A DNA stretch of 64,000 nt from an alpha proteobacterium BAL199 (GTDB lineage Bacteria > Pseudomonadota > Alphaproteobacteria > Thalassobaculales > Thalassobaculaceae). Shown here piece by piece: positions 1 through 64,000 of the stretch. The notes under the pieces were generated by a model. The model did no database searches and had not been told where the DNA came from. It saw only the letters and a list, made by a program, of their open reading frames with translations. Position numbers and translations under genes: made by a program. The DNA lies in assembly GCA_000171835.1 (NCBI GenBank), contig ABHC01000023.1, positions 1 through 64,000 on the forward strand, read 5' to 3'. Every line of letters begins with the position of its first letter. Within the stretch, counting starts at the first letter, position 1.

Positions 1-56
1 GGCGCGGCGTGGATAACCCGATCGATGCCCCCAACCCTGTCCCCAAGGCGCTGTGG

Positions 57-884
57 ATGATTTCGTCCCCGATCCTGCATCTTCATCTGGTGTCCGACGC
101 GACGGGCGAGACCAATCATCAGATCGCCCGGGCCTGTCTGGTCCAGTTCGATGGCGTGCGGGCAAAAGAGCACGTCTGGTCACTGGTCCGAACCCGCAGC
201 TATCTCGAAAAAGTGATCACCGGCCTGGAAGCCCATCCGGGACCGGTGCTGTTCACGCTGGTGGAACCGGAACTGCGTCGGCGCCTCGAAGAGGCCTGTC
301 GGCGGCTTGAGGTGCCGTGCATTTCCGTCCTGGATCCGATCCTGTCGGCTTTGGGGTCGCATCTCGGGGTCCAGTCGCATGGCCGGCCCGGCCGACAGCA
401 TGAGATGGACGCGGCCTATTTCCGCCGGATCGAGGCGATGGATTTCACCTTGGCCCACGATGACGGGCAACTCGTGCACGACCTGGAGGAAGCCGACATC
501 GTCGTGGTCGGCGTGTCGCGGACCTCCAAGACACCGACGTCACTCTATCTCGCCAACCGCGGCTACAAGACCGCCAACGTCCCCATCGTCCCGGGAATCG
601 ACCTGCCGGACGAATTGTTTCACCTCAAGAACCCGCTGGTCATCGCTTTCACGACGGACCCCACTCGGCTGATCCAGGTGCGCCGCAATCGGGTGCTCAT
701 GCTCAAGCAGCGCGAGGAGACCGACTATGTGGCGCTGGAGCGGGTCCGCAAGGAGGTCTCCGATGCCCGTCGGTTGTTCGAGCGGCAAAAATGGCCGGTG
801 ATTGACGTTACCCGGCGGTCGATTGAGGAAACCGCCGCAGCCGTGCTCCAGCATCTTGAGAAGGATGATGCCGACAATGGCTGA
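57..884 (+). CDS. ppsR: PEP synthase regulatory protein (bifunctional kinase/pyrophosphorylase, DUF299 family)
   Basis: Family members phosphorylate PEP synthase or pyruvate phosphate dikinase on a threonine using ADP, and remove the phosphate with Pi, so they set flux from pyruvate to PEP. The sequence opens with the family start HLHLVSDATGET, has the conserved block HEMDAAYFRRIEAMDF near residues 115-130 and the P-loop-like GVSRTSKTPTSLYLA near residues 152-166. Start 57 (MISSPIL) is preferred because AAGG lies about 7 nt upstream and homologues begin just before HLHLVSD. An in-frame GTG at 9 would add 16 residues, and a start upstream of the window cannot be excluded. It overlaps maf by 8 bp, so the two are probably co-transcribed. 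The target (ppsA or ppdK) is not in the window, so the substrate is inferred from the family. Confidence 0.93.
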   Translation: MISSPILHLHLVSDATGETNHQIARACLVQFDGVRAKEHVWSLVRTRSYLEKVITGLEAHPGPVLFTLVEPELRRRLEEACRRLEVPCISVLDPILSALGSHLGVQSHGRPGRQHEMDAAYFRRIEAMDFTLAHDDGQLVHDLEEADIVVVGVSRTSKTPTSLYLANRGYKTANVPIVPGIDLPDELFHLKNPLVIAFTTDPTRLIQVRRNRVLMLKQREETDYVALERVRKEVSDARRLFERQKWPVIDVTRRSIEETAAAVLQHLEKDDADNG

Positions 885-1518
885 TCCTGAGAACGAAGCC
901 GTTATCTTGCCCGGATCGGCAACCACTCCGGTCATCCTCGCGTCGGGCAGCCGGTTCCGGGCGCAGATGCTGAAAGCGGCCGGCGTGCCGTTCACGGTTG
1001 TGGTCGCCGGCGTGGATGAAGCTGCGGTTCGGGAATCGCTGGGTGCCGAGGGGGCATCGACCGACGATGTCGCCATCGCGCTGGGCGAACTGAAGGCGGT
1101 GGCCGTTTCGCGCCGCCGCCCGGATGCCTTGGTCATCGGCTCCGACCAGATGCTCGACTGCAACGGGGTTTGGTTCGAAAAGCCGGTGGATCGCGATCAT
1201 GCCCGCGCCAGCCTGGTAGCGCTCGCCGGGCGGGAGCACCGTTTGGTAACCAGCGCGGTGGTTGCCCAGGGAGGTACCCGGATCTGGTACACGGTCCAGA
1301 CCGTGCGGATGCGGATGCGCCCGTTGTCGGAAGCCTATATCGACGCTTACCTGGACGCGGTTGGTGATGACGTGCGGTCCTCGGTCGGGGCCTATCAGCT
1401 CGAGGGGCTCGGAGCCCAGTTGTTCACGGCGGTGGACGGCGACTACTTCACCGTCCTCGGGCTGCCCTTGTTGCCGCTGCTGGACTTTCTGCGAGTCCAC
1501 CAGGTGTTGGCACGCTGA
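877..1518 (+). CDS. maf: Maf-like nucleoside triphosphate pyrophosphatase
   Basis: Maf proteins hydrolyse non-canonical or methylated NTPs to NMP and pyrophosphate as house-cleaning enzymes. The N-terminal signature PVILASGSRFRAQML (residues 18-32, family S-x-S-x-x-R) is present, followed by VIGSDQ and by SVGAYQLEG and DYFTVLGLPL in the C-terminal half. Length is 213 residues, usual for the family is about 190-210. Starts at 865 and 868 are also in frame; 877 fits best with the AAGGA at 861-865. It begins inside the last codons of ppsR and ends in a TGATG junction with coaE. I cannot tell the dTTPase/UTPase subtype from the m7GTPase subtype by eye. Confidence 0.92.
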   Translation: MADPENEAVILPGSATTPVILASGSRFRAQMLKAAGVPFTVVVAGVDEAAVRESLGAEGASTDDVAIALGELKAVAVSRRRPDALVIGSDQMLDCNGVWFEKPVDRDHARASLVALAGREHRLVTSAVVAQGGTRIWYTVQTVRMRMRPLSEAYIDAYLDAVGDDVRSSVGAYQLEGLGAQLFTAVDGDYFTVLGLPLLPLLDFLRVHQVLAR

Positions 1519-2204
1519 TGAAGGTCCTCGGCCTGACCGGTTCGATCGGTATGGGCAAGTCGACCGCGGCCAGCATGCTGCGCCGCCTGGGCGTTCCGGT
1601 GCATGATTCCGACGCGGCGGTGCATCGGCTGATGGCGCGCGGTGGTGCCGCGGTGCCGGCGATCGCCAACGCTTTCCCTGACGTGGTGCACGACGGCGTG
1701 GTCGATCGGTCGGCGTTGGGCGGCATCGTCTTCGCCGATCGGGCGGCGCTGGCTCGGCTGGAGGCGATCGTTCATCCGCTGGTCAGCCGGGAGGCCGAAC
1801 GCTTCCTGGCGCGCCACCGTCGCCGCCGTACGCCGCTGGTCGTGCTGGACGTGCCGCTGCTTCTGGAAGCCAACGGGCATCGGCGCTGCGACCTCGTAGC
1901 CGTGGTCAGCGCGCCGCCGGCGGTGCAGCGGCAACGCGTCATGGCTCGCCCGGGGATGACGGAATCGCGGCTGAAGGCTATTCTCGCCAAGCAGATGCCG
2001 GACCGGGAAAAACGTCGGCGAGCCGACGTGGTCATTCCGACCGGTCTTGGCCGCGCGGTGACAATGCGGCGCCTGGAGCGCTTGGTGAACGGCCTTCGAC
2101 GAAGGGAAAGATCGACATGCGTGAGATCGTGCTCGACACGGAGACGACGGGCCTGGATCCCGACACCGGCGATCGGATCGTCGAAATCGGCTGTGTCGAA
2201 CTGA
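1518..2204 (+). CDS. coaE: Dephospho-CoA kinase
   Basis: Last step of coenzyme A synthesis, phosphorylating the 3'-OH of dephospho-CoA with ATP in the cytoplasm. The P-loop GSIGMGKST is at residues 8-16 and is followed by HDSDAAVHRLM (conserved Asp of the family) and by VLDVPLLLEAN. The start codon shares one base with the maf stop (TGATG), implying translational coupling. The frame runs 88 bp past the dnaQ start. The last 29 residues (rich in Arg and Ser) are out-of-frame readings of the dnaQ beginning and look unlike CoaE, so the functional protein probably ends near residue 195-200. Either this is a real long overlap or an original stop was lost. Confidence 0.93.
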   Translation: MKVLGLTGSIGMGKSTAASMLRRLGVPVHDSDAAVHRLMARGGAAVPAIANAFPDVVHDGVVDRSALGGIVFADRAALARLEAIVHPLVSREAERFLARHRRRRTPLVVLDVPLLLEANGHRRCDLVAVVSAPPAVQRQRVMARPGMTESRLKAILAKQMPDREKRRRADVVIPTGLGRAVTMRRLERLVNGLRRRERSTCVRSCSTRRRRAWIPTPAIGSSKSAVSN

Positions 2205-2809
2205 TCAACCACGTTCCCACCGGGCGCACCCTGCATCACTACATAAACCCCGAGCGGGATATGCCGCTAGGCGCTTTCGAGGTGCACGGCCTGTCCAGCG
2301 AGTTCCTGTCGGCCTACCCGGTGTTCGGTGCGCTGGCCGACGAGATCCTGGAGTTCCTAGGCGACGCGGTGCTGGTGATCCACAACGCCAGCTTCGACAT
2401 GAAGTTCATCAACGCCGAGCTGCGCCGCCTCAACCGGCCGGAAATTCCGATGAGCCAGGCGCTCGATACGGTACAACTGGCCCGGCGGAAGTATCCGGGT
2501 GCCCAGGCGAGCCTCGACGCGCTGTGCCGCCGGTTCGAGATCGACAACGGCCACCGCACCCTGCACGGCGCGCTGCTCGACGCCGATCTGCTGGCGGCGG
2601 TGTATCTGGAACTGATTGGCGGTCGGCAGCCGGATCTGGCGCTGGCGGCCCAGAAGCCATCCGATGAATCACCGGGCTCGCGAACGGCGGAGCACCGCGA
2701 GGCACGGCCCTACCGGGAACCGCGACCGCACGCTCCCAGCGCCGACGAACTGGCCGCGCACCGAACGTTTCTGGAATCGATCAAAGACCCGATCTGGGCA
2801 GCGGGATAA
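2117..2809 (+). CDS. dnaQ: DNA polymerase III epsilon subunit (proofreading exonuclease)
   Basis: 3'-5' exonuclease that proofreads for the replicative polymerase core. The DEDDh motifs are all visible: ExoI DTETTG at residues 7-12 (Asp7, Glu9), ExoII HNASFDMKF at 89-97 (Asp94) and ExoIII HGALLDADLL at 150-159 (His150, Asp155). The C-terminal 60 residues are polar and arginine-rich, as in the segment that binds the alpha subunit. Start 2117 follows GAAGGGAAAG, a good ribosome site, and places MREIVLDTETTG exactly as in homologues. Its first 88 bp are also the end of the coaE frame. Confidence 0.96.
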   Translation: MREIVLDTETTGLDPDTGDRIVEIGCVELINHVPTGRTLHHYINPERDMPLGAFEVHGLSSEFLSAYPVFGALADEILEFLGDAVLVIHNASFDMKFINAELRRLNRPEIPMSQALDTVQLARRKYPGAQASLDALCRRFEIDNGHRTLHGALLDADLLAAVYLELIGGRQPDLALAAQKPSDESPGSRTAEHREARPYREPRPHAPSADELAAHRTFLESIKDPIWAAG

Positions 2810-2811
2810 CC

Positions 2812-2828
2812 ACCGGCAGCTAGCCGGT
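2812..2828. terminator. Short hairpin between convergent dnaQ and secB
   Basis: Arms ACCGGC (2812-2817) and GCCGGT (2823-2828) with a 5-nt loop lie exactly between the two convergent stop codons. There is no U tract on either side, so it is only a weak candidate for a two-way terminator. Confidence 0.35.
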
Positions 2829-3337
2829 CAGTTGATCACCGGAGGGGTGCTCGCCACCGGTGCCGCACCAGCGGACCCCGGGGCCTCGCCGGAACCCGCG
2901 CTTTGCCGGTACATCGCCGCGAAGTCGACCGGCTGGATCAGCAGCGGCGGGAAGCCGCCGTCGCGGGTCACTTCGGCAATGATCGCGCGGGCAAACGGGA
3001 ACAGGATCCGCGGGCACTCGATCAGCAGCACCGGGTGCAGCGAATCCTCGGGGATGCCCTGCAGCGTGAACAGTCCGCCATAGGTCAGCTCGGCAAGAAA
3101 CAGCTGGGAGCTGCTGTTCTTGCCCGAGGCGGTGATCTTCAGGACCACTTCGTAAAGGTCGTTGTCGGCGACCTTGGCGGCCTGGACGTCGACGTTCACC
3201 TCGATCCGTGGGGCCTCGCTCTGTGGCTGCAGGCTCGCCGGGGCCTTCGGGTTCTCGAACGACAGATCCTTGACATACTGAGCGTGGATCTGAATCGGCA
3301 GAGCGACGGCCGGCTGGGGCGCAGTGGTGTCGGACAT
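2828..3337 (-). CDS. secB: Protein-export chaperone SecB
   Basis: Tetrameric cytoplasmic chaperone that keeps preproteins unfolded and delivers them to SecA. The protein has 169 residues; after a short variable start (MSDTTAPQ) it shows the SecB core IHAQYVKDLSFENPKAP, then EVVLKITASG, LAELTYGGLF and the signature LIECPRILFPFARAII with RDGGFPPLLIQPVDF near residues 105-145. The C-terminal tail is Ala/Pro-rich. It is convergent with dnaQ and upstream of no other minus-strand gene within 40 bp on its 3' side. The position beside dnaQ and fxsA is common in alphaproteobacteria. Confidence 0.96.
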   Translation of the reverse strand: MSDTTAPQPAVALPIQIHAQYVKDLSFENPKAPASLQPQSEAPRIEVNVDVQAAKVADNDLYEVVLKITASGKNSSSQLFLAELTYGGLFTLQGIPEDSLHPVLLIECPRILFPFARAIIAEVTRDGGFPPLLIQPVDFAAMYRQSAGSGEAPGSAGAAPVASTPPVIN

Positions 3338-3379
3338 GGCGTGAGCGCTTCCCGCAGTGAGAGGATGGCCGGTCGCCTA

Positions 3380-3952
3380 TCACGGTTCCGGGGTGTGCAC
3401 AACCGAGGCGTCGGGCCCTGGCCGCAACTCGACGACAGTACCGTTACCGACCGCAAGGCCGGTCAGGCCACGGATGAAACCCCAATGGCTGACATAGACC
3501 GTCTCGCCCCAGTCGGTCGCGCGATGCATCCGGCTGGCAAACACGCCGCACCGACCTGACAACTGGGCCTCGGACTCGCCGTTCGCGGGCCACCAGCGCT
3601 CGCCCAGCCGATCGAAGTCGATCCCGGGCCACAGTTTCCGCAACTGCGACGTCGGGGTGCCGATGTCGCAGGCGAACCAGCAGCGTTCGCGCACCAGGGA
3701 GTCGATCTCGATCGGCAGGCCAAGCGCATCGGCGACAATCGCTGCGGTTTCCAGGGTGCGCCGGTACGGGCTGGCGACGATGCGGGTCAGTCCACGCGGG
3801 GCCAAGGCTGCCGCCGCCGCGCCGGCCTGCGCGCGGCCAAGGTCGGTCAATGCCGGATCCTCGATGCCGGGATCGATCCGGGTCTTGGAGAAATGGACGT
3901 TGAACTCGCTCTGGCCGTGGCGCAGCAGGTACATCGGGTCAGCGTCTCTCAT
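3380..3952 (-). CDS. Histidine phosphatase (phosphoglycerate mutase superfamily)
   Basis: A member of the two-histidine phosphatase clan. The phosphorylated histidine is in LLRHGQSEF (His12), the supporting residues are in SPYRRTLETA (Arg64) and RERCWF (Glu89), and the second catalytic histidine is in VYVSHWGFIRG (His156). Length is 190 residues, typical for a single-domain phosphatase rather than a glycolytic mutase. The start could instead be the ATG giving MYLLRHGQ at 3934. It overlaps fxsA by 14 bp, so both are likely on one transcript. The substrate cannot be read from the sequence. Confidence 0.88.
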   Translation of the reverse strand: MRDADPMYLLRHGQSEFNVHFSKTRIDPGIEDPALTDLGRAQAGAAAAALAPRGLTRIVASPYRRTLETAAIVADALGLPIEIDSLVRERCWFACDIGTPTSQLRKLWPGIDFDRLGERWWPANGESEAQLSGRCGVFASRMHRATDWGETVYVSHWGFIRGLTGLAVGNGTVVELRPGPDASVVHTPEP

Positions 3953-4433
3953 CGTCCAGTTGTTTGGGATCGGGCTCGGGCACTTCCTCGAAATCGCCGT
4001 CGATCACCGGGCCCGAACTGTTCCGCGTCGGCCGTCCACCGGCGGGTGATCGCGACGCCCAGATCCGGGTGCCGCCCCGCGCCATCGCCCAGGCCAGGAT
4101 GGCGCCGATCAGCAGCCGGCGGACCGGGGGAATGAACAGGATGAATCCGAGAGTGTCGGTCAGAAATCCAGGGATCAGCAGCAGCAGGCCCGCCACCAGC
4201 AGACCGAGCCCTGACAGCAGCTCGCCGACCGGGGTCTCGCCGCGATCCAGGTGCTCCTGGACCCGGGCGAGGGTGGCCATGCCCTGGACCCGGAACAGCA
4301 GAACTCCGAAACCGGCGGTCGCCAAAATCAACGCAACGGTCGGCAACGCCCCGATGTCGCTGCCGATCTCGATCATCAGCCAGATTTCGACGACCGGCAG
4401 ACCGAGGATGACCAGTAAAACCAGGAAGCCCAT
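3939..4433 (-). CDS. fxsA: FxsA family membrane protein
   Basis: Small inner-membrane protein; in Escherichia coli overproduction of FxsA relieves F-plasmid exclusion of phage T7, but its cellular role is unknown. The sequence shows three or four hydrophobic segments: residues 2-22 (LVLLVILGLPVVEIWLMIEI), about 28-48, and 75-115 (GLLVAGLLLLIPGFLTDTLGF), the last with the family signature IPGFLTDTLG. The C-terminal 45 residues are polar. AAGGG precedes the ATG. It precedes the histidine phosphatase gene in a two-gene unit and is divergent from timA. Confidence 0.92.
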   Translation of the reverse strand: MGFLVLLVILGLPVVEIWLMIEIGSDIGALPTVALILATAGFGVLLFRVQGMATLARVQEHLDRGETPVGELLSGLGLLVAGLLLLIPGFLTDTLGFILFIPPVRRLLIGAILAWAMARGGTRIWASRSPAGGRPTRNSSGPVIDGDFEEVPEPDPKQLDDERR

Positions 4434-4573
4434 GCTTGCCCTTCTGAAGTTCAGGCCCTATCTAGAACGACACGTCCGAAGACCGCTCCGGCGCCGTGTT
4501 CGTCTGACGGCGGGTCGCCGGTAACGGGGGCCACTCTAACCGTGGGGGCGCAGCCCGGTCCAGGCGTGGCGCC

Positions 4574-5263
4574 GTGATCAGAATAGGCAACAGTGTGCCG
4601 TATCTCGACATCATTCTCCTGGCGATGCTCGCCGGCTTCGTGATCTTCAAGCTGCGCAGCGTGCTGGGCCGGCGTACCGGGCACGAGCGGCGGCCGACCG
4701 ACCCGTTCGCCGAATCTCCCGAGACCAATGACAACGGCAACATCGTGCGCCTGCCGGATCGTTCGGCCGAGAGTGTCGATGGGAGCGATGACGACGTTCC
4801 GGGCAGCTCGATGGCTGCCGGGATCATGCAGATCAAGCTGGCCGATGACGGGTTCGACGAGCGACAGTTCCTGCAGGGCGCCAAATCGGCTTTCGCGATG
4901 ATTGTCGAGGCCTTCGCCAAGGGCGATGTCGACGGACTGCGCCCTTTGCTGTCGCGCGAGCTTTACGGCGGCTTCGCTTCGGCCATCGAGGCCTGCGAGA
5001 AAGCCGGCGAGATCCAGGAAACCACCATCGTCACCATCCGTTCGGCCGATGTGGTCGAGGCCTCTCTGGAAAACAGTGTTGCGAAGGTCACGGTCGAGTT
5101 CGTCACCGAGCAGGTGAAGGTCACGCGCAGTTCTGACGGCGAGGTCATCGACGGCGATCCCGACCGGATCGACATCCTGACCGACATCTGGACCTTCGCG
5201 CGCGACATCGGCAACCGGGACCCGAACTGGGAGCTGGTCGCAACCCGTGTTCCCGAAGACTAA
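4574..5263 (+). CDS. timA: Tim44/TimA-family membrane-anchored protein
   Basis: Bacterial homologue of mitochondrial Tim44. One membrane anchor (LDIILLAMLAGFVIFKL, about residues 9-27) is followed by a family-typical RSVLGRRTGHERRP, a polar linker, and the Tim44 domain from about residue 95 to the end (FLQGAKSAFAMIVEAFAKGD, then DIWTFARDIGNRDPNWELV). The start is GTG at 4574; a second GTG at 4595 would shorten the protein by seven residues. It overlaps mltA by 17 bp. The location between fxsA and mltA is a conserved alphaproteobacterial arrangement, and a role at the membrane in protein handling is inferred from the family only. Confidence 0.88.
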   Translation: MIRIGNSVPYLDIILLAMLAGFVIFKLRSVLGRRTGHERRPTDPFAESPETNDNGNIVRLPDRSAESVDGSDDDVPGSSMAAGIMQIKLADDGFDERQFLQGAKSAFAMIVEAFAKGDVDGLRPLLSRELYGGFASAIEACEKAGEIQETTIVTIRSADVVEASLENSVAKVTVEFVTEQVKVTRSSDGEVIDGDPDRIDILTDIWTFARDIGNRDPNWELVATRVPED

Positions 5264-6470
5264 GCCGCACCGCGTCCGTGGCAGCGCCAGCCGCGCCCTT
5301 GCGCTGCTGTTGCTTGCCGGTCTGGCTCTGAGCGGCTGCGGACGCGAGCCGAAGCCTACCCCCGACGCTGATGAACGCCTGATCCTGCAACCGGCCACGG
5401 TCGGCGATCTGCCGGGATGGGCGAGCGACGATCCACGTTCGGCGCTGGCCGCGTTCCGGCGTTCCTGCGCGCCCTTGCTGCGCGGTGACCAGACCAGGGC
5501 GGTGGGACCCGACGGGCGGTTCGGCACCCGTGCGGACTGGGCCCCGGCTTGCCGTGCGGCGTCAGCGATTGATGCCGGCAGTGCCGACGCGGTCCGCCGG
5601 TTCTTCGCCGACAATTTTACCGTCTGGCGGGCCAGCGACGACAAGCCGGACGACGATGTGTTCACCGGTTACTTCGAGCCCGAACTGGCGGGTTCCCGCG
5701 TCAAGTCACCGGCTTATCCGGTAACGCTGTACAAGCGGCCACCCGACCTTATCGACGTCGACCTGGGCGCGTTCCGCGAGGCGCTGAAAGGCGAACGCAT
5801 TGCCGGCCGGGTAAAGGACGGCAAGCTGGTTCCCTACGACGACCGCGCCGCCATCGACAGCGGCGCCCTGGCGGCCAAGGCCGACCCGCTGCTGTATCTC
5901 GCTGACCCAATTGACGCGTTCTTCCTGCACATCCAGGGCTCCGGTCTGGTGGTGCTGCCAGACGGAACCCGGACCCGGGTCGGCTACGATGGCGCCAACG
6001 GCCATGTGTACTATGCGGTCGGGCGGTGGCTGATCGCAGAGGGCGAGGTTCCGAAGGAGAAGATGTCCCTGCAGGCGATCCGTGACTGGATGACGGCCAA
6101 TCCCGGCCGTCGCCAGGAGCTGATCAACCGCAACCCGTCCTACGTGTTCTTCCGCCAGCTCACCGGCGATGGCCCGGTCGGCGCCCAGGGCGTGACGCTG
6201 ACCGCCGGCCGCAGCCTGGCGGTCGATCGCCGGCATTTGCCGCTCGGCGCGCCGATGTGGATCGACGTCGCATACCCGACCGATAGTGGCTCTGAGTTGC
6301 GGCGGTTGATGATCACCCAGGACACTGGCGGCGCCATTCGCGGCCCGGTCCGGGCCGACGTGTTCTGGGGTTCCGGTAAGCCGGCCGAGACATTGGCAGG
6401 CCCGATGGCGGCCAAGGGACGCTACTGGTTGCTGCTGCCGAAAGGGCTGGATCCGCGCAAGGATGGGTGA
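5247..6470 (+). CDS. mltA: Membrane-bound lytic murein transglycosylase A (lipoprotein)
   Basis: Cleaves the MurNAc-GlcNAc bond of peptidoglycan with anhydro-muropeptide formation. The N-terminus has a hydrophobic signal (about residues 16-29) and a lipobox LSGC with the acylated Cys at 31. The MltA domain follows, and the C-terminal 3D domain with its aspartates is visible near residues 350-375 (ITQDTGGAI, RADVFWGSG). Length of 407 residues fits the family. The start is a GTG within the end of timA, with GGGAG about 13 nt upstream. Its products feed the AmpG import and recycling route, for which genes lie near 42 kb. Confidence 0.94.
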   Translation: MFPKTKPHRVRGSASRALALLLLAGLALSGCGREPKPTPDADERLILQPATVGDLPGWASDDPRSALAAFRRSCAPLLRGDQTRAVGPDGRFGTRADWAPACRAASAIDAGSADAVRRFFADNFTVWRASDDKPDDDVFTGYFEPELAGSRVKSPAYPVTLYKRPPDLIDVDLGAFREALKGERIAGRVKDGKLVPYDDRAAIDSGALAAKADPLLYLADPIDAFFLHIQGSGLVVLPDGTRTRVGYDGANGHVYYAVGRWLIAEGEVPKEKMSLQAIRDWMTANPGRRQELINRNPSYVFFRQLTGDGPVGAQGVTLTAGRSLAVDRRHLPLGAPMWIDVAYPTDSGSELRRLMITQDTGGAIRGPVRADVFWGSGKPAETLAGPMAAKGRYWLLLPKGLDPRKDG

Positions 6471-6539
6471 CGGGCGCCTTGCCCGACCCCGGCCCGCGTG
6501 CTAGCCGATGGCCTCCGCAGTCTTGCCGGAGAGCCCTCC

Positions 6540-7310
6540 ATGACCGGTTCCGGTCCACGCGTCGGCCTGTTCGTTACCTGCCTCGTCGATCTCTACCGTC
6601 CCACCGTCGGGTTCGCTGCCGTCAAGCTGCTGGAGGACGCCGGGTGTACCGTCGAGGTGCCGTCGGCCCAGACCTGCTGCGGCCAGCCGGCCTTCAACTC
6701 CGGTGATACCGCCGACACCAAGGCGGTGGCGCGCGGCGTGATCGACGCCTTCGAGGGCTTCGACTACGTGGTCGCGCCGTCCGGCTCCTGCGCCGGGATG
6801 ATTCACGAACACTATCCCGCTCTGTTCGCCGACGAGCCGGAAACCGCCCAGCGTGCCCAGCATCTGGCCAAGCGCACCCACGAGCTGGTGTCGTTCCTGG
6901 TCGACGTGCTGAACATCGAGCGGGTCGAGGCGGTCTATCCGGAGACGGTGACCTACCATGACTCCTGCTCCGGCCTGCGGGAACTGCAGGTCAAGGGCCA
7001 GCCGCGCCGGCTGCTGGCGTCCGTCGAAGGGCTGAGCCTGAAGGAGTTGCCGAGCGCGGAGATCTGCTGCGGCTTCGGCGGCACGTTCTGCGTCAAGTAT
7101 CCGGAAATTTCCGACAAGATGGTGACCGACAAGGCCACCGACGTGGTCGCGACCGGCGCCGGCACGCTGCTGGCCGGCGACCTCGGCTGCCTGCTCAACA
7201 TGTCGGGCAAGCTGACCCGTCTGGGCGCCGGAACCAAGGTGCGGCACGTCGCCGAGGTACTGGCCGGGATGGCCGACGGCCCGGCGATCGGCGAGCCGGC
7301 GAAGGACTGA
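6540..7310 (+). CDS. lutA: L-lactate oxidation iron-sulfur protein LutA (LldE family, CCG domains)
   Basis: First subunit of the LutABC (LldEFG) complex that oxidises L-lactate to pyruvate. Two cysteine-rich CCG modules are visible: TCCGQPAFNSG near residue 44 and CCGFGGTFCVKYPEIS near residue 178, each with a partner block (SGSCAGMI, HDSCSGLRELQ). The ATG at 6540 follows GGAGAG with 7 nt spacing; an upstream in-frame start at 6498 has no such site. It is followed 12 bp later by lutB. No lutP permease or lutR-type regulator is next to it, so induction by lactate cannot be judged. Confidence 0.92.
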   Translation: MTGSGPRVGLFVTCLVDLYRPTVGFAAVKLLEDAGCTVEVPSAQTCCGQPAFNSGDTADTKAVARGVIDAFEGFDYVVAPSGSCAGMIHEHYPALFADEPETAQRAQHLAKRTHELVSFLVDVLNIERVEAVYPETVTYHDSCSGLRELQVKGQPRRLLASVEGLSLKELPSAEICCGFGGTFCVKYPEISDKMVTDKATDVVATGAGTLLAGDLGCLLNMSGKLTRLGAGTKVRHVAEVLAGMADGPAIGEPAKD

Positions 7311-7322
7311 GAGGGAACCGCC

Positions 7323-8744
7323 ATGCAGTCCACCAGTCACTCATTCAAGCAAAACGCCCACCACGCGCTGAACGACGCGACCCTGCAGCGCGCTCTGGGC
7401 AACATCAAGACGGGCTTTCAGGAGAAGCGCCGCCAGGTCATCGAGGCGCTGCCGGAGTTCGAATCCCTGCGCGACGCGGGCCGCGACATCAAGAACCACA
7501 CCCTTGCGAACCTCGACTTCTATCTTGAGCGGTTCGAGGAGAACGTCGTCGCCAATGGCGGCGTGGTGCACTGGTGCCGAACCCCGGCCGAGGCGCGCGA
7601 GACCATCCTGGCGATCTGCCGGCGGCGCAACGCCAAGACCGTCACCAAGGGCAAGTCGATGGTGGCCGAGGAGATCGGCCTCAACCAGTTCCTCGAGGCG
7701 AATGCCATCGAGCCGATTGAGACCGATCTCGGCGAGTACATCATCCAGCTTCGCAACGAGCCGCCGAGCCACATCATCGCGCCGGCGATCCACGTGACCC
7801 GCGAGCAGATCGCTGACGATTTCCGCAGACACCACACCGAGCTCGATCCGAACCGCCGGCTGGAGGAACCTCGCGACTTCACCGACGAGGCCCGCGCCCA
7901 GCTGCGCGACCGATATTTCCAGGCCGATGTCGGAATCACCGGCGCCAACTTCCTGATCGCCGAGACCGGGTCGACGGTGATCGTCACCAACGAGGGCAAT
8001 GGCGACATGACCCAGCTGCTCGGCAAGGCCCATGTGGTCGTGGCGAGCCTGGAGAAGGTGGTGCCGACCCTGGACGACGCGGCGACCATTCTGCGGCTGC
8101 TGGCGCGCTCGGCGACCGGACAGGAGATGTCGGTCTACACCACGTTCTCGACCGGCCCGCGCCGCGCCGAGGACCTGGACGGGCCGGAGGAGTTCCACGT
8201 CGTCCTGCTGGACAACGGCCGCTCGGCGATGCTCGGCACCGAGTTCCAGGACATGCTGCGTTGCATCCGGTGTGCGGCCTGCATGAATCACTGCCCAGTC
8301 TACGCCGCCGTCGGCGGCCACGCCTATGGCTGGGTCTATCCGGGCCCGATGGGCGCGGTCCTGACGCCATCGCTGATCGGGATCGAGGAAGCCGGGCATC
8401 TGCCGAACGCCTCGACGTTCTGCGGGCGCTGCGAGAGCGTGTGCCCGATGCGGATCCCGTTGCCGAAGATGATGCGCCACTACCGCACCCGCGAGTTCGA
8501 ACGCGGCCTGGCACCGCCAAAGGCCAAGGCCGGGCTCAAGCTCTGGGCGTTTCTGGCAACGCGGCCGGCGCTGTATCGTCTGCTGACCGGAGCGGCGGCC
8601 CGGGTGCTTGGTGCCCTCGGGCGCCGGGCCGGCCGGTTCAAGAGCCTGCCGCTGGCCGGCGGCTGGACCGGCGTGCGCGATATGCCGGCACCGGAGGGCA
8701 AGACCTTCCACGCCCTGTGGGCCGAGCGGAGGGCGGCGCGATGA
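7323..8744 (+). CDS. lutB: L-lactate oxidation iron-sulfur protein LutB (LldF family)
   Basis: Central subunit of the LutABC complex. The first 300 residues are the LUD domain (motif TETGSTVIVTNEGNGDM near 215-230). Two 4Fe-4S clusters follow: CIRCAACMNHCP at about 313-325 and CGRCESVCP at about 366-374. The C-terminal 90 residues are basic and partly hydrophobic, as in other LutB proteins. The ATG follows GAGAGGGAA. It overlaps lutC by 4 bp (ATGA), which indicates coupled translation. Length is 473 residues, normal for the family. Confidence 0.94.
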   Translation: MQSTSHSFKQNAHHALNDATLQRALGNIKTGFQEKRRQVIEALPEFESLRDAGRDIKNHTLANLDFYLERFEENVVANGGVVHWCRTPAEARETILAICRRRNAKTVTKGKSMVAEEIGLNQFLEANAIEPIETDLGEYIIQLRNEPPSHIIAPAIHVTREQIADDFRRHHTELDPNRRLEEPRDFTDEARAQLRDRYFQADVGITGANFLIAETGSTVIVTNEGNGDMTQLLGKAHVVVASLEKVVPTLDDAATILRLLARSATGQEMSVYTTFSTGPRRAEDLDGPEEFHVVLLDNGRSAMLGTEFQDMLRCIRCAACMNHCPVYAAVGGHAYGWVYPGPMGAVLTPSLIGIEEAGHLPNASTFCGRCESVCPMRIPLPKMMRHYRTREFERGLAPPKAKAGLKLWAFLATRPALYRLLTGAAARVLGALGRRAGRFKSLPLAGGWTGVRDMPAPEGKTFHALWAERRAAR

Positions 8745-9433
8745 GTTCGGCCCGCGATCAGATCCTCGGTTCGATCCGCAAGTCGCTCGGCCGTGATGCG
8801 CTTGGCGGGGAAGCGGCTGCGGCCCTGCGCCAGGGGCTCGCGACGCCGACCCGTAATCTGATCCCGGACCGCACGGCCGGCCTGGACGATTCCGGCTTGG
8901 TCCGACAACTGGTCATGAAGCTGGGAGAGGCCGCCTGTTCGGTCGACGAAGTGGCGTCGCTTGATGAGGTTCCCGGCCGGATCGCCGCCTGGCTGCAGCG
9001 CGAGAACCTGCCGGCCCGTCTGGTTCAGGCGCCGGCTCTGCAGGACGGCCTGGACTGGTCGAAGACCCCGACTTTGGAAGTGAAGACCGGGACCTCGGAC
9101 GGCTCTGAAGACACCAGCGTGACGCCGGTGTTCGCGGCGATCTCCGAGACTGGCACCCTGATGCTGCAGTCCGATGCGGTAACGCCGACCGGCCTGAACT
9201 TCCTGCCGGAAAATCACATCGCCGTGGTTCGCCGCAGCCAGGTGGTTGGTCCTCTGGAGGACGCCTGGGCGCGGCTGCGCTCGGCGCGGGCTGGTGCTGA
9301 GGGGGTCGGCCACACCATGCCGCGGACGGTCAACCTGATTACCGGTCCGTCGCGCACTGGCGACATCGAGCAGAAGATCCAGATGGGTGCCCACGGCCCG
9401 CGCCGCCTGCACGTGATCGTCGTCGACGGTTGA
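8741..9433 (+). CDS. lutC: L-lactate oxidation protein LutC (LldG family)
   Basis: Third subunit of the lactate-oxidation complex, a stand-alone LUD domain protein without cysteine clusters. The core ISETGTLMLQSDAVTPTGLNF and the ending MPRTVNLITGPSRTGDIEQKI with GAHGPRRLHVI are characteristic. The start at 8741 overlaps the lutB stop in ATGA; the open frame itself extends much further upstream, inside lutB, which is why the start must be set by this junction. Length is 230 residues. It is followed 19 bp later by the smr gene, which may be co-transcribed. Confidence 0.92.
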   Translation: MSSARDQILGSIRKSLGRDALGGEAAAALRQGLATPTRNLIPDRTAGLDDSGLVRQLVMKLGEAACSVDEVASLDEVPGRIAAWLQRENLPARLVQAPALQDGLDWSKTPTLEVKTGTSDGSEDTSVTPVFAAISETGTLMLQSDAVTPTGLNFLPENHIAVVRRSQVVGPLEDAWARLRSARAGAEGVGHTMPRTVNLITGPSRTGDIEQKIQMGAHGPRRLHVIVVDG

Positions 9434-9452
9434 CCAGCGCCCCGGTTCCGCG

Positions 9453-10088
9453 ATGACCCGGCGTCCCCCGACACCCGACGAGCTGGAACTGTTCGGGCGG
9501 GTGATGGCCGAAACCGAGCCGTTGAAACGCCGTCGTCGCGGCAAGGCGAAAACGGTGATGCCCGACGCACCGGCCGTCTCCCCGGTAAAGCCTGAACCGG
9601 CGGCGGTCAGTGCTGATCCACTAAAGACCGAGCCTCGCCCGGTTGGTGGGCCCAATCCGCCGCCCGGTCCGACGGCGTTAAGCGAGCATGGGCATGGCAC
9701 CGCACCCGGCATCGACCGGCGCACCCAGCTGCGGCTCAAGCGCGGCCAGCTGCCGATCGAGGCACGCATCGACCTGCATGGCCTGACCCGCGAGAAGGCT
9801 CATGCCGGACTGAATCGGTTCTTGGCCCGCCAGGACGCTCTCGGCCGGCGCTGCGTGCTGGTCATCACTGGCAAGGGCCGGCCGGATTGGCAGCAACCGG
9901 CCTGGGGCTCCGAGGAGCGGGAAACCGGGGTGATCCGGCGTGCGTTGCCGGGATGGCTCGACGACCATCCGAACAAGCAGCGGGTGCTGGCGTACGCCCC
10001 AGCGCAGCCGCAGGATGGTGGGTCCGGGGCCTGGTACGTGCTGCTGCGGCGTCGTCGAGACGACGCCGCAGGCGGTGACGTTCCGTGA
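9453..10088 (+). CDS. smr: Smr-domain protein
   Basis: Small MutS-related domain protein; Smr domains have DNA-nicking or RNA endonuclease activity in several families, but the role of this branch is not established. The first 100 residues are proline- and charge-rich and probably disordered. The Smr domain runs from about 105 to 205, with IDLHGLTREKAHAGL, CVLVITGKGR and the closing YVLLRRRR. The segment before VLAYAPAQPQDGGSGAWYV is the usual H/G-rich end of the domain. The stop overlaps the GTG start of the next gene by 4 bp. The neighbour order mltA-smr-XRE is common in this group, here interrupted by lutABC. Confidence 0.9.
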   Translation: MTRRPPTPDELELFGRVMAETEPLKRRRRGKAKTVMPDAPAVSPVKPEPAAVSADPLKTEPRPVGGPNPPPGPTALSEHGHGTAPGIDRRTQLRLKRGQLPIEARIDLHGLTREKAHAGLNRFLARQDALGRRCVLVITGKGRPDWQQPAWGSEERETGVIRRALPGWLDDHPNKQRVLAYAPAQPQDGGSGAWYVLLRRRRDDAAGGDVP

Positions 10089-10438
10089 CCCCGCTGGGCG
10101 CCCGGTTGCGGCAGTTGCGGGCTGATCGCGGCGTGACCCTGGCTCAGATGGCTGCCGAGCTCGGGGTCTCGGCGGCTTATCTGTCCGCTTTGGAACACGG
10201 CAAGCGCGGTGTGCCGCGAGCGGTGTTCCTCGAACTGGTCAACGGCTACTTCAATCTCGGCTGGGATGACGCCGAGGACCTGCGGCATCTGGCCGAGATC
10301 TCGAATCCGCGGGTGGTGCTCGACACGGCCGGCCTCAGCCCGAAGGCAACCGAGTTCGCCAACCGGTTGGCGACCCGCATTGGCGATCTCGACGACGCCC
10401 GACTCGACACCCTGCTGGCCGAGCTCGAAGATCCGTGA
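10085..10438 (+). CDS. XRE-family helix-turn-helix regulator
   Basis: A 117-residue protein with a helix-turn-helix of the Cro/C1 type in its first 60 residues (LRQLRADRGVTLAQMAAELGVSA and YLSALEHGKRG). The C-terminal half (SPKATEFANRLATRIGDLDDARLDTLLAEL) is a helical, probably dimerising tail. The start is a GTG overlapping the smr stop by 4 bp, so it is translated with smr. Small XRE proteins of this type follow smr in related genomes. Target genes are unknown. It ends one base before the convergent dapB stop. Confidence 0.87.
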   Translation: MTPLGARLRQLRADRGVTLAQMAAELGVSAAYLSALEHGKRGVPRAVFLELVNGYFNLGWDDAEDLRHLAEISNPRVVLDTAGLSPKATEFANRLATRIGDLDDARLDTLLAELEDP

Positions 10439-10439
10439 G

Positions 10440-11252
10440 TCAGCAGGATTCCTGCAGGCCGAGCACATCCAGCATGGTGTAGAACCCGGGCTCTCGACCG
10501 GCCGCCCAGCGCGCTGCGGTGACCGCGCCGTTGGCGAAGATATGCCGTCCACCTGCACGGTGCCCGATCTCGATCCGCTCGGCCGGCCCGGCGAACACCA
10601 CGGTGTGCTCGCCGATCACGTCGCCACCGCGCATGGTCGCGAAGCCGATCTGGCCGGGGACCCGCGGGCCGGTGTGGCCTTCGCGGGACAACACGGCGAC
10701 ATCCTCGAACGACCGGCCACGGCCTTTTGCAGCGGCCCGGCCGAGGCCAATCGCGGTGCCCGACGGCGCGTCGACCTTGCGGTTGTGGTGCATTTCCATG
10801 ATCTCGATATCCCAGGGTTCGCCCAGCGCAGCGGCTACTCGCTCGACCAGTGCCAGCAGCAGATTGACGCCGACGCTCATGTTCGGGGCATAGACCAGGG
10901 GAATACGCGCCGACAGCGTCTCCAGCGTCTTCTCCTGCTCGCCGCTCAACCCGGTGGTGCCGGTTACGAACGGCGTTCCCGCGTCGGCCGCCGCCGCCGC
11001 GTGGACCAGCGTCGCGTCCGGCAAGGTGAAATCGATCACCACATCGGTTGCCAGGACGGCGTCGAGGCGATCGGTGGTGCTCAAACCGATCGGGGACAAC
11101 CCGGCGAGCACCCCTGCGTCGGTCCCGAGGTCGGCACTACCGGCCCTTACAGAAGCCGCCGCGAGGGTGACGCCGTCCGCCTCAGCAACCGCCTTGACGA
11201 TCATCCGGCCCATCCGTCCGTTGGCCCCAAACACGCCAATTCGCGTCGTCAT
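10440..11252 (-). CDS. dapB: 4-hydroxy-tetrahydrodipicolinate reductase
   Basis: Reduces the DapA product in the diaminopimelate/lysine pathway with NAD(P)H. The dinucleotide-binding start GVFGANGRMGRMIVKAV is at residues 6-22, the inner TGTTGLSGEQ is near 100, and the signature HHNRKVDAPSGTA with the catalytic His-His and Lys is near 158-170. Length is 270 residues, as expected. GGGAGAAG lies 7 nt before the ATG. It shares an upstream region with the divergent padR gene, and the few bases between its stop and the XRE gene leave no room for a conventional terminator. Confidence 0.96.
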   Translation of the reverse strand: MTTRIGVFGANGRMGRMIVKAVAEADGVTLAAASVRAGSADLGTDAGVLAGLSPIGLSTTDRLDAVLATDVVIDFTLPDATLVHAAAAADAGTPFVTGTTGLSGEQEKTLETLSARIPLVYAPNMSVGVNLLLALVERVAAALGEPWDIEIMEMHHNRKVDAPSGTAIGLGRAAAKGRGRSFEDVAVLSREGHTGPRVPGQIGFATMRGGDVIGEHTVVFAGPAERIEIGHRAGGRHIFANGAVTAARWAAGREPGFYTMLDVLGLQESC

Positions 11253-11353
11253 TCGAGCTTCTCCCGTCCTGCAGGGCGACCGTGCCGTCCCGGCCGCACG
11301 CCAATCGAATCACCATCGGATAGCGAGGCAAAGATTATCTCACAACCATCTTT

Positions 11354-11382
11354 TTTCTATGCTATTTTTCGTTCGATATATT
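11354..11382 (+). promoter_or_regulatory. Candidate promoter in AT-rich leader of padR
   Basis: The 60 bases 11341-11400 contain only 20 G or C. A good -10 box TATATT (11377-11382) sits about 25 bp before the padR start. The box 17 bp upstream (TTTCTA, 11354-11359) is a poor -35, so an activator or another sigma factor may be used. Confidence 0.35.
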
Positions 11383-11407
11383 AGACAGATTACAGGAACC
11401 TCTGACC

Positions 11408-11944
11408 ATGAATGTCGCCGCGCTGTGCCTTGGTGTTTTGAGCTTCGGCGACACCAGCGGCTACGGAATCCGCCGGGCAGTGGAAGAATGGTTTCAGCAT
11501 TTCGGACAGGCCAGTTTAGGGGCGATCTACCCGGCGTTGGCCAAGTTGACTGCCCGCGGCGCGATCGAGGTGATCGGCGCGCCCGACGCCCCGCTTGAGA
11601 AGCGGGATTTTCGGATCACGGAAGTCGGCCGAGCCGAACTGGCGGCCGCCGCGCTGGCCACCGACGGCAGCGAAACCGTACGATCATCCTTCCTGGCCGG
11701 GATGTTTTTTGCGCATTTGCTGGAAATGGACGACGTCCACCGGCTGATGAGCGAGCGGCTGGCCGGGCTGCGAGGCGAACAACGACGCTTGAGGAGCCTG
11801 CCGGCGGACTCGATGACCGAGGGGCAACGCTTCACGATCCGCTATTCGTTGACCGTCGTAGCTGCAGCCATCGAGTTTCTCGAACACGAAGGCCAAGCAA
11901 TCGTCACGTCAATTGATCGAACGACACGTCATAAAAATCAATGA
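11408..11944 (+). CDS. PadR-family transcriptional regulator
   Basis: A 178-residue regulator with an N-terminal winged helix of the PadR type (CLGVLSFGDTSGYGIRRAVEEW, then GAIYPALAKLTARGAIEV and the wing KRDFRITEVGRAEL) and a helical C-terminal dimerisation region (about 95-175, PadR C-terminal Vir-like type with HLLEMDDVHRLMSERLAGL). PadR proteins usually repress a transporter or detoxification gene beside them; here the neighbours are dapB and dnaJ, so no target is evident. AGGAA lies 8 nt before the ATG. The low-GC leader differs from the gene itself. Confidence 0.85.
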   Translation: MNVAALCLGVLSFGDTSGYGIRRAVEEWFQHFGQASLGAIYPALAKLTARGAIEVIGAPDAPLEKRDFRITEVGRAELAAAALATDGSETVRSSFLAGMFFAHLLEMDDVHRLMSERLAGLRGEQRRLRSLPADSMTEGQRFTIRYSLTVVAAAIEFLEHEGQAIVTSIDRTTRHKNQ

Positions 11945-11969
11945 GTTATGGAGACACTACCAATTTCGC

Positions 11970-11989
11970 TACCGTTGTTATCAACGGTA
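11970..11989. terminator. Perfect hairpin between convergent padR and dnaJ
   Basis: Arms TACCGTTG (11970-11977) and CAACGGTA (11982-11989) pair perfectly around the loop TTAT. It begins 25 bp after the padR stop. No U tract follows on either strand. It is likely a two-way terminator or RNA-stabilising stem. Confidence 0.55.
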
Positions 11990-12010
11990 TGACCGTCTGA
12001 TTTGCGGTCA
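11990..12010. terminator. Second hairpin overlapping the dnaJ stop codon
   Basis: Arms TGACCG (11990-11995) and CGGTCA (12005-12010) enclose a 9-nt loop. The right arm includes the dnaJ stop codon. It directly abuts the padR-side hairpin, giving tandem stems at the convergent junction. Confidence 0.35.
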
Positions 12011-13141
12011 ATCGCGCAGATCGTCCCAGAGTTCCTTGACCTTGTCGAAGAAGCCATGGCTCTGCGGGCTGGTGGTGTCGTCGCCGGCTTCGGCCTTGAA
12101 CTCGGCGAGCAGTTCGCGCTGGCGTTTGGTCAGGTTCATGGGCGTCTCGACCGCGACCTCGACATACATATCGCCGCGAGCCGGGCTTCTAAGGACCGAC
12201 ATGCCCTTGCCCTTGAGGCGGAACTGCCGCCCCGACTGGGTGCCCGCCGGAACCGTCAGGCGCGCGCGGGCACCTTCGATCGTCGGAACCTCGATTTGCC
12301 CGCCGAGCGCAGCGGCCACCATTGAGACCGGAACCCGGCAGTGGACGTCGGCGCCTTCCCGCTGAAACAGCGGATGCGGCTCGACCGATAGGAACAGATA
12401 GAGGTCACCTGCCGGTGCGCCACGCATTCCGGCCTCGCCTTCGCCGGTCAGGCGAATGCGGGTTCCGTCCTCGACTCCCGCCGGAATGTTGACGGACAGG
12501 GTCTTTTCTTTGCGCTGCCGCCCGGCGCCGCTACAGGTCCGACAGGGCTTCTCGATGACTTGGCCCACGCCGCCGCATGCCGGGCAGGTCCGCTCGATTG
12601 TGAAGAACCCCTGCTGGGCGCGCACCTTCCCCGCACCATGACAGGTCGGGCAGCCGATCGGCTTGGAGCCTTTCTCGGCGCCGGAGCCGTTGCAGCTTTC
12701 GCAGGCGGCCGAGGTCGGGATCCGAATTTCAGTCTGTCGGCCCTGGAACGCGTCCTCCAGGCTGATTGTCATGTTGTAGCGCAAATCCGACCCGCGGCCG
12801 GCTCCCCCGCCGCGCCGGGCGCCACCCATGAATTCGCCGAACATCTCCTCGAAGATATCGGCGAACCCGCCGCCGCCGAATCCACCTCCGCCGCCGGGTC
12901 GCCCAGCGGCCCCGTTCTCGAACGCTGCGTGACCGAAACGATCGTAGGCAGCCTTCTTCTCGTCATCCTTGAGAACGTCGTAGGCCTCATTCAGCTCTTT
13001 GAACTGGCGCTCGGCCTCGTCGTCGCCCGGATTGCGGTCCGGGTGGTATTGCATGGCGAGCTTGCGGTAGGAGCGCTTCAGATCGTCCTTCGATGCACCG
13101 CGGGCGACCCCCAGCACATCATAATAGTCACGCTTCGACAT
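12008..13141 (-). CDS. dnaJ: Chaperone DnaJ (Hsp40)
   Basis: Co-chaperone that delivers substrates to DnaK and stimulates its ATPase. The J domain spans about residues 4-70 with HPD at 33-35, a Gly/Phe-rich linker runs from about 75 to 115 ([14 protein letters not shown]), and four CxxCxGxG zinc repeats lie near 145-210 ([32 protein letters not shown]). The C-terminal domains follow to residue 377. It is the last gene of hrcA-grpE-dnaK-dnaJ, 102 bp after dnaK, and is probably read from the dnaK promoter. Confidence 0.98.
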
Positions 13142-13243
13142 CGATCATTACCGTGCGGGGAAAGGGCGCGCGCACCCGGCCAGCCCGGCCGCTGATGTGC
13201 GGGGACTGGTCGGGGCGGCGGTCATCACGGTGGGTGTCCGCGA

Positions 13244-15190
<1,947 letters not shown>

Positions 15191-15244
15191 GAACATACCT
15201 CTCTCTTCGGCAGGCGGCGAAGGCCCCGAAGGCACCAACGACCG

Positions 15245-15260
15245 CCCCCAACTGCGGGGG
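15245..15260 (-). promoter_or_regulatory. GC hairpin in the dnaK 5' leader
   Basis: Arms CCCCC (15245-15249) and GGGGG (15256-15260) close a 6-nt loop about 55-70 nt before the dnaK start codon and downstream of the proposed transcription start. It might influence leader stability or translation; this is inference from position only. Confidence 0.3.
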
Positions 15261-15278
15261 TGACTGGAGTTAGCCGGT

Positions 15279-15306
15279 ATATAGGGGCCGGCGTGACCGG
15301 TGCAAG
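15279..15306 (-). promoter_or_regulatory. Sigma-32 (RpoH)-type heat-shock promoter of dnaK
   Basis: On the minus strand a -35 box CTTGCA (15306-15301) is followed by exactly 13 nt and the -10 box CCCCTATAT (15287-15279). This matches the heat-shock pattern CTTGAA-N13-CCCCATNT closely. Predicted start of transcription is near 15271, giving a leader of about 80 nt. It would serve dnaK and dnaJ separately from hrcA-grpE. Confidence 0.7.
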
Positions 15307-15382
15307 CCGCTTGGGCGCCCGATTCGCGACATCGCGGGCCGGGCCGGGCTCGAAATCATCAACCGGGGCAAACAACTGACGT

Positions 15383-16000
15383 TCAGGCGGTGGTGTCGAC
15401 GCGCGGGCGGTCGCCGGGTGCGGCACCGCCCTTGGCGACCCCGACCATGGCGGCGCGCAGCAACCGGTCGTGCAGGACGTAGCCCGGCGCCAGCAGTTGC
15501 ACCACGGTACCCGCCGGTTTGCCGGAGTTCTCAACCTCGAACATCGCCTGATGCAGGTTCGGGTCGAAGCGTTCGCCAAGCGGCTCGATGCGCTTGATGC
15601 CGTTCTTCTCAAACGCGTTCAGCAGCTCGCGCTCGGTGAGTTCGACCCCGACGATCAGGTTCTTGACCGCTTCGTCCGTCGCTTCCTGATCCTTGGGCGC
15701 GGCGTCGAGGGCACGGCGCAGATTGTCGACCGCGTTCAGCAGGTCCTTGGCGAAACCGGCGGCGGCATAGAGCCGGGTCTGCTCCTTGTCGCGCTCGGTG
15801 CGCCGGCGAACGTTCTCGGACTCGGCAAGCGCCCGCAACGCCTGGTCGCGGTACTGCGCGGACTGAGCCTCGAGTTCCGCAATTCGAGCGTCGCGCGGGT
15901 CCTCGAACTCGCCGGTATCGATCGTGCCATCGTCGTCGATGCCCACGTCGAAAGCCGAGGGCTCCTCGTTCGGGTCGGGCTTGCTGGTCTCATTCGACAT
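15383..16000 (-). CDS. grpE: Nucleotide exchange factor GrpE
   Basis: Releases ADP from DnaK. After an acidic disordered start (MSNETSKPDPNEEPSAF) a long helical coiled coil runs from about residue 35 to 95 (ELEAQSAQYRDQALRALAESENVRRRTERDKEQ), followed by the GrpE beta domain with GIKRIEPLGERFDPNLHQAMFEV and GYVLHDRLLRAAMVGVAKG. The start at 16000 is preferred (AGGA 9 nt upstream); an upstream in-frame ATG at 16030 would add ten residues. It is second in hrcA-grpE-dnaK-dnaJ. A weak CCTACATA box lies in the 76 bp upstream, with a poor -35. Confidence 0.96.
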   Translation of the reverse strand: MSNETSKPDPNEEPSAFDVGIDDDGTIDTGEFEDPRDARIAELEAQSAQYRDQALRALAESENVRRRTERDKEQTRLYAAAGFAKDLLNAVDNLRRALDAAPKDQEATDEAVKNLIVGVELTERELLNAFEKNGIKRIEPLGERFDPNLHQAMFEVENSGKPAGTVVQLLAPGYVLHDRLLRAAMVGVAKGGAAPGDRPRVDTTA

Positions 16001-16076
16001 GCTGGGTGGTCCTCGATAAGCCAACGCCATCCTGGTCGGGCGCTATGTAGGACGCATGGCCGACGATGAAAAGCGT

Positions 16077-17147
16077 TCAGTCGAGCAATCGGCCGATCAG
16101 CTTGGCCGTATAGTCGACCATTGGGATGATTCGAGCGTAGTTCATTCGGGTCGGTCCGATCACCCCGATGGCGCCGACGATCATCCGGCGCTGGTCATGA
16201 TACGGCGAGATGATCATCGAACAGCCGGTGTGCCGGAACAGCGAGTTTTCCGCGCCAATGAAAATCTGCACGCCGTCGGCGACCCCGGTGGAGTCGAGCA
16301 GCCGCAGGGTGCTCTCCTTCTCCTCCAGGATCTCAAACAGCGACCGGACCCGCTCCAGATCCTCCACCGCCGACACGTCGGTCAGCAGCTGCGACTGGCC
16401 GCGCAAGATCAGCGCCGGTCCCTGCGGGCCCTCGCTGCGGATCGCCAGGCCAGCCTGCACCACCCGACTGGTCAGTTCGTCGAGTTCGGCCTGGCGCTGG
16501 GTGATCTCGGTTTCCACCTGCCGGCGCAGGTCCTGCAACATCTGGCCCTTCAGCCGGGAGTTCAGGTAGTTGCTTGCCTCGGTCAGCGCCGATGCCGGCA
16601 GGCCCGCCGGCAGCTCCAGGATCCGGTTCTCGACCAGCCCGCCTTCGGTCACCATGACCACCAGCGCCCGCTGGTTGCCGAGCGGCACGAACTCAATGTG
16701 CTTCAGCGGCGCCTCGGATTTGGGCGAGACCACCAGCCCGGCGCACCGAGACAGTCCGGCCAGGGTCGAAGACGCTTCTTCGAGCATTTCCGCGACGGTA
16801 CGTCCGGCGGCGGCGCATTTGCCGTCGATGCTGGCGCGTTCCTCGACGCTCAGGTCGCCGCCAATCTCCAACAACCCGTCGACAAAGATCCGCAGCCCGG
16901 CATCGGTCGGGAGTCGTCCGGCCGAGGTGTGGGGCGCGTACAGCAGTCCGGCCTCTTCCAGATCCGCCATCACGTTGCGGATGGTCGCGGGCGACAGCAC
17001 CAAGCCAAGCCGCCGCGACAGCGTACGCGATCCGACGGCCTCGCCGGTCTCCACATAGGCGTCAACGATGTGGCGGAAAATCTCCCGCGATCGTTCGTTC
17101 AACTGGCCGACCACGCCGGCTTGGGTATCGCTGGATTTTGCGCTCAT
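16077..17147 (-). CDS. hrcA: Heat-inducible transcription repressor HrcA
   Basis: Repressor that normally binds the CIRCE inverted repeat and needs GroEL for activity. An N-terminal winged helix is seen in about residues 18-80 (REIFRHIVDAYVETGEAVGSRTLSRRLGLVLSPATIRN is the recognised block), followed by LYAPHTSAGRLPTDAGLRIFVD. The C-terminal GAF-like domain ends with GVIGPTRMNYARIIPMVDYTA. I found no CIRCE sequence near this operon or elsewhere in the window, so its target (probably groESL) lies outside. It is the first gene of the heat-shock operon and is divergent from rph. Confidence 0.95.
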   Translation of the reverse strand: MSAKSSDTQAGVVGQLNERSREIFRHIVDAYVETGEAVGSRTLSRRLGLVLSPATIRNVMADLEEAGLLYAPHTSAGRLPTDAGLRIFVDGLLEIGGDLSVEERASIDGKCAAAGRTVAEMLEEASSTLAGLSRCAGLVVSPKSEAPLKHIEFVPLGNQRALVVMVTEGGLVENRILELPAGLPASALTEASNYLNSRLKGQMLQDLRRQVETEITQRQAELDELTSRVVQAGLAIRSEGPQGPALILRGQSQLLTDVSAVEDLERVRSLFEILEEKESTLRLLDSTGVADGVQIFIGAENSLFRHTGCSMIISPYHDQRRMIVGAIGVIGPTRMNYARIIPMVDYTAKLIGRLLD

Positions 17148-17156
17148 GGCCGGGTG

Positions 17157-17185
17157 AATCTAGGTAGCTCGCCCGGCTGGGTCAA
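17157..17185 (-). promoter_or_regulatory. Candidate housekeeping promoter of hrcA
   Basis: On the minus strand TTGACC (17185-17180) and TAGATT (17162-17157) are separated by 17 bp, a good housekeeping match. The expected transcription start is near 17150, only about three bases before the hrcA ATG, so the mRNA may be leaderless; no clear ribosome site precedes the ATG. Confidence 0.45.
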
Positions 17186-17306
17186 CGTCGTGTCCGGCGG
17201 GAGGCATTGTGTTGCAGGCTGGACGGGCCGATGCCGCGGCGCTAGGTTCCCGGCCCGCCGGTGGTGAGCCCCTTCCAACACCACCGACCACGGCAGGAGC
17301 CGAACG

Positions 17307-18038
17307 ATGACCAATCCATTTGCTGGCCGCCCGTCCGGCCGCGCCGTCGATGCGTTGCGCGAGGTTCGCCTGGAGCCGGGGTTTGCCAAGCACGCCGAAG
17401 GCTCATGCCTGGTGCGGTTCGGCGATACTCATGTCCTGTGCACCGCCAGCGTCGAAGACCGGGTCCCGCCGTGGCTGAAGGGCGGCGGCAAAGGCTGGGT
17501 GACGGCGGAATACGGCATGCTGCCACGGTCCACCCACACCCGCACCGACCGTGAAGCAGCGCGCGGCAAGCAGTCCGGTCGGACCCAGGAAATCCAACGG
17601 TTGATCGGCCGGTCGTTGCGTTCGGTTACCGATCTGGTGGCCCTTGGCGAACGGCAGATCCGCGTCGACTGCGATGTCATCCAGGCCGATGGCGGCACGC
17701 GGACGGCGGCAATCACCGGGTCATGGGTAGCGTTGCATCAGGCCATGTCGACCCTGTTGCGCTTCGGGGCGGTGAAGTCCCTGCCGCTGACCGACAAGGT
17801 CGCGGCGATCTCGTGCGGCATTTACAAAGGTCAGCCGGTGCTCGACCTGGACTACGCCGAGGATTCGAACTGCGAGACCGATGCCAACTTCGTGCTGACC
17901 GGGCGCGGCGGCATTGTCGAGATCCAGGCGACCGCCGAGGCCGAACCGTTCGAGGAAGCGGCGTTCCACGAATTACTGCGGTTGGCGCGCAAGGGCATTG
18001 GCGAGCTGGCGGTTCTCCAGGAGGAGGCGGTGGCGTGA
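17307..18038 (+). CDS. rph: Ribonuclease PH
   Basis: Phosphate-dependent 3' exoribonuclease that trims tRNA precursors. The protein (243 residues) starts with [20 protein letters not shown], has the conserved [18 protein letters not shown] with [16 protein letters not shown], and the core [22 protein letters not shown] near residues 112-135. [19 protein letters not shown] supplies the catalytic aspartates. CAGGAG precedes the ATG by 7 nt. It overlaps rdgB by 4 bp. The order hrcA/rph/rdgB/hemW is typical of alphaproteobacteria. Confidence 0.97.
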
Positions 18039-18664
18039 CCGGATCACCGGTTCGGAAGTTCACCGACAAAACCTTGATCGTCGCCTCGCACAACTCCGGC
18101 AAGGTGCGCGAAATCGGTGAGTTGCTTGGCCCGTTCGGCCTTGAGGTCGTCTCGGCCGGCGACCTCGGCCTGCCGGAGCCCGACGAGACCGGCGACACGT
18201 TCATTGCCAATGCCGAGCTGAAGGCACTGGCGGCGGCGCTGGCGGCCGGCAAGCCGGCGCTGGCCGACGACTCCGGGTTCTGTGTCTCGGCGCTCAATGG
18301 CGACCCGGGCATCTATTCGGCGCGCTGGGCTGGGCCCTCCAAGGATTTCAGCGTCGCCATGGGGAAGGTCTGGGCCGCGGTCGAGGCGTCGGGCTCAACC
18401 GATCGGCGGGCATGGTTCACCTGCGCGCTGACTCTGGCATGGCCGGATGGGCACGTGGAGACGGTTGAGGGCCATGTTCAGGGAACGGCGGTATGGCCGC
18501 CGCGCGGCGATCACGGGTTCGGCTATGATCCGATGTTCGTGCCGGAGGGTCATGACCGGACTTTCGGCGAAGTCGATTCCGCGTGGAAGCATTCGGTGAG
18601 CCACCGGGCCGAGGCTTTCCGCCAACTGGTGGAACGGTGTTTTGATGGCGGTCCCGGCTCCTGA
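18035..18664 (+). CDS. rdgB: dITP/XTP pyrophosphatase (RdgB/HAM1)
   Basis: Removes inosine and xanthosine triphosphates from the nucleotide pool. Signature blocks are [17 protein letters not shown] (residues 12-28), [24 protein letters not shown] (split about 78-100) and [13 protein letters not shown] near 160-172, with [10 protein letters not shown] at the end. The start is a GTG overlapping the rph stop by 4 bp, with AGGAGG upstream. The coding frame stays open far upstream inside rph, but this has no bearing on the protein. Length 209 residues is normal. Its end overlaps the hemW start by 20 bp. Confidence 0.96.
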
Positions 18665-19847
18665 GCTGACCACGACCCTGGATGAGCCGATGGGCGTCTA
18701 TGTCCATTGGCCGTTCTGCCGCTCGAAATGCCCGTACTGCGACTTCAACAGCCATGTTTCCGATACCGTTGACCATGACCGCTGGCGGACCGCCTTGGTG
18801 CGCGAACTGGAGACCCAGGCAGCCCGTGTCGGCCGGCGTCGGGTCGAGAGCGTGTTCTTCGGCGGCGGTACCCCGTCGCTGATGGAGCCGGAGACGGTCG
18901 CGGCGGTGCTCGATACGGTGCGGAGCTCGTTCCGAATTGCCAACGATCTCGAGGTGACGCTGGAAGCCAACCCGACCTCGGTCGAGGCCGGACGGCTCGA
19001 CGGGTTCAGGGACGCTGGGGTCAACCGGGTGTCGCTCGGGGTGCAGGCGCTCGATGACGAGGTGCTGCGCTTCTTGGGCCGGACCCACGCGGCATCGGAG
19101 GCCCTTGCGGCGGTGGCCGCGGCGCGCGAGCGGTTCGACCGGGTCAGCTTCGACTTGATCTACGCCCGACCGGGCCAGAGTCCGCAGTCCTGGAAGCGTG
19201 AGCTCAGTGAGGCGCTGAAGCACGCCGCCGGCCATCTTTCCCTGTATCAACTGACCATCGAACCAACCACGCCGTTCCATTCGTTGCACGCCCGAGGCGC
19301 GTTCCGCCTGCCGGACGAGGACACCGCGGCCACGCTATGGGATGTCACCCAGGAGACGCTCGACGCGGCCGGATTGTCGGCTTACGAGGTGTCCAACCAC
19401 GCCCGGCCGGGCGATGAATGCCGTCACAACGTGGTCTATTGGACCTATCGCGATTATCTCGGGGTCGGGCCGGGCGCCCATGGCCGCCTGTCCGAAGCCG
19501 GGGGCAAGACCGCGACCCGGACCCACCGGGCACCGTCGATCTGGCTTGATCGGGTCGAGCGTGACGGGCACGCGCTGGTCGACGACCAGATGCTCGATCC
19601 CGACGAGGTCCTGGTGGAAGCCACGCTGACCGGACTTCGTCTTGCGTCTGGCTTGTCGCGGGAGCGCTGGCACGCGCTGTTCGATCGCCCGCCGGAAGAC
19701 CTATTCGATATCAGAACGATCGGCTTGTTGACCGATGGCGGCTTTCTCGAACTGGATGAGGTCGGCCTGCGTGCCACGGCCACAGGGCGTGCCCGCCTCG
19801 ATGCGGTCACCGACCGTCTTTTGCGGAGCCGACAGCCTTTTCGATAG
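18645..19847 (+). CDS. hemW: Heme chaperone HemW (radical SAM, HemN-like)
   Basis: Radical SAM family protein that binds and delivers heme; it lacks the coproporphyrinogen oxidase activity of HemN. The cluster motif [13 protein letters not shown] (CX3CX2C) is near residues 25-37, followed by [21 protein letters not shown] and [20 protein letters not shown]. The C-terminal HemN-type domain carries GLRLASGLS. Start ATG 18645 overlaps rdgB by 20 bp; a TTG one codon earlier is less likely. Length is 400 residues. It closes the rph-rdgB-hemW unit. Confidence 0.94.
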
Positions 19848-19932
19848 CGGACGTGAACCGGCCCCCCCGAGCGGCGTTGTCGTGAAACCACCCGGGTGCG
19901 ATGGTCGTGCTTGCTGAGGGAGAACGACCACA

Positions 19933-21609
19933 ATGGCATCACGCCTGTCGGTGTACTGGCCCGGATCGGGTCTTGGTGTCGGAGACAACGCTTTTGGCAT
20001 GAGCGTCGCGAACTTTGGTCTTCTTCGGGCGCTTGCCCGACATGGCCGATTTGACGAGATCGACGTACTGTCCAACGACCAGATGACCGACGAGGCCCTA
20101 GTCCAGGGCCTGCTGCAGGGTGTCCAGGGCAGGAGTCGACTGCGTGGCGGGTCGATCCTGGATGTGTCGCGTCCGGTCGCATCCGGGGCGCTGTTGCGAG
20201 GCAGCGCCGATCTCGGCGATCTGGCCTGGCTGCGTCGTCAATTGGTCGGTGACCATAGTTTCAGTCTTATTGGCCTGGTCCATTCGCTTGCTCCGCCGGC
20301 GGTCCGCCAGAACATGGCCGCTGCCTCGATCGCCCCGGTCCAGCCGTGGGACGCGCTGATCTGTACGTCGCCCAGCGTCCAGCAGGCGTTGAGTTGTATG
20401 TTCGACGAGTGGGACGAGTTTCTCGCAGAGCGTTTCGGCGGCAGCAAACCGCCTCGGCCGCAGTTGCCGCTCGTGCCGCTGGGGGTCGATCAGGCGGCAA
20501 TCCAGGCACTCGCCGACCGGCCGGGCGTTCGGGCTGCCTTCCGCGATGAGTTGGGCCTGGCCGCCGACGACGTGCTCGTGCTGTGGGTGGGGCGTCTGTC
20601 GTTCTTCGAGAAGGCCTTTCCTCAGCCGATGTTCCGCGCGGTCGAGGAAGCGGCCCGCGCCACCGGTCGCCGTGTGCATTTCGCCCTTGCCGGCTGGTTT
20701 CCGTCCGGCGCCGTCGGCCGTGCGCAGTACGAGCAAGCGGCGCGGGTGCACGCACCATCGACACCGATCCATTTCGTCGATGGCAACGATCAGCAGCGTC
20801 TGGGCGGACTATGGGCCGCAGCCGACGTTTTTCTTTCGCTGGTCGACAACATCCAGGAGACCTTCGGCATCACCCCACTCGAAGCCATGTCCGCCGGGCT
20901 GCCGGTGGTGGTCAGCGATTGGGACGGCTACCGCTACACTGTCCGCGACGGAGAGCAGGGCTTTCTGATCCCAACCCTGTTCGGACCACCGGGTCAGGTC
21001 GGGCGCTCGATGATGGCCCGGCATGTGCTGAGGATCGATTCCTATCAAACCTATGTCGGCTCGGTGGCTCAGCATACCGCTGTCCATATCGGTCGGACGG
21101 TGGATGCACTGGTTGCCCTGATCCGCTCGCCCGAACTGCGCCGCCGGATGGGAGAAGCGGGCCGCGCCCGCGTGAAGGAGGCGTTCGACTGGCCGGTCGT
21201 CGCTGCGCAGGTGAATCAGCTGCTCGACGAACTGTCGGCGATTCGCGCTGATGCCGGTGACCTGTCAGGCATCCGGCATGCCAATCCGGTCAAGGCGGAT
21301 CCGTTCCGTGATTTCGCGGACTTCGCTACGGAATCGTTGTCGGATGACACCAAACTATCGCTGCGTGCGGGGGCCGGTGCCGACGATCTAATGCGCATGC
21401 GGACAGTCGATCTTGACGGCGCATTCTCGGGCTGGCGCCTGTCCCCGGCGGAGTGTCAGGAAATTCTGACAACGATCGTGCGTGGCGATGCCGCCACGGT
21501 CGGCGATGTGGTCAGGCGATATCCGAAGTCGGGACGGCATTTCGTTGAGCTGACCATCGTCTGGATGGCCAAGCACGGGCTCATCGACTGGCTGGCGCCG
21601 ACCGACTGA
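19933..21609 (+). CDS. Family-4 glycosyltransferase with C-terminal extension
   Basis: A GT-B fold glycosyltransferase. The N-terminal half is divergent (GSGLGVGDNAFGMSVANFGLL), and the nucleotide-sugar-binding half is clear from about 205 (LVLWVGRLSFFEKAFPQPMF) with the E-x7-E motif in ETFGITPLEAMSAGLPVVV near residue 310 and a later DGYRYTVRDGEQGFLI. From about 445 to 558 there is an extra domain that does not look like a glycosyltransferase; its last 45 residues (TVGDVVRRYPKSG, HFVELTIVWMAKHGLIDWL) resemble a winged-helix fold. AGGGAG lies before the ATG. No other glycan gene adjoins it, so donor and acceptor are unknown. Confidence 0.82.
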   Translation: MASRLSVYWPGSGLGVGDNAFGMSVANFGLLRALARHGRFDEIDVLSNDQMTDEALVQGLLQGVQGRSRLRGGSILDVSRPVASGALLRGSADLGDLAWLRRQLVGDHSFSLIGLVHSLAPPAVRQNMAAASIAPVQPWDALICTSPSVQQALSCMFDEWDEFLAERFGGSKPPRPQLPLVPLGVDQAAIQALADRPGVRAAFRDELGLAADDVLVLWVGRLSFFEKAFPQPMFRAVEEAARATGRRVHFALAGWFPSGAVGRAQYEQAARVHAPSTPIHFVDGNDQQRLGGLWAAADVFLSLVDNIQETFGITPLEAMSAGLPVVVSDWDGYRYTVRDGEQGFLIPTLFGPPGQVGRSMMARHVLRIDSYQTYVGSVAQHTAVHIGRTVDALVALIRSPELRRRMGEAGRARVKEAFDWPVVAAQVNQLLDELSAIRADAGDLSGIRHANPVKADPFRDFADFATESLSDDTKLSLRAGAGADDLMRMRTVDLDGAFSGWRLSPAECQEILTTIVRGDAATVGDVVRRYPKSGRHFVELTIVWMAKHGLIDWLAPTD

Positions 21610-21628
21610 CCGGCCGCCGAGATACACG

Positions 21629-22912
21629 TCAATTGAGTAGTGCTTCGAAGCTGCTCGGTGCCGGATCCTCGATCTCGATGCCGCGTGCGGTCAGCCGCAG
21701 GACCGCCAATCCGCGCTGATTGGTGCCGTCCGGCATCAGCCGGAACAGCCCGTCGACACCGGCAAACCCGCTCACCTGGGTCAGGGATTCGCGGTCGTAG
21801 GCCGGGCCGCCGGGCTGCCGACCCATGACCGCGGCCAGCGACACGGCATCGTAGGCGAGCGAAGCAAGACCGGGCGGCGGGTTTCCGAACACCGAGCGGT
21901 AACGCTGTTCGAAGGGGCGTCGGATCTGCGGCGACGGACCGGCGAACCAGCCGCCGACCAGTGTCGGCTCGCGCCCAAGTTCCGGATCGTTCCACAGCGT
22001 GCTGCCGAGATAGCGGACCTTGCTGTTGTCGATGTCGTGATAGGCCATCAGCGGCGCCAGATTGCGGATCTCCGCGCCACCGTCGGGCACCAGCACGGCG
22101 TCGATGCTCGGAGTGCCGGTAGCGCTGGCCCCGACCCGGCGTGCGAAGCTTGTGACCAACGAGCCGTTGTCGGTGCCGCGTCCGGCCGGATAGCTGTCGG
22201 TCGCGACGACCGTACCCCCGGTGCGCGCCACGGCCGAGTTGAGAGCCTGCAGTGCGGCGGAGCCGAACGGGTTGGCCGGTACCAGAGCGCCGAACCGTTG
22301 CAGGCCCCTGGCGCGGGCGTACAACACCACCCGTTCCACCTGCTGGGCGGGCAGCAGACCGAACACCCACACCCCGTCACCGGCCACCGATCGGTCGTTG
22401 GAGAACGCCACCACCGGCACTCCGGCGGCACGCGCCATCGGCGCAATGGCGGACACGCCGGTGGAGAACAGCGGTCCGATGATCATCCTGGCGCCGCCGG
22501 CGATCGCCTTCTCGGCAGCGGCGGCCGCACCCGCCGGTGTCGAGCCGGTATCGTGAATCGACAAGGCGAACGCGTCGTCGGCGATCTCGAACAGCGCCAG
22601 CTCGGCGGCATCGCGCATGGCTAGGCCGACCGCAGAGGCCCGGCCGGTCAGCGGCACCAGCAGCGCGACGTTGGGCGGGCCGACTGGAACGGGCGGGGTA
22701 ATCGCAGGCAGCGAGCGGCCGAGCTCCAACGACCCCGAGGGTGGGGGACCGGCCGGCGCCGCCGGAGCGGCGGGCGCGGTTGGTGCTGGACCGGCGGTTT
22801 GCGGCGGCGGTACGCTGCCGCCACATCCGGCGAGCGACAACGCCAGGAACAACACTCCGGCACCGACGGTGACCCGGCGGTGCGATGCGAGACGGAGTGA
22901 CGAAAAGTCCAT
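21629..22912 (-). CDS. LpoA-like lipoprotein / periplasmic binding-protein-fold penicillin-binding protein activator
   Basis: Lipoprotein with lipobox LAGC (about Cys29) after a short signal (VGAGVLFLALSLAGC), then a Pro/Ala-rich linker to about residue 60. The rest is a type-I periplasmic binding fold: VALLVPLTGRASAVGLAMRDAAELALFEI near 83-112, GARMIIGPLFSTGVSAI near 140-158, and GDGVWVFGLLPAQQVE. Proteins of this type are annotated as penicillin-binding protein activators by analogy with LpoA; direct proof in alphaproteobacteria is limited. It starts 29 bp from the divergent yraN start. GGAGAA precedes the ATG. Confidence 0.84.
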   Translation of the reverse strand: MDFSSLRLASHRRVTVGAGVLFLALSLAGCGGSVPPPQTAGPAPTAPAAPAAPAGPPPSGSLELGRSLPAITPPVPVGPPNVALLVPLTGRASAVGLAMRDAAELALFEIADDAFALSIHDTGSTPAGAAAAAEKAIAGGARMIIGPLFSTGVSAIAPMARAAGVPVVAFSNDRSVAGDGVWVFGLLPAQQVERVVLYARARGLQRFGALVPANPFGSAALQALNSAVARTGGTVVATDSYPAGRGTDNGSLVTSFARRVGASATGTPSIDAVLVPDGGAEIRNLAPLMAYHDIDNSKVRYLGSTLWNDPELGREPTLVGGWFAGPSPQIRRPFEQRYRSVFGNPPPGLASLAYDAVSLAAVMGRQPGGPAYDRESLTQVSGFAGVDGLFRLMPDGTNQRGLAVLRLTARGIEIEDPAPSSFEALLN

Positions 22913-22925
22913 GGATCGTTCTCCG

Positions 22926-22952
22926 GTGACGGACGCCGACAGTGACGGACGC
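22926..22952. repeat. Perfect 11-bp direct repeat at the yraN start
   Basis: GTGACGGACGC occurs at 22926-22936 and again at 22942-22952, separated by 5 bp. The second copy contains the proposed GTG start of yraN. The repeat lies in the very short gap between two divergent genes, where rsmI would often be found in related genomes. It could be a slippage duplication or a deletion footprint. Confidence 0.7.
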
Positions 22953-23397
22953 TAATCGAGCCCGCCAGTCAAGTAAACGCAGTCGCGGTGGCGGGAATGC
23001 GGCGACTGACCTGCGGCCCAACGGGTCCGCGCAGCTCGAGCGTCGCCGCTCCGCCGAACGCCGGGGCCTGCGCGCCGAATGGCTGGCCGCGCTGTGGCTG
23101 ATGCTGCGGGGCTATCGCGTTCTGGCGCGGCGGGTGCGCACGCCGGCCGGCGAGGTCGATTTGGTGGTCCGCCGGGGGTCGGTGGTCGTTGCGGTCGAGG
23201 TCAAGGCGCGAGCCACGCTGGACGCTGCGTTGGACTCGGTTTCGTCGCGGCAACGCCACCGGGTCGCCCTTGGCCTCGAAAGCTTTCTGGCACGCCGCCC
23301 GGAACTCGCTGGTCTCAACCGTCGTTTCGATCTCGTCGCGGTCCAACCGTGGCGCCTGCCGGTGCATCTCGCGGACGTCTGGCGACCTCGGCGGTGA
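22942..23397 (+). CDS. yraN: YraN-family predicted nuclease (UPF0102)
   Basis: Endonuclease-fold protein of unknown substrate. The conserved core is at about residues 35-100: ERRGLRAEWLAALWLMLRGY followed by GEVDLVVRRGSVVVAVEVKAR with the D-(x)n-E-x-K nuclease residues. The C-terminal RFDLVAVQPWRLPVHLADVW is also typical. The GTG start gives about 35 residues before the core, longer than usual, so the true start may lie downstream. It is normally read after rsmI; here it has only 29 bp upstream before the divergent lipoprotein gene. Confidence 0.88.
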   Translation: MTDANRARQSSKRSRGGGNAATDLRPNGSAQLERRRSAERRGLRAEWLAALWLMLRGYRVLARRVRTPAGEVDLVVRRGSVVVAVEVKARATLDAALDSVSSRQRHRVALGLESFLARRPELAGLNRRFDLVAVQPWRLPVHLADVWRPRR

Positions 23398-23462
23398 CGC
23401 CGGCTGCTGAACCGACTAGATATAGACGAACCCAGCGTTCCAGATCCTGCGGAGAGCCCCCA

Positions 23463-24056
23463 ATGTCGCCTCGCCTAATCGCAATGGTACTCGTTGCCGG
23501 TGTCTTCGGGCTGAGCGTCGCCGGTTGCACGCCGGTCGGCGTCGCCGTCGGCGCCGGCGCCGCTGGCGCGACCGCCACGCAGAAGGAGAAGGGATTCGCC
23601 GCCGCGGTTGATGACACTCGGATCCGTGCCGAGTTGAACGCCCTGTTCTTCCGTACCGACGCCGACCTCTTCCAGCGCGTGTCGTTCACCGTGGAAGAGG
23701 GTCGCGTCCTGCTGACCGGCCGGGTGGTCAAGCCGGAATCGAGGGTCGAGGCGACCAAGCTGACCTGGACCGTCCGCGACGTGCGCGAGGTCATCAATGA
23801 GATCCAGATCGACGACGAAAGCGGCCTGACCGACAAGGGCCGTGACGCCTGGATCGCCACCAAGCTGCGTGCCCGCCTGCTGGTCGACGACAAGGTGTCG
23901 TTCATTAACTACTCGGTCGATGTGGTCAATCAGACCGTCTACATCATGGGCGTGGCCCGGTCCGAGGCAGAGCTTCAGCGGGTGCTCGGCACCGCCCGCG
24001 ACATCACCTATGTCCGGCAGGTGGTGGAGTTCGTGCGGGTCGTCCCGCCGCAGTGA
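23463..24056 (+). CDS. BON-domain lipoprotein
   Basis: Secreted lipoprotein of 197 residues with lipobox VAGC (Cys22) after a short signal. Two BON domains follow: one at about 45-115 (DDTRIRAELNALFF, VEEGRVLLTGRVVKPESR, VRDVREVINEIQID) and one at about 125-190 (DAWIATKLRARLLVDDKVSFINYSVDV is split across the second domain, then VYIMGVARSEAELQRVL). BON proteins such as OsmY and DolP bind phospholipid at the cell envelope. GGAGAG lies 7 nt before the ATG. It is 65 bp downstream of yraN and 10 bp before the next gene, so these three are likely one transcript. Confidence 0.9.
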   Translation: MSPRLIAMVLVAGVFGLSVAGCTPVGVAVGAGAAGATATQKEKGFAAAVDDTRIRAELNALFFRTDADLFQRVSFTVEEGRVLLTGRVVKPESRVEATKLTWTVRDVREVINEIQIDDESGLTDKGRDAWIATKLRARLLVDDKVSFINYSVDVVNQTVYIMGVARSEAELQRVLGTARDITYVRQVVEFVRVVPPQ

Positions 24057-24066
24057 GGCATCGGGC

Positions 24067-24900
24067 ATGACCCCCGAAGCGGCCGGCGCGGTGCTCGACT
24101 CGGTGGCGGTCGCAGGCGATGCGCCGCTGGCCATTGCCGAGGCTGCCCTGGCGCTTGCCGTGCTGGATCGCGCCGGTGCGGGAGGAGCGTCCGTCGACCT
24201 GACGCCTTGCCGCGCGGCACTGGCGGCGGTCGAGGCGGCGGTGGCCGACGCCGAGGCTCGCGGCATCGAGCCGCAGTCGGCGCTGGCGGCCGGGATTGGC
24301 GGCCGGCTCGGCTACCGGGGGGACGACGAGACCTATGACGATCTGGCCAACGCCGACCTGATCCAGGTGATCGAGCGGCGGCGCGGCCTGCCGGTGGCGC
24401 TCGGCATCCTATACATCCACGCCGCACGCGCGCAGGGGCATCAGGCGGCCGGGTTGAACGTGCCGGGGCATTTCCTGATCGGTATCGAGACCGCCGGTCA
24501 TCGTTACGCTCTCGATCCGTTCAACGGGGGCGAGCCGCTCGACCCCAATGCTGTGCTTGTCCTGCTTCAGCGGGTCAGTCCTGGTGCCGAGAATTCTCGG
24601 GCGGCGATGACAGCGGTGTCCGACCGTGCGGTGCTGCTGCGCCTGCAGAACAACATCAAGCTGCGACGCTTGCAGTCCGGCGATACCGTGGGCGGTCTGG
24701 CCGTGCTGGCCCGGATGCGGCGGATGGCGCCGGACTCGCCGGAGCTGGTCAGCGAAGAGGCCGGTGTGCTGGTGGCAACCGGCGCCATGCGGGCGGCGAT
24801 TGCAACGCTGCGTGGCTGGCTGGACGCGGGACATGGCGGCACGGTGGCTCGGAAGGCCCTTCAGGCCCAGCTTGCCGGTATCGGTTCCCGGCTCAACTGA
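24067..24900 (+). CDS. SirB1/transglutaminase-like protein
   Basis: A SirB1-family protein with a transglutaminase-like core and helical repeats. LGYRGDDETYDDLANADLIQVIERRRGLPVALGILY is visible near residues 80-117 in pieces, followed by LNVPGHFLIGIE with the conserved His and YALDPFNGG with the Asp of the family. The C-terminal 100 residues form helices resembling tetratricopeptide repeats (RLQNNIKLRRLQSG). The start at 24067 follows the BON gene stop by 10 bp; the frame remains open upstream but overlaps that gene. Biochemical function is unknown. Confidence 0.84.
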   Translation: MTPEAAGAVLDSVAVAGDAPLAIAEAALALAVLDRAGAGGASVDLTPCRAALAAVEAAVADAEARGIEPQSALAAGIGGRLGYRGDDETYDDLANADLIQVIERRRGLPVALGILYIHAARAQGHQAAGLNVPGHFLIGIETAGHRYALDPFNGGEPLDPNAVLVLLQRVSPGAENSRAAMTAVSDRAVLLRLQNNIKLRRLQSGDTVGGLAVLARMRRMAPDSPELVSEEAGVLVATGAMRAAIATLRGWLDAGHGGTVARKALQAQLAGIGSRLN

Positions 24901-25005
24901 CACAAGTTCCAATGCGCCACCGCGCATCCCTCTTGCGTCGCGACCAGTCGCGATGGATGGTCGCCCGCTGAACATCCGACGCAAGCAACGTCAGGGAGAC
25001 CGCCC

Positions 25006-25944
25006 ATGGCCCTCGAGGTCGCGATCCAGATGGATCCCATCGAGACGGTATCGATCAACGGCGACAGCAGTTTCGCGCTGGCGCTGGAAGCCCAGAAGCG
25101 CGGCCACAGGCTGTATCACTATCTGCCGCGACACCTGACCTTCCGTGACCGCAAGGTGACGGCGCGGGTGGCGCCGCTTGAGGTGCGCCGGGTCCAGGGC
25201 GACCACTTCACGCTGGGGCCGCGCGAGGCGGTGGATCTGAAGACCATGAACGTGGTGCTGCTGCGCCAGGATCCGCCGTTCGACATGAGCTACATCACCA
25301 CGACTCATGTGCTGGAGCACATCCACCCCAAGACCCTGGTGGTGAACGACCCGGCCAGCGTGCGCAACGCCCCGGAAAAGCTGTTCGTCACCCATTTCGA
25401 AGGGCTGATGCCGCCGACCCTGATTACCCACGATCCCGAGGAGATCAAGACGTTCCGCGACGAGTACAAGGACATCATCGTCAAGCCACTGTTCGGCAAC
25501 GGCGGCGCTGGCGTGTTCCACATCAAGCCGGACGACGAGAACCTGAACTCGCTGCTGGAGCTGTTCACACAGTTCTATCGCGAGCCGGTGATCGTGCAGC
25601 AATACCTGCCGGCGGTCCGCCAGGGCGACAAGCGGGTGATCCTGGTCGACGGCAAGGGTGTCGGCGCCATCAACCGCATCCCGGCCCAGGGCGAGGCGCG
25701 CTCCAACATGCATGTCGGCGGCCGCGCCGTGAAATGCGAGATGACCAAGCGCGACCACGCGATCTGCGAGGCGATTGGCCCGGAGCTCAAGCGGCTCGGC
25801 CTGGTGTTCGTCGGCATCGATGTGATCGGCGACTTCCTGACCGAGATCAACGTGACCTCGCCGACCGGCATCCAGGAGCTGTCGCGCTTCGACGGCATCG
25901 ACGTGGCGGCCATGCTGTGGGACGCCATCGAGGCCAAGCTCTGA
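25006..25944 (+). CDS. gshB: Glutathione synthetase
   Basis: Joins gamma-glutamylcysteine and glycine using ATP to make glutathione. It is an ATP-grasp enzyme of 312 residues: N-terminal [26 protein letters not shown] (about residues 9-34, split here only for reference), [19 protein letters not shown] near 85-103, ATP-binding [15 protein letters not shown] near 162-176, and the metal-binding [20 protein letters not shown] near 266-285. The upstream 105 bp contain no obvious promoter. A strong hairpin follows the stop. Confidence 0.96.
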
Positions 25945-25967
25945 CCGTCGGCAGCCGAGTCGGTCAG
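25941..25967. terminator. Hairpin between convergent gshB and hutD-like genes
   Basis: Outer arms CTGACCG (25941-25947) and CGGTCAG (25961-25967) pair perfectly and an inner stem TCGG/CCGA (25948-25951 and 25955-25958) closes a 3-nt loop. The structure covers both stop codons. It lacks a U tract but is a good two-way terminator or end-protecting stem. Confidence 0.55.
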
Positions 25968-26551
25968 CCGGCCGCGACCATCTCGACCAGATAGGCTTCG
26001 AGTGAGCCGTCGGACGACAGCGTCAGCGTGACGCCGTCCGGCCGGTCGAGGCGCAGCGCGTCGCGATGGCCGAGGTCGACGGCGTCGGACCCGATCGCTA
26101 CGCGGCACGGCGTTTCCGCCAGCAACAACGCAACGGTAGCCTGGCAACGGGCGGAAACGCTCCGGCTGGCCGACAGGCGCCGGGTGCGGTCGTGGAACCG
26201 TCCGCGCCGGACCATGACGTTCAGGTCGGTGATCGGCCCGTCGATCAGGGCAGCGGAGACCGCCGCGTCGGCCGGAAAGCCGAACGGCTCGGTGGTCCGC
26301 TCCAGCCGCACCGGCCCCTGGTCCAGACCCTTCAAAATCAACCCGCTGCCGTCGAGGATCGACAGGGTGCGGTCGATGCCCGGGAACTCAGAGAACGGGC
26401 CGTCGGCCGCAACCACTGCCATGCTGACTCGCCAGTCGAAGGCGTCGATCCCGGCGCCGTCGGGCGCCGCCGCAATCTCGGTCGTCGATCCGCCCCCGTT
26501 CTTCCACGGCATGGTCCGATGGTCAGCGGCGCGGAGAACGGTAAGGGGCAT
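25964..26551 (-). CDS. HutD/Ves-family protein
   Basis: A 195-residue cupin-like protein of the HutD family. The characteristic start is present, MPWKNGGGSTTEIAAAPDGA (residues 14-33), followed by FDWRVSMAVVAADGPFSEFPGIDRTLSILDG in pieces near 38-70, and the later LNVMVRRGRF. In Pseudomonas hutD lies in the histidine-utilisation operon and is thought to act as a governor of pathway flux; no hut gene occurs here, so this is an orphan relative. No strong ribosome site precedes the ATG. It lies between gshB and brnA. Confidence 0.87.
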   Translation of the reverse strand: MPLTVLRAADHRTMPWKNGGGSTTEIAAAPDGAGIDAFDWRVSMAVVAADGPFSEFPGIDRTLSILDGSGLILKGLDQGPVRLERTTEPFGFPADAAVSAALIDGPITDLNVMVRRGRFHDRTRRLSASRSVSARCQATVALLLAETPCRVAIGSDAVDLGHRDALRLDRPDGVTLTLSSDGSLEAYLVEMVAAG

Positions 26552-26618
26552 GACAATGTCGCTCGGTGCGGTGGCGGGGAGATCGGAAACCTGATCCTGG
26601 AGCGTCGGCGGCGTCGCC

Positions 26619-26909
26619 TCAACCGCGATCGCGGTGCCGGTTCATGTAGTCGCGCAGTGCCTGGTTGATGCGGGTCTGGTACCCGGCACCGTCGGTCGTG
26701 CGGCTCCGGAACCAGGCGACGAGGTCGGCATCCACCCGCAGGGTGAGCTGCTGCTTGACCGGTCGAAAGAATCGGCCACGTTCGGCGCCCGTCCAGTCCT
26801 GGATTTCCGGCGCATCACTGGTATCGACCGCGTTGTCCGGCCGGGCAGCGAATGCATCGAGCGCTGCCCGTTCGGAGGCCGTCAATGCGTCAGTGGACCC
26901 CTTCTTCAT
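26619..26909 (-). CDS. brnA: BrnA-family antitoxin
   Basis: Antitoxin and DNA-binding autorepressor of the type II BrnT/BrnA system. The start MKKGSTDALTASERAALDAF is preceded by GGAGAA. The C-terminal ribbon-helix-helix (residues about 65-93, KQQLTLRVDADLVAWFRS then RINQALRDYMNRH) is the family DNA-binding part. It overlaps brnT by 20 bp, the usual arrangement with toxin first. The central DAPEIQDWTGAERGRFF matches other BrnA proteins. Confidence 0.92.
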   Translation of the reverse strand: MKKGSTDALTASERAALDAFAARPDNAVDTSDAPEIQDWTGAERGRFFRPVKQQLTLRVDADLVAWFRSRTTDGAGYQTRINQALRDYMNRHRDRG

Positions 26910-27180
26910 AGATTCTCCGTTCACGGACAGTTGCGCGCCGTGCGCTGATGATTCGGCCGACCGGCAGTTCTTCCCCGAACTCGGGTGCCGGGGCAGTGTG
27001 GACCACGAGCACCAAGGCTTCGGCAATCCGGCCGAGGGTTCGCCACCGATCGTCGTCGGTGTGCGGTTCGGGCACTGACAGCTGCATCGGATCTTCGAAC
27101 ACGCGGGCCGCCACTCGAATTGAGATTCCGTGCTTGACCGCGTTTGCCGCTGCCTTGACCGGATCCCACGTCCAGATCAC
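26890..27180 (-). CDS. brnT: BrnT-family toxin
   Basis: Ribonuclease toxin with a RelE-like fold that stops translation when BrnA is lost. The family pattern is seen throughout: WTWDPVKAAANAVKHGISI (residues 3-21), ARVFEDPMQLSVPEPHTDDD, and the closing RIISARRATVRERRIYEE. The start is a GTG at 27180, where homologues begin (F/W-x-WDP). No ribosome site is visible, and a TATATA box ends only a few bases upstream, so the mRNA may begin at or near the start codon. Length is 96 residues. The pair sits between hutD-like and comM genes. Confidence 0.9.
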   Translation of the reverse strand: MIWTWDPVKAAANAVKHGISIRVAARVFEDPMQLSVPEPHTDDDRWRTLGRIAEALVLVVHTAPAPEFGEELPVGRIISARRATVRERRIYEEGVH

Positions 27181-27184
27181 ATCA

Positions 27185-27210
27185 TATATAACTACGAAAT
27201 TGTAACTACG
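27185..27210 (-). promoter_or_regulatory. brnTA promoter/operator with two direct repeats
   Basis: On the plus strand TAACTACG occurs at 27189-27196 and 27203-27210, start-to-start spacing 14 bp. The -10-like TATATA (27185-27190) overlaps the first copy. The region is the only stretch before brnT, and BrnA is known to repress its own promoter, so the repeats are plausible operator half-sites. Confidence 0.5.
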
Positions 27211-27260
27211 CAACTCAACCACTGCTGATGACCGGTTCCGTCCTCGGCGTCGTCGCGCCA

Positions 27261-28781
27261 TCAGCTGGCTCCGGTGCGATATCCCAGCGCCTCGGCAATG
27301 TGGATGCGCGTGACCGTCTCGCTGCGGTCGAGATCGGCCAGGGTGCGGGCGACGCGCAGGACCCGGTGGTAGCCGCGGGCCGACAGTTTCAGGCGTTCGG
27401 CGGCGAGGCGCAGCAGGTCGAGGCCGGCAGGGTCGGGCTCGGCCACCGCGGCCAGGATCTCGCCGTCGGCCTCGGCGTTGGTCAGGGTCGTGCCGGCCGG
27501 GTCGAGGCGGCGGTAGCGGTCGACCTGCAGCGCCCGGGCCGCCGCGATGCGGGCGGCGACCTCGACGGTGCCCTCGGCTGGCGGTGGCAGCGACAGATCG
27601 GCGGCCAATACCGCCGGGACCGATACAGTCAGGTCGAAGCGGTCGAGCAGGGGGCCGGACAGCCGGCTCTGATAGTCCTGGGCGCAGCGTGGCGCCCGTC
27701 CGCAACCTCGCGACGGGTCGGCCAGATGGCCGCAGCGGCACGGGTTCATGGCAGCGATCAGCTGGAAGCGGGCCGGGTAGGTCACGTGGTGGTTGGCCCG
27801 CGCGATCACCGCCTCCCCGGTTTCGATTGGCTGGCGGAGCGCATCGAGAACCGGCCGAGGGAACTCGGCGAGTTCGTCCAAAAAAAGCACGCCCCTATGG
27901 GCCAACGACACCTCGCCCGGCTTGGCCCGGCTGCCGCCGCCGATCAGCGCCGGCATCGAGCTGGAGTGATGCGGTGAGCGGAACGGCCGGGCCCGGTCGA
28001 TCCGTCCGCCCTTCAACTCGCCGGCCACCGATCGGATCATTGAGGTCTCCAGCGCTTCGGCCGGGGTGAGGGCGGGCAGCAGTCCCGGCAGGCGGGCCGC
28101 CATCATCGACTTTCCGGCGCCGGGCGGGCCGACCATCAGCAGTGAGTGCGATCCGGCTGCCGCCACCTCCAGGGCGCGCTTGGTGGTCTCCTGGCCCTTA
28201 ATGTCGCGCAGGTCCGGATAGCGCGGTTCCGGTCCGGCATTGGCGCGCGGCGGTTCCGGCAGCACCTGGATGCCGCGCAGGTGGTTCAGCAGCGACAGCA
28301 GATCCGGGGCGGCGATGACCTCAAGCGCATCGGCCCAACGCGCTTCCGGGCCGCATGCTTCGGGACAGATCAGCCCCCGGCGCCCGGCACCGGCCGCCGC
28401 GATCGCCGCCGGCAGCACGCCGGCCACCGGGGTGATGCGGCCGTCCAGAGCCAACTCGCCCATGACCACCCGGTCTGCCAGATCCTCGATCGACAGCGCA
28501 CCGAGGGCCAGCAGAATCGCCAGTGCGATGGCCAAGTCGAAATGGCTGCCTTCCTTCGGCAGGTCGGCGGGGGCCAGGTTGACCACGATGCGCTTCTGTG
28601 GGATCGCCAGGCCTAGAGCGGACAGGGCGGCGTGCACCCGCTCGCGGCTCTCGCCGACCGCCTTGTCGGGCAGGCCGACCACGTAGATGCCGGGCCAGCC
28701 GCCGCCGCCGACATGCACCTGGACGTCAACTTCAAGGGTCTCGATGCCGCGGAACGCGACGGTAGCCACACGGGCGGGCAT
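27261..28781 (-). CDS. comM: ComM/YifB-family AAA+ ATPase (Mg-chelatase-like)
   Basis: Branch-migration helicase homologue of the Mg-chelatase-like type, implicated in transformation recombination in Haemophilus and Vibrio. Residues 1-165 form a Lon-like domain (VHVGGGGWPGIYVVGLPDKA, LPKEGSHFDLAIALAIL). The ATPase follows with Walker A GPPGAGKSMMAARLPGLLP near 215-233 and Walker B LFLDELAEF near 295. A cysteine-rich insertion CRCGHLADPSRGCG and ARTLADL near the end are typical. GGAGG precedes ATG 28781. Length 506 residues. Transcription runs toward brnTA. Confidence 0.93.
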   Translation of the reverse strand: MPARVATVAFRGIETLEVDVQVHVGGGGWPGIYVVGLPDKAVGESRERVHAALSALGLAIPQKRIVVNLAPADLPKEGSHFDLAIALAILLALGALSIEDLADRVVMGELALDGRITPVAGVLPAAIAAAGAGRRGLICPEACGPEARWADALEVIAAPDLLSLLNHLRGIQVLPEPPRANAGPEPRYPDLRDIKGQETTKRALEVAAAGSHSLLMVGPPGAGKSMMAARLPGLLPALTPAEALETSMIRSVAGELKGGRIDRARPFRSPHHSSSMPALIGGGSRAKPGEVSLAHRGVLFLDELAEFPRPVLDALRQPIETGEAVIARANHHVTYPARFQLIAAMNPCRCGHLADPSRGCGRAPRCAQDYQSRLSGPLLDRFDLTVSVPAVLAADLSLPPPAEGTVEVAARIAAARALQVDRYRRLDPAGTTLTNAEADGEILAAVAEPDPAGLDLLRLAAERLKLSARGYHRVLRVARTLADLDRSETVTRIHIAEALGYRTGAS

Positions 28782-29145
28782 CCCCACCTCCGTGCCGGTG
28801 AACGGGTACGGCGGCTATGGGCGATGGTGGGGAGGTTTTACGGGGTCCACGGTACGACCGCAGTCGATTCTCAGGAGCGATATTTAAATCAAATCAGATC
28901 GTTATGGCGTATTCATCACATCTGACGAAAACATCCAATATGGCCAAGGTTTGAGTCGAATCTTAGCTGTCTAAATAAATTGTGCTTATTCAATTAGTTA
29001 TACAAAATACTTAAACTGATACTAAACTTTAAGTGAAGCACAAAGCGTATCCAAAATGAATTTGCGTAAAATCTATAAAAAATCGTCTATTTCATTGAAA
29101 TATAAGCAGACTCTAACTCAATGCCTGGCGCGGTTCCGGTATATT
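28782..29145. other. AT-rich non-coding gap
   Basis: The stretch between comM and the pentapeptide gene contains no coding sequence I can support. Bases 28861-29100 hold 76 G or C out of 240 (32%), against roughly 65-70% on either side. Visible elements are inverted arms ACTTAAA (29009-29015) and TTTAAGT (29028-29034), the palindrome centred at 29095 and a six-A run at 29077-29082. The comM promoter is presumably at the left edge. No transposase, integrase or terminal repeat is recognisable. Confidence 0.8.
29077..29102 (-). terminator. Weak terminator candidate after the pentapeptide gene
   Basis: On the minus strand a perfect 7-bp palindrome (arms 29102-29096 and 29094-29088, one-base loop) is followed after 5 nt by six T (29082-29077), 44 bp after the pentapeptide stop. 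The stem is AT-rich and weak and its one-nucleotide loop cannot form without opening pairs, so this is uncertain. Confidence 0.35.
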
Positions 29146-30456
29146 CTACTCGGCGGCGCTCGACACTGACGCTGCCAGGCCGGTCACACCCTCCAGCGAG
29201 CATCCGTGGAGGTCCGCCCCCGCCAGGCTGGCATGGGTGAGGTCGGCGCGGTCGAGGGTAGCTCCGCACAGGACTGCGCCCGAAAAATCCGCCTTGTCGG
29301 CCTTTACCCCGACCAGCGAGGCGTCGGACAGGTCGGTCGGCCACTCCCGCAGCAGCTCAAGGGTGGCGGGATTCAGAATCTGCATCGGTGTCAGCCGGGC
29401 ATGGGTCAGCGTCGCTCCGTCCAGCCGGGTGGACCTCAGACGGGCGCCGCGCAGGTCGCTGCGCGCGAGATCGGCCCGCTCCAGTGTGGCGTCCGACAGG
29501 TTGGCGAACCGGAACGAGCACTGCTTGAGGGTCGCGCCGCCCAGCCGGGCGCCGGAGAAGTCCGCGGCCGAGAGATCCGCCCCGGACAGGTCGATGCCCG
29601 ACAGGTCGAGCCCCTTGAACGAAGCCCGCGCACCCTTCTTGCCGCCGGAGCTGATCCAGGCGAAATGCTCCACCACCTTCTGCTGGATGTCGGGGGCGGC
29701 GTTCTCCAGCCCGGTGGCGATCATGCAGGATGTCAGGTTGGCGCCGGACAGGTCGGCGCCGTCGAGATTGCACGACCGCAGGTCGGACCCGGTCAGGTCG
29801 GTGTCGGTCAGGACCGCGTCGGCGAAGTTGACGCCGCGCAGGTTCGAGCCGCGCAGGTCGGAGCCCTTGAACGAACTCTTCGACAGATCGGCCCGGCTGA
29901 GATTGACGTTGCGCAGCACGGCGGACTGAAACGCCGTGCCGACCGCGATGATGGCGGACATGTTGGCGCCGGACAGGTTGGTCCGCACGAACTGGGCGTT
30001 CGACAGGTCGGCCTTGTGCAAATTGGCTGACTGCTCGATCGTCCGGTTCATGTCGACGATCTTGGCCGGCCGCAGGTCGGCATCGGTCAGATCGGCCGCC
30101 ATCAGCTTGGCGCCCTTCAGGTTGGCCCCGCGCAGGTTGGCGCCCATCAGCTTGGCGCCGGCGAAATCGACCTGCTCCAGCCGGGCGGTCGAGAACTGTG
30201 CCTGTTCGAGATGGCCGCCGGCAAACACCGACCCGCGCAGGTCAGCGCCGGCGAACAGCGCCTGCCGCAGGTCGGCGGCGGCCAGCATGGTGCCGCGCAG
30301 GATCTTGTGGCGGAAATCCGCCTGCTGGCCCCCGGTGTATTCCTTGAGGTACAGGCCGTGGCGGCGCACAGCCTCGGCCACGTCCCAGTCAAGATCCTGA
30401 GCTGGTTTCATCGCGTCCCCGCTCGCGCGTTTTGCGCGCCCCGTGTCATCCGCCAC
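29146..30456 (-). CDS. Pentapeptide-repeat protein
   Basis: A 436-residue protein made mostly of tandem pentapeptides A(D/N)LXX, which fold into a right-handed quadrilateral beta helix. The repeats run in two blocks of roughly residues 50-210 (ANLRGANLKGAKLMAADLTD) and 225-420 (GIDLSGADLSAADFSGARL), separated by a non-repeat segment near 225-245 (CMIATGLENAAPDIQQKVVEHF). The N-terminal 45 residues (DWDVAEAVRRHGLYLKEYTG) are a conserved cap. No signal peptide or membrane segment is seen. Function is unknown. The gene itself is GC-rich but both flanks are AT-rich. Confidence 0.88.
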   Translation of the reverse strand: MADDTGRAKRASGDAMKPAQDLDWDVAEAVRRHGLYLKEYTGGQQADFRHKILRGTMLAAADLRQALFAGADLRGSVFAGGHLEQAQFSTARLEQVDFAGAKLMGANLRGANLKGAKLMAADLTDADLRPAKIVDMNRTIEQSANLHKADLSNAQFVRTNLSGANMSAIIAVGTAFQSAVLRNVNLSRADLSKSSFKGSDLRGSNLRGVNFADAVLTDTDLTGSDLRSCNLDGADLSGANLTSCMIATGLENAAPDIQQKVVEHFAWISSGGKKGARASFKGLDLSGIDLSGADLSAADFSGARLGGATLKQCSFRFANLSDATLERADLARSDLRGARLRSTRLDGATLTHARLTPMQILNPATLELLREWPTDLSDASLVGVKADKADFSGAVLCGATLDRADLTHASLAGADLHGCSLEGVTGLAASVSSAAE

Positions 30457-30612
30457 ATGTTGTGTCGCGGATATCCGGCAGCCACGACCGGTGGCGGTCG
30501 CGGCCGTTCCATACAGTAGTATGTGGACAGATGTTTAAAACGTCAATGATATCAAAGGTTTGTGGGATTTGCCTAAAATATCATCAACTTTTAAAGGGAC
30601 CAAAGTCGGCGA
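30457..30612. other. AT-rich gap upstream of the pentapeptide gene
   Basis: The gap separates the pentapeptide start from the hinT stop. Bases 30541-30600 contain 21 G or C out of 60 (35%). TGATAT and ATATCA arms near 30547 and 30579 and the palindrome CTTTTAAAG lie within it. It probably holds the pentapeptide promoter and no gene. Confidence 0.6.
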
Positions 30613-30981
30613 TTATCGATCAGTCGGCTTGATCATCCGGCCGAGATTGACACCAGCAAAGATGTGCACGTGGAAGTGCGGCACCTCCTGGTGGGCGTCG
30701 CGGCCATGGTTCGCCAGGACCCGGTAGCCGGACTCGTCTGCCCCAAGATCCTTCGCCACCTTGCCGACCGCGCGGAAGAATCCGAGGATCTCGGCGTCGC
30801 TGGCCTTGGCGGAGAAATCGGCGAACGAGACGTAGGGACCCTTGGGGATCACCAAGACATGGGTGGGGGTCTGCGGGTTGATGTCGTGGAAGGCGAGGAC
30901 ATAGTCGTCCTCATAGGCGGTCTTGTTGGGGATTTCGCCGCGCAGGATCCGGGCGAAGATGTTGTTCGGATCGTAGGTCAT
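30613..30981 (-). CDS. hinT: HIT-family hydrolase (HinT-like)
   Basis: Purine nucleoside phosphoramidase family protein. The 122-residue sequence starts NNIFARILRGEIPNKTAYED, has HDINPQTPTHVLVIPKG near 32-48, and the histidine triad HFHVHIF near 102-108 preceded by GRDAHQEVP. AAGG precedes the ATG. It lies four bases after hisE and is thus the last gene of the histidine unit, an association seen in related genomes. Confidence 0.95.
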   Translation of the reverse strand: MTYDPNNIFARILRGEIPNKTAYEDDYVLAFHDINPQTPTHVLVIPKGPYVSFADFSAKASDAEILGFFRAVGKVAKDLGADESGYRVLANHGRDAHQEVPHFHVHIFAGVNLGRMIKPTDR

Positions 30982-30985
30982 GGCT

Positions 30986-31336
30986 TCAGCCCTTCTTGTT
31001 CGGTGTGGTGCGCGCGGCCTTCTCGACGAGGCCGGACGTGCCTTCGCGCCGTTCCAGTTCGGCCCAGACCCGGGCCGGGTCCAACCCGGCCGCCGCCCAC
31101 AGCACGGTCAGATGGTACAGCAGATCGGCGCTCTCCGACGCCAGACCGTCGAGGTTGCCGCGCGCCGCTTCGATGACGGTCTCGACGGCCTCCTCGCCCA
31201 GCTTCTGGGCGGCCTTGACCGGGCCGGCGGCCAGCAGCTTGGCGGTGTAGCTGGAGGACGGATCGCTGCCGCGCCGCGCGGCGACGGTTGCTGTCAGCCG
31301 GTCGAGGATGTGATCGGGTGAGGTACCGGCGGTCAT
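30986..31336 (-). CDS. hisE: Phosphoribosyl-ATP pyrophosphatase
   Basis: Second step of histidine synthesis, hydrolysing PR-ATP to PR-AMP. The 116-residue protein starts HILDRLTATVAARRGSDPSSSY and carries the MazG-like helical core KLGEEAVETVIEAARGN followed by ESADLLYHLTVLWAAAGL, with the metal-binding E/D residues. The start codon shares one base with the hisF stop (TGATG). The frame is open further upstream within hisF but that is not coding. It is followed by hinT at 4 bp. No hisI (next step) is found in the window. Confidence 0.95.
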   Translation of the reverse strand: MTAGTSPDHILDRLTATVAARRGSDPSSSYTAKLLAAGPVKAAQKLGEEAVETVIEAARGNLDGLASESADLLYHLTVLWAAAGLDPARVWAELERREGTSGLVEKAARTTPNKKG

Positions 31337-32100
31337 CAGCGGTCTCCGCGCACCGGGATGCCGGCGGCGGCCAGCGTCGCCTTGGCTTCGGAGATCCGGT
31401 AGGTTCCGAAGTGGAAGATCGAGGCGGCTAGAACCGCGCTGGCGTGGCCCTCCAACACCCCTTCGACCAGATGGTCGAGGGTACCGACGCCGCCCGAGGC
31501 GATTACCGGCACCGGCACCGCGTCGGCGATGGCGCGGGTCAGCGGCAGGTTGAAGCCCTGCTTGGTGCCGTCGCGGTCCATCGAGGTCAGCAGAATCTCG
31601 CCGGCGCCGTACTCCGCCATACGCCGCGCCCACTCGACGGCGTCGAGGCCGGTTGCCTCACGGCCGCCATGGGTGAAGATTTCGAATCGGCCGGTTGCCG
31701 TCTGCTTGGCATCGACCGCCACCGTGATGCACTGGCTGCCGAACTTCAGCGCCGCCTCGCGCACGAAATCCGGGTTCTTCACCGCCGCGGTGTTGATCGA
31801 CACCTTGTCGGCGCCGGCCAGCAGAAGCTTGCGGATGTCGTCGACCGTGCGGACCCCGCCGCCGACCGTCAACGGCATGAAGCAGCGCGCGGCGGTGCGG
31901 CCGACCGCGTCGAAGATGGTGTCGCGGTTCTCGTGGGTGGCAGTGATGTCGAGGAAGCACAGCTCGTCCGCGCCCTCGGCGTCGTACAGCGCGGCCTGTT
32001 CGACCGGATCTCCGGCGTCCACCAGATCGACGAAGTTGACGCCCTTGACCACGCGGCCGTCCTTGACGTCGAGGCAGGGAATGACCCGGATCTTCAACAT
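31336..32100 (-). CDS. hisF: Imidazole glycerol phosphate synthase cyclase subunit
   Basis: Cyclase partner of HisH, a (beta/alpha)8 barrel of 254 residues. The catalytic aspartates are in [14 protein letters not shown] (Asp11) and [14 protein letters not shown] (Asp130 region), with [12 protein letters not shown] and [18 protein letters not shown] as further signatures. ATG 32100 gives [12 protein letters not shown] and shares one base with the hisA stop; a GTG one codon earlier is less likely. The unit hisH-GNAT-hisA-hisF-hisE is coupled throughout by 1-4 bp overlaps. Confidence 0.97.
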
Positions 32101-32831
32101 CACGCAGCCTCGGCCAGCACGCGGGCGGCTTCGGCGGCATCGACCCGGCCGTCATACAGCGCCCGGCCGACGATCGCACCGGCCACTCCGTCACCGGCCA
32201 GCCCGGCAATGGCCTTGAGGTCGTCCAGCGATGCCACCCCGCCGGAGGCGATCACCGGGGTCGACAGCCGGCGCGCCAGCGCCGCCGTTGCCGCCAGGTT
32301 CGGACCCTGCAGGGCGCCGTCGCGGTCGATGTCGGTGAACACGATCGCCGCCACCCCGGCATCCTCGAACTTCAGGGCCAGGTCCTCGGCGGTGATCTCG
32401 GCGGTCTCGGCCCAGCCCTCCACCGCGACCTTGCCGCCGCGGGCGTCGATGCCGACGGCGATGGCGCCGGGATGCGCGCGGCACGCCGCGATCACCAGTT
32501 CGGGGTCGCGCAAGGCGACCGTGCCCAGAACGACGCGGGCCACCCCGGCCTCCAGCCACGCCTCAATGCCGGCTCGATCGCGGATGCCGCCGCCGAGCTG
32601 CACTGGCACGTCGACAGCGGACAGGATCGAGCGAACCGCGTCGCCGTTGACCGGGCGGCCGGCGAAGGCGCCGTCCAGGTCGACCACGTGGACCCAGGCA
32701 CAGCCGGCATCGCGGAACGCGCGCGCCTGGGCGGCCGGATCGTCATTGTAGACGGTGGCGGCATCCATCTCGCCGCGCAACAGGCGCACGCATTGCCCGC
32801 CCTTGAGGTCGATCGCGGGGTACAGGATCAC
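32100..32831 (-). CDS. hisA: Phosphoribosylformimino-5-aminoimidazole carboxamide ribotide isomerase
   Basis: Fourth step of histidine synthesis. The barrel of 243 residues opens [21 protein letters not shown] with the first catalytic Asp at about 8, and the second lies in [14 protein letters not shown] near 128. [26 protein letters not shown] is characteristic. The start is a GTG (32831) preceded by GGAGAAG at good spacing and overlapping the GNAT stop by 4 bp. The open frame runs further upstream, but the GTG is right by homology. Confidence 0.97.
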
Positions 32832-33451
32832 GACGGCTTCTCCTGGGGTGCCGAGTTGGCCTCCGGCGCCAGCGGCGCCAGATCCTTGTAGTAGAAATAA
32901 CCACGCACATAGCGGTCGTTGGCGAAGGCGTAGTACGGATGCTCGCCGAACTTGGTGTAGCCGAGGGTCTCGTAGAGCCGGATGGCGGCACGCTGAGTCT
33001 CGCGGACATCCAGATTCAGCACCCGGAATCCGGCGTCGCGGGCGTAGCGCTCGGCGATCTCGATCAACTGGCGCGCCAGACCGTGGCCGCGGGACCACGG
33101 CGCCAGGAAGTTGGTGGTCAGGTTGCAGGCGAAACCCTGCGCCTCGTTGTTGCGCGGCGGTTTGTGGATCTGGCAGGAACCGGCGATCACCCCGTCCAGC
33201 CGGGCGACGAACAGCACCCGCTCCGGGATCAGCAGCACGCCCTTCCAATAGGCTTCCAGAGTGTGACGCGATGGAGGCTTCAGCCAGCCGAACCCGCCGC
33301 CGTCGCGGATCGCCGCCTCGGCGGCGTCGCACAGGTCGTGCAGGTCGTTGCTGTTCAACGTTTCCGCGTGCTCGACCGTTGGCACCGGCGGCACAGCGGG
33401 TTCCGGCGGGCCACCGGCCTTCGGAGCATCCTTGTCGGTCCCGTCCGTCAT
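32828..33451 (-). CDS. GNAT-family N-acetyltransferase
   Basis: A 207-residue acetyltransferase. The first 40 residues are Pro/Ala-rich and probably disordered. The acetyl-CoA pyrophosphate loop is [18 protein letters not shown] near 123-140, followed by [26 protein letters not shown] in the C-terminal half. It is embedded between hisH and hisA with 4-bp overlaps at both ends, an arrangement known in other alphaproteobacteria, but no histidine-pathway role has been shown. The ATG 33451 overlaps the hisH stop; an ATG three codons earlier is an alternative. The substrate is unknown. Confidence 0.88.
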
Positions 33452-34113
33452 GGCCGCCATCCGAGGAAGTTGGCGATCAGCCGCAGTCCCGTTGTCTGAC
33501 TCTTTTCAGGGTGGAATTGCGTGCCGATCAGATTGTCGCGCGCCACCACGGCGGTCACTGATCCGCCATAGTCGACGGACGCGAGGCGTTGCGAGGAATC
33601 GCGCATGGTCATCGCGTAGGAATGAACGAAATAGGCGTGATCGCCATCGGCAATGCCGGTGAGCACAGGGTGCCGACTGCCAACGGTTTCCAGGCGCAGC
33701 TCGTTCCAGCCCATATGCGGGATCTTGCGCATCCGGCCGTCCGGCTCCGGCGCGGGCTGCACGATCTCGACGTCGCCGTCGACCCAGCCCAGACCGTCCG
33801 ACGTCACATGTTCGTATCCGGCCTTCGCCATCAGCTGCATGCCGACGCAAATGCCGATGAACGGTACCCCGTCTCCCAGAACCCGTGCCGTCAGCGCCTC
33901 GACCATCCCGTCGACCGCGTACAGGCCGCGGCGGCATTCGGCGAACGCGCCGACGCCCGGCAGCACGATGCGATCGGCGGTGTGCACCACCTTGGGGTCG
34001 TCGGTTACCGTGACCCGGGTATACGTCTCGGACTCGCGGGCCGCCCGCTCAAACGCGTTGGCAGCCGACCGCAGATTGCCCGAGCCGTAGTCGATGATCG
34101 CCGTGGTGCTCAT
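33448..34113 (-). CDS. hisH: Imidazole glycerol phosphate synthase glutaminase subunit
   Basis: Glutamine amidotransferase that supplies ammonia to HisF. The class-I triad is visible: GICVGMQLM with the nucleophilic Cys near residue 88, and the His-Glu pair in [15 protein letters not shown] near 200. The start [21 protein letters not shown] matches homologues. Length 221 residues is slightly above the usual 200-215. It is separated from hisB by 54 bp, and its stop overlaps the GNAT start. Confidence 0.96.
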
Positions 34114-34167
34114 CGTGATCGCCTGGTTCGTCGTCCCGGATGCAGGACCGAATCTGGTCGTTGCCAG

Positions 34168-34773
34168 TCAGTCGCTGCGCAATGCGCCCTTGGTGGAAGG
34201 CACGGCGTCGGCCTTGCGCGGGTCGATCTCGACCGCGGCCCGCAGGGCGCGTGCGAGGCCCTTGTAGCAGGTCTCGACGATATGATGGGTGTTCTCGCCC
34301 TTCAGGCTGTCGACGTGCAGGGTGGCACCGGCGGCCTGGGCAAACGCCCGGAACCACTCCTTGAACAGCTCGGTGTCCATGTCGCCGAGCTTCTGGGTCG
34401 GCATCGGCACGTCCCAGGACAGGTAGGGCCGGCCGGACAGGTCGAGCGCCACCCGGGTCAGCGCCTCATCCATCGGCAGCAGGCACGCTCCGTAGCGGGC
34501 AATGCCCTTGCGCTCGCCCAGCGCGCGTGCCACCGCGGCGCCGACCACATAGCCGGAATCCTCGGTGGTGTGGTGGAAGTCGATGTGCAGGTCGCCCTCG
34601 GCCCGCAGGGTCAGGTCGATCAGCGAATGCCGCGACAGCTGTTCGAGCATGTGGTCAAGGAAGCCGATGCCGGTCTTCACGTCGTAGACGCCGGTACCGT
34701 CCAGGTTGATGGTGCCGGAAATCCGGGTCTCGGCGGTGTTACGCTCGACGGTCGCTGTGCGGGCCTGGCTCAT
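34168..34773 (-). CDS. hisB: Imidazoleglycerol-phosphate dehydratase
   Basis: Manganese enzyme of the histidine pathway (single-domain form without the phosphatase). The metal-binding repeats are [16 protein letters not shown] near residues 63-79 and [19 protein letters not shown] near 158-177, with the start [17 protein letters not shown] typical. Length 201 residues. It is first in the hisB-hisH-GNAT-hisA-hisF-hisE-hinT series and divergent from hslVU, so the 196 bp between holds promoters for both. Confidence 0.97.
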
Positions 34774-34905
34774 GCCGGTCTCCTGGGCGGATCTCCCTGT
34801 GGAGAAGTCGGCGGACGTTTACCAGCGTCGGACGCGCGGCGCCAGCGTTTGGGGCGCCAAACCGATCTTGCCGGGTTCTGTCGGTGACGGCGCTTTGAGA
34901 CCGAG

Positions 34906-34933
34906 CTTGATCCCAGCCAACCGATCCTTACAT
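34906..34933 (+). promoter_or_regulatory. Candidate sigma-32 promoter of hslVU
   Basis: CTTGAT (34906-34911) and CCTTACAT (34926-34933) are separated by 14 bp and match the heat-shock pattern of -35 CTTGAA and -10 CCCCATNT in a looser form. The hslV start codon follows about 36 bp later. HslVU is a known heat-shock protease. Confidence 0.5.
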
Positions 34934-34969
34934 TCCGCGGACGCCTTAACGCCCGTCCCATGGACCGTG

Positions 34970-35530
34970 ATGACCGATTCCTCAGACAACCGACACAGCA
35001 TGACCTGGCACGGCACCACCATCTTGTCGGTGCGCAAGGACGGCCGTGTGGTGGTGGCCGGTGACGGCCAGGTGACCTTCGGCAACACCGTCATGAAGGC
35101 CGGTGCCCGCAAGGTCCGCCGCCTGGCCGGGGGTCAGGTGATCGCCGGTTTCGCCGGCGCCACCGCTGATGCCTTCACCCTGTTCGAACGGCTCGAAGCC
35201 AAGCTGGAACAGCATCCGGACCAGCTGATGCGGGCCTGCGTCGAGCTGGCCAAGGACTGGCGTACCGACCGCTACCTGCGCCGGCTGGAGGCGATGATGG
35301 CGGTGGTCGATCCGGACGTCTCGCTGATCCTGTCCGGCACCGGCGATGTGCTGGAGCCGGAGGACGGCCTCATCGGCATCGGCTCCGGCGGGGCGTTCGC
35401 GCTGTCGGCCGCCCGGGCCCTGGCCGATCGGCCGGACATGGACGCCGAGGCCATCGCGCGGCGCTCGATGGCGATCGCCGCTGAAATCTGCATCTACACC
35501 AACGACCGGGTTACCCTAGAGTCCCTATGA
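34970..35530 (+). CDS. hslV: ATP-dependent protease subunit HslV
   Basis: Proteolytic subunit of the HslUV protease. The catalytic threonine follows a short propeptide: [20 protein letters not shown], with Thr16 the expected first mature residue. [19 protein letters not shown] and the C-terminal [13 protein letters not shown] are typical. The start at 34970 gives 186 residues; ATG 35000 is also in frame but neither has a strong ribosome site. Alphaproteobacterial HslV proteins often have a similar N-terminal extension. The stop overlaps hslU by 4 bp. Confidence 0.95.
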
Positions 35531-36840
35531 CCGCATTTTCCCCCCGCGAGATCGTCTCCGAGCTCGACCGGTTCATCATCGGTCAGAACGATGCCAAGCG
35601 CGCCGTCGCCATCGCCCTGCGCAACCGCTGGCGTCGCCGGCAGCTGCCCGAGGCGCTGCGCCAGGAGATCCTGCCGAAGAACATCCTGATGATCGGTCCG
35701 ACCGGCGTCGGCAAGACCGAGATCGCCCGGCGCCTGGCCCGGCTGGCCGAGGCACCGTTTATCAAGATCGAGGCGACCAAGTTCACCGAGGTCGGCTATG
35801 TCGGCCGCGACGTGGAATCGATCGTGCGCGACTTGGTCGAGGTGGCGATCAGCATGACCCGCGAGCGCATGCGCCGCGAGGTCCACGCCAAGGCGGAACT
35901 GGCGGCCGAGGAGCGGGTGATCGACGCGCTGGTCGGGACCAGCGCCAGCGCCGAGACTCGCCAGAAGTTCCGCAAGATGCTGCGTGAGGGCGCGTTGGCC
36001 GAGCGCGAGATCGAGATCGAGCTTTCCGGCGGTGGCGGGCCCTCGGGCATGCCGAGCTTCGAGATCCCGGGCATGCCGGGCGCCCAGATGGGCATGGTCG
36101 ATCTGAGCGAGATGCTCGGCAAGGCATTCGGCGGCCAGAAGCGCAAGCGCCGGATGTCGGTGTCGGACTCTTACGACCTGCTGGTCAAGGAAGAGGCCGA
36201 CAAGCTGCTCGACCAGGAACTGGTGACGCGCAACGCCATCGAAACGGTCGAGCAGAACGGCATCGTGTTCCTGGACGAAATCGACAAGATCGCCCGTTCG
36301 GAACAGCGTGGCGGCGGCGACGTCAGCCGCGAGGGCGTCCAGCGCGACCTGCTGCCGCTGATCGAGGGCACCACGGTCGCGACCAAGCACGGACCGGTGA
36401 AGACCGATTTCGTGCTGTTCATCGCGTCGGGGGCGTTCCACACCGCCAAGCCGTCCGACCTGCTGCCGGAGCTGCAGGGCCGGCTGCCGATCCGGGTCGA
36501 ACTGCAGGCGCTGACCCGCAACGATTTCCGGCGCATCCTGACCGAGCCGGAGGCCAGCCTGGTCACCCAGTACGTTGCCCTGCTCGGTACCGAGGGCGTG
36601 ACGCTGGAGTTCGCCGAGGACGCCATCGACGCGCTGGCCGATTTGGCCGTCGAGATCAACCGGACGGTCGAGAACATCGGCGCCCGGCGCCTGCACACGG
36701 TGCTGGAGAAGCTGCTGGAGGAGATCAGCTTCACTGCATCCGACCGGACCGGAGAGTCGATCGTGATCGACGCCGAGTTGGTGCGGACGCGCGTCGGTGA
36801 ATTGGCCAAGAACGCCGATCTGAGCCGATTCATTCTCTGA
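35527..36840 (+). CDS. hslU: ATP-dependent protease ATPase subunit HslU
   Basis: Hexameric AAA+ unfoldase that feeds HslV. The protein has 437 residues. The start [20 protein letters not shown] is canonical, Walker A is [13 protein letters not shown] at about 57-69, followed by [14 protein letters not shown]. The intermediate I-domain runs to about 240, Walker B is [12 protein letters not shown] near 250-261, and the sensor region contains [22 protein letters not shown] in pieces. The C-terminal LSRFIL is the tail that activates HslV. Starts at ATGA with hslV. Confidence 0.97.
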
Positions 36841-36875
36841 CGGACGCGCTCTGACGGACGCGATGTCGCGGCGAC

Positions 36876-37412
36876 CTATTGGTCGGCGTTGATCGCGCTT
36901 ACCGGCTGCCGGCTCTGACGGATCGCATGGCGCAGCGTTCGGGCCAGCTCGGCCTTTTCTTCCGAGTTCAGGAAGCGGGCGATTTCCAGGCTTCGGCCGT
37001 GCGAGCGCAGCGTCAGGCGGCTGGCGCGGCGCGGCGGATCGTCCATCTCGACGGCCAGCCAGTAGGGTTGGAAGGTGCTGCGGCGGCTGCGGCCCCGGGA
37101 ATCCACCTGGGTGACTTCGAGGGCCGCTGGGGTGAGGGTTATGGTCTCGTAGGCGAGCGCGGCGCGGTAGTTCATCCGGAACGCCACATAGACGACCAGG
37201 ACGTCAAGGCCCAGAAACCCGACGACCGGCCACGCGCCGCTCAGGAAGAAAACCATTCCGATGATGAACGAGCCGCCGCAGAGTGCCGCCATCAGAATCA
37301 GGAACCCGGTTGAGTTCAGGCTGCGGTGCGGATACGTGACGACGTTCAGCAGGAGTGCTGCGTCGTTCGGTGAGGTGGTGCCATCGGTTGCAGGGGCGAT
37401 CGGCGCGCTCAT
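36876..37412 (-). CDS. DUF2244 membrane protein
   Basis: A 178-residue protein of the DUF2244 family. After a polar start (MSAPIAPATDGTTSP) come YPHRSLNSTGFLILM and two membrane segments at about 35-58 and 60-78 (SGAWPVVGFLGLDVLVVYVAF is split across the second). The rest is a cytoplasmic beta-rich domain with TLRSHGRSLEIARFL. ATG 37412 is preferred over the longer open frame upstream, which reads into the nth promoter region. Function unknown; the family often lies next to nth, as here (divergent). Confidence 0.85.
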   Translation of the reverse strand: MSAPIAPATDGTTSPNDAALLLNVVTYPHRSLNSTGFLILMAALCGGSFIIGMVFFLSGAWPVVGFLGLDVLVVYVAFRMNYRAALAYETITLTPAALEVTQVDSRGRSRRSTFQPYWLAVEMDDPPRRASRLTLRSHGRSLEIARFLNSEEKAELARTLRHAIRQSRQPVSAINADQ

Positions 37413-37563
37413 GATTGCAGATATGGGGCGCTCGCCGATGTCCGTCAAAGGCCGTTCGGGCTTTTGGATCACACAGTGTCGTCGGTTGGCGGCGTCGAAT
37501 TCTGCTATCGTTCCGGCAGGTGTGATCCTCTGACCGCCGCAGCGCATTTACGAGACGCCGAGC

Positions 37564-38217
37564 ATGACCCGACGCATGACGAACGCTGCGGTGGAGGGGT
37601 TCTTCGCCGCACTGGAACTCTCCAATCCTGAGCCGGAAGGCGAGTTGGATTGGAGTAGCCCATTCACGCTTCTGGTGGCGGTTGTGCTGTCGGCACAGGC
37701 AACCGATGTCGGAGTCAACAAGGCCACGCGCCGGCTGTTCCCGATCGCCGATACCCCGCAGAAGATGCTGGCGCTCGGCGAAGAGGGGGTGCGCGACTGC
37801 ATCAAGACCATTGGCCTGTTCAACGCCAAGGCCAAGAATGTCATCGCGCTATCGGCGAAACTGATCGAGGAGCACGGCGGCGAGGTCCCGCGGGACCGGG
37901 CCGACCTGGAAGCGCTGCCGGGGGTCGGTCGCAAGACCGCCAACGTGGTGCTGAACATCGCGTTCGGCGAGCCGACCATCGCCGTCGACACCCACCTGTT
38001 CCGGTTGGCGAACCGAACCGGCATGGCGTCGGGGAAAACCCCGCTTGCGGTCGAGCAGGCGCTGCTCAAGCGCGTACCGGCGCACTATATGCAGCACGTC
38101 CACCACTGGCTGATTCTGCATGGTCGCTATATCTGCAAGGCGCGCAAGCCGGAGTGCTGGCGTTGCGTCGCCCGGGCGTTCTGCAACTACCCGGACAAGA
38201 CGCCGTCAGTCTCGTAG
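37564..38217 (+). CDS. nth: Endonuclease III
   Basis: DNA glycosylase/AP-lyase for oxidised pyrimidines. The helix-hairpin-helix LPGVGRKTANVVLN lies near 118-131 with catalytic Lys and the following VDTHLFRLANR supplies the catalytic Asp. The C-terminal 4Fe-4S cluster CX6CX2CX5C (CKARKPECWRCVARAFC) is at about 193-209. Length 217 residues. A second start a few codons downstream (MTNAAVEG) is possible. It is divergent from the DUF2244 gene and convergent with the lipoprotein gene. Confidence 0.96.
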   Translation: MTRRMTNAAVEGFFAALELSNPEPEGELDWSSPFTLLVAVVLSAQATDVGVNKATRRLFPIADTPQKMLALGEEGVRDCIKTIGLFNAKAKNVIALSAKLIEEHGGEVPRDRADLEALPGVGRKTANVVLNIAFGEPTIAVDTHLFRLANRTGMASGKTPLAVEQALLKRVPAHYMQHVHHWLILHGRYICKARKPECWRCVARAFCNYPDKTPSVS

Positions 38218-38224
38218 GTGGAAA

Positions 38225-38644
38225 TCAGCTTGTTGCGTCGTCACGCTGGCTGGCCAGCAGATCACCGAAGCAGGCGCTGGCCTCAGCGGTACCGGCCAGA
38301 CGGACACCGCGCACTTCATAGTGGACGAGGCGCAGGCCGTCGGCTGCCGGATACCAGAACAGATCCATGACGCAGCCGCCGGCGTGATACTGCCAGACCG
38401 TGGCCCCGCCTTCGCGGCGGACATAGTGCGGCATGCCGATCAGGTGGGCGACCGAGTCCGGACCGAGCGTCCGCAAGCGATTCGGATCGCGCTCCGCCTC
38501 GGAAACCGGCGCGCGCGCCGGCGTTCCGGCCATCTCCACGGCAGCCCGGGAGGCGTCTGGCGCCCCCGGACCGGTCGTGGTCACACACCCGGCGAGTGCC
38601 AGCGCTGCAATCCCTGCCGTCAGCGCGCCGAGTGGTCGAGTCAT
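38225..38644 (-). CDS. Small outer-membrane-type lipoprotein, unknown function
   Basis: A 139-residue protein with a signal (ALTAGIAALALAGC) and lipobox LAGC at Cys20. After a Pro/Ala-rich linker there is a folded part (LRTLGPDSVAHLIGMPHYV, WQYHAGGCVMDLFWY, VRGVRLAG) with two further cysteines (about residues 91 and 125) that could form a disulfide. It follows bactofilin and overlaps it by 4 bp (ATGA), suggesting coupled translation. I do not recognise the family; a role with bactofilin is inference from position. Confidence 0.75.
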   Translation of the reverse strand: MTRPLGALTAGIAALALAGCVTTTGPGAPDASRAAVEMAGTPARAPVSEAERDPNRLRTLGPDSVAHLIGMPHYVRREGGATVWQYHAGGCVMDLFWYPAADGLRLVHYEVRGVRLAGTAEASACFGDLLASQRDDATS

Positions 38645-39309
38645 TCGGTCCCCGTCGTCTTGATGTCTTTGACTTCCGCGGTGGTTTCCTCGAGCGGACC
38701 GGTATCGCCCTTGATCACGCCGCCCAGTTCCACCTCAAGCTGGCCGAACCGCACCGTGCCGATAATCCGACCGGTGCCCTTGACGGTCAACTTCTCGCGC
38801 GCGGTCAGCGTGCCCTCGAACAGGCCGGCGATTACCGCCTCTTCGATCTGCACCTTGCCGCGGAAGGTGCCAGAATCGGTCACCTCCAGCATCTGGCTCT
38901 GCTCCAGTGTCGCCTCGACCGTTCCCTCGACCACCAGCACATCGCAGGCGGTGATCTCGCCGGAGAGCGAGATGTCCTTGCCGACTAGAAGACGCTTGCT
39001 CTCGATGTTCGAGCGCGGGGTCGGCCGCCGGGGCTGGCTGCTGGGAAGATGGTCGGCCGCCGCTCGACGCGGGATCTCGGGCACGTAGCTGCCGGTCGAG
39101 GGCTTCGAAGAAGGCTGGGTCGACATGGTGGCGCCTTTCGCGTTGTCCGGGGAGGTGTTGTCGGGTGTGCCGTCGGATGCCGGCGGAGCATTGCTCGACA
39201 CCAGGGTCGGGCCCTTGGTGTCGCCTGTCGGGTTATCGGATGTCCAACCGGTCGATCCCGACGGATCGTTGCGCGGTGGGGATTCGATGGGTTTGCGGCG
39301 CCCGAACAT
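38641..39309 (-). CDS. Bactofilin (polymer-forming cytoskeletal protein)
   Basis: A 222-residue protein of the bactofilin family (DUF583), filament-forming scaffolds on the membrane. The first 75 residues are Ser/Pro-rich and disordered. From about 90 to 190 lies the beta-helix core, with SGEITACDVLVVEGTVEATL, VTDSGTFRGKVQIEEAVIAGLFEGTLTA in pieces, and GRIIGTVRFGQLEVELGG. GGAG precedes the ATG by 7 nt. It overlaps the lipoprotein gene by 4 bp. Confidence 0.9.
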   Translation of the reverse strand: MFGRRKPIESPPRNDPSGSTGWTSDNPTGDTKGPTLVSSNAPPASDGTPDNTSPDNAKGATMSTQPSSKPSTGSYVPEIPRRAAADHLPSSQPRRPTPRSNIESKRLLVGKDISLSGEITACDVLVVEGTVEATLEQSQMLEVTDSGTFRGKVQIEEAVIAGLFEGTLTAREKLTVKGTGRIIGTVRFGQLEVELGGVIKGDTGPLEETTAEVKDIKTTGTE

Positions 39310-39390
39310 TGTTTATCTCCTATGGAAACCCGTCACCCTAACTCCCTGGAACACAGCTATTATCCTCGATTGGTGCAGAATCGCAACAGG

Positions 39391-40086
39391 TCAATGACGG
39401 ATCGCTGATATTTCCTGATGCCGCATCCCCTGCCGCCGCAGACGCTCGTGCTCGTGGAGGGCCAGGGCGGTTGCCAGGACCGGGGTCGCCAGATTGAGGA
39501 TCGGAATCGTAGCGACTATGGCGATCATCACACCGCCGGCAAACAGAGCGCCTTGATTTTGCTGCCGAAACGCTTTCACCGCTACCCGATCCATGCGACG
39601 GATCGCAACCATCTCGGCGTACTCGCGTCCGAGCAGATAGCCGTTCAATCCGTAGAACAGGACCAGATTGACCCCCGGAATCAGGTAGAGCGGCAGGGCC
39701 AGCAGATTCAGTCCGATCGAGACCCCGGCGAACCGCAGGGCGTCGGCGACGATCTCGGTTACCAACTGGTCGCGTGCCGGACCCAGGTCGGGATAGTGCT
39801 GAGCCTCGACCGCTTCGGCGACCCGGTCCGCGAACAGGCCGCTGATCACCTGCACCATGCCCGGAAAGAACAGGAAGGCGAGAATCACCGCGCCGACCGC
39901 ACCGACGACGCCGAGCAGTCCGTCGAGCCAGGCGACTCCGGTGGCCTGCAGGGCGTCGATCCCGGCGCCGACCACTACCGAGATCACGATGATCAGCGCC
40001 AATGTCGACAGCATTGCCGTCACCAGCACGCCGCGCAGCCGCGGATCGCTCAACTGACCCAGGGTCTTGGCGATGGACTGGAACAC
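39391..40086 (-). CDS. EI24/CysZ-like membrane protein
   Basis: An integral membrane protein of about 231 residues. Hydrophobic segments are visible near 20-42 (VTAMLSTLALIIVISVVVG), 50-75 (GLLGVVGAVGAVILAFLFF), 120-150 (GVSIGLNLLALPLYLIPGVN) and 190-215 (FAGGVMIAIVATIPILNL). The family start SIAKTLGQLSDPRLRGV and the ending NLATPVLATALALHEHER match EI24/CysZ relatives. GTG 40086 is chosen because GGAGG lies 5 nt upstream; a longer frame to 40143 is also open. CysZ moves sulfate; the role here is not shown. Confidence 0.8.
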   Translation of the reverse strand: MFQSIAKTLGQLSDPRLRGVLVTAMLSTLALIIVISVVVGAGIDALQATGVAWLDGLLGVVGAVGAVILAFLFFPGMVQVISGLFADRVAEAVEAQHYPDLGPARDQLVTEIVADALRFAGVSIGLNLLALPLYLIPGVNLVLFYGLNGYLLGREYAEMVAIRRMDRVAVKAFRQQNQGALFAGGVMIAIVATIPILNLATPVLATALALHEHERLRRQGMRHQEISAIRH

Positions 40087-40272
40087 CCGAACCTCCGATG
40101 CCGTGTGTCGTGCGGAATAACCATGGCTGGGTTTGCTCCGCAAGCGCGGCCGTCCGTGTTTTGGCGTTTCCGTGGGCCGGGTTCTCTTTCACTGCCGGTC
40201 CCGTTAGATTGGCCGCGCCCGGGCGGCCGAGCGCAATCGGTTCCGGACTTGCCTGACGTTCTGGAGGAGTGA

Positions 40273-41262
40273 ATGCCCAAGAGTTTGGATGTCGTGGCGA
40301 TCGGCAACGCCATCGTTGATGTGATCGCCCGGATCGACGAGGCGTTTCTGACGACCCACGGAGTCGAGCGCGGCGCCATGACGCTGATCGATGCCGAGCG
40401 CGCGCAGTCGCTGTACGCCGCCATGCCGCCGGGGGTCGAGGTGTCGGGCGGTTCGGCCGGCAACACCGCCGCCGGGCTGGCGGCGCTCGGTGGCCGCGCC
40501 GGCTATGTCGGCAAGGTCCGCGACGATGTCCTCGGCCAAGTGTTCAGTCACGACATCACCGCCCAGGGCGTGCGCTTCGATACGGCTCCGGCCATGGACG
40601 GCCCGCCGACCGCGCGCTGCCTGGTGCTGGTGACGCCGGACGCGCAGCGCTCGATGAACACCTATCTCGGCGCCTGCGTGAACCTGACGCCGGAAGACGT
40701 CGATCCGGCGGCGATCTCCGAGGCCCAGGTGGTCTATCTCGAGGGCTATCTCTGGGATCCGCCGCAGGCCAAGGAGGCCTTCCTGAAGGCGGCCAAGATC
40801 GCCCATGAGTCCGGCGGCAAGGTCGCGCTGAGCCTGTCCGATCCGTTCTGCGTCGGCCGCCACCGCGCGGAGTTCCTGGAGCTGGTGCGGCACCACGTCG
40901 ACATCCTGTTCGCCAACGAGCAGGAGATCGTCTCGCTGTTCGAGGCCAAGGATTTCGACGAAGCCCTGCAGAAGGTCCGCTTCGAGGTCGAGACCGCGGC
41001 CCTGACCCGCAGCGAGCGCGGTTCGGTCGTCGTACACCGCGACGAGGTCCATATTCTCGATGCCGAGAAGGCGACGCGGGTGGTCGATACCACCGGAGCC
41101 GGCGACCTGTATGCCGCCGGCTTCCTGTACGGCTACACCCAGGGCAAGGATGCCGCGACCTGCGGGCGGCTGGGCGGGCTGTGCGCCGCCGAGATCATCT
41201 CGCACATCGGCGCCCGCCCCGAGGTGGACCTGAAGAAGCTGGTCGCGACGCAGCTAGGTTGA
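40273..41262 (+). CDS. PfkB-family carbohydrate/adenosine kinase
   Basis: A ribokinase-fold kinase of 329 residues related to the adenosine-kinase type seen in alphaproteobacteria. The PfkB N-terminal signature is GGSAGNTAAGLAALGGRAGY near 60-80, and the C-terminal one is VVDTTGAGDLYAAGFLYGY near 274-292, with the anion-hole DTTGAGD and catalytic Asp. YVGKVRDDVLG, LGACVNLTPEDVD and ANEQEIVSLFE are conserved in the group. GGAGTG precedes the ATG. It overlaps the convergent ampG stop by 9 bp. Confidence 0.9.
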   Translation: MPKSLDVVAIGNAIVDVIARIDEAFLTTHGVERGAMTLIDAERAQSLYAAMPPGVEVSGGSAGNTAAGLAALGGRAGYVGKVRDDVLGQVFSHDITAQGVRFDTAPAMDGPPTARCLVLVTPDAQRSMNTYLGACVNLTPEDVDPAAISEAQVVYLEGYLWDPPQAKEAFLKAAKIAHESGGKVALSLSDPFCVGRHRAEFLELVRHHVDILFANEQEIVSLFEAKDFDEALQKVRFEVETAALTRSERGSVVVHRDEVHILDAEKATRVVDTTGAGDLYAAGFLYGYTQGKDAATCGRLGGLCAAEIISHIGARPEVDLKKLVATQLG

Positions 41263-42588
41263 TTCTGAGCTTTGTTTGCTCTCATGCCGCTCAGGCATGA
41301 CGATCATCAAGATCAGCAGCAACGGAAGTCCCAGAAGGGCCAGCCCGGCGGTGATAGCGAAAAACAGCGCCCAGTCACCGCCGAGTTGATCCACTACGAT
41401 GCCGGCCGACGACGCGAACCAGATGCGGGCGAGGTTTCCGAGCGAGTTCAACAGAGCGTATTGGGTAGCCGAGAAAGCGGCATTGCAGAGGCTGGAGAGA
41501 TAAGCAACGAATGCAACGGTGGCCAAGCCGCTGGTGAAATTGTCTGCGATGACGGCGACGGCGAATACGCTCAGGTCCTGACCGGCCGTGGCGAGGTAGG
41601 CGTAGATTAGGTTGGTTGCCGCTGCGGCCAGACCGCCAGCCAGCAGGCTGCGAAATGTACCAATTAGTTTCACCAATGCGCCTCCGGCGAGCACACCGAT
41701 GCAGATCGCTGCAAGTCCGAAAACCTTCGTTATGTCGGCGATCTCGGTCAGCGAGAACCCGAGCTCTCGATAGAACACGCCGGACATGCGTCCCAACAGC
41801 GCGTCTCCAAACTTGAAGACGAAGACGAAAACCAGGATCAATAGCCACCAGTCACGGCGTATGAAATCGGTAAACGGATCGATCAGCGCATTTCGAAGCC
41901 AAATGACGATGCTAACGGTGCCCGACTCCGGCACCTGGGAAGCATCGAAGTCTGCGGCGCTGCCGCGTGTAGGTTCGGGTGCAGCGAGGGTTGCGATCGC
42001 CGCTACGAGTAACGTCCCGGCCAGGATCTGGTAAGTTGCGTTCCAGCCCAACGTATCAGCTAGATAGAGACCTCCGGCACCGCCGACCAAGGTGCCGCCG
42101 ATGTGCCATCCCCAGATCGCTACTGCCGATCCTGCTCCGTATTCGTCGCGCTCCAGCACATCGACTCGATAGGCGTCGATTACGATGTCCTGGGTTGCCG
42201 AAAGGAACGCGACGAACACACATGCGAGCGCGACCTGTGCCACATTTTCGTTCGGGTCGGTCATTCCCATCAACGCGATTGCTATCATTAGCAGTATTTG
42301 TGTGACGAGGGCCCAGCTCCTGCGGCGACCGAGCCAATTCGTGAGAAACGGCAACCGCAGTCTGTCGATCAGCGGCGCCCAAAGGAAGTTCAGGGCGTAA
42401 GCGCTGGTCGCAAGGCCGAACAGCCCTACATTCGACCGAGTGAATCCGGCATCGGTGAGCCAGATCGACAGGTTGGAATACACTAGTGGAGCGGGCAGGC
42501 CCGAGGCGAAGCCGAAGATCAGGATGATCAACATTCGGCGTTGAAAATATACGCGGAAGCCGTCAGTCCAAGATGCGTTGATCGCCAT
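41254..42588 (-). CDS. ampG: AmpG-like muropeptide permease (MFS), atypical composition
   Basis: A 444-residue major-facilitator permease of the AmpG type, which imports anhydro-muropeptides for recycling. The start MAINASWTDGFRVYFQRRM leads to 12-14 membrane segments; FGFASGLPAPLVYSNLSIWL (TM1), GLFGLATSAYALNFLWAPLI and the conserved ATQDIVIDAYRVDVL near 155 are typical. Sampled 60-base lines at 41641, 41821 and 42241 have 32, 29 and 28 G+C, against 39 in a kinase line at 40681. No good ribosome site precedes ATG 42588; a TTG at 42630 is unlikely. Its 5' end meets a remnant of another ampG. Confidence 0.88.
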   Translation of the reverse strand: MAINASWTDGFRVYFQRRMLIILIFGFASGLPAPLVYSNLSIWLTDAGFTRSNVGLFGLATSAYALNFLWAPLIDRLRLPFLTNWLGRRRSWALVTQILLMIAIALMGMTDPNENVAQVALACVFVAFLSATQDIVIDAYRVDVLERDEYGAGSAVAIWGWHIGGTLVGGAGGLYLADTLGWNATYQILAGTLLVAAIATLAAPEPTRGSAADFDASQVPESGTVSIVIWLRNALIDPFTDFIRRDWWLLILVFVFVFKFGDALLGRMSGVFYRELGFSLTEIADITKVFGLAAICIGVLAGGALVKLIGTFRSLLAGGLAAAATNLIYAYLATAGQDLSVFAVAVIADNFTSGLATVAFVAYLSSLCNAAFSATQYALLNSLGNLARIWFASSAGIVVDQLGGDWALFFAITAGLALLGLPLLLILMIVMPERHESKQSSEST

Positions 42589-42940
42589 GGCCAAGGCGTA
42601 TCTGAGTCGGTTCGGCTTGCCCAGTGACAAAAGTCACGGGATGCTGATCGTCACCATCGGCGTCGAGAACGCCACCGGCGGCATGGGAACCGCGGCCTTC
42701 ATCGCCTACCTGTCTCGACTGACCAACGTCGCCTTCACCGCCACGCAGTACGCGCTGCTGAGCTCGTTCATGGTGTTCGGCCGCACCGTCCTGGCATCGC
42801 CGTCCGGCTGGGCGGCCGACCATCTGGGGTGGGTCGAGTTCTTCATCGCCTCGACCGTGATCGCGGTGCCGGGGCTGCTGCTGCTGCTGGTGCTGATGCG
42901 GCTGTTCCCGCCGAAAGCCGTCGCCGAGAAGCCGGCATGA
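42588..42940 (+). pseudogene. C-terminal remnant of a second AmpG permease
   Basis: The reading frame gives AYLSRFGLPSDKSHGMLIVT, VENATGGMGTAAFIAYLSRL and NVAFTATQYALLSSFMVFGR, which align residue by residue with the last third of the neighbouring ampG (VAFVAYLSSL, NAAFSATQYALLNSLGNLAR). It holds about 115 residues covering the last membrane segments and ends MRLFPPKAVAEKPA. No N-terminal part exists: the plus-strand homology stops at the place where the minus-strand ampG begins. An internal ATG at 42641 could allow a short peptide, but it would lack a substrate path. GC content is as in the chromosome at large. Confidence 0.8.
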
Positions 42941-43040
42941 GCGGCGTGGACGATCGCCCCGTTGCTGCGGAGCCGGTGCGATAACGGCGGCGTTCGCCAT
43001 CTACGGGCGACTACTTGCCGAGTTCCCGGCTGAGGTCGGG

Positions 43041-43739
43041 TCAAGCTAGCGCGCCGGCGGCGTCGAGGGCGTAGCCGGCCGAGCGGACCGTGCGGATGAC
43101 GTCGTCGTCCTGCTCGGCGTTCAGCGCCTTGCGCAGACGGCGGATGTGCACGTCGACGGTCCGCGGCTCGACGTAGACGTCAGGCCCCCACACGGTGTCG
43201 AGCAGCTGTTCGCGCGAGAACACCCGGCCAGGGTGCTCCAGGAAATGCCGCAGCAGGCGGAACTCGGTCGGCCCCAGATGGATGTCGCGCTCGCTGCGTT
43301 TCACCCGGTGGGCCGCCAGGTCCATGTGCAGGTCGCCGTAGTGCAGCATCTCGTCCTCGGTCGACGGGCGGGCCCGGCGTAATACGGCGCGGACCCGGGC
43401 GATCAGTTCCGACGGGCTGAACGGCTTGGTGACGTAGTCGTCTGCACCGGAGTTCAGGCCGCGGATCCGGTCGCCCTCCTCGCCGCGTGCCGTCAGCATG
43501 ATGATCGGCACGTTCTTGGTGTCGGGCACCCGGCGCAGGCGGCGGCAGACCTCGATGCCGGACAGCAGCGGCAGCATCCAGTCGAGCAGGATCAGGTCGG
43601 GCTTGCGCTCGGCGGCGACCAGCAGGGCCTCCTCGCCGTCGCCGGCATCGGCCACCCGGAAGCCCTCGCGCTCCAGGTTGTAGCGCAGCAGCGTGACGAT
43701 CGGGGCTTCGTCCTCGACGATCAGAATCAACGGTTTCAT
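43041..43739 (-). CDS. phoB: Phosphate regulon response regulator PhoB
   Basis: OmpR-type response regulator (232 residues) that binds Pho boxes when phosphorylated by PhoR. The receiver domain starts MKPLILIVEDEAPIVTLLRY with the phosphoacceptor in LLDWMLPLLSG (Asp53) and the switch Lys in YVTKPFSPSEL. The winged helix is clear near 150-225 (LGPTEFRLLRHFLEHPGRV, EPRTVDVHIRRLRKAL). ATG 43739 has GAGG 9 nt upstream; ATGs at 43745 and 43748 are in frame. It is the last gene of phoR-pstSCAB-phoU-phoB. Confidence 0.96.
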   Translation of the reverse strand: MKPLILIVEDEAPIVTLLRYNLEREGFRVADAGDGEEALLVAAERKPDLILLDWMLPLLSGIEVCRRLRRVPDTKNVPIIMLTARGEEGDRIRGLNSGADDYVTKPFSPSELIARVRAVLRRARPSTEDEMLHYGDLHMDLAAHRVKRSERDIHLGPTEFRLLRHFLEHPGRVFSREQLLDTVWGPDVYVEPRTVDVHIRRLRKALNAEQDDDVIRTVRSAGYALDAAGALA

Positions 43740-43767
43740 GGTCATCATCCTCGCGGGCGCAACGTCA

Positions 43768-44496
43768 TCAAGGTGCCGCATCGGGCTCCGGCGGCTCGAC
43801 GACCGCGTAGCTGGTGCGGTCGCCCTTGGGCCGCAGCCCCTCTAGGCGGGTGCCCATTTCCTGGAAGTACACGGTCTCGGCGATGTTGGTGGCGTGGTCG
43901 CCAATCCGCTCGATGTTCTTGGCGACGAACAGCAGATGCGCGCACGGCGTGATGTTGCGCGGATCCTCCATCATGTAGGTCAGCAGCTCGCGGAACAGGC
44001 TGGTGTACATCTGGTCGATTTCCTGGTCCCGGTTCCAGGCCGCGACCGCCTTGTCGACGTTCGGCTCGGAGTAGGAATCCAGGACATCCTTGATCACCGA
44101 GTGGGTTAGGCGGCCCATCCGCACGATGCCGTTGATCGGCCCGACCTCCGGCAATTGGGCGAGCGCCGAGGCGCGCTTGGCGACGTTGGTCGCGTAGTCG
44201 CCCATGCGCTCCAGGTCGTGGGCGATCTTCAGGGCGGCCAGGATCGCCCGCAGGTCGAGGGCCACCGGCTGCCGCAGCGCCAGCATCCGCAGGGTCAGAG
44301 CCTCGATCTTGTCCTCCATGGCGTCGATCTCGGCGTCGGCCTCCTGGCAGCGCCTGGCGAGCGCATCGTCGCGCCGGCCGATGGCGGCGATGGCGTTCGC
44401 CATCTGCTGCTCGACCAGCCCGCCCATCTGCGCGATGACCGCGCGCATTTCGTCCAGTTCTTCGTCGAACTGCCGGACGATGTGTTGATCCACCAT
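43768..44496 (-). CDS. phoU: Phosphate transport regulator PhoU
   Basis: Links the PstSCAB transporter to the PhoR kinase and restrains the regulon when phosphate is plentiful. The 242-residue protein has two PhoU helix bundles: QFDEELDEMRAVIAQMGGLVEQQ near 9-31 and KIAHDLERMGDYATNVAKRA near 92-111 in the first, FVAKNIERIGDHATNIAETV near 195-214 in the second, each with the metal-binding E-R-x-x-D pattern. AGGA lies 8 nt before the ATG. The open frame continues upstream but is not PhoU. It lies between pstB and phoB. Confidence 0.96.
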   Translation of the reverse strand: MVDQHIVRQFDEELDEMRAVIAQMGGLVEQQMANAIAAIGRRDDALARRCQEADAEIDAMEDKIEALTLRMLALRQPVALDLRAILAALKIAHDLERMGDYATNVAKRASALAQLPEVGPINGIVRMGRLTHSVIKDVLDSYSEPNVDKAVAAWNRDQEIDQMYTSLFRELLTYMMEDPRNITPCAHLLFVAKNIERIGDHATNIAETVYFQEMGTRLEGLRPKGDRTSYAVVEPPEPDAAP

Positions 44497-44534
44497 GGTT
44501 TGCGTCCTCGCTTGCGCGTCGTTGGGCTGCCGGC

Positions 44535-45392
44535 TCAGCCGAAGCGGCCGGTGATGTAGCCCTGGGTGCGGCTGTCCTTGGGATTGGTGAAGATCTGTTC
44601 GGTGTTGCCGACTTCGACCAGGTCGCCCAGATGGAAGAACGCGGTGCGCTGCGATACCCGGGCGGCCTGCTGCATCGAGTGGGTGACGATCACGATGGTG
44701 AAGTTTTCGCGCAGTTCGTCGATCAGCTCCTCGATCCGGGCGGTGGCGATCGGGTCCAGGGCCGAGCACGGCTCGTCCATCAGGATGACTTCCGGATTGA
44801 CCGCGATCGCCCGGGCGATGCACAGGCGCTGCTGCTGGCCGCCGGACAGGCCGGTGCCGGGCTGGTCGAGGCGGTCGTGCACCTCCTTCAGCAATCCGGC
44901 GCGCTCCAGGCTCTGACGCACGATGTCGTCGATGTCGGCCTTGTTGTGGGCGAGGCCGTGGATTCGCGGGCCGTAGGCCACGTTGTCGTAGATCGACTTC
45001 GGGAACGGGTTCGGCTTCTGGAACACCATGCCGACGCGGGCCCGCAGCTGGACCACGTCGAGCGACGGGTCATAGATATCGGCCTCATCGAGAGTGATGT
45101 CGCCGACCACCCGGCAGGAGTCGATGACGTCGTTCATGCGGTTCAGGCAGCGCAGGAACGTCGACTTGCCGCAGCCGGACGGGCCGATCAGGGCCGTCAC
45201 CTCATTCTCGTTGATGTCGAGGTCGACATGTTTCAGCGCGTGCTTATCGCCGTAGTACACGTTGACGTCGCGGGCCTTGATCTTGACCGCCGTCGCGGTT
45301 GCCGGGCGCGGATCACCGCCGCGCGGCTCGTCGACCGAGTGGATTGGCGCGGCGGCCGGAGCCGCAGCGGTCGCTTGGGTCGTGTTGGACAT
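44535..45392 (-). CDS. pstB: Phosphate ABC transporter ATP-binding protein PstB
   Basis: ATPase of the high-affinity phosphate importer. Walker A is [20 protein letters not shown] near residue 70, the signature [17 protein letters not shown] near 178, and Walker [17 protein letters not shown] near 198. Before this is a 40-residue Ala/Pro-rich start not found in most PstB proteins. Three consecutive ATGs (45398, 45395, 45392) follow AAGGGAG; the last has the best spacing. It lies between pstA and phoU. Confidence 0.96.
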
Positions 45393-45406
45393 CATCATTG
45401 TCTCCC

Positions 45407-46741
45407 TTACCAGCGACGTTCGAAACGCTTACGCAACAACACCGCGACCGCGTTCATGAGCACCAGGAACCCGAGCAACACCAGGATCGCCGCCGAGGTT
45501 CGTTCGACGAAGGCCCGTTCCGGGCTGTCCGCCCACAGATAGATCTGCACCGGCAGGACCGTCGCCGGATCGGTGAAGCCCTGCGGAATGTCGACGATGA
45601 ACGCGACCATGCCGATCATCAACAACGGCGCGGTCTCGCCCAGCGCCTGCGCCATGCCGATGATGGTGCCGGTCAGGATGCCGGGCATCGCCAGCGGCAG
45701 CACATGATGGGTCACCACCTGAAGCGGCGAAGCACCCAAGCCGAAGGCGGCCTCGCGGATCGACGGCGGCACCGCCTTCAAGGCCGAGCGGCTGGCGATG
45801 ATGATGGTCGGCAGGGTCATCAGCGCCAGCACCAGGCCACCGACCAGCGGCGCCGACCGCGGCAGGCCGAAGAAATTCAGGAACACTGCCAGTCCGAGAA
45901 GGCCGAACACGATCGACGGCACGGCGGCGAGGTTGTTGATGTTGACCTCGATGACGTCGGTCAGGCGGTTCCGGGGCGCGAACTCCTCCAGATAGACCGC
46001 CGCCATCACGCCGACCGGGAACGACACCAGCAGGGTTATCGTCATCGTCAGGATCGAGCCGATCAGCGCGCCGTAGATGCCGGCCTCGACCGGCTCCCGG
46101 CTGTCGCCGGCGGTGAACAGGTCGACGTTGAAGCGAGATTCGATACGGCCGGCCTTGTCGAGGACGTCGTACCATCCGAGTTCGATATCCGACACGCGGC
46201 GGTCGGACTCCGGCAGGTCGCGCCGGATGTGGCCCTTGGCGAGGCTGTCGAGATCGTCAGAGAGCTTGACCCAGACCGGGCGGCGCTGGCCGACCAGCGA
46301 TGGGTCATCCAGCACCATGCGGCGCAGCGCGAAATCGGCGTTGGTCGACACGATCCCGTACAGTTGGCGCCGCAGCCGCCGGTCGCCGGTCGCCTCCGGG
46401 AACTGCTCCTTGAGGGCGTCACGGACCAGCGACAGGTAGTCGGCACGCTCAAGCTCGTGATGGTCGACCGGCCCGCCGTCAGGGTTCAGCACGCCTTCGG
46501 AAAAGGTGACCGTGATCTCGACATAGGTCTGCCAGAACGCGGAGTGGCCCTTCTGCCAGATGCTGCCGACCAGCAGCAGGAGCATCAGCCCGGCGACGGC
46601 GATGCTGGCGAGCCCGTACAGCCGGAACCGGCGCTCGGCGGCGTAGCGGCGTCGCAGATGCGGACCGGACAGGACCGGCCGTCGGATCGGCGAAGCTCCC
46701 GGGGATGGGCCCACCGGGGTGGGAGTGGCGGCGTCAGTCAT
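45407..46741 (-). CDS. pstA: Phosphate ABC transporter permease PstA (DUF3333 form)
   Basis: Inner-membrane permease of the Pst importer. It is a long version of 444 residues: an N-terminal region with a membrane segment near 50-68 ([19 protein letters not shown]) and a soluble periplasmic domain (DUF3333) up to about 225, then the transport domain with at least five segments ([38 protein letters not shown]) and the loop motif [20 protein letters not shown] near 325-344. It overlaps pstC by 8 bp. The ribosome site is weak, as expected for coupled translation. Confidence 0.94.
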
Positions 46742-48116
46742 ATTTTTCCCGATACTTCCGGACCACGTAGAGCGCGATCACGTTGAGAGCGAGGGTGATG
46801 ACGAACAGCATCAGGCCAAGCGCGAAGGCCGACAGGGTCTTGGCGCTGTCGAACTCCTGGTCGCCGACCAGCAGGGTGACGATCTGGACGGTGACAGTGG
46901 TAACCGCTTCAAGCGGGTTGATCGTCAGGTTCGCCGCCAGGCCGGCGGCCATGACCACGATCATGGTCTCGCCGATCGCCCGGCTGACCGCCAGCAGGAC
47001 GGCGCCGACGATGCCCGGCAAAGCGGCCGGAATGATCACGCTGGTGATGGTCTCCGAGCGGGTGGCTCCCAGCGCGTAGGACCCGTCGCGCAACGACTGT
47101 GGCACCGCGTTGATCACGTCATCGGACAACGACGACACGAACGGGATGATCATGATGCCCATGACCACGCCGGCCGCCAGCGCGCTTTCCGACGAGACGC
47201 TGAGGCCGATGCTTTCACCCCAGCCGCGGATCGCCGGGGCCACGGTCAGGGCGGCGAAGAAGCCGTAGACCACGGTCGGGATGCCGGCCAGGATCTCCAG
47301 CATCGGCTTGGCCACCGCCCGGAACCGCGGGTCGGCGTACTCCGCCATGTAGATCGCCGACATCAGGCCGACCGGGGCGGCGACCATCATGGCGATGAAG
47401 GTGATGAGCATGGTACCGGCGATCAGCGGAACCGCGCCGAACGCTCCGGACGATCCGACCTGATCGGCGCGCAGCGCGGTCTGCGGGCTCCAGTCCAGTC
47501 CGAACAGGAAGTCCCAGATCGGCACTTTGGTGAAGAACCGCCAGCTCTCGAACACCAGAGACAGCACGATCCCGACCGTGGTCAGGATGGCGATCATCGA
47601 CGACAGGATCAGGATGATGTGAATGGTCCGCTCGACGGAGTTGCGGGCGCGAAGACCGGGAGCGATCCGGCGCTGGGCCAGAACCAGCCCGCCGGTACCG
47701 GCGATCGCGCAGCTCACGGCCATCAGCACGAAGCCGATGGCCCGCAGGTTGTTGAGCTGCGTGGCCGCGGCCTCGATGACCGGATTGTCCTTCTGGCTCG
47801 CGATGTTGCCCGACGCCGTGTTGCGGATGTCGTTCAGCAGAAGGCCCACGCGGTCCGCTGCCAGACCATCCACGGTGCCGGACGGCAGGCCGTCCAGCAC
47901 GATCCATTCGATGATCCTCGGCTCGATCACCAGCCAGAGGACCAGCACCAGCAATGCCGGAATACCGACCCAGAACGCCACGTACAGGCCGTGATAGCTC
48001 GGCAGGGAATGCAGCGGGGTCACGCCGCGCGCCAGCACCAGCGAGCGGCCGCGACCCGTCATGTAGCCGATCAGCGCCAGCCCGGTCAGGGCGAGGATCA
48101 CGATCATGGTCTGCAT
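46734..48116 (-). CDS. pstC: Phosphate ABC transporter permease PstC
   Basis: Permease partner of PstA, 460 residues, also a long alphaproteobacterial form. Segments are visible at about 5-20, 45-65 (LYVAFWVGIPALLVLVLWLV), 128-148 and 172-195, followed by a loop with KVPIWDFLFGLDWSPQ and the transport domain starting near 235 (LIAGTMLITFIAMMVAAPVG). The EAA-like loop is LRDGSYALGATRSETITSVI near 355. GGGAG precedes the ATG. It follows pstS after a 207-bp gap containing an RNA hairpin. Confidence 0.95.
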   Translation of the reverse strand: MQTMIVILALTGLALIGYMTGRGRSLVLARGVTPLHSLPSYHGLYVAFWVGIPALLVLVLWLVIEPRIIEWIVLDGLPSGTVDGLAADRVGLLLNDIRNTASGNIASQKDNPVIEAAATQLNNLRAIGFVLMAVSCAIAGTGGLVLAQRRIAPGLRARNSVERTIHIILILSSMIAILTTVGIVLSLVFESWRFFTKVPIWDFLFGLDWSPQTALRADQVGSSGAFGAVPLIAGTMLITFIAMMVAAPVGLMSAIYMAEYADPRFRAVAKPMLEILAGIPTVVYGFFAALTVAPAIRGWGESIGLSVSSESALAAGVVMGIMIIPFVSSLSDDVINAVPQSLRDGSYALGATRSETITSVIIPAALPGIVGAVLLAVSRAIGETMIVVMAAGLAANLTINPLEAVTTVTVQIVTLLVGDQEFDSAKTLSAFALGLMLFVITLALNVIALYVVRKYREKYD

Positions 48117-48280
48117 AACGGCTCCCCACTCGATACCCCCGACCGGGGGCTGAAACTGGTCCGGATCGGCCCGATCTGCAGCGACAGACCCTTGATGCGG
48201 CAGCTGAAAGTCAAAATCGAAATCTGAATATGCAACAGGCGCGGTATCGAAAGGCGGTCGGTCGTCAGGCGGTGAAACGG

Positions 48281-48310
48281 CACCGGCGACCGGTTTCCCG
48301 GCCGCCGGTG
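48281..48310 (-). promoter_or_regulatory. Strong RNA hairpin with GAAA loop between pstS and pstC
   Basis: In the minus-strand transcript the arms 48310-48298 and 48293-48281 form 13 pairs (one G-U) around the tetraloop GAAA. It begins 14 bp after the pstS stop and no U tract follows. It may protect the pstS message or partly stop transcription, which would make PstS more abundant than the membrane subunits. Confidence 0.6.
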
Positions 48311-48323
48311 GTCCATTGAATGG

Positions 48324-49361
48324 TCAGAGCACCAGCTTGGTCAGGTTGGCGCCGGCCGCTTCGTATTTCTTGCGGTCGGCTTCCGGGAGCGGGATCAGAC
48401 CCTTGTCGGTCAGGTAACCTTCCTGCCCGGCAGCCTTGGTGCTGGTGAACTCGGCCACGTACTCCTGGATGCCCGGAATGACGCCGACATGGGCGTTCTT
48501 CACGTAGAAGTACAGCGAGCGCGAGACCGGATAGGCGCCGTCAGCGATCTTCTCGAAGGTCGGGTTGTTGCCCTCGACGGTCGAGCCCTGGATCTTGTCG
48601 GCGTTCTGGTCAAGGAACGAGAAGCCGAAGATGCCGAGCGCGGCCGGATTGGCCTCGAGCTTCTGGACGATCAGGTTGTCGTTCTCACCCGCTTCGATGA
48701 ACTTGCCGTCTTCGCGCATCGAGCCGTAGACCTGCTTGAACTTGTTCTTGTCGGAGTTCTTCAGGTCCTTCAGGAACGCGATGTTCTCGGCGGCATGTTC
48801 CATGACCAGCTCGACGAACGCGTCGCGGGTGCCGGATGTCGGCGGCGGACCGAGCACTTCGATCGGCTCGTCCGGCAGCGATTTGTCGATCTGCGACCAC
48901 TTCGTGTAGGGGTTGGCGACCAGCTTGCCGTCGACCGGAACTTCCTTGGCCAGCGCCAGGAAGATCTGCTCGCGGGTCAGGTCGTAGTGCTTCGCTTTCT
49001 TGGAGTTGGCGAGCACGATGCCGTCGAAGCCGACCTTGATCTCGGTGATCTCGGCGACGCCGTTGGTGGCGCACAGCTCGATCTCGGACTTCTTGATCCG
49101 GCGCGACGAGTTGGTGATGTCCGGATGCTCGGTGCCGACACCTTGGCAGAACAGCTTCAGGCCGCCGCCTGAGCCGGTCGATTCGATGACCGGGGTCTTG
49201 TAGCTCGTGACCTTGCCGAAGTTCTCGGCGACGACGGTGGCGAACGGGAACACGGTGGACGACCCGACGATGCGGATCTGATCGCGTGCCTCGGCCTGTG
49301 CGGCCATCGCGATCACGCCAAGAGCGGCAATCGCGGCCACTTTACCGAAAGAAGACGTCAT
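48324..49361 (-). CDS. pstS: Phosphate-binding periplasmic protein PstS
   Basis: Solute-binding component of the Pst importer. A signal peptide of about 25 residues (AIAALGVIAMAAQAEA) is followed by the mature start RDQIRIVGSSTVFPFAT, and phosphate-contact blocks STGSGGGLKLFCQG near 60-75 and GPPPTSGTRDAFVELVMEHA near 170-190. The total is 345 residues. GGAGG lies 6 nt before the ATG. A Pho box lies about 105 bp upstream of the start, so it should be induced when phosphate is scarce. Confidence 0.97.
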   Translation of the reverse strand: MTSSFGKVAAIAALGVIAMAAQAEARDQIRIVGSSTVFPFATVVAENFGKVTSYKTPVIESTGSGGGLKLFCQGVGTEHPDITNSSRRIKKSEIELCATNGVAEITEIKVGFDGIVLANSKKAKHYDLTREQIFLALAKEVPVDGKLVANPYTKWSQIDKSLPDEPIEVLGPPPTSGTRDAFVELVMEHAAENIAFLKDLKNSDKNKFKQVYGSMREDGKFIEAGENDNLIVQKLEANPAALGIFGFSFLDQNADKIQGSTVEGNNPTFEKIADGAYPVSRSLYFYVKNAHVGVIPGIQEYVAEFTSTKAAGQEGYLTDKGLIPLPEADRKKYEAAGANLTKLVL

Positions 49362-49454
49362 GTGGGTCCTCCAGTCTCTCGCTTGGGAGGTTCAGGGTGC
49401 GCCACGGGACCCCAGCTGGTCCGCTCTGGCAGGCGGACGTTTACCGGCCAGGCC

Positions 49455-49494
49455 ACAAAGAATTTAAGTCAGATCGATGAAAGTTTTATGACGG
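49455..49494 (-). promoter_or_regulatory. Multi-unit Pho box of the pst operon
   Basis: Seven-base units spaced by 4 bp are seen on the minus strand: CCGTCAT (49494-49488), CTTTCAT (49483-49477), CTGACTT (49472-49466) and a weak TCTTTGT (49461-49455). The first two with their AAAA spacer differ at only two bases from the consensus Pho box CTGTCATAAAACTGTCAT. It is a strong candidate PhoB site. Confidence 0.85.
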
Positions 49495-49526
49495 CCCGGT
49501 CAATGAGGGCGTCCGCCGTGGAATCC

Positions 49527-51050
49527 CTAGGCGGCGGTCGCGTCCCGCGACGGCGCAGTCGGTTCGCCGACCGGCACGTAGACCGTGAACACGCTGCCCT
49601 CGCCCGGTGTCGAGTGGATGGTCAGGGTGCCGCGGTGGCGGCTGACGATGTGTTTGACGATCGCCAGTCCCAGGCCGGTCCCGCCGAGGTCGCGGGAGCG
49701 GGCGGCGTCGACCCGGTAGAACCGTTCGGTCAGCCGCGGGATGTGCTCGGCCGGAATGCCGTCGCCGCGGTCGCGCACGGCAATCGCCACCGCTTTGCCT
49801 GATGGTCCGCCGGGGTAGCTGGCGGGCACCCGGTCGGCCCGGCGGGCTGCCACCGTGATCTCGGTCCCCGGCTTGCCGTACTTGATGGCGTTGTCGAGCA
49901 GGTTCTGCACCACCTGGGTCAACTCGTCGGCGGCGCCGACCACCTGGGGCAGGGTGGCGTCAACCTCCAGGCCGACCCGCATGTCCTTGCGTCGTGCCTC
50001 CAGGTCGAGCGTAGCCTTCACGCTGTTCAGCATCGGCTCCAGGTCGATGCGTTCCGACGGCGGCTTGTGCTCGCTGATCTCGATCCGCGACAGCGACAGC
50101 AGGTCCTGGACCAGCCGGCTCATCCGGTTGCCCTGGACCCTCATGATCTCCAGGAACCGGTCGCGGGCCTCGGCATCGTCGCGGGCCGGGCCTTGCAGCG
50201 TCTCGATGAAGCCGAGCAGGGTGGCCAGCGGGGTGCGCAGCTCGTGGCTGACATTGGCGACGAAATCGACCCGCATCTGCTCGGTCCGGCGGATGGCCGA
50301 TAGGTCGACGAACAACATCAGCGCCGAGGCCCCGTCCGGCTCCGGCTCCATCAGCGCCTCGATGCGCACGTTGAACACCCGTTCGACCGGGGCGGCGAGC
50401 GCGATCTCCACGTCACCGCCCGGCTCTCCGGCGAGCACCTGGCGCACGGTCGCCAGGATTCCGGGGTGGCGGATCACGGTGCTCAGGTCGCGGCCGACGA
50501 TCTGCTTGCCGAACTGACGGCGCGCCTCGCTGTTGGCCAGGGCGACCCGGCCGCGCGGATCGATCAGCAGCAGGGGATCGGGAATCGATTCGATGACCAG
50601 GTCGCGGGATTCCGAACGCTGACGGCTTCGCTCCACCCATTCGAGGGTATGGCGGTCGGCACGCTCGAGCGCCAGCATCAGGTCGGCCACTGGCCCGACT
50701 TCGCCGACCGCGCTGAGCCCGCCGCGGCGGTCGGCCATGGCGGCCCATGGATTGTCCGCTGCGGATCGTTCCTCCAGATGCCGGCGGAGTATCGCCAGAT
50801 CGACATAGTGTCGGCGCACCAGCACGAAGGTCGCGCCGGCGATCGCCGCGATCGCCGCCAGCCCGTGCCAAAGCTCCAGCCAGCCCGTAGCGACCAGGCC
50901 GAGCAGCACGACCGCAGTCGGCACCATCAGGATGGCGGTTCCGCGAGCCGCGCCACGGGCCGCCGCCATCCGTACCGGGATGCCGGAGGGTCGTGGGCTG
51001 TCGCCGTGCGCGTCGACAGCGAACGCTGGCGTCGAACGGTCCTCGGTCAT
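49527..51050 (-). CDS. phoR: Phosphate regulon sensor histidine kinase PhoR
   Basis: Inner-membrane kinase that phosphorylates PhoB. Two hydrophobic segments near 30-55 (GTAILMVPTAVVLLGLVATGWLELW is here, then AAIAAIAGATFVLV) anchor it. A PAS domain follows at about 120-225 (IESIPDPLLLIDPRGRVALAN), then HisKA FVANVSHELRTPLATLLGF near 245-262 with the phospho-His, and the ATPase with NAIKYGKPGTEITV, RDRGDGIP and GGTGLGLAIVKHI. 507 residues. The start 51050 follows GGGAGG at a short distance. It precedes pstS. Confidence 0.95.
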   Translation of the reverse strand: MTEDRSTPAFAVDAHGDSPRPSGIPVRMAAARGAARGTAILMVPTAVVLLGLVATGWLELWHGLAAIAAIAGATFVLVRRHYVDLAILRRHLEERSAADNPWAAMADRRGGLSAVGEVGPVADLMLALERADRHTLEWVERSRQRSESRDLVIESIPDPLLLIDPRGRVALANSEARRQFGKQIVGRDLSTVIRHPGILATVRQVLAGEPGGDVEIALAAPVERVFNVRIEALMEPEPDGASALMLFVDLSAIRRTEQMRVDFVANVSHELRTPLATLLGFIETLQGPARDDAEARDRFLEIMRVQGNRMSRLVQDLLSLSRIEISEHKPPSERIDLEPMLNSVKATLDLEARRKDMRVGLEVDATLPQVVGAADELTQVVQNLLDNAIKYGKPGTEITVAARRADRVPASYPGGPSGKAVAIAVRDRGDGIPAEHIPRLTERFYRVDAARSRDLGGTGLGLAIVKHIVSRHRGTLTIHSTPGEGSVFTVYVPVGEPTAPSRDATAA

Positions 51051-51106
51051 GGGCCTCCCCAATTCCGTGCCTGACCGTCCGACGCCGATGTCACCGGCGA
51101 TAGCGG

Positions 51107-53371
51107 TCAGGCGATGATCGCCTCATGGGCGGCGATGGCGGCCGCGTTCACGATATCAGAGACGGCGGCTCCCATCTGGACGATCTGGACCGGCTTCTCC
51201 AGGCCCATGATGATCGGCCCGATCACCGAGCCGCCCGCGAAACGTTGCAGCAGCTTGTACGAGATGTTGGCCGAATGCAGGGCCGGCATCACCAGCACGT
51301 TGGCCGGTCCGGTCAGGCGGCAGAACGGGTACAGCTTGCGCACCTCCGGATCGAGCGCCACGTCGGCCGACATTTCACCGTCGTACTCGAAGTCGACGTC
51401 TCGCGAATCCAGGACGTCGACCGCCGAGCGGATCCGCATCGCCTTCTCGCGCATCGGATTGCCGAAGTTCGAGAACGACAGCAGCGCCACCCGTGGCTCA
51501 TGGCCGAACGTCCGGGCCTTGGCCGCCGCCTGGCAGGCGATGTCGGCCAATTGCTCGGGAGTCGGCAGTTCGTGCACGTTGGTATCGGCGATGAACACCG
51601 TCCGGCCGCGAACGATCACCATGGTCAGGGCCATCAGCAGCTCGTTCGGACGCTCGTCGATGACGCGCGTGATGTCGTCGATGGCGACGCCGAAGCTCCG
51701 GGTCAGGCCGGTGACCATCGCGTCGGCATCGCCGGTCGCCACCATGCAGGCGGCGAACACATTGCGGTCCTGGTTGACCATCCGTTGGCAGTCCCGTTGC
51801 AGCGCGCCCTTCCGTTGCAGACGGTTGTACAGGAACTCTATGTACTTTTGATTGAAGCGGGACAGCCGGGCATTGTGAATCTCCAGCTGGTCGGCGCCGA
51901 CTATGCCCATTTCGACGATCTTGTCGCGGATCCGCTCCTCACGACCGATCAGGATCGGCACACCGTAGCCGCCGCTGGAGAAGGCGACGGCGGCACGGAT
52001 CGTCTTCTCCTCCTCGCCTTCCGCGAACACCACCCGCTGCGGAGTCTTGCGGATGGAGTCGAGGATCATCTGCAGGCTGGCGGCCGACGGGTCGAGCCGG
52101 GCGCTGAGCGAGGCGCGGTAGGCGTCCATGTCCTCGATCGGCTTGCGGGCGACGCCGGTTTCCATGGCGGCCTGCGCGACCGCGGCGGAGACATGGACGA
52201 TGAGCCGCGGATCGAACGGCGCCGGAATGATGTACTCGCGTCCGTAGTGCAGGCGGCGGCCGGAATAGGCGGCATCAACCTCGTCCGGGACGTCCTGGCG
52301 GGCCAGCTCGGCGAGCGCGTTGGCCGCCGCGATCTTCATGGCCTCGTTGATTTCCGACGCGCGCACGTCCAGCGCACCGCGGAAGATGTAGGGGAAGCCG
52401 AGGACATTGTTGACCTGGTTCGGGTAGTCCGAGCGGCCGGTGGCGATGATCGCGTCGTCGCGCACCGACATCACGTCTTCCGGGGTGATCTCCGGATCCG
52501 GGTTGGCCATCGCGAAGATGATCGGCTGCGGCCCCATGGATTTCACCATGTCGGTCGTGACCGCGCCCTTGGCCGACAGGCCGAAGAACACATCGGCGCT
52601 TTCCAGCGCCTCCGCCAGGGTGCGCTTGTCGGTGATGGCGGCGTGCGCCGACTTCCACTGGTTCATGCCCTGCTGGCGGCCCTGGTAGATGACCCCGCGG
52701 GTATCGCACATGATCACATGGTCATGGGGCATGCCCATGGCCTTCAGCAGCTCGATGCAGGCGATGGCCGCCGCCCCGGCGCCGTTCACCACCAACTTGG
52801 TTTCACGCAGGTCGCGCCCGGTCAGCTGCAGGGCGTTGATCAGTCCGGCGGCAGCGATGATCGCCGTGCCGTGCTGGTCATCGTGGAACACCGGGATATC
52901 CAGCAGCTCCTTCAGCCGCTGCTCGATGATGAAACACTCCGGTGCCTTGATGTCCTCCAGGTTGATGCCGCCGAAGGTCTGGCCCAGGAAGCGCACGCAG
53001 TTGACGAACTCATCCACGTCACGGGTGTCGACCTCCAGGTCCATGCCATCGACGTCGGCGAAGCGCTTGAACAGCACCGCCTTGCCTTCCATCACCGGCT
53101 TGGAGGCCAGGGCGCCAATGTCGCCGAGCCCGAGCACAGCGGTACCGTTCGAGATCACCGCGACCAGATTGCCGCGGCTGGTGTAGTCGTATGCCTTGGA
53201 CGGATCCTTCTCGATCTCAAGGCACGGCACCGCCACGCCAGGCGAGTAGGCAAGCGACAGTTCCCGCTGCGTCGTCAGCGGTTTGGTCGGAGTGATTTCG
53301 ATCTTGCCGGGCCGCCCGCTCGAGTGGAACAGCAGCGCGTCGCGGGCCATCGTGCTCTTGTCGTTGTCCAT
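51107..53371 (-). CDS. maeB: NADP-dependent malic enzyme with phosphotransacetylase-like domain
   Basis: Oxidative decarboxylation of malate to pyruvate and CO2 with NADP. The malic domain spans about 1-425 (SLAYSPGVAVPCLEIEKDP, DDQHGTAIIAAAGLINAL near 175-195, NGAGAAAIACIELLKAMG near 205). The C-terminal part, about 435-754, is homologous to phosphotransacetylase (VFAEGEEEKTIRAAVAFSS, ANVLVMPALHSANISYKLL) and is thought to be regulatory. Length 754 residues is usual for this fusion. AAGGAG lies 5 nt before the ATG. It is divergent from mutS. Confidence 0.96.
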   Translation of the reverse strand: MDNDKSTMARDALLFHSSGRPGKIEITPTKPLTTQRELSLAYSPGVAVPCLEIEKDPSKAYDYTSRGNLVAVISNGTAVLGLGDIGALASKPVMEGKAVLFKRFADVDGMDLEVDTRDVDEFVNCVRFLGQTFGGINLEDIKAPECFIIEQRLKELLDIPVFHDDQHGTAIIAAAGLINALQLTGRDLRETKLVVNGAGAAAIACIELLKAMGMPHDHVIMCDTRGVIYQGRQQGMNQWKSAHAAITDKRTLAEALESADVFFGLSAKGAVTTDMVKSMGPQPIIFAMANPDPEITPEDVMSVRDDAIIATGRSDYPNQVNNVLGFPYIFRGALDVRASEINEAMKIAAANALAELARQDVPDEVDAAYSGRRLHYGREYIIPAPFDPRLIVHVSAAVAQAAMETGVARKPIEDMDAYRASLSARLDPSAASLQMILDSIRKTPQRVVFAEGEEEKTIRAAVAFSSGGYGVPILIGREERIRDKIVEMGIVGADQLEIHNARLSRFNQKYIEFLYNRLQRKGALQRDCQRMVNQDRNVFAACMVATGDADAMVTGLTRSFGVAIDDITRVIDERPNELLMALTMVIVRGRTVFIADTNVHELPTPEQLADIACQAAAKARTFGHEPRVALLSFSNFGNPMREKAMRIRSAVDVLDSRDVDFEYDGEMSADVALDPEVRKLYPFCRLTGPANVLVMPALHSANISYKLLQRFAGGSVIGPIIMGLEKPVQIVQMGAAVSDIVNAAAIAAHEAIIA

Positions 53372-53551
53372 GTCGCTCCTTGCGGTCGGCCCGGTCCGAA
53401 CTGGATCGGGCGACGTTTCCTCCTGGCGTCGTTGCGCGCCTCTGGATCAACCGTAGCGGCCGGCAGCCTGCACGAAAAGTGTCATCCCGCGCGATGGTGA
53501 TCGTCTGGATCGGCATGGTAGGGTGCCGACCCCACGCCACCCGACGATGCC

Positions 53552-56266
53552 GTGCCGACTGTGAACGACCACGTCCTCAAGACCGATTCGGCCGATTCCG
53601 ACGCCGGCAGCGCGCCTTCCGACGAGGCCGGAGCGGCGCTGTCCGGGCTCAGCCCGATGCTCACGCAGTTCTTCCGGGTCAAGCAGGAACACCCGGATTG
53701 CCTGCTGTTCTACCGGATGGGCGACTTCTACGAGATGTTCTTCGAGGACGCGGTGGTGGCGGCCCAGGCGCTCGACATCACCCTGACCCGCCGGGGCCAG
53801 CACCAGGGCGAGCCGATTCCGATGTGCGGGGTGCCGCACCACGCCGCCGAGGGCTATCTCGCCCGGTTGATCCGCCAGGGCCATCGGGTCGCGGTGTGCG
53901 AGCAGATCGAGGATCCGGCGGAAGCCAAGAAGCGCGGGGGCAAGTCGGTGGTCCGGCGCGCCGTGGTGCGCATCGTTACCCCGGGTACGTTGACCGAGGA
54001 CAGCCTGCTCGACGCGCGCCGCAACAACTATCTGGCCGCTCTGTCCGAGGCAGGCGGGGCGCTTGGCCTTGCCTGGGTCGATATGTCGACCGGCGATTTC
54101 CAGGCCCAACCCGTCGATGCGCGCGGTCTCGAGGCGGCGCTGGCCCGTCTGGCGCCGGCGGAACTGCTGCTGCCGGAACGCCTGGAGAACCAGCCGGCAC
54201 TGGCCGATTGGCGGTCGGTCGCTGCGGCCCTGCCGGGCAGCCGGTTCGACAGCGAGAATGGCCGGCGACGGCTCGAAGCCCTGTATGGCGTGTCGGCCCT
54301 TGATGGGTTCGGCACGTTCGGCCGAGCCGAGCTGGGGGCGGCCGGCGCCCTGGTCGATTATCTGGAGCTGACCCAGAAGGGCAAGCTGCCGCGGCTCGGT
54401 GCGCTGCGGCGCTGGAGCCCGGGCGGGCTGATGGAGATCGACGCCGCCACCCGCCGGAACCTCGAACTCACCCGCACGCTGACCGGAGAACGCAAGGGCA
54501 GCGTGCTGGCGGTGCTCGACCGCACGGTGACCGGTGCCGGTGCCCGCCTGCTTGCCGCCCGTCTCGCGGCACCGCTGACCGATCCCGTGGCGATCGACCG
54601 ACGACTGGATGCGGTGACTTTTTTCGTGGAGTCATCACGATCCCGGAGCGACCTTCGGGAGATTCTGCGCTCGATTCCGGACGTCGACCGCGCGCTGTCG
54701 CGCCTGGCGCTCGAGCGCGGCGGGCCGAGAGACGTCGCGGCAATCCGCGACGCGCTGGCCGAGACCACGGCCGTACGCGCTGCGGTGGCCGGGTCCGTGG
54801 CGCTGACGGCCACACCCGACGCCGTGGTGGAGGCGCTGGAGGAACTTGGTGAGCACGAGGCCCTGGTCGCGATGCTCGGCCGGGCGCTGGCAGTGGATCT
54901 GCCGCTGCTGGCCCGCGACGGCGGTTTCGTGGCCGCAGGCTACGAGCCGGAACTCGATCGCCTGCGGGCGCTGCGTGATGAGAGCCGCCGGCTGATCGCC
55001 GCCCTGCAGGCGCGCTACGCCGCCGAGAGCGGCGTGGCCTCGCTGAAGGTCAAGCACAACAACGTGCTCGGTTACTTCGTTGAGGTAACGGCCGCCCACG
55101 CTGACAAGCTGATGGGCCGCGACGGCTTCATCCACCGCCAGACCATGGCCAACGCCGTGCGGTTCTCCACCGTCGAACTCGGCGAGTTGGAGCGCGAGGT
55201 GTCGACCGCCGCCGACAAGGCTCTGGCGCTGGAGCAGGAGGTGTTCCGCACCCTCGTCGCAGCGGTGCTGGAGCGAGCCGGGCCGATCGGCATGGCGGCG
55301 GCGGCGCTGGCCCGGCTGGATGTGTCGGCGGCGCTGGCCGAGCTGGCGGCAAGCCGCGATTGGTGCCGCCCGACCGTCGACGACGGCTTCGGCTTCGAGA
55401 TCGAGGCTGGCCGCCATCCGGTCGTCGAAGCAACTTTGCCGGAGGGGCCGTCGGCGTTCGTCGCCAACGATTGCCGGCTCACCCCGGAGGACCGGGTATG
55501 GCTGGTGACCGGGCCGAACATGGCCGGCAAGTCGACCTTCCTGCGTCAGAACGCCTTGATCGCGGTTCTCGCGCAAGCCGGCAGCTACGTGCCGTGCGCG
55601 CGGGCCAGCATCGGTGTGGTCGACCGGCTGTTCAGCCGGGTGGGTGCCGCCGACGATCTGGCGCGTGGTCGCTCCACCTTCATGGTCGAGATGGTGGAGA
55701 CCGCGGCGATCCTGAACCTGGCGGGGCCGCGGGCGCTGGTGATCCTGGATGAGATCGGCCGTGGAACGGCCACGTATGACGGGTTGTCGATCGCCTGGGC
55801 GACGGTGGAGAGCCTGCACGAGAGCAACCGCTGCCGCGCGCTGTTCGCCACCCACTATCACGAGTTGACGGCACTGGCCGATCGTCTGAGCGCGTTGTCC
55901 TGCCGCACCATGGCGGTCAAGGAATGGAAGGGCGACGTGGTATTCCTGCACGAGGTGATCGCCGGTGCTGCCGACCGCTCCTACGGCATCCACGTCGCCA
56001 AGCTTGCCGGCCTGCCGGCGGCGGTGGTGGCTCGGGCCGAGGAGGTCCTACACCGGCTGGAGAGCGGCGAGCAGGGGCCGGCGGCCCGCGACCTGATGGA
56101 TGACCTGCCGCTGTTCTCGGCGGCTCGGCCGGTATCCAAGGCGGCCGGACCAACGGGACCGAGCCCGGTGGAGGAGGCGCTGGGTGCGGTCAATCCTGAT
56201 GAGCTGACGCCTCGGCAGGCGCTGGAAACCTTGTACGCGCTGAAGGCCAAGCTGCCCGATCGGTGA
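53552..56266 (+). CDS. mutS: DNA mismatch repair protein MutS
   Basis: Mismatch sensor of the MutSL pathway. The mismatch-binding domain is [20 protein letters not shown] with the Phe-x-Glu motif near residues 52-62. The core and lever segments follow (about 270-590), then the ATPase with Walker [21 protein letters not shown] near 652-672, Walker [16 protein letters not shown] near 730 and [15 protein letters not shown]. Length is 904 residues. The first 40 residues are a variable acidic start; the GTG 53552 is uncertain and a GTG at 53561 is possible. Confidence 0.96.
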
Positions 56267-56371
56267 ACCGCGCTTGTGGCGTTATGGCAGCGGCGGCCAT
56301 ATTGAACGGCACCTGGATCTCGCCCAAGCAAGATCGGCCGTCGGCGCACCGCCTCCGGACGGCACCTGCCC

Positions 56372-57550
56372 TCACACCACGTTGCGTTCCTTCAGCGGGC
56401 GCCCTTCCAATATCCGTTCGATTCCGAAACGGGTAAGGTCGATGCTGCGGAAGCCGTTGTGGGTGATCAGTTCCATGATGGCGCGGCCGGCGGCCGGGCT
56501 CTGTTGCAGGCCGTGGCCGGAGAACCCGGTGGCGAACAGCAGGTTGCCGATCGTCGGATGCCGGCCGATCACCGCGTTCTGGTCGAGGGCGTTGTAGTCG
56601 TATGGCCCGGCCCAGGCGCCGGTCAGCTTGATCGCCTCGAACGCCGGGATGCGGTGCGCCAGTGACGGCCAGACGGTCTCCTCGAACCAGCGCCAGTCGA
56701 CTTCGATCTCCCAGGTCTCCGGATCTTGGTCCTCGGGCGGCGACACGCCACACAGATAGCCGACGCCCTCGGGCCGCACATAGACGCCACTGGCATCGAT
56801 GGTCAGCGGCAGGCGCGGCGCCAGGGTTTCGCGGCAGGCAATCTGGTAGACCGTGCGGATGCGCGGGCCGACCGGCAAGTCGACTCCGGCCATTCCAGCC
56901 ACGGCGCCGGACCCGGCACCGGCGGCGATCAACACTGTTCCGCATTCGATCCGATCCCCGGAGGCCAAACGCACCGCCTCGACACCGGTGACGCCCCGTT
57001 CGATTCCCACCACCTCGTCGGTGCGGTACTCGGCACCGAGGGAACGGGCCTTGCGCTTCAGGGCCTGCAGCAAGGTGTTTGGGTCGATCCAGCCTTCGCC
57101 GCGTTCGCCCAGGGTCCCGGCGGCCAGCCCCTCGACGTTCATCCAGGGAAAGCGCTGCGCCAGGGCATCTGGCTCCAGCCAGGCGATCGCGGCGCCGGCC
57201 TGAGTCTGGACGGCGTGGTTCTCGGCTAGGATCGCCCGGCCTTCCTCGGATGCCAGAAACAGGTAGCCGCCCTCGACGAATCCGACATCCGGTGCCTCGT
57301 CATCAACCGCCAGCAGGTTGCCGATCCGGCCGATGAAGTCACGGGCGAACAGTCCGATTTCCACGTTTTCACGGATTGAAAACTGCTGACGGATGCCGCC
57401 GACCGACAACGGCGTGGAAGCCCGGGCGTAGGTCTGGTCGCGCTCGACCACGACGACGCTGCCGCCGAAGCCGGATTCCGCCGCCAGAAAATAGGCGGCA
57501 GACGAGCCGACCGCCCCGCCACCCACGATCACTACGTCTGCCTTGGTCAT
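56372..57550 (-). CDS. FAD-dependent oxidoreductase (DAO family)
   Basis: A glycine/D-amino-acid-oxidase-fold flavoenzyme of 392 residues. The FAD-binding start is DVVIVGGGAVGSSAAYFLAA (residues 5-24), followed by VVERDQTYARASTPLSVGGI and SIRENVEIGLF. The C-terminal half has GVSPPEDQDPETWEIEVD, GAWAGPYDYNALDQNAVIGR and FATGFSGHGLQQSPAAGRAI, typical of FOXRED1-like relatives. Substrate unknown (amino acid, sarcosine-like or similar). ATG 57550 is chosen over a GTG four codons earlier. It is convergent with mutS and divergent from glnD. Confidence 0.88.
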   Translation of the reverse strand: MTKADVVIVGGGAVGSSAAYFLAAESGFGGSVVVVERDQTYARASTPLSVGGIRQQFSIRENVEIGLFARDFIGRIGNLLAVDDEAPDVGFVEGGYLFLASEEGRAILAENHAVQTQAGAAIAWLEPDALAQRFPWMNVEGLAAGTLGERGEGWIDPNTLLQALKRKARSLGAEYRTDEVVGIERGVTGVEAVRLASGDRIECGTVLIAAGAGSGAVAGMAGVDLPVGPRIRTVYQIACRETLAPRLPLTIDASGVYVRPEGVGYLCGVSPPEDQDPETWEIEVDWRWFEETVWPSLAHRIPAFEAIKLTGAWAGPYDYNALDQNAVIGRHPTIGNLLFATGFSGHGLQQSPAAGRAIMELITHNGFRSIDLTRFGIERILEGRPLKERNVV

Positions 57551-57706
57551 GTCCGCCTGCACTCGGTTTGCGTCTTCCGGAAAGCTGGAGCCTCGGGGAT
57601 TTGCCGGATGACCGCAAGCACAGCCACGGCAGCCGCCGGCCTCCTCCCCGCGTGACGACGACTTGCCATAGCCTTATGCTCCGCGGACCGAATCGCCGGA
57701 GGAGAC

Positions 57707-60544
57707 ATGGTCGCGATCGAACTGGCGTCCGGAACGGATGAGCCGAACGAAGCCGACATTGGACTCGTCGATCTCGACGGCCTCGGTGTTGTCCGCAAGC
57801 GCGTTCCGAACTCGAAAGCGATCTGTGACGTCGCAGCCCTTACGGTTGCCATCGAGGTGATCGCACGGGGCGACGGCGACGCGGTTCAGCGCCGGGCAGA
57901 CGTTCTGGCTCGCCTCAAGGAAGCGCTGGCCGACGGCAGCGCTGAGGTCCGCCGACGGTTCGAAGCGACTAACGACGGAGCGGCCTGCGTCCGCCAGAAC
58001 GCCTGGCTGATGGACCAGTTGATCGAGGCGGCTGCGAAACTGGCGACCGAGTACGAGTTCCCGGCAACCAATCCGACGACGTCGGAGCGCATCGCCATTG
58101 CCGCCGTCGGCGGGTATGGGCGCAGCGAGATGGCGCCGCAATCCGACGTCGACCTGCTGTTCCTGCGCCCCTACAAGCAGACGCCGCGCGGCGAGCAGAT
58201 CGTCGAGTATCTGCTGTACCTGCTCTGGGATCTCGGCCTGAAAGTCGGCCACGCGACCCGGTCCTGCGACGACTGCATTCGCCAAGCCAAGGCCGATGTC
58301 ACGATCCGGACATCGCTGCTGGAGTCGCGCTTCCTGTGGGGTGACGCCGAGCTCTACGGTGAGTTGCGTCAGATGTTCTACAAGGACATTGCGACCGGTT
58401 CGCCGCTGGGCTTCGTGGAAGCCAAGCTCCAGGAATCCGATGATCGGCACCGCCGACTCGGCGATTCACGTTATGTCGTCGAACCGAACATCAAGGACGG
58501 CAAGGGCGGGCTGCGCGACCTGCATACTCTGTTCTGGATCGGCAAGTACGTGTACCGGGTCGACGAGGTGATCCGGCTGGTCGACCGGGGCGTGCTGACG
58601 CTCGGCGAGGCCCGGCGTTTCGCCAAGGCGCAGAAGCTGCTGTGGACGATCCGCTGCCACCTGCACTATCTCGCTGGGCGCCCGGAGGAGCGGCTGACCT
58701 TCGAGATGCAGCCGGTGATCGCCGAGCGGCTCGGCTATACCGACCATGCCGGCGCGGTCGCGGTCGAGCGCTTCATGAAGCACTACTACCTGACCGCCAA
58801 GACTGTGGGCGATCTGACACGAATCTTCTGTGCCGCGATCGAAGCCCAGCACAAGCGCCGTCGGCCTTGGGTGCGGCTTGCCCGGCTGATGGTCGAGGAG
58901 CGGTTCGGCGACTTCAAGATCGAATCCGACCGCATTACCGTGCTCAACGACGAAGCTTTCGCCCGTGATCCGGTCAACATCATCCGGCTGTTTCACGAGG
59001 CGTTGACCCGAAACGCCATGGTGCATCCGCACGCCCTGCGGCTGATCACCCAGAACCTGCACCGAATCGACGCAGATCTGCGGAAGGACTCGGCGGCCAA
59101 CGCTCTGTTCTTGGAGATTCTGGCTGGCCGCAAGAACCCCGCACCGACCTTGCGGCGGATGAGCGAGGCCCGAGTGTTGGGCAAGTTCGTGCCGGATTTC
59201 GGCCGGGTGGTCGCGCAGATGCAGTTCGACATGTACCACCTGTACACCGTCGACGAGCACACCCTGGTCTGCTTGTCGGTGCTGCACGCGATTGAGGCCG
59301 GGGAGCTGAAGGAGATCGCGCCGATCGCCACCGAGGTGGTGCACAAGGTGCTGTCGCGCCGGGCGTTGTACGTGGCGATGTTCCTGCACGACATCGCCAA
59401 GGGACGCGGCGGCGATCATTCGATCCTGGGTGAGCGGGTGGCGCGCCGGCTGTGCCCGCGACTCGGGATGACCGAGGAGGAGACCGACACGGTCGCCTGG
59501 CTGGTGCGCTGGCACTTGCTGATGTCGAACACCGCCTTCAAGCGCGACGTCAACGACCCCAAGACGGTCGAGGACTTCGTCAAGATCGTACAGTCGCCGG
59601 AACGCCTGCGGCTGCTGCTGGTCCTGACCGTGGCCGACATCCGAGGCGTCGGGCCGCATGTCTGGAACGGCTGGAAGGCGCAGCTGCTGCGCGACCTTTA
59701 CTACCGGACCGAGGAAGCGCTGTCTGGCGATTCGGCACGGCGCGGCACGGCGGCCCGGATCGAGGCCGCCAAGCGCCGGTTGGCCGACGCCTTGCTGGAT
59801 TGGAGTGAAACCGAAGTCGAGGCTCATACCGCACTCGGCTACCCGGCCTATTGGTTGGCTTTCGACACCGAGACCCACGCACGGCAAGCCCGTCTGGTAC
59901 GCGAAGCCACCCGCGACGACGCCCATCTGGCGGTCGACACCCGCATCGACGCGGCGCGCGCCGTCACCGAGGTGACGGTCTACGCAACCGACCACCCTGG
60001 CCTGTTCTCACGGATTTCAGGTGCGATGGCGGCGACCGGCGCCAACGTCGTGGATGCCCGGATCTTCACGCTATCCAACGGGATGGCGCTTGACACGTTC
60101 CTGATCCAGGACGAGGACCGTCTGGCCTTTGATCGGCCCGACCGGATCGCCAAGCTGGTGTCGGCGATCGAGCGGGCGCTGAGCGGCGCCTTGCGGGTCG
60201 ACAAAGCGCTGGAGGCGCGCAAACCGACGCTGGGCGGGCGTACCCGAGCTCTGAAGATCCCGCCGCGCGTGCTGATCGACAACAAGGCCAGCGTCACCCA
60301 CACGGTGGTCGAGGTGAACGGGCGCGACGAGCCGGGCGTGCTCTGGCGGATGACCCGGGCGCTCGCCGGCGTCGGCGTGCAGATCCATTCGGCGTCGATC
60401 TCGACCTATGGCGAGCGGTTCGTCGACGTGTTCTATCTGAAGGACGTGTTTGGCCTGAAGGTCGACAGCAAGTCCAAGCTGGAGGACATCCGGCGCGCCC
60501 TGATGAAGGCTCTGGGCGCCGCCGAGGCAAAGAAGGCGGCCTGA
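57707..60544 (+). CDS. glnD: Bifunctional uridylyltransferase/uridylyl-removing enzyme
   Basis: Nitrogen sensor that uridylylates PII proteins when glutamine is low and removes UMP when it is high. The nucleotidyltransferase site is GGYGRSEMAPQSDVDLLFL at about 134-152, the HD hydrolase site MFLHDIAKGRGGDHSILG near 557-575, and two ACT glutamine-binding domains start near 755 (VTVYATDHPGLFSRISGAMA) and 865 (VEVNGRDEPGVLWRMTRALA). GGAGGAG precedes the ATG. Length 945 residues. Its last 112 bp overlap, in antisense, the end of the fkbM gene. Confidence 0.97.
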   Translation: MVAIELASGTDEPNEADIGLVDLDGLGVVRKRVPNSKAICDVAALTVAIEVIARGDGDAVQRRADVLARLKEALADGSAEVRRRFEATNDGAACVRQNAWLMDQLIEAAAKLATEYEFPATNPTTSERIAIAAVGGYGRSEMAPQSDVDLLFLRPYKQTPRGEQIVEYLLYLLWDLGLKVGHATRSCDDCIRQAKADVTIRTSLLESRFLWGDAELYGELRQMFYKDIATGSPLGFVEAKLQESDDRHRRLGDSRYVVEPNIKDGKGGLRDLHTLFWIGKYVYRVDEVIRLVDRGVLTLGEARRFAKAQKLLWTIRCHLHYLAGRPEERLTFEMQPVIAERLGYTDHAGAVAVERFMKHYYLTAKTVGDLTRIFCAAIEAQHKRRRPWVRLARLMVEERFGDFKIESDRITVLNDEAFARDPVNIIRLFHEALTRNAMVHPHALRLITQNLHRIDADLRKDSAANALFLEILAGRKNPAPTLRRMSEARVLGKFVPDFGRVVAQMQFDMYHLYTVDEHTLVCLSVLHAIEAGELKEIAPIATEVVHKVLSRRALYVAMFLHDIAKGRGGDHSILGERVARRLCPRLGMTEEETDTVAWLVRWHLLMSNTAFKRDVNDPKTVEDFVKIVQSPERLRLLLVLTVADIRGVGPHVWNGWKAQLLRDLYYRTEEALSGDSARRGTAARIEAAKRRLADALLDWSETEVEAHTALGYPAYWLAFDTETHARQARLVREATRDDAHLAVDTRIDAARAVTEVTVYATDHPGLFSRISGAMAATGANVVDARIFTLSNGMALDTFLIQDEDRLAFDRPDRIAKLVSAIERALSGALRVDKALEARKPTLGGRTRALKIPPRVLIDNKASVTHTVVEVNGRDEPGVLWRMTRALAGVGVQIHSASISTYGERFVDVFYLKDVFGLKVDSKSKLEDIRRALMKALGAAEAKKAA

Positions 60545-61254
60545 CTGGCCCCTAGACCGTTAATCGGATTCGTTGCTGAGTAGAATAATGGCGTTCCTGC
60601 GCGACGCATGGCGGCATGGTCGGGCGCACCGGGCATAAGGTTCGACCGGTCCAGGGCGACGAGCACCAGTTCGCCATCATCGCGGCGGCCGATGCCGCGC
60701 ACTGTTGGAAAATGGAGTTTCAACCGGTCAATGACCGCGCGTTGATGGCCGGCCGGGACGACCGGCTCACCGAACACCTCTACATATCCGGCGCGTGGTG
60801 GCCGAGTTGCCAGCGTCTGGGTGGCGCCGTCCAGAAACGCGAGCTCGCTGCCTTCGATATCGATCTTCCAGAAGGTCGTCGGGAAGATCGCCATTGAGTC
60901 GAGCTGTCGGACCAGAACAGTGCTCTGCCGCAGTGAAACGTGTCGCGCCGCCGACCGATGGCGTGCAAAGTGGGCGTTGATGGAACTAGCGCCACGAGCA
61001 TCGGAGGGTTCGTAGAACGGCGCGGCTTCGTCCCGGTCGCCCAGCGCGGTTGGGATGACGACCACTCGGTGGTCGTCCCTGAAACGCGTCCTGATCGACT
61101 GGAACGACTCGGGATGAGGCTCGAAGCTGAGCACTGAACGTGCCCCGCACTCGAGGAAGTTCTGGATCGTGTTGCCAAAATTCGAACCGACGTCGAGGAC
61201 CCGCTCCCCGGGAAGGCAAAAGCGGCGGGCAAGAAGCACATCAATATTTAACAT
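60433..61254 (-). CDS. FkbM-family methyltransferase
   Basis: A SAM-dependent methyltransferase of 273 residues. The SAM-binding motif VLDVGSNFGNTIQNFLECGA is near 19-38, followed by VLSFEPHPESF, and the family signature WKIDIEGSELAFLDGA near 129-144. The last 37 residues are translated from DNA antisense to the end of glnD and are not FkbM-like, so the gene probably lost its own stop. GAGG lies 4 nt before the ATG. FkbM proteins methylate polyketides, glycans or sugars; no partner gene is adjacent, so the substrate is unknown. Confidence 0.83.
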   Translation of the reverse strand: MLNIDVLLARRFCLPGERVLDVGSNFGNTIQNFLECGARSVLSFEPHPESFQSIRTRFRDDHRVVVIPTALGDRDEAAPFYEPSDARGASSINAHFARHRSAARHVSLRQSTVLVRQLDSMAIFPTTFWKIDIEGSELAFLDGATQTLATRPPRAGYVEVFGEPVVPAGHQRAVIDRLKLHFPTVRGIGRRDDGELVLVALDRSNLMPGAPDHAAMRRAGTPLFYSATNPINGLGASQAAFFASAAPRAFIRARRMSSSLDLLSTFRPNTSFR

Positions 61255-61391
61255 TCGGCCTCAGAATATGGTGGTGCGGCTCGACACCGTGCCGGGCACT
61301 GGGCCGGAATCACTGTGGACGACCGTCGCCATTGTAACGTCTTGATCCTAGCCTATCCGACCGCTCCCGAATCGCGTAGACCCTCGGTCCC

Positions 61392-62939
61392 ATGTCCCTT
61401 GTCCGCGCCATCGCCACCGTCGGCGGCTTCACTCTGGTCAGCCGGGTCACCGGGTTCGTGCGCGACATTCTGATCGCGGCGATCCTGGGCGCCGGGCCGA
61501 TCGCCGACGCTTTCTTCGTGGCCTTCAAGCTGCCGAACTTCTTCCGCCGACTCACCGGCGAGGGCGCACTGACCGTCGCCTTCGTCCCGATGTTCGCCGG
61601 TTCGCTCGAAACCGACGGCCGCAAGCTCGCCCTGGCCTTCGCGTCCGAGGTTCAGGCGGTCCTGCTGGCCGGACTGGTGGCGTTCCTGCTGGCGGTCGAG
61701 ATCTTCATGCCGTGGGCGATGCTGGTGCTGGCGCCAGGCTTTGCCGATGACCCGGAGCGCTTCGAGTTGGCGGTCGAGTTGACCCGCATCACCTTCCCGT
61801 ACCTGCCGCTCATCTCGCTGGTGGCGCTGTGGGGCGGCATCCTGAACAGTCTGGACAAGTTCTGGGCGATGGCGGCCGCGCCGATCCTGCTGAACCTGAC
61901 CCTCATTGCCGCCCTGGTCCTGGTGGCCGATCGGACTCCGACACCGGGTCATGCCCTGGCCTGGGGCGTGTCGTTTGCCGGCGTTGCGCAGGCGGTGTTC
62001 CTGGCCGAGGTCTGCCGGCGGGCTGGCGCCCTGCCGCAGTTCCGCCGGCCGCGGCTGACTCCGGAGGTGCGCCGGTTGCTGAAGCTGATGCTGCCGGCGG
62101 CGTTCGGGGCGGGGGTGGTGCAGGTCAACCTGCTGATCGATGTGATGCTGGCGTCGCTGCTGCCGACCGGGTCGGTGTCGTTCCTGTATTACGCCGACCG
62201 GGTGGTGCAGCTTCCGTTGGGCGTGGTTGGTGTGGCGATCGGCACGGCCTTGCTGCCGATCCTGGCTCGACAGATTCGATCGGGAAACGAAACGGAAGCC
62301 GGCAACACCCAAAACCGGGCGATCGAGATGGGCCTGCTGCTGACCTTGCCCGCGGCGGCGGCATTGGCGGTGATTGCCGATCCGCTGACCGCGGTGCTGT
62401 TCGAGCGCGGCCGTTTCGTGGCGTCCGACGGTGACGCGACCGCTGCGGCGATGGCGGCGTTCGCCGCCGGCTTGCCGGCGTTCGTGCTGATCAAGGCGTT
62501 CCAGCCAGGGTTCTTCGCGCGGCATGACACCGCGACCCCGGTCAAGATCGCGATTGTCGGGGTGGTGGCGAATTTGGCCTTCAATCTCGTCCTGATGCCG
62601 CTGTTCGCCCATGTCGGGATCGCGCTGGCCACCACCCTGGCCGCGTGGCTGAACGCTGGTTTGCTGGCGTGGTTGCTGGCCCGGCGCGGGCATTTCCGAC
62701 CGGACCGGCGGCTGCGCGACCGGGGCTTGCGGATCGCCGCGGCGGTGTTGGTGATGGCGGTGGCGGTGTGGGCCTCGGCGCGTGCTTTGGAGCCGTGGCT
62801 GACCGCCGGGACCGTGTCCGGGGCAGGTGCGCTGGCGGCGGTCATCGGGATCGGGGTCGTCGTCTACGCGGTCTGCTGCACACTGCTCGGCGCCGCCCGT
62901 CCGGCAGAGTTGAAGGCGGCCATGCGGCGGCGTAGCTGA
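61392..62939 (+). CDS. murJ: Lipid II flippase MurJ
   Basis: Membrane protein of 515 residues that moves lipid II across the inner membrane. The start MSLVRAIATVGGFTLVSRVT and GFVRDILIAAILGAGPIADA are typical, followed by KLPNFFRRLTGEGALTVAF near 53-71. About 14 hydrophobic segments are seen along the whole length; LPTGSVSFLYYADRVVQLPL near 257 and RGRFVASDGDATAAAMAAFA near 340 are conserved. It lies between the FkbM gene and the PP2C-like gene, and belongs to the mutS-glnD-murJ-trpS region. Confidence 0.96.
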   Translation: MSLVRAIATVGGFTLVSRVTGFVRDILIAAILGAGPIADAFFVAFKLPNFFRRLTGEGALTVAFVPMFAGSLETDGRKLALAFASEVQAVLLAGLVAFLLAVEIFMPWAMLVLAPGFADDPERFELAVELTRITFPYLPLISLVALWGGILNSLDKFWAMAAAPILLNLTLIAALVLVADRTPTPGHALAWGVSFAGVAQAVFLAEVCRRAGALPQFRRPRLTPEVRRLLKLMLPAAFGAGVVQVNLLIDVMLASLLPTGSVSFLYYADRVVQLPLGVVGVAIGTALLPILARQIRSGNETEAGNTQNRAIEMGLLLTLPAAAALAVIADPLTAVLFERGRFVASDGDATAAAMAAFAAGLPAFVLIKAFQPGFFARHDTATPVKIAIVGVVANLAFNLVLMPLFAHVGIALATTLAAWLNAGLLAWLLARRGHFRPDRRLRDRGLRIAAAVLVMAVAVWASARALEPWLTAGTVSGAGALAAVIGIGVVVYAVCCTLLGAARPAELKAAMRRRS

Positions 62940-62942
62940 CGC

Positions 62943-63770
62943 TCAGGTTACCTCCAGGAGCAGGGCAGCGGCGTCGTCGGAGGTCTTGAACCGGCCGAAG
63001 CGAACGTCGTCGCTGGCATCGGCCTCGAAGCCTCGCAATTCAGTAATCAAAGACGTCACCCCACAATCCAGCGCCGCCCGAATCAATCCGTCATCGTCGT
63101 ACAGATCGTACATGTCGGTCAGGCGGTAGAAGCCGTCTGTGCACAAAAGGATCCGCGTTCCCGGCGGCGCTTCAATCGTGCGGATGTCCAACCTCGGCAC
63201 CGCCTCGCGATGCACGCTCAGTACCGGATAGCCGTCCGGACGGTTCATCATCGCGCGCTGTGCCCGCAGCACTGCTGGGATGTCGGCGCCGGCGGCGATG
63301 AGCGTCCGGGCTTGAACCTGCTCGTTCAACCGGGGCGGTGCCTTCTCGACGGCAAAACCGGTCCCAGATGGCGGCAGCACGATCGCGGTGCAATCCGGGT
63401 ATGCTGCCAGGATCAATCGTTGCGCTTGTGGTTCGAGATGCACCCAGGTGAGGGCGGCGCTCGGCATGTCGCCGGGCGGGATGTCGGCAATGGTTCGTCC
63501 GGTACGCAGTTCGACCCGTTGCCGCAGGTCGCCGATCAGTGCGCCGACTACATCGGCGGGAGCGCCCTTGGGCAAGTCCCGGAGCAGCGCATCGGCCGTG
63601 TCGGCGAACCAGAAGGCGTCGCTCGGCGCCTCGGGAAACAGCCGGGTTGCGCAGACGTCGGTGGCGCCGTCCAGCACCCAGGCGATGCCTTCGTCCGTGC
63701 GATGCCCGACCCGATCCTCGGAATCTCGGCCCTTGCCGGGATCGTCCGCCTGATCGAGCGCGGTCAGCAT
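62943..63770 (-). CDS. PP2C-like protein phosphatase
   Basis: A 275-residue protein with a degenerate PP2C (PPM) fold. The metal-binding motifs are seen: SEDRVGHR and WVLDGATDV near 17-40, TRILLCTDGFYRLTDMYDLY near 210-230 and TSDDAAALLLE at the end. There is no membrane or sensor domain. A plausible role is dephosphorylation of Ser/Thr proteins, but no kinase gene adjoins. It is convergent with murJ (3 bp apart) and divergent from trpS. Confidence 0.83.
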   Translation of the reverse strand: MLTALDQADDPGKGRDSEDRVGHRTDEGIAWVLDGATDVCATRLFPEAPSDAFWFADTADALLRDLPKGAPADVVGALIGDLRQRVELRTGRTIADIPPGDMPSAALTWVHLEPQAQRLILAAYPDCTAIVLPPSGTGFAVEKAPPRLNEQVQARTLIAAGADIPAVLRAQRAMMNRPDGYPVLSVHREAVPRLDIRTIEAPPGTRILLCTDGFYRLTDMYDLYDDDGLIRAALDCGVTSLITELRGFEADASDDVRFGRFKTSDDAAALLLEVT

Positions 63771-63819
63771 GGTTTGGGGTCTCCGTTGGTCCCGGATGGC
63801 TCTGTGCGTTGCGACACGC

Positions 63820-64000
<181 letters not shown>

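Follow-up and report, generated by a model that had tools for sequence, protein, structure and literature searches.

Results

An inverted ampG has probably displaced the native gene in place

The native ampG gene of the alphaproteobacterium BAL199 has undergone xenologous displacement in situ, probably by one-sided homologous recombination. The evidence comes from the window, the 64,000-nt stretch of contig ABHC01000023.1 (positions 1 to 64,000, forward strand) that was analyzed. A complete ampG on the minus strand occupies the interval between a kinase gene and phoB, and the last quarter of a second ampG lies next to it on the plus strand. The parts of the locus are as follows.

40273-41262, plus strand: PfkB-family carbohydrate kinase, native left flank (PF00294; congener-type informative sites)
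41254-42588, minus strand: complete ampG (type B), 444 aa, apparently imported (TIGR00901, tree, GC, dS)
42589-42624, minus strand: apparent donor sequence upstream of the imported ampG, which holds a block conserved in Thalassobaculum (upstream alignments)
42625-42640, no strand: right-hand junction zone, between the end of the Thalassobaculum upstream match and the start of the native ampG match
42641-42940, plus strand: native ampG (type A) remnant, last 99 codons with the original stop (identity to G001, TIGR00901)
42937-43026, plus strand: probable head and tail scraps of the native macrodomain gene (shuffle tests against G001)
43041-43781, minus strand: phoB, native right flank (TIGR02154, 357 bits; 90-92% amino acid identity to G002 and G001)

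The kinase and the complete ampG are arranged tail to tail and their ends overlap by 9 nt. The plus-strand open reading frame with the AmpG C-terminal end starts inside the 5' end of the complete gene and stops at 42940. An earlier note on this DNA had described both the complete minus-strand gene and the plus-strand C-terminal piece, and both are present in the orientations given there. A search of the 6.1-Mb genome returned exactly two AmpG matches, both at this locus.

The complete protein scored 466 bits against TIGR00901, the model for the AmpG family muropeptide MFS transporter (cut-off, 350 bits), and aligned with profile positions 1-416 of 417, as a full-length family member does. The remnant scored 112 bits (E = 1.8e-32) over positions 331-416 only and is a fragment. 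Two equivalog models scored the complete protein below their cut-offs (NF008867, 320 against 656 bits; NF008238, 305 against 756 bits). Although the family model recognizes the complete protein as well as the remnant, the two represent separate lineages, B and A, that are about 43-50% identical in the pairs compared and alternate at the locus. The sole complete AmpG that the genome now has is ampG-B, and it is presumably expressed and imports muropeptides.

A congener has the native gene order

The slot was compared across a family set of 36 genomes, the window's own included, 28 of which gave an AmpG match. Twenty-one loci, the window among them, could be oriented on the kinase, and some of these are cut by contig ends. 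The ampG that follows the kinase is on the plus strand (type A) in 13 of the 21 loci and on the minus strand (type B) in 8. The B loci are those of the window, G002, four Thalassobaculum genomes (group g12) and two g5 genomes, and all eight carry the gene inverted beside the kinase. An inverted ampG at this locus is thus found in three lineages besides the window (G002, g12 and g5), which the earlier note had not mentioned. That note called the incoming copy unrelated, a description that is not supported: the nearest known B kin lie in the same family and likewise carry the gene inverted next to this kinase.

The congener G001 has the order kinase (plus), ampG-A (plus, 446 aa), macrodomain gene (PF01661, plus) and phoB (minus). 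The resident ampG-A is therefore present at the locus in a close relative, and the single full plus-strand ampG predicted to follow the kinase in a relative is there. The two-copy layout, named in advance as a finding that would speak against replacement, was absent from the other 20 oriented family loci (tblastn, E 1e-5); only the window has both types.

Several further features of the relatives were noted, those of the intergenic gaps by eye. Noncoding, repeat-like DNA lies between the kinase and the inverted ampG-B of G002 (locus L063, about 2045-2445), and the corresponding gap in G026 (L067, about 2022-2771) holds about four similar, noncoding copies of a unit of about 200 bp. Some 2.2 kb separate the inverted ampG-B from phoB in G006 (L069, about 3385-5559), and this DNA seems to hold a gene for a sensor histidine kinase and one for a small exported protein. 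Two reduced genomes of 1.5 Mb filed in g12, G013 and G021, are without an AmpG match, and the RpoB branch of G013 is long.

The remnant is native and the junctions are sharply bounded

The remnant is 84% identical to the end of the G001 ampG over 99 codons (dN 0.097, dS 0.356), and these values are similar to those of the kinase in the same comparison (dN 0.092, dS 0.351). With a GC of 0.673 and a GC3 of 0.929, the remnant looks native, as the earlier note had judged. Measured on G001, about 343 of the 446 codons of the native gene are missing and about 103 are left. The piece is accordingly the last quarter of the gene with about 77% lost, not a C-terminal third with two thirds lost as had been estimated. 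The central claim that a native plus-strand ampG lost its front to an inverted copy is borne out by the G001 layout, the remnant identity and the separate B lineage.

The left boundary was located by informative sites in the kinase. At 92 sites where G001 and G002 agree and differ from Thalassobaculum, the window sides with the congeners at 72, with Thalassobaculum at 16 and with neither at 4. The last congener-supporting site is 41247, which places the boundary between donor and recipient DNA after that position, in the last codons of the kinase. The same site comparison revealed no donor-like tract in the kinase before 41247. A candidate donor patch at 40993-41172, where identity to the congeners dips, was rejected since G001 and G002 also dip there when compared with each other.

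The right boundary lies beyond the start codon of ampG-B. The 40 bases 5' of its ATG are identical to four Thalassobaculum upstream regions at 24-28 of 40 positions, and none of 1000 shuffles did as well in any of the four comparisons. The conserved block stops at 42624, 36 bp beyond the ATG, and native ampG-A homology begins at about 42641. The Thalassobaculum-like sequence indicates that about 36 bp of donor upstream DNA came along with the gene, so the junction does not fall at or near the start codon as the earlier note had it. The boundaries of the imported piece are fixed to within about 16 bp. A stop codon in the reading frame of the block in G034, seen by eye, makes the block likelier to be control DNA than coding sequence. 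A promoter and terminator scan of 42400-43300 returned nothing, including no sigma-70-like site. A perfect 5-bp inverted repeat (gtgac-aaaa-gtcac, 42624-42637) sits at the right-hand junction and may be a chance occurrence or a by-product of the join.

The macrodomain gene beside ampG carries a probable second scar

A macrodomain gene lies beside ampG-A in G001, G004, G016, G023 and G012. In the window the ampG stop and the macrodomain start still overlap in ATGA. Held at fixed position, the head of the gene matched at 25 of 45 nt, a score reached by 3 of 10000 shuffles; for the tail the best match, at the end of the gene, was 25 of 43 nt, reached by 7 of 500. Free local alignments of these scraps were not significant (397 of 1000 and 193 of 1000 shuffles as good). 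No macrodomain match (E 1e-5) was present in the window genome or in the other seven B genomes, although two of these have a completeness of just 87-88%. Read from these alignments, the native macrodomain gene next to ampG was probably deleted internally as well, a scar that the earlier note had missed.

This second scar bears on the order of events. Insertion of ampG-B between the kinase and an intact ampG-A, followed by a deletion that took the front of ampG-A and the middle of the macrodomain gene, would yield the same final anatomy. The macrodomain gene seems internally deleted, so the area probably saw at least one further deletion, and the kinase-like dN and dS of the remnant make its decay recent in either order. 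However, none of the 21 oriented loci carries both genes complete, and one anchored event accounts for the position of the left boundary at the kinase end. Such a two-step course is unlikely.

Base composition and synonymous divergence mark ampG-B as foreign

The GC of the window ampG-B is 0.581 and its GC3 is 0.694. Corresponding values are 0.684 and 0.891 for the kinase and 0.690 and 0.911 for phoB. The B genes of relatives resemble their own neighbours, with GC and GC3 of 0.707 and 0.951 in G002 and of 0.67-0.69 and 0.89-0.91 in Thalassobaculum. The computed 58.1% replaces the 47-53% G+C that the earlier note had read from sampled lines, a range that was not borne out. None of 47 consecutive 1335-bp segments of the window is as low in GC as ampG-B, and the lowest of them (0.587) lies mostly inside ampG-B itself. 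Among segments sampled from three other contigs, 21 of 245 are as low. A GC3 as low as that of ampG-B was found in 2 of 45 mechanically defined open reading frames of the window and in 30 of 208 sampled from the three other contigs. Composition by itself is moderate evidence of foreign origin. Elsewhere, a stretch of about 42% GC with a 2661-bp open reading frame was seen in locus L173 (G000:C59, about 14.7-17.9 kb) of a genome with a sampled mean of 64%, and may be an island.

GC as the sole proof of import was rejected on account of the equally low sampled segments, and synonymous divergence was used in addition. The NG86 dS between the window ampG-B and three Thalassobaculum genomes was 1.20-1.26, about twice the 0.45-0.69 measured for kinase, phoB and phoU in the same pairs. 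In control pairs of Thalassobaculum with G006, the dS of B (0.59-0.60) was close to that of the kinase (0.64-0.68). A faster flanking gene, termed ext, had dS values of 0.88 and 1.19 to two Thalassobaculum genomes, near the ampG-B value. NG86 dS is uncorrected for base composition and shows foreignness, not age. These sequence properties fit an evolution of ampG-B in a genome of lower GC, followed by a recent arrival here.

The step in composition at the junction is also what an assembly chimera of two organisms, joined at 42625-42640, would produce. Against this, the complete ampG stands between native flanks on both sides (the kinase up to 41247 on one, the remnant and phoB on the other), and the stated contamination of the assembly is 0.47%. 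Were ampG-B a contaminant, the genome would be left with no complete AmpG match, which also counts against a chimera. An artefact of this kind is hardly credible.

The AmpG phylogeny departs from that of the host

An AmpG tree of 46 rows was built from 24 of 53 extracted sequences, the 21 locus genes and the remnant; the run gave long-branch warnings, and its bootstrap support was close to convergence but not fully there. A branch with support of 98/99 separated all eight B rows from the 15 A rows. An Alcanivorax MAG, G193, three Ectothiorhodospiraceae MAGs and two g9 genomes also fall on the B side. The four Thalassobaculum rows form the sister group of the window B (100/99) and are its nearest by identity (76-77%), and g5 comes next (100/99). 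The remnant covers 22% of the tree columns and is not firmly placed, and its type A kinship rests on the identity to G001. The 37 top loci from the class and phylum searches all fit the A query best, at 50-60% identity, among the matches listed.

In the RpoB tree the host falls with G001 and G002 (100/100), G002 being nearest at only 84/57, and a tree of flanking genes agrees. The ampG now present thus branches away from the lineage of its host, on the Thalassobaculum side. The RpoB tree requires at least three changes of the A/B label; the flanking-gene tree requires three, two of them forced.

Ancient residence would account for B without a recent import. The ancestor of g1, g4, g5 and g12 would have carried A and B side by side, and differential loss would have followed. 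The order of the window, Thalassobaculum and g5 among B genes agrees with RpoB, and the distances between B proteins nearly fit vertical descent: the window B is 0.51-0.60 from Thalassobaculum, barely above the 0.45-0.48 of flanking proteins. These points are countered by the doubled dS of the window B with its equal control in Thalassobaculum-g5 pairs, and by its low GC3 among neighbours at 0.89-0.93. The G002 B is most identical to G193, of another alphaproteobacterial family (76.7%, against 63.8% to the window B), which makes a separate import at the slot likely elsewhere too; the G002/G193 branching order is weak in the AmpG tree (75/65). Long residence is very unlikely, and a recent import of ampG-B remains the preferred reading.

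Three members of one genus differ at this slot, with A in G001, a B resembling that of G193 in G002 and a low-GC, Thalassobaculum-like B in the window. The dN between the ampG-A of G005 (L068) and G001 is 0.335, whereas that of the kinase is only 0.16, a divergence hinting at another replacement at the same slot. It looks as if the slot was swapped more than once among the relatives. A broader reading would make the kinase-phoB interval a hot spot of AmpG exchange in which alleles replace one another repeatedly, B always inverted. The states in question would be the low-GC B of the window, the other-family-like B of G002, the ordinary B of Thalassobaculum and g5, the A of G001 and the diverged A of G005. 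This idea is tentative; if it is true, swapping may be favoured by selection of some sort, acting for instance on peptidoglycan recycling or beta-lactam sensing.

The donor appears to be an unsampled relative

No near-identical donor was found among the 36 family genomes, 385 class genomes (E 1e-80), 398 phylum genomes (E 1e-90) or a scan of the GTDB contig collection, which yielded nine loci. The class and phylum sets are samples, and a search by gene order gave the same 36 family genomes. The nearest B proteins outside the family are those of G193 (about 60%) and the Alcanivorax MAG (59%). A plasmid source was rejected after a tblastn search of 72,556 plasmid records with the B protein, in which none of the 103 matching records reached 60% identity and the highest value among the ten matches listed was 45%.

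Discussion

The anatomy of the locus is best accommodated by one import, which we regard as reasonably likely. The ancestral locus would have had the kinase, ampG-A and macrodomain gene on the plus strand and phoB on the minus strand, as in G001. The donor fragment, from an unsampled lower-GC relative in the same family or a close sister, would have carried the kinase on the plus strand and ampG-B on the minus strand. Such a donor with kinase homology is expected, given that all eight oriented B loci are inverted beside the kinase, and the newcomer would be inverted because the donor layout was. At one end, homology to the 3' end of the kinase gene would have provided the anchor; at the other, the fragment would have been joined illegitimately within ampG-A, replacing most of that gene. 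The locus would have gained about 1.37 kb (ampG-B with about 36 bp of upstream sequence) in exchange for about 1.04 kb, made up of the start and the first 77% of ampG-A. What is left of ampG-A and of the macrodomain gene would be debris, although the timing of the macrodomain loss is conjectural.

Trees are often the only grounds for concluding that a foreign orthologue has taken the place of a gene. At this locus one can see the donor boundary, the debris of the recipient gene and a congener without the change, and the event can therefore be followed almost to the base. Processes of this kind are known, but the scar is unusually readable. The locus suggests that a single-copy transporter for cell-wall recycling can be swapped repeatedly between lineages, and inverted. 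It offers a convenient test case for one-sided recombination in the replacement of core genes. Open-licence PMC texts yielded no earlier report of horizontal ampG displacement or of a Thalassobaculum ampG.

The term xenologous gene displacement in situ is taken from PMC1274311, which cites Omelchenko et al. 2003. It denotes the substitution of an ancestral gene by an orthologue gained through horizontal transfer, which in BAL199 sits at the chromosomal position of the old gene. The present case differs in that the newcomer is inverted and the last quarter of the old gene is left, a visible scar beyond the tree.

Homology-facilitated illegitimate recombination (HFIR), as described in PMC3240628, couples inserts of about 1 kb to deletions of about 1 kb, with homology at one end of the insert and 3-10 bp of microhomology at the illegitimate join. 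The BAL199 locus shares an illegitimate join at one end and an insert and deletion of comparable size, and may share the homology at the other end. A non-homologous join does lie inside ampG-A at 42625-42640, and the corresponding DNA of the G001 layout is missing. The B loci of relatives share the adjoining kinase, yet the window shows no donor-like kinase tract before 41247; HFIR is here inferred from anatomy. That source puts the measured frequency of HFIR at one hundredth to one millionth of that of homologous recombination, a rarity that counts against the one-step explanation.

The T6SS effector genes of Vibrio cholerae, as presented in PMC5361080, offer a parallel in pattern: recurrent replacement in one slot, an anchor on one side and left-over pieces. 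The authors of that study proposed HFIR for the displacement of those effectors. The Vibrio cholerae case involves effector-immunity modules and orphan immunity genes, whereas the BAL199 locus involves a single inverted transporter gene.
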